Under the pieces are notes generated by a model that was not told the origin of the DNA, did not search any database, and saw nothing but the letters and a program-made list of their open reading frames with translations. A program made the position numbers and the translations under genes. DNA of 22,365 nt from the IMG/VR virus record IMGVR_UViG_3300027607_000138, positions 1 to 22,365 of that record, one strand, 5' to 3'. Shown here piece after piece: positions 1 to 22,365 of the stretch. Source of the DNA: a virus. Positions within the stretch are counted from its first letter, which is position 1, and each line of letters starts with the position of its first letter.

Positions 1-471
1 CCGATTATTGGCGATGCGCAGGATGTCGCCGGTGTCGGCGGTCACCGTGCCCAGGCCGGCCGCGCCGCCGGCCGCCAGCATCACCATGGCGTTCGGAACG
101 ATCGGGCCGAGCGTCGGCGTCGTGCCGCCGAGGAACCCGGTGAACGGGTTCGAACCGCCGCCGATCGTCAGGTTGGTCGTGTTGGCATCGCCTGTCTTCG
201 GGGCATTGATCAGGATCAGGCCGACCAGCTCCGCCATCGCGATCGCGTTGCCGAACGTGTCGGTCAGGCCGCCGACGAGATCGATATCGTCATTGGCACC
301 CGAGGCGACGGTGCGCTCGCCGAACCAGGACAGGTCGGCCTGGCCGGCGCCGGTGCCGGTGGCGAGGATCAGTTCGAGGTCGATCTGCGCCGGCGCGGCG
401 GCATTGCCGAACGGGCCGTTGACGCTCTGAACGGCCCCGAAATCAGCCTTGATGGTTGTCTGCAACGTCAT
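1..471 (-). CDS. phage structural protein, 3' part cut by window edge
   Basis: The reading frame starts at an ATG at 471 and runs off the left edge after 157 codons without a stop. An AAGGAGA Shine-Dalgarno lies about 8 bases upstream, within the 28-base gap after the portal gene, so it belongs to the head operon. The visible protein begins MTLQTTIKADFGAV and is rich in Gly, Ala, Thr and Asn, with beta-type patches (for example IDLVGGLTDTFGNAIAMAELVGL, broken here as residues about 60-82). Cysteines and a signal peptide are absent. Proteins of this look occur in the virion modules of alphaproteobacterial prophages, usually without an assigned role. Its place directly after the portal is where lambda has its prohead protease, but no serine-protease signature is visible. 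Virion function is inferred from position and composition; exact role unknown. Confidence 0.7.
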   Translation of the reverse strand, partial: MTLQTTIKADFGAVQSVNGPFGNAAAPAQIDLELILATGTGAGQADLSWFGERTVASGANDDIDLVGGLTDTFGNAIAMAELVGLILINAPKTGDANTTNLTIGGGSNPFTGFLGGTTPTLGPIVPNAMVMLAAGGAAGLGTVTADTGDILRIANNR

Positions 472-499
472 GGTCTCGGTCTCCTTGAAGTGGTCGGTC

Positions 500-2224
500 T
501 CACGCGGCGCGGCGGCCGATCAGCGGGACGCCCGAGCGGGAGCGCGCACGCGCCTGCCGGCGCCGTTTCGCTTCGGCCCCGGACAGTTCCTCGCCGTCGG
601 TCTCGTCCGCCCCCTCGGGCTGCTGCGGCTGGATCCGCGCCTCGGGACGGCCGGGATCGGGATCGAGCCCGAGCGCGGCCATGGCCGCCCGCTCGCGGGC
701 CCGCTGCTCGATCACCTCGCGCCAGTCGAGCCCCTGCTCGGCCGCCTCGCGCTCCAGCGTCGACACGTTCAGCGAAATCCGCATGGCGGCCGCCTCGGCC
801 TCCTTCTGCGGGTCGATGTAGCCGCGTGCCTGGCCGATCCAGTGCGCCCCCGCCCACGCATCGGGCGCCAGCGCGAAGGACGGCGCCCCGGCCGGAAGAT
901 CGAGCAGGCCCTTGTCGAAGACTTCCTCGAGCCATGCGCGATACCAGGGCTGCAGGAACTGCGCGATGATCTCGGCGCGCATCGCCTGGAACCCCCTCCA
1001 GACTTCCTGCAACGCCGCGCGGGCCGACGAATAATTGACCTCCGACCAGTCCATGGTCAGCTGCTCGGCCGTGATGCCGAGGACGGCGGCAAGGTTGCGC
1101 AGGCCGAACTTGAAGAACGATTCGAACCCGGAATTGGGATGCTGCGGCCGGCTCAGCTCGACATCCTCGCCGGGGTTCAGGAAGTTGATCTGCCCGCCCG
1201 CCATGCGGATCGGGCTTTCCTTGTAGACCGAGGCCTGCGCCTGCATCATCGCGTCCATCAGCCCGCCCAGCGCCTCGGCCGGCTGCTCGGCCTCGAGCGC
1301 GTCGGCGAGCGCGCCCGCATCGAGCGGGGTGGTCACGAAAGCGGCGAGCAGGGCGTTGAGCGCCGCCGCCGACAGTTCGTAATCGTCATACTGGTGCAGC
1401 TGCCGGCCCTTGCGCATGAACGGCACCAGATCGGCCACCGCGCGGGTCATGCCCGCCTCGCGGCGCCGCCGCAGGTGCACCACGCGCGGCCGGCCCCATT
1501 CCGTCTCGCGTTCGATGAACGTCCAGTGCTGCGGCATCTGGCCCGGCAGGTGCCAGTCGCCCGGATGGGCGTCGGCGAACCAGTAGCCCGTGGCCGCGCC
1601 CAGCGCATCGAGCGAGACGCCGTCGCGCAGATCGACGCGGTCCATGGTGCCGCGCGGATTGGAACAGCGCGCGGGATGGACGACCTGCATGGCGGTGCGC
1701 CAGCCCGCCGGCGCATCCTCGCGCCAGACCAGAATTCCGAAGGCCTCCCCGTCGGCGATGTAGTGCCAGGTGGCCGACGTCACCACGGACATCGCCGTTC
1801 CGGCGCGCTCGGCGTCCGCCCAGAAGCCGCCGCCCTCGGAATAGTCGCGCCACAGCGTCTCGATCTGTTCGCCGATCGTCTGGGCCTGATCGCGGGTCAG
1901 CCCCAGATAGCGCCAGTTCGGCATGGCGTTGAGCCGGAAGCCGGCGCCGACCAGGTTGACCAGCTTCTTGTCGATGGCGGCGAAGACCCAGCCATCGTTG
2001 CGCGCCATGTCATGAACGCGCGCCGACAGCGGTTCGCGATCGGCCGAAACGGCGGCCTGGCCCGACACGAACGGCGCGCGCCATTCGCGCAGCGCCGCAT
2101 GATCGGTGCCCGCGCCCTGATAGGCCCGCCGCCACGACGCGCTCATGGCGGTCGCCTGCGCGCGTCGGCGCAGGTCGGCGGGCAGCGGCTGGCCGTCCGG
2201 GCCAAGGATCACCGGGTCGGTCAC
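500..2224 (-). CDS. phage portal protein (lambda gpB-like)
   Basis: Encodes 574 residues. The portal forms the dodecameric ring at the unique capsid vertex through which DNA is packaged and ejected. Family hallmarks of lambda-type portals (Phage_portal_2) are visible: the N-terminal VFAAIDKKLVNLVGAGFRL stretch (residues 80-98), the LNPGEDVELSRPQHPNSGF region (349-367) and the MDWSEVNYSSARAAL motif (391-405). The C-terminal tail is acidic then Arg-rich, as is common where the portal meets other head proteins. The start is a GTG at 2224 whose bases overlap the TGA of the gpW-like gene (GTGA), indicating translational coupling. Length fits the family, which is about 500-560 residues. No protease domain is fused to it. 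Confidence is high because order, length and motifs agree. Confidence 0.93.
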   Translation of the reverse strand: MTDPVILGPDGQPLPADLRRRAQATAMSASWRRAYQGAGTDHAALREWRAPFVSGQAAVSADREPLSARVHDMARNDGWVFAAIDKKLVNLVGAGFRLNAMPNWRYLGLTRDQAQTIGEQIETLWRDYSEGGGFWADAERAGTAMSVVTSATWHYIADGEAFGILVWREDAPAGWRTAMQVVHPARCSNPRGTMDRVDLRDGVSLDALGAATGYWFADAHPGDWHLPGQMPQHWTFIERETEWGRPRVVHLRRRREAGMTRAVADLVPFMRKGRQLHQYDDYELSAAALNALLAAFVTTPLDAGALADALEAEQPAEALGGLMDAMMQAQASVYKESPIRMAGGQINFLNPGEDVELSRPQHPNSGFESFFKFGLRNLAAVLGITAEQLTMDWSEVNYSSARAALQEVWRGFQAMRAEIIAQFLQPWYRAWLEEVFDKGLLDLPAGAPSFALAPDAWAGAHWIGQARGYIDPQKEAEAAAMRISLNVSTLEREAAEQGLDWREVIEQRARERAAMAALGLDPDPGRPEARIQPQQPEGADETDGEELSGAEAKRRRQARARSRSGVPLIGRRAA

Positions 2225-2463
2225 CGGAAGCTCACCGCGCGCGACGGCGCCCGATGCCGTGACTGCCCGGCAAGCGCCGCGCGGATCTCGGCGATCCAGC
2301 GCCGCAGCCTGTTCTCGCTGGTCGCCTGGAACTTGATGGTCTCGCCGTCATAGGACAGTTCCACCTCCTGCGCGCCCAGCATCAGCCGGTTGAGCGCATC
2401 CTCGGCGTCGGCGAGCCGCTGTTCCCAGACGGCCCGGTTCGTATCGGTGACAGTGATCGTCAT
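2221..2463 (-). CDS. head-tail joining protein (lambda gpW-like)
   Basis: An 80-residue protein of the gpW family, which in lambda stabilises the filled head by closing the portal and makes the platform for tail attachment. The sequence shows the family pattern: an N-terminal helix ending in LNRLMLGAQEVEL (about 24-36), a beta hairpin DGETIKFQATS (39-49) and a C-terminal helix NRLRRWIAEIRAAL (51-64). Size matches lambda gpW (68 residues) with a short basic tail. The ATG at 2463 overlaps the stop of the large terminase gene (ATGA), and its own stop overlaps the portal GTG. The order terminase, gpW, portal is exactly that of lambda A-W-B, which supports the call strongly. Confidence 0.88.
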   Translation of the reverse strand: MTITVTDTNRAVWEQRLADAEDALNRLMLGAQEVELSYDGETIKFQATSENRLRRWIAEIRAALAGQSRHRAPSRAVSFR

Positions 2464-4505
2464 GGGTCCTGACCGGTTCGGGCGCGCCGGGCGCGGGCGA
2501 GCGCGTCGGCGACGGATTGTCTGGAGGTTTCATCGGCGGCCGGCGCGGCGGCCCCCTTCGGTTGCCCGGCCGTCGAGACCATCAGATCCTCGAGATCGAC
2601 TTCGGCCGGTGCGAGCGCGGCCACGGCATCACGGCGCGCCGCCCACTCATCCTCGCCCCAGCGGTTGACCCCCAACCGCACCATGGCCGCGCGTGCCTGG
2701 TTGGCGTTGTCGAGCACCTCGTTGCGCTTGCCGGTGGGCAGGTCCCACTGCCAGCGTACCCGGCCGGCCCGGCGCACCATGACGCGGCGTTCGGAGACGA
2801 GCTGCTGCCAGAAATCGTCGCCCATGCCGGCGGGCAGATCGACGTAGCCGGGCCGGGCCGGATCGGTCTTCTTCAGGTGGCGCATCAGCCGGAGCTTGAA
2901 CTCGGAGGCGTTGAAGGTGAAGAACCGGTTCGCGTAGGGCCGCCGTTTCTTGCGCCCGCGCTTGTCGGTCTCGTAGGAGACCTGCAGAAGCAGCGGCGCA
3001 TTGTCCTGGTTGCCGCCGCGCACCATGATCACCTTCGAGCGCGGGTGCTTCTTGGCCCAGTCCCACACATCGTTGGTCGAGTAGTTGCCGTCGATCGCCG
3101 TCATGTCGACGGGCCGGGCGAGACCGCTCTCGTCGGTCCATTTGCGGGCGATCAGCGCATCGAGCGCCGCCCTGATCTCGGGCTCGGATACATGACCCGA
3201 ATGTTCCTCGGCGCCGGGACCGAAGCGCCCGGTCCGTCCATCGAACCGGCCGTGATCGATCGGCGCCGCGTAGGCAAACTCGCCGAACCCCCACAGGGTC
3301 CATTCGACCCAGCTTTCCTGAACGTCGATGCCGAGGCAAAGGACGAGCGCGCGATCGGGCACCGTGCGCTTACGGCGGGCATTTTCCTCGGCCCTGTCGC
3401 GCAGCATCTCCCAGTCGACCGCGGCCTGGTCGAACACCATCGGCAGGCCGAGCGAATCGTTGAAGAACGTCTGCTCGATCGACCGGCGCTCGGCCTGGTC
3501 GGCGTCCTCGGCCGCTCCGTTCTGCACCTTGGCCCAGCCGCGCGCGATCGCCGACCAGCTCTCCAGCGGTGAATAGGCCATCCAGATATGGAACGACCGG
3601 TGCCAGTTCTTCCGCTCGGGATGGCGCGCGACCCAGTGCGCGCCGTTGGCCGGGTCGACCATCCATGCCCGGTGGCGTTCCTCGATGCGACCGGCGCAGG
3701 CGATGCACCGGAAATGCGCGTCCTCAGGGTTCTCCGGATCAAGGTGGTCGCGCATGTTCTCCCATTCGAGCGGCTGGAACGCGCCGCAATGCGGGCACGG
3801 CACGTGATAGCTTTCCTGGCTGCCCTCGTTGAACGATCGCGTGATCCGGCATCCCGGCGACAGAAGGGGCGTGGACAGCTTGAAGAACTTCGCCTGCGCG
3901 GAAGCCTTGCCCCGGCTCTCGGCCTGCACCTCGGGGTCGCCGGCCGAATTGTCCTCCCATTTGCCGAGATCGTCGTGAACCTGCTTGGGGCAGGTCATCT
4001 GCGACAGGTTGGCGGCCGAGTTGGCGCCGGCCACCTGGATCGCGCCGCGCCCGTCGCTGCGCTCCTTGTAACGCACCGAGCTGCCGCCATCGCGCGACCG
4101 CTCCGGAAACAGCGTGCGCAGATGCGCCGATTCGCGGATCATCGGCGTCAGCTTCTGCTTGGACCACCGGTCGCCATTCTCCTCGGTGGGGTGCACGTAG
4201 AGGAACAGGCACGGGGCAAGGTCGAGCGTGCCGAGCGTGAAGACGTTGGCGAGCACGGTGCCGCCGACCTGGGCGGACTTGCGCAGCGTCACGTAGCGGC
4301 ACGGCTCCTCGGGCGACAGCGCGTTCAGGATCTCCGTGAAGAACGGAAACAGCCTTTCATTGTATGCGCCGGGGAAGTCCGAGCTGGTCTCGGTGAATCG
4401 GATGTTTCGCTTGGCCCAGGCCAGATAGTCGACCGGCGGCGGCGGCTCGGTAACCTCCGCCAGGACTTTGGCCAGAAGGCGTTCGGGATTGTAGAGCAGC
4501 GTCAC
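2460..4505 (-). CDS. terminase large subunit (GpA family)
   Basis: A 681-residue DNA-packaging ATPase/nuclease that cuts concatemeric DNA and drives it into the prohead through the portal. Visible features: a Walker A-like KSAQVGGT at residues 76-83 (the GpA family uses a deviant P-loop), a Walker B-like VHDDLGKWED at about 176-185, and a zinc-binding set C237-x2-C240 with C267-x2-C270, as in lambda gpA. A C-terminal nuclease domain is suggested by LGIDVQ near 397-402 and the AIDGNYSTNDVWDWAKKH segment (about 468-485). The start is GTG at 4505, overlapping the TGA of the small subunit gene. Length is normal for GpA-type terminases (about 640-700). GpA-type terminases usually make cohesive (cos) ends, so a cos site is expected near the small subunit gene. 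Confidence 0.95.
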   Translation of the reverse strand: MTLLYNPERLLAKVLAEVTEPPPPVDYLAWAKRNIRFTETSSDFPGAYNERLFPFFTEILNALSPEEPCRYVTLRKSAQVGGTVLANVFTLGTLDLAPCLFLYVHPTEENGDRWSKQKLTPMIRESAHLRTLFPERSRDGGSSVRYKERSDGRGAIQVAGANSAANLSQMTCPKQVHDDLGKWEDNSAGDPEVQAESRGKASAQAKFFKLSTPLLSPGCRITRSFNEGSQESYHVPCPHCGAFQPLEWENMRDHLDPENPEDAHFRCIACAGRIEERHRAWMVDPANGAHWVARHPERKNWHRSFHIWMAYSPLESWSAIARGWAKVQNGAAEDADQAERRSIEQTFFNDSLGLPMVFDQAAVDWEMLRDRAEENARRKRTVPDRALVLCLGIDVQESWVEWTLWGFGEFAYAAPIDHGRFDGRTGRFGPGAEEHSGHVSEPEIRAALDALIARKWTDESGLARPVDMTAIDGNYSTNDVWDWAKKHPRSKVIMVRGGNQDNAPLLLQVSYETDKRGRKKRRPYANRFFTFNASEFKLRLMRHLKKTDPARPGYVDLPAGMGDDFWQQLVSERRVMVRRAGRVRWQWDLPTGKRNEVLDNANQARAAMVRLGVNRWGEDEWAARRDAVAALAPAEVDLEDLMVSTAGQPKGAAAPAADETSRQSVADALARARRARTGQDP

Positions 4506-5158
4506 GCGGCCAGTTCCGGTGCGTGCGCGGCATCGTCATCGGCCGCGTCCTCGACGTGGGCCGGCTGCGCTTCCGCTTCGGCCTTGAAGCCGGCGCTCGC
4601 GCGCTTGCGGGAATCGCGCCAGCAGCGGGTCAGCAGCGTCATCGCCTCGGACTTGGAAAGGCCGTGCTCGGCGGCCAGCGCCATGGCCATGTCGCGGATC
4701 GCCGCTTCCATCACCGTGAACGCCTCCGAAGCCGCTCGGGTCATCTGCGCCCGCGCGTCGGCGGTCAGCATGTATCGCCCGGTCTGCGCGGCTTCCTCGC
4801 GCGCCATGCGCTCGGTCTGCATCTTGGCCTGCTTGGCCTTTTCCTCGGCCACGATGCGCAGGTGATTGTCGGCCGCCGAAGGGGCGGGTGCGAGCGGCGG
4901 GGCTTCCAGTTCGGCGCGTTCGGTGTTGCCGTCGATGACGGCTGCCGCCGCCTTGCCGTTCGCGCCCAGCGCCTGCGACTGGTCGAGCCGCTGACCGAGA
5001 TGGCGGTCGGCGATCTCGACGATGATGCGCGCACGCCGGCCCTCGCCCTCCAGCGCCGACGGGCCGATCTGGCCATCGGCGATGTACTGCGAGATGCGCC
5101 CCGGCGAGACGCCGCGGTGGGCGGCATACTCGCCCTTGCTCATCGTGCGCTCGGTCAT
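4502..5158 (-). CDS. terminase small subunit (Nu1-like)
   Basis: A 218-residue protein with an N-terminal helix-turn-helix of the Nu1 type: MSKGEYAAHRGVSPGRISQY at residues 6-25, followed by a wing-like basic segment. The middle is Ala/Pro-rich and leads to a helical region with MTRAASEAFTVMEAAIRDMA (about 138-157). Small terminase subunits recognise the phage packaging site and load the large subunit; this one directly precedes and overlaps the large subunit gene (GTGA), as in lambda. ATG 5158 gives MTERTMSKGEY; a second ATG at 5143 (MSKGEY) is equally possible because neither has a clear Shine-Dalgarno. The acidic tail (EDAADDDAAHAPELAA) may be the contact with the large subunit, an inference from lambda. 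Confidence 0.85.
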   Translation of the reverse strand: MTERTMSKGEYAAHRGVSPGRISQYIADGQIGPSALEGEGRRARIIVEIADRHLGQRLDQSQALGANGKAAAAVIDGNTERAELEAPPLAPAPSAADNHLRIVAEEKAKQAKMQTERMAREEAAQTGRYMLTADARAQMTRAASEAFTVMEAAIRDMAMALAAEHGLSKSEAMTLLTRCWRDSRKRASAGFKAEAEAQPAHVEDAADDDAAHAPELAA

Positions 5159-5387
5159 GACGGCATGTCCCGCGCGTCCGCGCTCACTTTAGCGATTGGC
5201 ATCGATCTTTAGGCTCGGTGTTTAGGCTTCAAGAACCGGCTCAGACTGGCCACAAACTGGGGCCCGAATTACTCGCGCCGGCGAGGCGCCGAGGAAGGAC
5301 CCGCAACGCCGCACCACCGCCCCCGTTCAATGCGAATGGACCTGCGACGTCGATCACCATCGTTTGCGCTGCCGTTTGGCCCGGCGT
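5159..5387 (-). promoter_or_regulatory. non-coding gap upstream of terminase: candidate packaging (cos/cosB) or late promoter region
   Basis: No convincing gene lies here. The stretch is visibly less GC-rich at 5186-5260 than its surroundings. It carries a direct repeat TTTAGGCT at 5208-5215 and 5221-5228 (13-base spacing) and a related TTTAGC at 5188-5193. In lambda-like phages the cos site and the sites bound by the small terminase lie immediately upstream of the small subunit gene, so this is the natural place to look. A sigma70-like promoter on the minus strand is not convincing; the best -35 (TTGAAG) has a poor -10. A 38-codon ATG frame from 5360 leftward exists but shows no support. Function is inference from position and repeats. 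Confidence 0.35.
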
Positions 5388-6206
5388 TCAGCGGCGGCGA
5401 GGTCGGTTGGGCTTGCGCAGGATGGCATCGGCGTGCCGCCTGACCCAGACCGGCAGGCGCTGCCTGACAGTCTGCGCCGTCCACTGGCGAAAGCGGAAGC
5501 GTTCCTCGTAGGCGGGCCGGTTGGTCGTGAAGATGAACAGCGGCACGATCGTGCCATCGGCCTTGCGCTGCCAGATGCCGCGCGGCAGGCTGTCGGCGTT
5601 GCCGCCCCTGCCCTGGTCCCTCGCCCCCGGCACGAAGACCCGCCCGATGCCGCGCGCCTTGCGGCGCTTCATCGTCTTGCCCGTCGCGTTGCCGATGCCC
5701 TCGGTGCCGATGCGCAGCTGCGCGACGATTTCCGGATAGACCCGCGTGGGCACGTTACCGTACCGGTTGAGCCGGATGCCCGCCCCCGGCATGGCGTACT
5801 CGTTGGACCGCATCAGCCCCTTGGCGATCAGGAACTTCTCCCACCTGGTGTGGCCACGATATTCGCCGGTGATCTGCGGCCGCAGGTATTTCGCCGCCGG
5901 CGTTCCCTTGCCCGCCCGATCCTTGATGAACAGGCGCGCGACCGGCCTGCGCGTCGAGGCGAACGACATGGTCGCCGCGCGCTGGGTGAACGGGACGGGC
6001 TTGTCGAAGGCCCGCTTGGTCCATTTCTGGAAATAGCCCTCGACCGGCGCGTAGCCGCTGAACGACCGCCTGCCGACGCCGGACTTGCCGACGATCTCGA
6101 CGGCCGTCTGGTTGACGGCGCGGCGCAGGACGCGCGGCAGGTCCTCGCCCAGATCGCGGGCGAGCTGCCGGTCGAACTGCAGATGGTTGCTGCGGACGGT
6201 GAGCAT
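5388..6206 (-). CDS. Z-like minor tail / tail-completion protein
   Basis: A 272-residue protein starting MLTVRSNHLQFDRQL from ATG 6206. The open frame extends further upstream but without a plausible earlier start, and the Shine-Dalgarno is weak. It begins with a helix typical of the lambda gpZ / HK97 gp10-type group (LPRVLRRAVNQTAVEIVGKSG, about 24-44 of the protein). It continues with a basic core (YLRPQITGEYRGHTRWEKFL), a LNRYGN segment, a DSLPRGIWQRK segment and an aromatic-rich end (PAYEERFRFRQW). This pattern matches the prophage minor-tail-Z-like proteins, thought to act at the head-tail connection. It is strongly basic, with no membrane segments. Its place before the terminase genes, rather than after the head genes, is unusual for lambda but seen in related prophages. 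The family call is by pattern only. Confidence 0.6.
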   Translation of the reverse strand: MLTVRSNHLQFDRQLARDLGEDLPRVLRRAVNQTAVEIVGKSGVGRRSFSGYAPVEGYFQKWTKRAFDKPVPFTQRAATMSFASTRRPVARLFIKDRAGKGTPAAKYLRPQITGEYRGHTRWEKFLIAKGLMRSNEYAMPGAGIRLNRYGNVPTRVYPEIVAQLRIGTEGIGNATGKTMKRRKARGIGRVFVPGARDQGRGGNADSLPRGIWQRKADGTIVPLFIFTTNRPAYEERFRFRQWTAQTVRQRLPVWVRRHADAILRKPNRPRRR

Positions 6207-6296
6207 AAACGATGATCGCAGGCCATATCTCCCCCTTCGCGGAAGAACGACGCCGCCGATCGGCTTTGTCGCTTCCAGGGTTGGAGGGCGCCGTGC

Positions 6297-6310
6297 CCGC
6301 CCGAAGGCGG
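6297..6310 (-). other. small GC hairpin with UUCG tetraloop after the NusG-like gene
   Basis: On the minus-strand transcript the sequence CCGCC-UUCG-GGCGG forms a perfect 5-bp stem closed by a C(UUCG)G tetraloop. It lies 42 bases downstream of the NusG-like stop and about 90 bases upstream of the Z-like gene. No U-run follows, so it is not an intrinsic terminator. The rest of the 6207-6351 gap holds no gene and also contains the palindrome GCCGATCGGC near 6255-6264. The hairpin may simply be a repeat-type palindrome, or an RNA element in the leader of the structural operon. Confidence 0.45.
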
Positions 6311-6351
6311 AGGTCAGTCCAATTAGCTCCAGTGGCCTTGGATCAGAACGG

Positions 6352-6999
6352 CTAGTTGCAAAGCCGCACGCTGTCAATCCCCATGCGGCACGGCGTCAGC
6401 CGGCCGAACAGATCGAGTTCCAGCGCCAGTTCGCCGTTGCGATCCTCCGACCGCACGACCTTTCCCTCGATGCCCTTGAACAGGCCCGAGGTGATCACGA
6501 CGCGCCGGCCCCGCGCGAACAGAACGCCCTGGTCGAACGCGCTCAACCCCTCGAATTCCATGAGCCTTTCAACGGTCACGGCGGGCAGCGGCGCGGGCTG
6601 CCCGTCCATGCCGAGAATGGCCGAGACGCCCTCGAACGTCATCACACCGAGGAACGCCGCGTCCCATCCTGACACAAGCTCGACCAGCACATAGCCGTCG
6701 AACAGCGGCACCCGGTCTTCGACGGTCGTCCGCCGGCGTGGCCGCTTTCGCACAACTTTCCGCATCGGACACCAAGCGTTCAGCCCTTCGGCGCGCATCG
6801 ATTCGGTCAGCGCCATGCCACTGCCGCGATGGGCCACGACATACCATGCGCACTTGCCGTCGCGATCGGCCGCTTGGGCCCGCAGCCAGCGCACCATCTC
6901 GCGCCGGGCCCGCTCGCTGTCCATCTTCCGCACCGAGCGGTCGGGATCGGCGACATGGGTCCGCCAGTCGTCATCGCCGAAGTCAGGCTTCACGGTCAT
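6352..6999 (-). CDS. NusG/RfaH-like transcription elongation factor
   Basis: A 215-residue phage-encoded NusG paralogue. The N-terminal NGN domain runs from about 50 to 130, with CAWYVVAHRGSGMALTESM (50-68) and VPLFDGYVLVEL (97-108), the core beta strand that sits on the RNA polymerase clamp. The KOW motif is clear at 164-182 (GRRVVITSGLFKGIEGKVV). A 45-residue extension precedes the NGN. Specialised NusG paralogues (RfaH, LoaP, UpxY) act as processive antiterminators or pause suppressors on specific operons. The ATG at 6999 is preferred to one 15 bases upstream because a GGAG lies about 9 bases before it; the gene overlaps the end of the replication gene by 17 bases. It is the last gene before the structural module, suggesting control of late transcription; that role is inferred. 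Confidence 0.85.
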   Translation of the reverse strand: MTVKPDFGDDDWRTHVADPDRSVRKMDSERARREMVRWLRAQAADRDGKCAWYVVAHRGSGMALTESMRAEGLNAWCPMRKVVRKRPRRRTTVEDRVPLFDGYVLVELVSGWDAAFLGVMTFEGVSAILGMDGQPAPLPAVTVERLMEFEGLSAFDQGVLFARGRRVVITSGLFKGIEGKVVRSEDRNGELALELDLFGRLTPCRMGIDSVRLCN

Positions 7000-8506
7000 C
7001 TCCCGTCGCTCCATCGGTTGCGGTTTCAAGCGCCTCGGCGAACGCGGCGAGCGCCGCCTGAAGGTCCGCCGGCGAAGCCGGAGAGGCCGACCGGCCGTCC
7101 GGCCCTTTGGCCGGCTCGCAGCCGAGCCGTGGAAGAAACACCACGTCCATGCCGTCGGCGCGCGGGAACCATGGCCAGGACCGTTCGGCGAACAGCGCCC
7201 GCCAGTCATCGGCGAGCGGGCCCGCCACGGGCACCGGCTCCATCGCCGGCTTGAGCGCCCGCGCCCAGCCCGGCGCGGGCACCGAACGGCGCTGTTCGGC
7301 CTGCCCGTCGAGCCAGCGCACATGCCGTTCGACGCGCAGGCCCTCGACCGTGGCCTCGCCGGCCGCGATCAGCCCTTCCTGAAACCGGGTCGGCCGGAAC
7401 CCGTCATCGGCCGGCACCCGGCCCGCCGCGATCGCCGCCAGGCGCATCGCCGCCCAGACCGGCCCGAACGGCGCCGCCCTGTCCGGCGGTGTCGCGCCGG
7501 CCTTCGCCGTCTGCCCGGTCTCGAAACGCCGGATCAGCTCGGGGTCGAGCCCCTCCCAGAGCCGGTCGCGCAGGAAGTTCCCCGGCGAGACCGGCCGCTT
7601 GCCGCGTCGGCGGATGTCGGTCAGGTAGGGATCGCGCCAGCGTTCGGCCTGCTGGCGTTCGGTTTCCGACAGCGCGGCCATCTGCCGGCCGACATAGCTC
7701 GGCGTGCCGGTGTCCCAGTCCTCCCACGGCCCGGCGGCGAAGCCCTTGCCGTTGCAGAACCGCAGCACGCGTTTCTCGAACGCCGCCCTGCCGGGCACGG
7801 TCGCCGGATCGGGAGGAGCGTTCTGTTCGGTATCGCTCGCCGCAGCGCCGGCGCTGCCGGCTGGCTCGCTCCGCCGCAAAGGCGGCGACGGCCGTTCGGC
7901 CTTGGGACGGGCACCATGTTCGCCACCCGCCTCCCCATCCCGGCCATCGGATGGGGACACCACATCTGGGGGCGGCACATCTGGCACGCCTTCCGCGTCC
8001 CCGCCCGCGCGCTCTCTCTCTACTGACGGTTCTATTGATGGTTCTATGACGGTTAGGGCGACACCGGTGTCACCCCCTGGCGCGCCATTTGTCACCCCCG
8101 GGGTGTCACCAGTGTCACCCCCTCCGCCGTCGTCATGGGGTGTCAGATTGTCACCCCCACCACTAGATGTTGTGTCTGCCCCCGCGCCCGGTTCCGGTCC
8201 GTTCGGGGCAGGCTGACCACCCGATTCGCATTTCCCGTCACCGAAGCGGTCGGCGCGGATGCGGAACCGGTTGGTTCCGTTCCTGCCCTCGCCCTCGGCG
8301 ATCTCGAGTAGCCCCGCCGCCTGCATGTCGCGGCAGGCGCGCTGCGCCGAGCGTTCCGAGGTCCGCGCCTTCGCGGCCAGCGCCGGGATCGACGGCCAGC
8401 AGACGCCCTCGTCGCTCGCCCAGTCGGCCAGCGCCAGCAGCACCGTCAGCTTGGTGCCGGCCACCGGGGCGTGGTCGAACACGGCGGTCATGACGCGAAT
8501 GCTCAC
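6983..8506 (-). CDS. winged-helix replication initiation-type protein (lambda O-like position)
   Basis: A 507-residue protein from a GTG at 8506. The GTG overlaps the upstream TGA (GTGA) and has GGGGAGG 9 bases before it; an internal ATG at 8491 is an alternative. Residues about 8-85 are a winged helix of the HTH_36 type (FDHAPVAGTKLTVLLALADW, then WPSIPALAAKARTSERSAQRA). A low-complexity Gly/Asp/Thr/Pro region (about 95-175, including IEPSIEPSVE) follows, then a helical C-terminal half with WEDWDTGTPSYVGRQM and GNFLRDRLWEGLD, features common in phage replication proteins of alphaproteobacterial prophages. The low-complexity part coincides with an iteron-like DNA array, as lambda O carries its origin inside its own gene. 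Neighbouring DnaA-like gene supports a replication role. No helicase or primase motif is visible. Repeat family C is translated near its C-terminus (CEPAKGPDGRSASPASPADL). Confidence 0.7.
   Translation of the reverse strand: MSIRVMTAVFDHAPVAGTKLTVLLALADWASDEGVCWPSIPALAAKARTSERSAQRACRDMQAAGLLEIAEGEGRNGTNRFRIRADRFGDGKCESGGQPAPNGPEPGAGADTTSSGGGDNLTPHDDGGGGDTGDTPGVTNGAPGGDTGVALTVIEPSIEPSVERERAGGDAEGVPDVPPPDVVSPSDGRDGEAGGEHGARPKAERPSPPLRRSEPAGSAGAAASDTEQNAPPDPATVPGRAAFEKRVLRFCNGKGFAAGPWEDWDTGTPSYVGRQMAALSETERQQAERWRDPYLTDIRRRGKRPVSPGNFLRDRLWEGLDPELIRRFETGQTAKAGATPPDRAAPFGPVWAAMRLAAIAAGRVPADDGFRPTRFQEGLIAAGEATVEGLRVERHVRWLDGQAEQRRSVPAPGWARALKPAMEPVPVAGPLADDWRALFAERSWPWFPRADGMDVVFLPRLGCEPAKGPDGRSASPASPADLQAALAAFAEALETATDGATGDDREA
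7085..7128. repeat. palindromic repeat family C, copy 1
   Basis: A GC palindrome around GGCCGTCCGGCCCTTTGGCC inside the 3' end of the replication gene. Relatives are at 10118-10162, 16384-16424 and 16652-16700. The shared frame is GGCCGACTGGCCGTCC followed by a small hairpin. Here it is translated near the C-terminus. Confidence 0.55.
8024..8055. repeat. three tandem 12-base repeats flanking the iteron array
   Basis: TGACGGTTCTAT at 8024-8035 is followed directly by TGATGGTTCTAT at 8036-8047 and a partial GACGGTTA at 8048-8055. This is the least GC-rich patch of the gene and lies 5 bases from the TGTCACCCCC array. On the coding strand it reads as the IEPSIEPS repeat. It could be the unwinding element of an origin, or merely protein-level repetition. 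Confidence 0.6.
8060..8158. repeat. iteron-like array, candidate phage replication origin
   Basis: Four exact copies of TGTCACCCCC start at 8068, 8090, 8113 and 8149. Partial copies are TGTCACC at 8104 and GGGGTGTCA at 8137-8145. A perfect palindrome GACACCGGTGTC occupies 8060-8071 and includes the first copy. The spacing of 22 and 23 bases places the first three copies on the same helix face. The array lies inside the replication protein gene, the arrangement of lambda ori within O. The repeats translate into Gly/Asp/Thr-rich low complexity, so protein repetition is an alternative explanation. The exactness at DNA level, including third codon positions, favours a DNA function. Confidence 0.6.
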
Positions 8507-8718
8507 AATAGCCGCCCTCCCCGTTGCTCTTCGGCCCAAACCGCCACACAGGCCGGGCAGGCGTCGCACCAGTCGGCGCCGCGCCGGAACCGGCGCCAGC
8601 CGGCCGCCTTCGCGTCGGCCAGCAGGACATGGCGATCGCCCGCTTCATGGGTGTCCGGCCACGGCTCGCCGCAATCGTCGCAGACCAGTTCGATCGTGCC
8701 TGCCTGCCGTTCGATCAT
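8503..8718 (-). CDS. small zinc-ribbon protein
   Basis: A 71-residue protein with two cysteine sets: C13-x2-C16 (VCDDCGEPW) and C51-x2-C54-x2-C57 (CDACPACVAVW), enough for one zinc site. Between them is a basic, aromatic helix (AAGWRRFRRGADW, about 38-50). The ATG at 8718 overlaps the TGA of the DnaA-like gene (ATGA), and its own TGA overlaps the GTG of the replication gene, so all three are translated together. A GAGG lies upstream. Function is unknown; a nucleic-acid or protein-binding accessory role in replication is plausible only from context. Confidence 0.75.
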   Translation of the reverse strand: MIERQAGTIELVCDDCGEPWPDTHEAGDRHVLLADAKAAGWRRFRRGADWCDACPACVAVWAEEQRGGRLL

Positions 8719-9308
8719 GCCGCCCTCACCCAGAACGTGACGCCCGTCGGGCCCTCGACCGCGCGCGCCGTGCCGGCCGTCCGCGCCGCCTCGACCACGC
8801 GGCAGGCGTGCAGCACGGTGGTGTGGTCGCGCCCGCCCAGATAGCGGCCGATCTGCGGCATGCTCATCGTGGTCAGGGTCCTGAGCGCGTCCATCAGCGC
8901 CTGGCGCCAGACGACGACCGCCTTCGTGCGCCGCGCGCTGACGATGTCGGTCCAGGGCACCGGGCAGACCGCGCGGAAATCGGCCTTCACACGCGCCGCC
9001 GGCAGGAACGTGCTGTCGCCGCCCGCTGCATGATGCATCCGCCAGGCGACGACATGGGCGTCGGCCTCGCGCAGCGGCGCGCAGCAGATCGTGCGGAACG
9101 CCTCCGAGACGGCACCGGCCTGGCGCCGGGCGCGCGCAAACGCCGCCCTGCCCGCCTGGTCCGGCGCGGGACCGGTCGCCGCACGCGTCGATGACGACCC
9201 GGCAAGCATCGGCCGTGCCCGCGGCGCCGTCCCGTTCAGGCGCGCCCGCACGGCGGCATAATGGGCGCGCAGCGCCGCGACATCGGTGAAGGTCGGCCGT
9301 TCTCTCAT
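8715..9308 (-). CDS. stand-alone DnaA domain IV-like DNA-binding protein
   Basis: A 197-residue protein whose C-terminal part (about 118-175) is the DnaA domain IV fold that reads DnaA boxes. Family marks: VPWTDIVSARRTKAVVVWRQ (117-136), the LTTMSMPQIGRYLGGRDHTT run, and the DnaA signature GRDHTTVLHA at 159-168, the recognition helix with its base-contacting D-H-T-T. The AAA+ domain of DnaA is absent; residues 1-115 are Ala/Arg-rich with no recognisable domain. The protein could recruit or compete with host DnaA at a phage origin, or act as a regulator like other DnaA-box binders. It overlaps its neighbours on both sides by ATGA, next to the replication protein gene. The domain call is confident; the role is inferred. 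Confidence 0.85.
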   Translation of the reverse strand: MRERPTFTDVAALRAHYAAVRARLNGTAPRARPMLAGSSSTRAATGPAPDQAGRAAFARARRQAGAVSEAFRTICCAPLREADAHVVAWRMHHAAGGDSTFLPAARVKADFRAVCPVPWTDIVSARRTKAVVVWRQALMDALRTLTTMSMPQIGRYLGGRDHTTVLHACRVVEAARTAGTARAVEGPTGVTFWVRAA

Positions 9309-10078
9309 GGTGAGGCTCCGTTTTCATCGCCCGGCGTACCGGCGGCTTCGCCGCCTGCCGGGCTCCGGCCCGAAGGGGCCGACCCCGGATCGCAGTCCGA
9401 GGCAGGCGCGCCGCCACCGCGCCCCTCGTTCTTCATCGCCTCGAGCATGGCGTTGGCGGCGGGCCAGTCGACGCGCAGCGACAACCGCTTGAGCCCGTGC
9501 CAGGGCCCCATGATCGCCCCGCCGAAGGCGGCGGCGCGGCGCAGCGTCTCGATCTCCATGCGCACGTCGACCGCGTCGACCAGGCCCGCCCGCCAGCGGT
9601 CGCCCTTCTTGCGGGCGCGCTTTTTGGGCAGAGGACAGCCCGGCCCGGCCACCGTCGCGACAAGCCGTGCGGCGCGATCGTCGTCATCCGCAAAGAGGCC
9701 GCTGACCGGCAGGAGACGCGCCGGATCGTCGGTCACGCCACCGCTCGCCAGCCAGCGATCGGCGATCCGGTCGAGCGCCCGGCCCAGCGCGCCGAGGGCG
9801 GCGTCCCGGCTTGCGAAGAACCAGCCCGCCGGCAGCACGGTGCGCCCCGCACCGATCGTTGGCGCCAGCACCCAGGTGAAGCCGCGCACGGTGCCGAACC
9901 GCCCGCGCAGCGGATCGCCGCCCAGCTCCATCGGCCGCCCGGCCTGCCCCAGACCCGATCCGGGGTCCGGCGCGATGCAGGGCACCACGGCCAGCGTGCC
10001 GAACGCCTCGGCGGCCAGCACCATCCGATGGCCGCCCGAGACCATCGGCACGGAGATTTGTTCGGGCACGCGGGTCAT
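9305..10078 (-). CDS. unknown phage protein with repeat-derived C-terminus
   Basis: A 257-residue protein from ATG 10078, with an AGAGG about 8 bases upstream. No family recognised. It is soluble-looking, with a glycine-rich N-terminal half (VRGFTWVLAPTIGAGRTVLP, about 64-83), a central acidic patch (FADDDDRAARLVA), a very basic stretch (PKKRARKKGDRWRAG, about 151-165) and a helix MEIETLRRAAAFGGAIMGPW. The last about 35 residues (from GRGGGAPASD on) are encoded by palindromic repeat sequence and are probably not part of the fold. The TGA overlaps the DnaA-like ATG. Position within the replication block suggests a DNA-metabolism role, but this is only context. Confidence 0.6.
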   Translation of the reverse strand: MTRVPEQISVPMVSGGHRMVLAAEAFGTLAVVPCIAPDPGSGLGQAGRPMELGGDPLRGRFGTVRGFTWVLAPTIGAGRTVLPAGWFFASRDAALGALGRALDRIADRWLASGGVTDDPARLLPVSGLFADDDDRAARLVATVAGPGCPLPKKRARKKGDRWRAGLVDAVDVRMEIETLRRAAAFGGAIMGPWHGLKRLSLRVDWPAANAMLEAMKNEGRGGGAPASDCDPGSAPSGRSPAGGEAAGTPGDENGASP

Positions 10079-10230
10079 GGGTTTGCCTCTTTGTCGCTCA
10101 CGGTGTCGGCCGGTCGGCCTCGCTCGCTCCCGGCCAAAGGGCCGGACGGGCAGTCGCCCTTGCGGCCTTCGGCCGGGCCCTCGTCGTCGGCCTGTCGAAA
10201 GGGCCTGTCCTGAGCCTGCCGAAGGATCAT
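10075..10230 (-). CDS. 51-codon coupled ORF made mostly of palindromic repeats
   Basis: The frame starts with an ATG at 10230 that overlaps the methyltransferase TGA (ATGA), with GGAGG 7 bases upstream. It ends with a TGA overlapping the next ATG at 10078. Its first codons (MILRQAQDRPFRQADDEG) are translated family A repeats and the next part (KGDCPSGPLAGSERGRPADT) is translated family C repeat. No fold is expected. The repeats therefore seem to have entered the gene junction while both coupled start/stop overlaps survived. It may serve only to carry ribosomes across, or encode nothing useful. Confidence 0.4.
   Translation of the reverse strand: MILRQAQDRPFRQADDEGPAEGRKGDCPSGPLAGSERGRPADTVSDKEANP
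10118..10225. repeat. family C copy 2 and family A copy 1, adjacent
   Basis: Family C (CCGGCCAAAGGGCCGGACGG) is followed by a ttcggccg palindrome and then by two family A units at 10191-10225 (CCTGTCGAAAGG and CCTGAGCCTGCCGAAGG). Together they make up nearly the whole 51-codon frame at 10075-10230. Confidence 0.65.
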
Positions 10231-11528
10231 TCCGCCGCCTCCATCATGCGAACAAGTCGGTCTGCGCTGGGGGCATCGCGGGCGGCGAGCCGAGCGACGA
10301 GAGTGCGCACCGCATAAGCCGCCTGTAGCGGCACAACGCCGTTGCCGAGCATGGCCAGCCGTTCGGTGCGGGACCACGCGCCAACATCGTCCATCCGGAC
10401 GGCCAGCCCATGAGCCACTCGACGAACATCGGGTTGAGCTGGCGCCGGAACGCCGGGCGCACGAAGGGCTTCGGCTCGTTGCGCGAGCAGCCCCGCCCCC
10501 GCGCCCGGATGCCCATCCTCAGCAAGGCGCGCATCTCCGAGCGCAAGGCGGAATCGGTCGTGGCGCGACAGCGCCGGTAGCAGCGCAGGGTCGCCGTCGG
10601 CGATGGCCGCCCACGCGGCCCGATCGTCGGGAACGGGCGGGAAAAGGCGTCCATCTCCGCCCGGCCGGTCAGGGTGCTGACCGGCCTGTCCCTGCGCTCG
10701 AGCGTCGGCCCCGAGCCCTTGTGATCGTTGGCGGTCGGCGTGGGCCAAACCCTGCTCGCCTCGCCGAGGCTGGTCGGGCCGTGCACCGTGTTCGAGTTCC
10801 GGTTGGGCGCTTCCGGCGCCGCGACGGGCGTCGGCCACGCCCTGGCCTGATTCGGCAGACCGACCTGAGCCTTCGAGCCGTCCAGTCTTTGCCCGGTCGC
10901 CGATGTCCCGGCCGGGAGGCCGCGCCCGCCCCTCGGCACGTCCGGGGTCAGCCACGCCGAGGATGAAGACGCGTTCGCGGCCATGGCTCGCGCCGACCTC
11001 CGCCGCGCTGAACAGTCCGATCTCAACCGAGAAACCAAGCCGGCGAAGGTCTCGCCAGACCCGCTCGGCGCCGGGCATCTGCCCCCTGGGCGCGGTGAGC
11101 ATTCCGCCAACGTTCTCGATGAGGACGAACCATGCGCGCGACTGGACGATGATGCGCCGTGCGACGGACCACAGGTCGCGCGCGTCGGCCGCGCCTTTTC
11201 GCCGTCCGGCGAGGGAATGGGGCTGGCACGGGATGCCGCCAATGACGCCGTCCACCGCGCCACGCCAGCGTCGGCCGTCGAAGGTTCGGGCATCGGACCA
11301 CAAAGGCGCGTCAGCCATGAGACCCGCCTCGATCGCCGCGACCAGATGAGCGCAGGCGAAAGCTTCCCTCTCCACGTAACAGACCGGGCGAGCGCCCGGC
11401 ATTGCCAGCTCGAGGCCGAGATCGAGCCCGCCCCCCCCGGTGCACAGGGAGATGAAGCCCGCCCCGGACATTGATCCGGGGTCGAGCCGGTCGGCAGCAT
11501 CGAGCGCGGGACGTGCAGCCACATTCAT
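10227..11528 (-). CDS. DNA (cytosine-5) methyltransferase
   Basis: A 433-residue enzyme that transfers a methyl group from S-adenosylmethionine to C5 of cytosine. Motif I FISLCTGGGGLDLG is at 25-38, motif IV GGIPCQPHS at 97-105 with catalytic C101, motif VI ENVGGML at 138-144, motif VIII ASHGRERVFILG near 180-191, and motif X AMLGNGVVPLQAAYAV near the C-terminus. The ATG at 11528 overlaps the TGA of the HTH gene, with GAGGGG just upstream. Between motifs VIII and X the third-position GC of this frame drops, while the neighbouring frame is strongly coding-like from about 10940 to 10390 (see findings). The target-recognition region may therefore be read from another frame or be frameshifted. 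Phage C5 methylases usually protect phage DNA from host restriction. Confidence 0.85.
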   Translation of the reverse strand: MNVAARPALDAADRLDPGSMSGAGFISLCTGGGGLDLGLELAMPGARPVCYVEREAFACAHLVAAIEAGLMADAPLWSDARTFDGRRWRGAVDGVIGGIPCQPHSLAGRRKGAADARDLWSVARRIIVQSRAWFVLIENVGGMLTAPRGQMPGAERVWRDLRRLGFSVEIGLFSAAEVGASHGRERVFILGVADPGRAEGRARPPGRDIGDRAKTGRLEGSGRSAESGQGVADARRGAGSAQPELEHGARPDQPRRGEQGLAHADRQRSQGLGADARAQGQAGQHPDRPGGDGRLFPPVPDDRAAWAAIADGDPALLPALSRHDRFRLALGDARLAEDGHPGAGAGLLAQRAEALRAPGVPAPAQPDVRRVAHGLAVRMDDVGAWSRTERLAMLGNGVVPLQAAYAVRTLVARLAARDAPSADRLVRMMEAAE

Positions 11529-11908
11529 GACACCCCTCGTGTGACCGGCGCTCGCCCGGTCTTTGTCTGGTCGCTCGACTTGCGCGACGGCTGCGCCGTC
11601 ACGTGCGCTCGCTTCGGCTGTTTCACGTGAGCTGCGGTGCAACAGCCTGATTTCACAACGTCTTTTTCCGGCGGCAGGTAGAAGGCGCGTTCGCTGACCC
11701 CGGCCCAGTCGCACAGCGCCATCACCTTGCCCGCGTCGATGTTGATGCCCGACATGGCCCGCGACAGGTCCGAGGCGGTCACGCCGATCTCGGTCGCAAT
11801 GGCCCGCACCCCGCGCCCGTCGGCCGCGTGCGCCGCGCGCACCGTCCTGGCGAAAGCGCGCCAGTCGAACCCGGCGCGAGAGGGGTTGGGATCGGCCCCG
11901 GGCATCAT
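11525..11908 (-). CDS. HTH (XRE-like) DNA-binding protein
   Basis: A 127-residue protein with a Cro/CI-type helix-turn-helix at about 15-62: FARTVRAAHAADGRGVRAIA, then TEIGVTASDLSRAMSGINID with the second and recognition helices. GKVMALCDWAGVSERAFYLPP follows, a common continuation in phage XRE proteins. The C-terminal 45 residues are Lys/Arg/Thr-rich and disordered-looking. The ATG at 11908 overlaps the upstream TGA (ATGA), and a second Met codon follows immediately. The TGA overlaps the methyltransferase ATG, so the two are coupled; it could act as the controller of the methylase, as C proteins do, which is an inference. No operator for it was recognised. Confidence 0.75.
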   Translation of the reverse strand: MMPGADPNPSRAGFDWRAFARTVRAAHAADGRGVRAIATEIGVTASDLSRAMSGINIDAGKVMALCDWAGVSERAFYLPPEKDVVKSGCCTAAHVKQPKRAHVTAQPSRKSSDQTKTGRAPVTRGVS

Positions 11909-12312
11909 TCACTCTCCCACAGCGCGTCAAGGTGCTCGCAGCCGACGGGCATCGGCCAATCGGTGCGCGCAGCGCCGGCTTCATGGGAAGCGCGGATGAG
12001 ATCGGCAGCGCAGGCGCGCAATGGCGCGGTGAACGCATCCGGCTCGCTCGATAACAGCGGCAGGTCCGTCGCCGCGACTCGCCGGGCATAAGCCAAGGCG
12101 CTCTGGGGCGTCTCGAACGTCACCGTACGCGACGAGATCACGAACCCGGTCGGAAGGTGCGTGACGACCCAGCACGCATCATCGCTTTCGACGCCGCAAT
12201 CGGGCGTGATCGCCAACAGGCCGAGATCATAGCCCTGGACGGTTTCACGACCATTGTCGCGCGTTGCGATCATGACGCTCGAGAGCGGTGGCAGTTCATC
12301 GGGGACAATCAT
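11905..12312 (-). CDS. unknown small phage protein
   Basis: A 135-residue protein from ATG 12312, overlapping the upstream TGA (ATGA). No family recognised. The N-terminal half looks like a compact beta-rich unit (SSVMIATRDNGRETVQGYDLG and DACWVVTHLPTGFVISSRTVTF), followed by helices starting TPQSALAYARRVAATDLP. The C-terminus is acidic with Trp (DALWESE). Codon use is like that of its neighbours. It sits between an equally unknown gene and the HTH/methyltransferase pair, so it is part of the coupled methylation block. Confidence 0.65.
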   Translation of the reverse strand: MIVPDELPPLSSVMIATRDNGRETVQGYDLGLLAITPDCGVESDDACWVVTHLPTGFVISSRTVTFETPQSALAYARRVAATDLPLLSSEPDAFTAPLRACAADLIRASHEAGAARTDWPMPVGCEHLDALWESE

Positions 12313-12662
12313 TGCGCCCCTCCCCGGTCATCCCGCGGAGCCGCCGGTTCGCCGGGCGATAGATTGGGAAAATGCCCCAGCGCGCCCCAGATGCGGCCAC
12401 GCGATATCGGCCCCACCGGGCGACCGGCAAGAGCACTGTCGAACTCGGCATGGGTGATGCGCGCCTCGCGCCGGATCACTTTCGAGACGGCGTGGCGGGC
12501 TTCGGCCGGCGCCTCGCCATGGATATTACGCCGCGCGACGATCCGCGCCCGCAGGAACAGCGCAAGCATCGGGGCGGAATAGTCGGGAAGCGGGTTGGCG
12601 GTGTCGGCCGCCGAGCCCTGACCCTGAACCTGCCGATCGTCCTGAGCTGGTCGAAGGGTCAT
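12309..12662 (-). CDS. unknown small phage protein with repeat-derived N-terminus
   Basis: A 117-residue protein starting at ATG 12662, which overlaps the TGA of the N4/N6 methyltransferase (ATGA); GGAGG lies 7 bases before the ATG. Residues 1-20 (MTLRPAQDDRQVQGQGSAAD) are translated family A repeat. The likely natural domain begins near NPLPDYSAPMLALFLRARIV and includes RHAVSKVIRREARITHAEFDSALAG, a helical basic region that could bind nucleic acid. No family recognised. It ends in an ATGA overlap with the next gene. Confidence 0.6.
   Translation of the reverse strand: MTLRPAQDDRQVQGQGSAADTANPLPDYSAPMLALFLRARIVARRNIHGEAPAEARHAVSKVIRREARITHAEFDSALAGRPVGPISRGRIWGALGHFPNLSPGEPAAPRDDRGGAQ
12621..12658. 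repeat. palindromic repeat family A, copy 2
   Basis: Two degenerate units (CCCTGAACCTGCCGA and CCTGAGCTGGTCGAAGGG) immediately follow the methyltransferase stop and form the first codons of the gene at 12309-12662. Confidence 0.6.
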
Positions 12663-13966
12663 TCCGCCGCCTCCATGCCGCCGAACAGCGGGCCGTGGGT
12701 GTCGGCAACGGGTCGCGCCTGCACCCGCCATTCCCGTTCGATCCGCCGGCGGGCCATGGCCGCATAGTCCGCGTTGAGTTCGATCAGCGCGGCGCGGCGG
12801 CCGTGGCGCAGCGCGACAAGCGCCGTCGTGCCCGCGCCGCCGAACGGGTCGAGCACCAGCCCGCCATGCGGACAGCCGGCGAGGATGCAGCGTTCGGCCA
12901 GGTCCGGCGGAAAGGTCGCGAAATGGGCGTCGGAGAACGGCTTGGTGGCGATCTCCCAGACGGCCAGCGGCGCCGGCTCGTAATTGCGCAGCAGTCGACC
13001 ACCCGCCACCTGCTCGGCACGCTCCATGCGATCCCATCGATCGTTGAAGCCCGCATGCCTGCGCGAATGGCCGCGCTGCTTGTCGATCCGCTTGCCCTTC
13101 TGGCGGCCGTTGCGATGCACCGAGCCGTGCTCGCCCGGCCCCGTGTCCCAGCCATCGGGCTGCTTGCCGTCAGCCATCGTCGACCGATCAACGCGCACCG
13201 CCGATGCATCGTAGTAGGCGCCAAGGCGCACCCAGCGCGGCCCGTCTTCGTCGGGCCGTGTGACCAGCGCGCAGCGCTCGTCAAGGTTCGGCTGAAACGA
13301 CATCTCGCCCGTATCCCGCGCCCGCCAGACATCGCCGTCCGCCGACTTGGTCAGCATGAATATCTTCTCGTGCGCGGTCGACGGGCGGTAGACGCCCGAG
13401 GAGTCGGGCATCGGGTTCGGCTTGCCCCAGACGATCTCCGAGCGGACCCACCAACCGGCGTCCTGCAGGGCGATCGCCAGCCGGTTCGGGATCATGCACA
13501 GATCCTTCGGCTTGAGCACGCCGCCAGACGGGGCGCCGCCGCCGCCACGCCTGCCGAACCCGTTCAGTGGTTCGTGCGGCTTGCCCGATGCGGCGCCATA
13601 GACCGGCCCGACGGTCGAGAACGGCTTGTCGCGGAAGGTGCGGTCGTCATTGCCGCCCGCCTTCGTCTCGGCGGCCGAGCGCCCGTTCGGCGCGGTGGCG
13701 TAGCAGTCGCCATAGTTCAGCCAGAGCGTGCCGGTGGGCTTGAGCACGCGCCGCACCGCCTCGAACACCGCGACCATCACGTCCAGATGCTCGCCGAGCG
13801 TCGGCTCGAGGCCGATCTGCCCGTCTACGCCATAGTCGCGCAGCCCCCAATAGGGCGGCGAGGTGACCACGCAATCGACGCTGTCGGGCGCCATGGCCGA
13901 AAGTTCGGCCATGCAATCGCCGACATGCATCGTCACGCGCCCGTCCAGAAAGGTCTCGCCGCCCAT
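12659..13966 (-). CDS. site-specific DNA methyltransferase (N4-cytosine/N6-adenine, beta class)
   Basis: A 435-residue SAM-dependent amino-methyltransferase of the N6_N4_Mtase family. The catalytic motif TSPPYWGL is at 35-42 and the SAM-binding motif VLDPFGGAGTTALVAL at 371-386, i.e. catalytic motif first, which defines the beta class. DLCMIPNRLAIALQDAGWWVRSEIVW (cited in part, about 155-180) is the usual core region. The central segment 240-320 (target recognition) is Gly/Lys/His-rich. S-P-P-Y is typical of N4-cytosine enzymes but also occurs in N6-adenine ones, so the methylated base is undecided. No restriction endonuclease gene is adjacent, so it is probably an orphan phage methylase. The ATG at 13966 lies 12 bases after the DUF2303-like stop. 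The protein ends in MEAAE, as do or nearly do two other genes here. Confidence 0.9.
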   Translation of the reverse strand: MGGETFLDGRVTMHVGDCMAELSAMAPDSVDCVVTSPPYWGLRDYGVDGQIGLEPTLGEHLDVMVAVFEAVRRVLKPTGTLWLNYGDCYATAPNGRSAAETKAGGNDDRTFRDKPFSTVGPVYGAASGKPHEPLNGFGRRGGGGAPSGGVLKPKDLCMIPNRLAIALQDAGWWVRSEIVWGKPNPMPDSSGVYRPSTAHEKIFMLTKSADGDVWRARDTGEMSFQPNLDERCALVTRPDEDGPRWVRLGAYYDASAVRVDRSTMADGKQPDGWDTGPGEHGSVHRNGRQKGKRIDKQRGHSRRHAGFNDRWDRMERAEQVAGGRLLRNYEPAPLAVWEIATKPFSDAHFATFPPDLAERCILAGCPHGGLVLDPFGGAGTTALVALRHGRRAALIELNADYAAMARRRIEREWRVQARPVADTHGPLFGGMEAAE

Positions 13967-13978
13967 CAGCTGCCCCGA

Positions 13979-14896
13979 TCAGTCTTCCGGTGCGCCTTCG
14001 AAGGCGGGCAGACTGGTGGCCTTGGCGGCGGCGTGAAGGCTCTTCTGAACCTGATCGCGCAGCCAGAACTGCCAGCGATAGAGCTGATAGAACCAGACGA
14101 TCTCGCCGCCCTTGAGCCGGTAGCGAAGCCGCGCGGGAATGCGCACCGGCTCGCCGTCGATGAAGGCCGGCACCGACACCATGAAGATGCCGGGAATGGT
14201 GATCCGTTCGCCCTTCGCATCGGTGTGTTCGGAGGTGAACTCGACCGTGCGTTCGCCGGTCTGGAGACGTTCGGACCGCTTGGCCTTGCCGCCGATGAAC
14301 ACTTCCAGCTCACGGCTGAGCATGATCAGCTCCGACGGGGTCGCGAACTTCTCCTTGAAGAGCGGTTCGAACTCGTTCCTCTCGCCGTCATAGGGGGAGG
14401 CCAGTTCGGCCGCGTGCTCTTCGATGAAGGCCGCGAACGCCAACTGCTCCATCGGCTGGCCGTCGCCCGAGACCCACGCCTTGAACTCGTCGGTCAGCGG
14501 AAACGCATACGCGATGCGGTGCTGCATCCAGCGCGGTTCATGGGCGACGGTGTGATAGTCGATCACCGCCGTCAGTTTCGGATCGGGCCACTGGGTGGCG
14601 CCGAACAGCACCGAATCGTCGGTCTTGTGGCGCTTGGTCAGTTCGATGAAGCTTTCCAGCGTGTCGGCGCGGGCGGTCCCGACGGTGCGACCGGGCAACT
14701 GACGATAGGCGTCGATCTGGTCCCGCAGGGCCTTGAAGGTCTGGGTGCGCCGGTCGAAAGCCAGCGGCACCTTTTCCGGCAGGCCCTCGCCGAGGCCCTC
14801 GATCTGGACGATCTGGACATGCGGGGCGCTGGCCTCGGTGCCGAGGCGCGCCAAGGCCTCGACCGCCTGCGGGTCGGGAAGTTCGGTCTTCGACAT
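13979..14896 (-). CDS. DUF2303-like phage protein
   Basis: A 305-residue protein starting MSKTELPDPQAVEAL at ATG 14896, with AAAGGA 7 bases upstream. A GTG at 14926, overlapping the upstream TGA, would add ten residues. It resembles the DUF2303 family of phage proteins: a central region with HTDDSVLF-type and FAAFIEEHAAEL segments (about 155-170), a beta-strand-rich part (ITIPGIFMVSVPAF) and the characteristic end VRIPARLRYRLKGGEIVWFY followed by QLYRWQFWLRDQVQ. Members occur in early regions of phages near recombination or DNA-modification genes; their biochemical role is not established. Here it precedes the methyltransferase in the same transcript. Confidence 0.75.
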   Translation of the reverse strand: MSKTELPDPQAVEALARLGTEASAPHVQIVQIEGLGEGLPEKVPLAFDRRTQTFKALRDQIDAYRQLPGRTVGTARADTLESFIELTKRHKTDDSVLFGATQWPDPKLTAVIDYHTVAHEPRWMQHRIAYAFPLTDEFKAWVSGDGQPMEQLAFAAFIEEHAAELASPYDGERNEFEPLFKEKFATPSELIMLSRELEVFIGGKAKRSERLQTGERTVEFTSEHTDAKGERITIPGIFMVSVPAFIDGEPVRIPARLRYRLKGGEIVWFYQLYRWQFWLRDQVQKSLHAAAKATSLPAFEGAPED

Positions 14897-14922
14897 GGAC
14901 GTTTCCTTTCGGTTGCTGGAGG

Positions 14923-15290
14923 TCACGACGAAACGGAATTCGCCTCGGCGTCATCGTCGTCATCGTCGTCGCGGGCGGGCCGGGCGATGAGAACATCGTG
15001 ATCTGGCTGGGGTGCTCGACCGACAACATGCCGTCGTCGAGCCAGAACGGGGTGCGGGCGAACTTGGCCGTGTCGGGCAGCTTGGACTTGACGTCGGCAT
15101 GGACATCGACGCGGCCGAGTTCGTGGACGAACTTGACCTTCAGCGTGATCTCGGCGGAGGCCTTGGTGCCCTCCGGCACCTCCTCGAGCGCGGCCAGACA
15201 GGTTTCCATCTCGGTGGTCAGGCGGGAGGCGACATCGCCCCGGCTGAGGATGTTGAGCATTTCGGCGAAGGTGCGGGTCAGGCGTCCCAT
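14923..15290 (-). CDS. small conserved early protein with probable frameshift near its end
   Basis: The protein starts MGRLTRTFAEMLNILSRGD at ATG 15290, with AAAGGA 6 bases upstream. It reads well for about 97 residues, through a beta-rich middle (ASAEITLKVKFVHELGRVDV) to SVEHPSQITMF, a pattern typical of small proteins found beside DUF2303 genes. In the original frame translation would then run on for 150 more codons, deep into the DUF2303-like gene, with deteriorating codon use. A -1 shift near 14995-15010 instead gives a short acidic tail with seven Asp codons and a TGA at 14923 that overlaps a GTG start (GTGA), matching the junction style of this phage. I therefore end the gene there. The shift may be a mutation, a sequencing error or programmed. 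Confidence 0.6.
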
Positions 15291-15979
15291 GGCTGGTCCT
15301 TTCGGGTCTTGCGGGTGGTTCGAACGACGAACGGCGCGCCGGATGCCCGTCCCGTGCCGGCGGCCAGATGGACCGCGCAGTGGGTGGCCTCGCGCCGGCC
15401 GGGCCGCGCCCGGCGGTCGACCACCGGTGCGCCGCAACAGGCCATGGACGGCCCGCCGGATGCGTCCGTCAGATCGACCGGCCAGCGGCACTGGCCCTTC
15501 GCCAGGTCGCTGAAGGGGGTTGGGTTGACTGGTGCATCGGGCGCCGCACCACCGCCTTCGGCGGCTACGCCCTTGCAACCTTCGGCCGAGCCCTCACCCT
15601 GAGCCTGTCGAAGGGGCCTGTCCTGAGCCTGTCGAAGGGCCGGAAACAGGTCGGGATGGTCGCGCAGATAGGTGCGCACGGCCGCCGGCGTCCGGTCCAG
15701 CGCGGCCGCGATCGTCGTCATCGACAGGCGGCGACCGACCAGTTCGACCAGCCGCGCCCGCTCCGGCCCGGTCCACGGCCGCGCGCGTGACAGCTGGGTC
15801 CCGCGCCCGCGCTTTTGAGGAACCCCGCCATGCCCGCCCGGCGAAGCCGGCAAGCGCGACTGCGCGTCGGCCCCTTTTAGCCGGAGCCCGGCAGGCCGCG
15901 TCGCGGCCGGTGCGCCGGGCGATACATGATCAGGACAAAGCCGCCTGAAGTTCGGCGATGGCCGCGGCGACCCGGTCAC
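15278..15979 (-). CDS. GcrA-like regulator with repeat inserted between its domains
   Basis: A 233-residue frame from GTG 15979 (AGGTG 5 bases upstream). No better start was found, so the N-terminal about 65 residues, partly repeat-derived, are doubtful. PWTGPERARLVELVGRRLSM followed by TTIAAALDRTPAAVRTYLRD is a helix-turn-helix like that of GcrA. The C-terminal GQCRWPV, MACCGAPVV and THCAVHL form the Cys/His pattern of the GcrA C-terminal region (C-K/R-W-P, F-C-G, Y-C-x2-H). GcrA of Caulobacter is a sigma70 cofactor that prefers promoters carrying N6-methyladenine; that is established for the host protein only. Between the two domains lies translated family A repeat (RQAQDRPLRQAQGEGSAEG). 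It overlaps the preceding HTH gene by 50 bases and the next gene by 13. Confidence 0.65.
   Translation of the reverse strand: MTGSPRPSPNFRRLCPDHVSPGAPAATRPAGLRLKGADAQSRLPASPGGHGGVPQKRGRGTQLSRARPWTGPERARLVELVGRRLSMTTIAAALDRTPAAVRTYLRDHPDLFPALRQAQDRPLRQAQGEGSAEGCKGVAAEGGGAAPDAPVNPTPFSDLAKGQCRWPVDLTDASGGPSMACCGAPVVDRRARPGRREATHCAVHLAAGTGRASGAPFVVRTTRKTRKDQPWDA
15596..15642. repeat. palindromic repeat family A, copy 3 (tandem)
   Basis: Two nearly exact units, CCTGAGCCTGTCGAAGG, in tandem, separated by GGCCTGT. They lie inside the GcrA-like gene between its two domains, in frame. A fourth, inverted copy is at 22301-22323. Confidence 0.75.
15838..15905. repeat. palindromic repeat family D, with relatives at 9339-9385 and 16239-16270
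   Basis: The unit CCGGCGAAGCCGGCAAGCGCG is followed by a GGCCCCTTTTAGCCGGAGCC arm. Relatives lie at the 3' end of the gene at 9305 (reverse orientation) and in the N-terminal tail of the HTH gene (16239-16270). The copy here forms the doubtful N-terminus of the GcrA-like frame. Confidence 0.55.
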
Positions 15980-16310
15980 GGCGCACCTGCCCGCCGAGCC
16001 AGCGCCCGGCCCTGGGGAAAGCGGCCGACAGGACCGTCGGCCCGAACACGTCGACCATCACGCCCAGATGGGCGGCCGAGGGTGCGGCGCGCCCGCGCAG
16101 CCAGTTGTCGACCGTCGCGGCCGGGATGGCGGTCGCGGCCTGAACGTTCAGCGCCGTCGCCGTCGGAAAGGCCCGGCGCAGAAACGTGACGACGCCGTCC
16201 GGATCGAACGGCGTCGATCCGGCATCGTCCTGCGGCTCCGGCGAAGCCGGCAAGCGCGCCGCGCCGGGCGATGAAGCAAAATCTGCAACTTTGCGAAAAG
16301 GAACGGGCAT
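15930..16310 (-). CDS. HTH regulator, possible first gene of a second leftward operon
   Basis: A 126-residue protein from ATG 16310, chosen because GGAGG stands 9 bases upstream; the frame is open further up but has no support there. After a short tail with translated repeat (GAARLPASPEPQDD), a helix-turn-helix is visible at about 45-105: GVVTFLRRAFPTATALNVQA, then ATAIPAATVDNWLRGRAAPS, where NWLRGR resembles the recognition helix end of phage XRE proteins. An inverted repeat lies just upstream of its Shine-Dalgarno and could be an autoregulatory operator. It is separated from the preceding leftward genes by an intrinsic terminator and overlaps the GcrA-like gene. Confidence 0.7.
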   Translation of the reverse strand: MPVPFRKVADFASSPGAARLPASPEPQDDAGSTPFDPDGVVTFLRRAFPTATALNVQAATAIPAATVDNWLRGRAAPSAAHLGVMVDVFGPTVLSAAFPRAGRWLGGQVRRDRVAAAIAELQAALS

Positions 16311-16328
16311 CTTTGCCGGCCTCCATCT

Positions 16329-16346
16329 GACAGGGTTTGACCTGTC
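16329..16346. promoter_or_regulatory. inverted repeat, possible operator of the HTH gene
   Basis: GACAGG, 6 bases, CCTGTC: a perfect 6-bp inverted repeat lying 5 bases upstream of the GGAGG of the HTH gene at 16310. Size and place suit an autoregulatory operator for that protein. It differs from the CGGTA-type operators of the CI-like repressor. Binding is inferred. Confidence 0.4.
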
Positions 16347-16520
16347 GGTGGTGGACGGAAAGGACACAGGCGACCGTTTGGCAAAGGCCGACTGGCCGTC
16401 CGGGCCTTTGCCCGGGAGCCCGCCATGCGCGGCACGCGCATTTGCGGCGGGCGAAGGTACACAGGGAACAATCACGGCACACTCTCCATTCGCGGCCGGT
16501 CAGGGCCGCGATACGCGGAT

Positions 16521-16567
16521 GAACAAAAGGCCCGCCCGGCGCGGTTGAAGGGAAGCCGGGCGGGCAG
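16521..16567 (-). terminator. intrinsic terminator of the first leftward transcript
   Basis: On the minus strand an 11-bp perfect stem (GCCCGCCCGGC at 16565-16555 pairing with GCCGGGCGGGC at 16540-16530) with a 14-base loop is followed by CTTTTGTT. This is a textbook rho-independent terminator about 190 bases after the small membrane protein gene. It would end transcripts from the switch promoter unless antitermination occurs. Confidence 0.75.
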
Positions 16568-16748
16568 GCGCCCCGACGGTCAGGGCAGCACGCCGGGGTC
16601 TGGGAGGAAGGGAGTATGGAGGAGGGAATGATCGGCACCACGCCCGCAGGGCGCAAGGCCGACTGGCCGTCCGCGCTTGTGCGCGGGAGCGCGCCAGCCG
16701 CCGAAGGCGGCGGGGCGGCGCGCGAAGAAAGAAAGCAACACACACCCA

Positions 16749-17012
16749 TCACCGCGTCTCTCCGAAGGTGAGAAAGACGAAGGCGCACAGCACGGCGATG
16801 GTCAGGGTCGGCAGGCCGGCAATCAGCGCCCACAGAAACGGCGCGCGCCAGCGCTGGACGGCGAGGTCGCCGCGCCAGCCATCGGCGATGAACAGGACCG
16901 CCCACGCCAGCACGGCCGCATGGGCGATCAGCACGACCGACGTGGCAACCAGCAGCATGCTGAGTCCGGGCCCGGAGACGGCCATGGCGGCGGACGGCGC
17001 TGCTGCGGTCAT
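16749..17012 (-). CDS. small two-helix membrane protein
   Basis: An 87-residue protein with two clear transmembrane helices: LSMLLVATSVVLIAHAAVLAWAVLF (about 18-42, cited as a range) and APFLWALIAGLPTLTIAVLC with the following residues AFVFLTF (about 58-84). A short RGD-containing polar loop lies between. Start at ATG 17012 overlaps the upstream TGA (ATGA), with GGAGG 6 bases before. It is the third gene of the first leftward operon, just before the terminator. No family recognised; a superinfection or membrane-related immediate-early role is possible but unsupported. Confidence 0.65.
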   Translation of the reverse strand: MTAAAPSAAMAVSGPGLSMLLVATSVVLIAHAAVLAWAVLFIADGWRGDLAVQRWRAPFLWALIAGLPTLTIAVLCAFVFLTFGETR

Positions 17013-17323
17013 GGCTGGCCTCCACCACTGCAGCGCGCAGCCCGCCCCGGCGCCCCTCTCCCCCCTTGAGCGGGAGATGCCCCATCAGGGGCAGAGGGGG
17101 GTTCGGCGGCCGACAGGAAAAAAGGCACGCCGATTTCCTCGGCCCGCGCGCCGACCAGCCGGTCGATCGCCTGGGCGACGGTCAGCCCGTCATGGCTGGC
17201 GACCAGCTTCAGCAGCATGGCGGTCGGATCGGACAGGCGCACGGCGACGCCCTCCCCGGTCACCGTGCCGGACGATTTCGGCCGCGCAGGCGGTGGCGTT
17301 GGAAGCCATTCCCAGCCCATCAC
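17009..17323 (-). CDS. unknown early protein with repeat-derived tail
   Basis: A 104-residue protein from GTG 17323 (GTGA overlap with the Cro-like gene stop; GGAGG 7 bases upstream); an ATG follows immediately at 17320. The core DPTAMLLKLVASHDGLTVAQ followed by AIDRLVGARAEEIGVPFFL (about 32-70) is a compact helical unit. After it, PPSAPDGASPAQGGRGAPG is translated family B repeat; the same peptide follows the core of the preceding gene. No family recognised. Second gene of the first leftward operon. Confidence 0.6.
   Translation of the reverse strand: MMGWEWLPTPPPARPKSSGTVTGEGVAVRLSDPTAMLLKLVASHDGLTVAQAIDRLVGARAEEIGVPFFLSAAEPPSAPDGASPAQGGRGAPGRAARCSGGGQP
17052..17105. repeat. palindromic repeat family B, copy 1
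   Basis: Starts GCCCCTCTCCCCCCTTGAGC and ends GGGGCAGAGGGGGGTTCG, forming a large imperfect hairpin. A near-identical copy is at 17365-17419. Both are translated in the same frame at the C-termini of two consecutive genes. This repeat type is familiar from Hyphomicrobiales genomes. Confidence 0.75.
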
Positions 17324-17661
17324 TCCGCCGCCTCCGGTGTCTGTGGCCGCGCGTCCGGCACGGGCGCCCCTCTCCCCCCTTGCGGGGGAGATGCCCCGTC
17401 AGGGGCAGAGGGGGGTTCGCCGGGAGATACGGAAACAGACGGCCGCGCGACGCCCGCCGGCCATTCGGCCCCGTCCGGCCAGTTGTCCGACAGCCACTGC
17501 ATGGCGGCTTCGAGGCGACCGGTGTAGAGATCACCACCGGCCTGCAGCGCGGCGAGCTTTTTCTGGTCTCCGAAGATGCGCCACGAAGCGGTCTTCTGCT
17601 CGAGGTCGAGAGCCTCGGCGTACCGGTCGGCGCAGGCGAGCAACTGTTGACGGGCGTTCAT
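17320..17661 (-). CDS. Cro-like early protein divergent from the repressor
   Basis: A 113-residue protein from ATG 17661. The core (1-68) reads MNARQQLLACADRYAEALDL, EQKTASWRIFGDQKKLAALQ, AGGDLYTGRLEAAMQWLSDN, WPDGAEWP. This resembles a family of small phage proteins that carry a helix-turn-helix-like S-x-R-I-F-G-D-x-K-K-L-x2-L core with a W-L-S-x-N-W-P end and sit opposite phage repressors. A Cro or excisionase-type DNA-binding role is likely from position and shape. The tail has family B repeat (PPSAPDGASPPQGGRGAP) and ends in PEAAE. No Shine-Dalgarno precedes it; the promoter -10 lies only 8 bases upstream, so the mRNA is probably leaderless. Confidence 0.6.
   Translation of the reverse strand: MNARQQLLACADRYAEALDLEQKTASWRIFGDQKKLAALQAGGDLYTGRLEAAMQWLSDNWPDGAEWPAGVARPSVSVSPGEPPSAPDGASPPQGGRGAPVPDARPQTPEAAE
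17365..17419. repeat. palindromic repeat family B, copy 2
   Basis: Near-identical to the copy at 17052-17105, with GCGGGGG instead of GAGCGGG in the first arm. It encodes the PPSAPDGASPPQGGRGAP tail of the Cro-like protein. Confidence 0.75.
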
Positions 17662-17669
17662 GGCGCGGC

Positions 17670-17698
17670 ATTAGCGGTACTTTTACCGCCGTTGTCAA
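17670..17698 (-). promoter_or_regulatory. leftward promoter of the early operon (PL/PR-like)
   Basis: On the minus strand a consensus -35 TTGACA (17698-17693), a 17-base spacer and -10 GCTAAT (17675-17670). Transcription should start near 17663, two bases before the ATG at 17661, giving a leaderless mRNA. The first operator (17674-17689) fills the spacer and touches the -10, so a bound repressor would block polymerase. Confidence 0.65.
17674..17689. promoter_or_regulatory. repressor operator O1
   Basis: GCGGTA-CTTT-TACCGC, a perfect 6-bp inverted repeat with a 4-base spacer, located in the spacer of the leftward promoter. The same core recurs three more times in the window's two control regions. 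Binding by the adjacent CI-like repressor or the Cro-like protein is inferred. Confidence 0.75.
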
Positions 17699-17714
17699 CG
17701 GTTATCTTACCGTT
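17697..17714. promoter_or_regulatory. repressor operator O2, with degenerate O3 at 17710-17724
   Basis: AACGGT-TATCTT-ACCGTT: a perfect 6-bp outer inverted repeat matching the O1 core CGGTA-N4-TACCG at all but one arm base. A further degenerate copy (CCGTTTTTTTACCGC) overlaps it on the repressor side. The centre-to-centre distance O1-O2 is 24 bases. Together they recall the tripartite operators of lambdoid switches. Confidence 0.65.
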
Positions 17715-17749
17715 TTTTTACCGCGTCGTGCGCGGGCATCATCGCAGCC

Positions 17750-18394
17750 ATGGACAATCAGATGCTTGCACGCATTGAAGAACGGCTGACGGCGGTCGGG
17801 ATTTCTGCGGCCGAGGCATCACGACGCGCAGGTCTCAGCAAGGATGCGATCCGCAACCTGCAACGCGGACGATCGACAAGCATGCGCGGCGAATCGCTGT
17901 CGCGGCTGGCCCCGGTCCTTGAAACCACGCCCCACTGGCTTCTCACCGGCGAGGACGCGCCGGCCACGCCACGCCACGCCCCGCCCGCCCCGGCGGCGCA
18001 CGAGCTGCCGGTCTTCGGTCAAGTCGCCGGCGCCGCGCTCGGCGCGACGCTCCTGAGCGCCGATCCCGTCGAGACCGTGCCCTGCCCGCCGGGGCTTGCG
18101 CGCGTGCGCGGCGCCTATGCGCTCATCGTCGCGGGCGAATCGATGGCGCCGCGTTGGAGCACCGGCGATATGGTGTTCGTCCATCCACATCGCCCGCCGC
18201 GACCCGGCGACCATATCGTTGTGCGCGAAAAGACCGCCGAGGGCACCCGCGTCACGGTCAAGCGGTTCGACACATGGACCGACCGAGACCTGGTCACCAC
18301 ACAGTACAACCCCGATGGCGAGGTCCGCTTCCGGCGCGACGCCGTCGACGCCGTCCACCGCGTGCTGACAACAAACGAACTGTTCGGCATCTGA
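17750..18394 (+). CDS. CI/LexA-like phage repressor (HTH + S24 peptidase)
   Basis: A 214-residue prophage repressor. The N-terminal XRE helix-turn-helix occupies about 5-62 (ISAAEASRRAGLSKDAIRNL, 18-37, is the HTH core). The linker is Pro/Ala-rich. The S24 (LexA/CI) domain follows from about 90: an Ala-Gly pair A93-G94 (GQVAGAAL) is the probable self-cleavage site, S131 in AGESM the nucleophile, and K171 in TVKRF the general base; GDMVFVHPHRPPRPGDHIVV is the usual core between. RecA-stimulated self-cleavage and SOS induction are expected from the family. The gene is divergent from the Cro-like gene over an 88-base region holding the operators. No good Shine-Dalgarno precedes the ATG, so its translation may be weak or leaderless. 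Confidence 0.92.
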   Translation: MDNQMLARIEERLTAVGISAAEASRRAGLSKDAIRNLQRGRSTSMRGESLSRLAPVLETTPHWLLTGEDAPATPRHAPPAPAAHELPVFGQVAGAALGATLLSADPVETVPCPPGLARVRGAYALIVAGESMAPRWSTGDMVFVHPHRPPRPGDHIVVREKTAEGTRVTVKRFDTWTDRDLVTTQYNPDGEVRFRRDAVDAVHRVLTTNELFGI

Positions 18395-18460
18395 CGGGGT
18401 TGCAAGAGCGGCCGGGCCGGGCATTATGCCGGCCAATACTGCGCGCGACCGGAGAAGATC

Positions 18461-19114
18461 ATGCGTTCTGCTGCGGCTTGTCTTGCGATGCTGGTGATCT
18501 CGCCGCCTGCGGTCGCGGACCCGACCCCGCTTCTCTATGCCTGCCGGGTGATCGACGAGCCCGAGCGCCGGCTGGCCTGCTACGACCGGGCGGCCGGTCG
18601 CGCCCCCGACGCCCCTGAGGCGGAAACCGCCGAGGCGACCGAGCCGACGGCAGCCTCACCGGCCGGCGGCAAGCCGGCGTGGGCGACGCGAATCGACACG
18701 TCGCAATTCACCGACGAACAAACGGTCTATCTGACTGTCCGATCCGACAGGCCGGTGGCGTGCCGGTTCGGCCGCGTCGAACCCGTCACGCTCTTCGTGC
18801 GCTGCCTCGAGAACACGACGGCGCTGTTCCTCGACACGCACTGTTTCCTGTCCGATATCCAGGGCTACGGCGATGTCGACATTCGGCTGGACGAGGATGC
18901 GATGCGCACGCTGTCGATGGCCGCATCGACCGACAACAGCGCCCTCGGCCTGTGGCGGGGGGGAAGTTCCATCCCTGTCGTCAGGAGCCTGTTCGGCAAG
19001 GAGCGGCTGATCATGCGCTTCACGCCGTTCAACGAGAGCCCGCTTGAAGCGACCTTCGACATCACCGGCCTTGAAACCGCCATCGACCCTCTGCGCAAGG
19101 CCTGCAACTGGTAG
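18461..19114 (+). CDS. secreted VasI/TagO-like protein beside the repressor
   Basis: A 217-residue protein with a signal peptide (MRSAAACLAMLVISPPAVAD, cleavage near 19-20) and a GGAGAAG Shine-Dalgarno. The opening LLYACRVIDEPERRLACYDR (24-43) and the later VTLFVRCLENTTALFLDTHC, RTLSMAASTDNSALGLWRGG, SSIPVVRSLFGKERLIMRFT and ATFDITGLETAIDPLRKAC segments match the VasI/TagO-like (type VI secretion-associated) family, which is also common in prophages with no secretion system. Four or more cysteines suggest periplasmic disulfides. It follows the repressor in the same direction (66 bases), so it is probably expressed from the prophage as a lysogenic-conversion gene. Its role in prophages is unknown. 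Confidence 0.8.
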   Translation: MRSAAACLAMLVISPPAVADPTPLLYACRVIDEPERRLACYDRAAGRAPDAPEAETAEATEPTAASPAGGKPAWATRIDTSQFTDEQTVYLTVRSDRPVACRFGRVEPVTLFVRCLENTTALFLDTHCFLSDIQGYGDVDIRLDEDAMRTLSMAASTDNSALGLWRGGSSIPVVRSLFGKERLIMRFTPFNESPLEATFDITGLETAIDPLRKACNW

Positions 19115-19122
19115 GGCGATTC

Positions 19123-19410
19123 TCAGCGCCCGGCCGGCGGCGTGATCGCGGCGCCGCAGAAGCGGCATTTCTTCGCCTGCCGAAGAATCATCTCGGCGCA
19201 TTCCGGGCACGGCCGCCGGTCATCGAACTGAGCCGCCGCCGGCGCGGCCGGGCGAACTGACGGCAGCAAGGCGACGACGATCAGCGCCAGCAACGGGAAG
19301 AATAAGGCGGCGAGGAACCAGCCGACGCCGCTGCGGCCCTTGGCCGTCGCAACCCACGGCGTCACGATCAGGAAGAACAGCCACCAGAACAGGACGATCA
19401 GGATCTCCAT
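19123..19410 (-). CDS. membrane protein with C-terminal zinc ribbon
   Basis: A 95-residue protein: two transmembrane helices (about 2-20, MEILIVLFWWLFFLIVTPW, and 29-50, from GVGWFLAALFFPLLALI on), a Pro/Ala linker and a zinc ribbon C68-x2-C71 with C82-x2-C85 (PCPECAEMILRQAKKCRFCG). This layout occurs in many small bacterial membrane proteins of unknown function. The ATG is at 19410. The stop lies 8 bases from the stop of the convergent VasI-like gene, and the gene follows another membrane-protein gene by 8 bases. Confidence 0.75.
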   Translation of the reverse strand: MEILIVLFWWLFFLIVTPWVATAKGRSGVGWFLAALFFPLLALIVVALLPSVRPAAPAAAQFDDRRPCPECAEMILRQAKKCRFCGAAITPPAGR

Positions 19411-19418
19411 CGCCGCGG

Positions 19419-19679
19419 TCAGTCCTTGCCCACTGGCCTGCGACTGTCGCGAAGCGCCTTCCATACCGCCAGCATCTTGTCCTGGGTTTCGGCCGCGTGC
19501 TCCGTTGCCGCGGCGATCCGTTCGAGATTGCTCAGGACGGCGGCAAGCCCCATCAGCCCCAGACCGCCCAGCACCGTGATCGCCGCGAACTGTTCGTGCA
19601 TCACAGAACGCGCCGCAAACAGGCTGATCACGCCCATCGCGACGCTGGCAATACCGACAAGGACGAAGATAATCTTCAC
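19419..19679 (-). CDS. small membrane protein with coiled-coil-like tail
   Basis: An 86-residue protein starting with GTG at 19679 (MKIIFVLVGIASVAMGVISL), with GAGGTG upstream; a GTG at 19691 is a less likely start. Two hydrophobic helices (1-25 and about 35-54) are followed by an amphipathic helix (LSNLERIAAATEHAAETQDK and MLAVWKALRDSRR). No family recognised. It is the first gene leftward of the second control region, so its transcription probably answers to the same repressor. It forms a two-gene unit with the zinc-ribbon membrane protein. Confidence 0.65.
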   Translation of the reverse strand: MKIIFVLVGIASVAMGVISLFAARSVMHEQFAAITVLGGLGLMGLAAVLSNLERIAAATEHAAETQDKMLAVWKALRDSRRPVGKD

Positions 19680-19728
19680 CGCACACCTCACCCGCCGCCA
19701 TCAAAAACGACCACCTCACCGCGAGCAA

Positions 19729-19744
19729 GCGGTACTTTTACCGT
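19729..19744. promoter_or_regulatory. repressor operator O4
   Basis: GCGGTA-CTTT-TACCGT, identical to O1 except for the last base. It lies about 50 bases upstream of the leftward membrane gene and 8 bases upstream of the rightward -35 element. Binding by the CI-like repressor is inferred. Confidence 0.7.
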
Positions 19745-19751
19745 TTAGCGG

Positions 19752-19780
19752 TTGACACGGTAATTTTACCGCTCTACCCT
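19752..19780 (+). promoter_or_regulatory. rightward promoter with operator O5 in the spacer
   Basis: Consensus -35 TTGACA at 19752-19757, a 17-base spacer and -10 TACCCT at 19775-19780. Operator O5 (ACGGTA-ATTT-TACCGC, 19757-19772) fills the spacer, exactly as O1 does at the leftward promoter. It would drive the small gene at 19854 and perhaps the whole plus-strand accessory operon from 20285. Confidence 0.65.
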
Positions 19781-19853
19781 CCGCGTCGTCCCGCTCGTCC
19801 CCGGCGGCTGTGCATGGTGTGCCGCCGGATCGGGACCGACAGAGGAGACAGAC

Positions 19854-20060
19854 ATGAGCAACAGCGCATTTCCCGGTCCGGCACCCGGCGCGCACGGTGT
19901 CACGATCGCGCGATCGCTGGCCGCGCGCGACGGCGCCCTCGCCGGCGTCATTGAAGTCCGGACGGATCGGTCGACCGGCCGTGCGTCAGGATGGCGACGT
20001 ACATGCGCACGAGTTCTTGCACGTCTTCTGACGTGTCCTGGTGCACGGCGAGGTGGGTGA
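19854..20060 (+). CDS. short first ORF after the rightward promoter, possibly truncated
   Basis: A 68-codon frame from ATG 19854 with a good AGAGGAGA Shine-Dalgarno 7 bases upstream and an operator-controlled promoter 75 bases before it. The first 45 residues (MSNSAFPGPAPGAHGVTIAR SLAARDGALAGVIEVRTD, cited in two parts) look natural. The rest is Arg-rich and lies antisense to the oppositely oriented gene ending at 19948, so the original 3' end may have been replaced. No family recognised. It could be a remnant or a short real protein. Confidence 0.45.
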   Translation: MSNSAFPGPAPGAHGVTIARSLAARDGALAGVIEVRTDRSTGRASGWRRTCARVLARLLTCPGARRGG

Positions 20061-20226
20061 TGCGGTCCGCCAGCTCCGAGGCCAATGCAGGATCGGCGTC
20101 GCGCACCGCGTTGGCCGCCGCGTTCAGGACGATGTGCAACCCCTTGATCCGCGCCTCGGCGATCGAGAGCCGCCGCAGGACGGCGTCGGCGAACTCGTCG
20201 ATGTCAACCGTCCGTCGCTCGTCCAT
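19948..20226 (-). CDS. unknown small helical protein
   Basis: A 92-residue protein from ATG 20226, with a very strong GGGGGAGG 5 bases upstream. It is helical, with no Gly runs: DEFADAVLRRLSIAEARIKG, LHIVLNAAANAVRDADPALA and ITHLAVHQDTSEDVQELVRM are its main segments. No family recognised. It is transcribed against the neighbouring plus-strand genes from a 58-base divergent region and overlaps the 3' end of the frame at 19854 by 113 bases. Such antisense placement may be regulatory, or mark an inserted gene. Confidence 0.65.
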   Translation of the reverse strand: MDERRTVDIDEFADAVLRRLSIAEARIKGLHIVLNAAANAVRDADPALASELADRITHLAVHQDTSEDVQELVRMYVAILTHGRSTDPSGLQ

Positions 20227-20284
20227 GCCGACCTCCCCCGTTTGCCATGCCGCACCACAGTGCCACACCAAGGAGCATCCCGCC

Positions 20285-20518
20285 ATGATCCGCACCCGTC
20301 CTGTCCCACCTCATCCTGAGCCCGGCTGCCGCAGGCGGCTCGTCGCGACCATGGCGATGGCCATGCGCGAGATGGCGTTCGCCGGCGAGACCGTCGACGC
20401 CGAGGCGCTGCGCCAGCGCGGCTTCACCGACGCGGCGATCCACAGGCTGGCGCCCGACGCGGTCGTCCGCGCCCGCCGCGACGCCGTCCGGCAGATCGGC
20501 ACGGAGGGCGCGCGATGA
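20285..20518 (+). CDS. unknown small protein, first of the coupled accessory operon
   Basis: A 77-residue protein from ATG 20285 with AAGGAG 9 bases upstream. The N-terminus is Pro/Arg-rich; the rest is helical (RLVATMAMAMREMAFAGETV, then DAEALRQRGFTDAAIHRLAP), with a shape like a small winged or helical DNA-binding unit but no recognised family. Its TGA overlaps the next ATG (ATGA). From here every gene to the right end is overlapped with the next, so they form one unit. Confidence 0.65.
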   Translation: MIRTRPVPPHPEPGCRRRLVATMAMAMREMAFAGETVDAEALRQRGFTDAAIHRLAPDAVVRARRDAVRQIGTEGAR

Positions 20519-20829
20519 ACGATGCAGCGTACACGGAAGCCGAGCGGCTGGACGCGCGCTACGAGGCGTGGATCGCCAGCGGCGGCCCGGCAAAGACGAC
20601 CCGGCGGCAAGCCGAATTGGCCGACGCGGCTCTCGACGCGCTGATCGCGGCGGGCTGGACCATCCTTCAGCAGCGCATGATCCCCGAGTTCGACATCGAG
20701 GTGATGGAGGCGGTCATCCGCAAGGGCGACCGTCTCGAACTGATCAGCTGGTCGACCTTCAACAAGGGCTGGATGCGCAAGGCCGCATCGGGCTGGACGA
20801 TCTTTTTCGAGCGGGAGTACGCGTCATGA
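20515..20829 (+). CDS. unknown 104-residue accessory protein
   Basis: Starts at ATG 20515 (ATGA overlap, GGAGG about 9 bases upstream). Helical N-terminus (AYTEAERLDARYEAWIASGG; AELADAALDALIAAGWTILQ) followed by a beta-rich, aromatic C-terminal half (EFDIEVMEAVIRKGDRLELI and MRKAASGWTIFFEREY). Balanced composition and natural codon use indicate a real protein. No family recognised. It is directly upstream of and coupled to the Acb2-like gene, so a defence-related role is worth considering but is not shown. Confidence 0.7.
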   Translation: MNDAAYTEAERLDARYEAWIASGGPAKTTRRQAELADAALDALIAAGWTILQQRMIPEFDIEVMEAVIRKGDRLELISWSTFNKGWMRKAASGWTIFFEREYAS

Positions 20830-21080
20830 GCAGCATCGACAGCACATCGGACCAGCGCACGGCGAACAATGCCGTGCGGCATCGGTACCGGACGCTCAGC
20901 GACGCCGAGAAGGCGCAGATGCAAGAGATCAAGGATCTCGGCGCGGCCTTCATCGCCAAGTGTCACGCGATCGGCGGCACCGATCCGCAATCCGAACGGG
21001 CCGGCAGCCGCGATCTGTCGCTCGCCATCACGCACGCCGAAGACGCGGTCATGCGCGCCGTGCGGCACATCACGAAATGA
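20826..21080 (+). CDS. acb2: Acb2-like cyclic-nucleotide-binding anti-CBASS protein
   Basis: An 84-residue protein from ATG 20826 (ATGA overlap). Residues about 18-84 match the Acb2/Tad1 hairpin domain pattern: YRTLSDAEKAQMQEIKDLGA, a long first helix opening with Y-R-x-L-S, a short linker, and the closing helix SRDLSLAITHAEDAVMRAVR-HITK with the typical R-x-x-S-L-A-x-T-x-x-E-x-A-x-x-x-A-x-x-x-I-T spacing. Acb2 hexamers sequester cyclic di- and trinucleotides made by CBASS (and related signals), preventing host abortive infection; this is established for the family. The first 17 residues are a polar, disordered-looking extension. It sits in an operon of small accessory genes, as anti-defence genes often do. 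The family call is by pattern; ligand range cannot be read from the sequence. Confidence 0.7.
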   Translation: MSSIDSTSDQRTANNAVRHRYRTLSDAEKAQMQEIKDLGAAFIAKCHAIGGTDPQSERAGSRDLSLAITHAEDAVMRAVRHITK

Positions 21081-21325
21081 GGCCGGCCATGGCAGATTTC
21101 AGCATCACGGTGAGTGACAGCACCAAGACATCGAACAGGCTGTTGTGGGACGGGATCGTTCGCGCGAATGACGGGACGATCGCGCAGGAGGCCGTCGCCG
21201 ATCAGATCATCGGGCGACTGTCGCGCGAGACAGGCCTGCCAGCCTCTTTGCTCCATGTCCACGTGACAGAAATTGTGCCGCACCTGTCGCCAGATCTCGT
21301 CGTCAACAGGGAGTACGTCGCATGA
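21077..21325 (+). CDS. unknown small accessory protein
   Basis: An 82-residue protein from ATG 21077 (ATGA overlap with the Acb2-like gene); an ATG at 21089 (MADFSITVSDSTKTSNRLLW) is the alternative start. It has an N-terminal beta strand, a helix with DGTIAQEAVADQIIGRLSRE and a second strand LLHVHVTEIVPHLS. No family recognised; the alpha/beta pattern suggests a compact domain. Its TGA overlaps the next ATG. Confidence 0.65.
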   Translation: MRPAMADFSITVSDSTKTSNRLLWDGIVRANDGTIAQEAVADQIIGRLSRETGLPASLLHVHVTEIVPHLSPDLVVNREYVA

Positions 21326-21495
21326 AGCGCGCTCCCCTCCCCGACAATCTGCTGGTCTGGACACCCCAGCACCAGCGCTGGTGGACCGAATTCACCGTCA
21401 CGGCGACGCTCGTCCTGGCCGCCTGCGCCGGCGCCTTCGTCGCGCTCTGCTTCAACGACTGGTCGCGCGCGCTCGCAGCACTGGGGGTGGGGTGA
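21322..21495 (+). CDS. small single-span membrane protein
   Basis: A 57-residue protein from ATG 21322 (ATGA overlap). The N-terminus is polar and Trp-rich (VWTPQHQRWW, 12-21); one transmembrane helix follows (EFTVTATLVLAACAGAFVAL, about 23-42, continuing to F44), then a short tail. The TGA shares its A with the ATG of the next gene (TGATG). Phage operons often hold such small membrane proteins; no family recognised. Confidence 0.65.
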   Translation: MKRAPLPDNLLVWTPQHQRWWTEFTVTATLVLAACAGAFVALCFNDWSRALAALGVG

Positions 21496-21629
21496 TGTTC
21501 GGTCTGACGTGGTGGAGCGGCATGGCGCTATGCGCGGCCGGCGGCGCGCTGGTTACCACGGACGCGGTGTCCGGCGCCATGCTGGTCGTGGCGGGCTGCC
21601 TGGCTGCAATCGGAGCGTGTCGGTCATGA
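21495..21629 (+). CDS. tiny hydrophobic protein
   Basis: A 44-residue protein from ATG 21495 (TGATG with the previous gene, GGGGGTGGGG upstream). Almost entirely hydrophobic with Gly and Ala: MFGLTWWSGMALCAAGGALV then a second segment AMLVVAGCLAAIGA. One or two membrane helices. Its TGA overlaps the MazG-like ATG (ATGA). It makes a pair with the preceding small membrane protein. Confidence 0.6.
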   Translation: MFGLTWWSGMALCAAGGALVTTDAVSGAMLVVAGCLAAIGACRS

Positions 21630-21922
21630 AGGTCATTGATCGCGGTTTCGACATTGCGCTCGAGACATTCGCCTATGATGTCATCACCGAGGCGCTGAAA
21701 GCCCGCGCCAAGTTCCCCGCAGATGACAATCCAACCATCGCGGCCCTTGCCGAGGAAGTCGGCGAGGCGGCCAAGGCTGCCCTGCACATCCGGGAGGGCA
21801 AGTCGAACGACTGGTGGGCGGTGTATGCCGAATGCGTTCAGGTGGCCGCCATGGCCGCTCGCCTGGCAATCGAGGGCGACGTTACGGCGAAGGCGGTGCC
21901 GACGGCGGAGAACTGCCAATGA
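21626..21922 (+). CDS. MazG-like nucleotide pyrophosphohydrolase
   Basis: A 98-residue protein resembling small phage MazG-type enzymes. The metal-binding signature LAEEVGEAAKAALHI (about 41-55) supplies E-E-x2-E, and the second helix AECVQVAAMAARLAIEGD (about 69-86) carries the acidic residue of the E-x2-Q pattern. Such enzymes hydrolyse nucleoside triphosphates or signal nucleotides to monophosphates and pyrophosphate. In phages they adjust dNTP pools or dampen (p)ppGpp; which one applies cannot be told. It shares the operon with an Acb2-like sponge, so both may act on nucleotide signals. Coupled at both ends by ATGA. Confidence 0.7.
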   Translation: MKVIDRGFDIALETFAYDVITEALKARAKFPADDNPTIAALAEEVGEAAKAALHIREGKSNDWWAVYAECVQVAAMAARLAIEGDVTAKAVPTAENCQ

Positions 21923-22365
21923 CCGGACAACCCCTTCTCGCGCGGCAGATCACCGAGGCCGCCTCGCATGCCGACCGGGCGACGTTCCTGCTCATGGCGC
22001 CGCATGCGGTGCTGCTCGCCGCGCCGGGCCCGGTGGCCGACGCCTGCCGCCGGACAGGCTTTCCGATCGGCGCGGACTATGTCGCCGCGATCGTCTCCAT
22101 GCTGCTGGCGACACGCGGCCAGGACGGCCAGGTGCCCGACCGGCACCGCGCCACGGTCGACGGGCTTGAGGCCATGCTGCGCCGCTTCCTGTTCGATCCG
22201 GACGAAGCGCTGATCGCCATGCAGGCCCGCCACGACGCCAAGGCCGGCCGACAGAACCCCGACCTTGTCGGCACGCCCGCCTATGACGCGGCTTGGGAAG
22301 CCCTTCGACAGGCTCAGGACGGGCGCGATGGACCGGCGCGGGACGAGACACCAGACTATGGGTAG
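21919..22365 (+). CDS. unknown accessory protein ending at the window edge
   Basis: A 148-residue protein from ATG 21919 (ATGA overlap) to a TAG at 22363-22365, so it is just complete. Helical N-terminal half (ARQITEAASHADRATFLLMA, FPIGADYVAAIVSMLLATRG) and a central EAMLRRFLFDPDEALIAMQA segment. Near the C-terminus EALRQAQDGRDGPAR is translated family A repeat in the opposite orientation to the other copies. No family recognised. Last gene of the coupled operon visible here. Confidence 0.65.
   Translation: MTGQPLLARQITEAASHADRATFLLMAPHAVLLAAPGPVADACRRTGFPIGADYVAAIVSMLLATRGQDGQVPDRHRATVDGLEAMLRRFLFDPDEALIAMQARHDAKAGRQNPDLVGTPAYDAAWEALRQAQDGRDGPARDETPDYG

Follow-up and report, generated by a model that had tools for sequence, protein, structure and literature searches.

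The window, by which we mean the whole stretch of DNA analysed here, is an entire IMG/VR virus record of 22,365 bases and not an excerpt from a larger genome. It belongs to a temperate phage of alphaproteobacterial type whose terminase is closest to that of Sinorhizobium phage phi2LM21 (59%), in agreement with the prophage setting assumed by an earlier reading based on the letters alone (hereafter the sequence-only reading). A DUF2303 gene is located at 13979–14926, and the last 2 kb carry an operon of small genes on the plus strand. The operon opens with a gene for 77 residues (20285–20518) matching phrog_31312 of unknown function, followed by a gene for 104 residues (20515–20829) that belongs to no family and has one close relative, 88% identical, in a sibling phage described below. 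The stop of this second gene overlaps by 4 nt, as ATGA, with the start codon of the acb2-like gene, suggesting translational coupling. The acb2-like gene runs on the plus strand from the ATG at 20826 to the TGA at 21078–21080 and encodes 84 residues (MSSIDSTSDQRTANNAVRHRYRTLSDAEKAQMQEIKDLGAAFIAKCHAIGGTDPQSERAGSRDLSLAITHAEDAVMRAVRHITK), in the position and with the length given by the sequence-only reading. Downstream follow a gene for 78 residues with no known function (21089–21325), a gene for a MazG-like nucleotide pyrophosphohydrolase of 98 residues (21626–21922) and, up to the end of the record, a gene for 148 residues (21919–22365) matching phrog_16358, which is likewise of unknown function.

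The 84-residue protein had been proposed to belong to the Acb2/Tad1 hairpin family on account of two motifs. Both are present (Y21-R22-T-L24-S25 and R62-D-L-S-L-A67-I-T69-H-A-E72-D-A74), and a Pfam profile search bore the proposal out: PF24729 (Acb2_Tad1_hairpin) matched residues 21–84 over model positions 2–58 of 58 with E=4.4e-18 and 65.7 bits, the curated cut-off being 27 bits. Characterised sponges score 66.1 bits (PaMx33 Acb2, ORF24) and 71.4 bits (T4 Vs.4), so the protein is as typical of the family as they are. A single-protein phmmer search of the PDB yielded chance matches only (a tautomerase and a lipoprotein) and a profile of relatives was needed. With a profile of 19 relatives the best match among 177,635 distinct PDB sequences was PaMx33 Acb2 (E=0.0045), with Vs.4 and Tad1 ranking lower. 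In a profile-profile comparison, four Acb2s from phages of Gammaproteobacteria were matched at 97.8% (E=8e-13), Y21, K36, R62 and T69 falling in register with Acb2 residues. The acb2-like protein had no match in NCBIfam, and neither it nor the tested neighbours matched any PADLOC defence profile. We consider membership of the hairpin family practically certain; the protein clearly adds one more member to a family already known and common in alphaproteobacterial phages.

An AlphaFold2 model built from 53 sequences predicts helices at residues 26–50 and 62–83 with pLDDT above 90. The two long helices are antiparallel and form the hairpin expected by the sequence-only reading, which had named the lack of such a hairpin, combined with the lack of an HMM match, as evidence against itself. 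The hairpin domain (residues 21–84) corresponds to 20886–21077 on the plus strand. In a fold search of the PDB the seven best matches were all chains of Acb2 or Vs.4 and no other fold ranked above them; their E-values were weak (0.4–1.7), which is explained by the small size and two-helix build of the protein. Among the eight best fold matches in a viral structure library, seven were named Acb2/Tad1 hairpin.

We compared the protein with residues of known function in joint and HMMER alignments. Y21 aligns with T4 Y8 and PaMx33 Y11, K36 with T4 K23 and PaMx33 K26, and T69 with T4 T68. R62 aligns with PaMx33 R67; T4 has Asp at this position, so the Arg of the trinucleotide site is not a family-wide feature. 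We take Y11 and K26 of PaMx33 to mark the dinucleotide site and R67 to mark the trinucleotide site. In T4 the Y8A mutant loses cyclic dinucleotide binding, T68M lowers affinity and F82C diminishes binding (PMC12657218, PMC12657230). The position of F82, which stacks on the ligand in T4, is T83 in the protein described here and Ala in PaMx33. K36 and R62 never vary among 53 relatives; Y21 persists in 49, individual relatives having Asp (L006) or Pro (L068) instead. As far as the alignments go, the residues matching known ligand contacts, Y21, K36, R62 and T69, are retained.

With PaMx33 Acb2 (Pseudomonas phage; PDB 8h2j, 8h2x and 8ixz) the protein shares the Pfam family, with hardly any difference in score, the first-helix pattern YRxLSxEE..M..xK.LG..F and the equivalents of Y11, K26 and R67. 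It differs in having only about 22% identity, a shorter stretch between the helices, no QPDSF tail at the C-terminus and an extra conserved N-terminal arm, and in being carried by a phi2LM21-like temperate phage. T4 Vs.4 (an Acb2 of an Escherichia phage; PDB 7uq2) is of the same family and has in common the equivalents of Y8, K23 and T68 and a second helix of the form AKTxxxEAxM, but identity is about 20%, F82 is replaced by Thr, R62 stands where T4 has Asp, and T4 is devoid of the arm. Uncharacterised hairpin proteins from prophages of Rhodobacteraceae and other Alphaproteobacteria (Gemmobacter caeni, Paracoccus cavernae) are 73–81% identical and of the same length, arm included, whereas their phage neighbourhood differs.

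Relatives with 37–84% identity were found on 23 viral contigs and at 37 loci in bacterial genomes. Most of the bacterial loci come from genomes with an alphaproteobacterial name, in the main Rhodobacteraceae and Hyphomicrobiales; the remainder belong to metagenome bins labelled unclassified Proteobacteria, Gammaproteobacteria, WWE3 or Acidobacteria, labels that may be unreliable. Within one order (taken as Rhodobacterales from the genome that seeded it, Gemmobacter caeni) the hairpin domain was detected in 12 of 293 sampled species. The family is therefore already widespread in alphaproteobacterial genomes and phages, besides being curated in Pfam and named in UniProt, and, contrary to what the sequence-only reading had suggested, this copy adds nothing to its known range. 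An Acb2 annotation has also been published for a Microbacterium phage (PMC13348362). No relative was found in plasmid records, so that a plasmid-borne origin has no support here. Relatives are situated in phages and prophages beside DUF2303-type genes (phrog_210), integrase or methyltransferase genes, or within head/connector modules. None of them shares the immediate neighbours of the gene described here, which marks it as a mosaic passenger. We also came across two unannotated Acb2-like genes in named phages: one in Sinorhizobium phage Aussie (L070; OR786373.1, 23629–23865), between the head-tail adaptor and stopper genes, and one in Dunaliella viridis virus SI2 (L071; NC_023841.1, 17428–17658). 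The algal host label of SI2 looks doubtful, since its genome is that of a tailed phage (Caudoviricetes) and its Acb2 is of the alphaproteobacterial type.

Divergence from 18 relatives was determined over the last 80 codons and amounted to 0.35–0.71 synonymous and 0.15–0.23 non-synonymous changes per site. Omega was mostly 0.1–0.3, at the highest 0.47 and below 1 in every comparison, the arm behaving alike. Purifying selection of this kind shows the gene to be a functional protein-coding one.

Ahead of the hairpin lies a conserved arm, residues 6–19 (20841–20882, plus strand), with the consensus S-T-S-D-x-R-T-x-N-N-x-x-R-H. Among 53 relatives R11 is kept in 51, N14 and R18 in 52 each and H19 in 49, and at 75% redundancy the arm, with a mean entropy of 1.28 bits, is better conserved than the first helix with 1.65 bits. 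Its structure is predicted with low confidence: a helix is modelled at residues 9–12, with pLDDT of about 55–58 in the arm. In the joint alignment the arm is missing from both PaMx33 Acb2 and T4 Vs.4. The search method alone does not explain why the arm is so well conserved, because the genome scan for relatives used a pattern of the second helix only and one relative recovered with the hairpin model alone (L076) has the arm as well. The sequence-only reading had described a 17-residue N-terminal extension of this particular copy. An extension does exist, but 20 residues precede the Tyr here compared with 10 in PaMx33 Acb2 and 7 in T4 Vs.4, which gives a true extension of about 10–13 residues relative to the solved homologues; nor is it peculiar to this copy, as the arm marks the whole alphaproteobacterial clade. 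Since it directly precedes the stacking Tyr, one may reasonably guess, though no more than guess, that it acts at the pocket. Tentatively, and with considerable doubt, the clade could be a distinct sponge subfamily in which the arm folds over the pocket and shifts ligand range or affinity relative to the Acb2s of PaMx33 and T4. The conserved arm is the sole feature here that merits separate work.

The acb2-like gene and the gene following it form a cassette that varies by presence and absence. In a sibling phage (L091; IMGVR_UViG_3300030222_000011, a record of 42.8 kb with a terminase 98% identical), the segment corresponding to 20832–21357 on the plus strand is absent, and about 88 bp of repeat-like sequence take its place. 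The flanks align at 89% (20324–20831) and 93% identity (21358–21495), nothing in between was aligned, and the 78-residue gene is missing together with acb2. The hairpin model had no match in the 42.8-kb record of the sibling, although this ends soon after the locus and a copy located past its end would have escaped the search; the same search recovered 16 of 16 known positives. The comparison is direct evidence that acb2 was gained or lost as a unit. Repeat-like elements of 40–75 bp, such as CCTGTCCTGAGCCTGTCGAAGG and AAGGCCGACTGGCCGTCCGGGCCTTTGCCCGGGAGC, also occur between phage genes of the window (9326–9383, 10130–10225, 15568–15640, 15852–15924, 16384–16456, 16655–16727 and 22300–22347), and a similar one is found at the acb2 deletion point of the sibling (3318–3404).

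The explanation that we favour with good confidence is that the acb2-like gene encodes an Acb2-type anti-CBASS sponge and serves a temperate alphaproteobacterial phage as an optional counter-defence cassette. The protein would consist of the two-helix hairpin and the conserved N-terminal arm and, by homology, would be expected to assemble into a compact oligomer; PaMx33 Acb2 is a hexamer. Cyclic dinucleotides of CBASS, and probably trinucleotides as well, would be bound but left uncleaved, and CBASS effectors would stay off during lytic growth. The protein is very likely a nucleotide sponge, and an anti-CBASS function is likely. Hosts of this lineage do possess the presumed target: of 26 genomes carrying an acb2 relative, 8 encode CD-NTases (SMODS), as do 29 of the 293 species sampled from the order named above. 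Within this order the link between hairpin gene and CD-NTase was indistinguishable from chance (2 of 12 species, about 1.2 expected). We counted this against an anti-CBASS sponge, together with the weak E-values of the fold matches, the many relatives that reside in head/tail modules and not in early operons, and the replacement of the ligand-stacking F82 of T4 by T83 here. A small ORF that had no annotation in this environmental phage is thus very probably a counter-defence gene, and alphaproteobacterial phages appear to share a sponge subfamily with a strongly conserved arm that is absent from the PaMx33 and T4 structures; the known concept of sponges is unchanged. The sibling offers a natural plus/minus comparison. 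Sponges of the Acb2 kind can trigger the Panoptes defence, and gain and loss at this locus would fit this known evolutionary dilemma.

Other explanations of the conserved hairpin were weighed against an anti-CBASS sponge. The protein might be a sponge whose natural ligand lies outside CBASS: the gcADPR of Thoeris, the cA3 of type III CRISPR or some further cyclic nucleotide. The hairpin domain is common to Acb2 and Tad1 (Thoeris anti-defence 1), reviews report broad nucleotide binding by this group, and a different ligand range could result from the clade-specific arm and from the R77/H70 signature that the Rhodobacteraceae-type subclade carries. In Tad1, however, an N-terminal antiparallel beta-sheet precedes the two helices (PMC12043709). 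This sheet is missing here: the AlphaFold model contains no beta-strands and just 25 residues lie ahead of helix 1, so that the layout is Acb2-like and not Tad1-like. Given that the residues aligned with Acb2 contacts are retained too, we regard a target other than CBASS as rather unlikely.

A virion or assembly accessory protein with a hairpin fold would account for the relatives positioned between capsid and head-tail connector genes in phage Aussie and several prophages, but other relatives are neighbours of DUF2303-type, integrase or methyltransferase genes and the gene described here is part of a small-gene operon. Moreover, the sibling phage does without it, which makes it dispensable, and the invariant residues are those aligned with ligand contacts; a structural role is accordingly very improbable. 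Loss of activity, to which the replaced T4 F82 and the relatives devoid of the Tyr could point, appears more improbable still, as Y21, K36, R62 and T69 are all present and omega is well below 1 throughout.

A second counter-defence gene may be present in the operon. Phage MazG-like proteins (Atd1) have been reported to block TIR-STING signalling, and by analogy the MazG-like protein encoded at 21626–21922 may act in a similar way. It contains an EExGE motif and has no Pfam match alone, but becomes detectable via its relatives, one of which (L084) matches PF03819 MazG just under the cut-off (E=5e-4); a profile match to the MazG structure 1vmg was obtained at E=4e-4, and its fold matches were weak and mostly to the MazG superfamily. 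PaMx33 also carries a MazG-type gene, three genes from acb2, and the proximity in both phages is suggestive only.

The sequence-only reading had further placed the acb2-like gene under a repressor operator. A CI/LexA-type repressor with a helix-turn-helix and an S24 peptidase domain is encoded at 17750–18394 on the plus strand (PF00717, E=3.7e-11; phrog_4 transcriptional repressor, 1.9e-23), and the operator indeed exists. The palindrome CGGTAMTTTTACCG is exact at 17675, 19730 and 19758 and degenerate at 17699 and 17710. Allowing up to three mismatches on both strands we counted 10 matches, 1.7 being expected; 100 shuffled sequences all gave fewer than ten. Nine of the ten fall into two clusters, one adjoining the S24 repressor and the other ahead of the rightward genes. 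The first (17675–17723), between the repressor and the leftward operon, consists of CGGTACTTTTACCG and two degenerate copies; the second (19730–19771) comprises two copies 28 bp apart around the TTGACA of a rightward promoter-like site, TTGACA-N17-TACCCT, which was read by eye and not reported by a promoter scan. The repressor of the sibling aligns in its C-terminal part (70%) but not in its DNA-binding part, and the exact CGGTAMTTTTACCG was missing from the 20 kb of the sibling examined, which fits a cognate repressor-operator pair.

The operator is located 1.1 kb upstream of acb2, and a minus-strand ORF with a good ribosome-binding site and no family (19948–20226) intervenes between its promoter and the acb2 operon. 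For this reason, and because the promoter scan did not recover the site, we do not adopt operator-driven expression of acb2 as shown; it is plausible that the gene is repressed in the lysogen. On the plus strand another ORF (19854–20060), likewise with a good ribosome-binding site, runs into the opposing one, and the arrangement looks like a mosaic junction truncating the first gene after the operator. Adjoining the repressor at 18461–19114 on the plus strand, we observed a gene for a VasI-like protein, a type associated with type VI secretion (PF11319, E=1.8e-20; phrog_1848).
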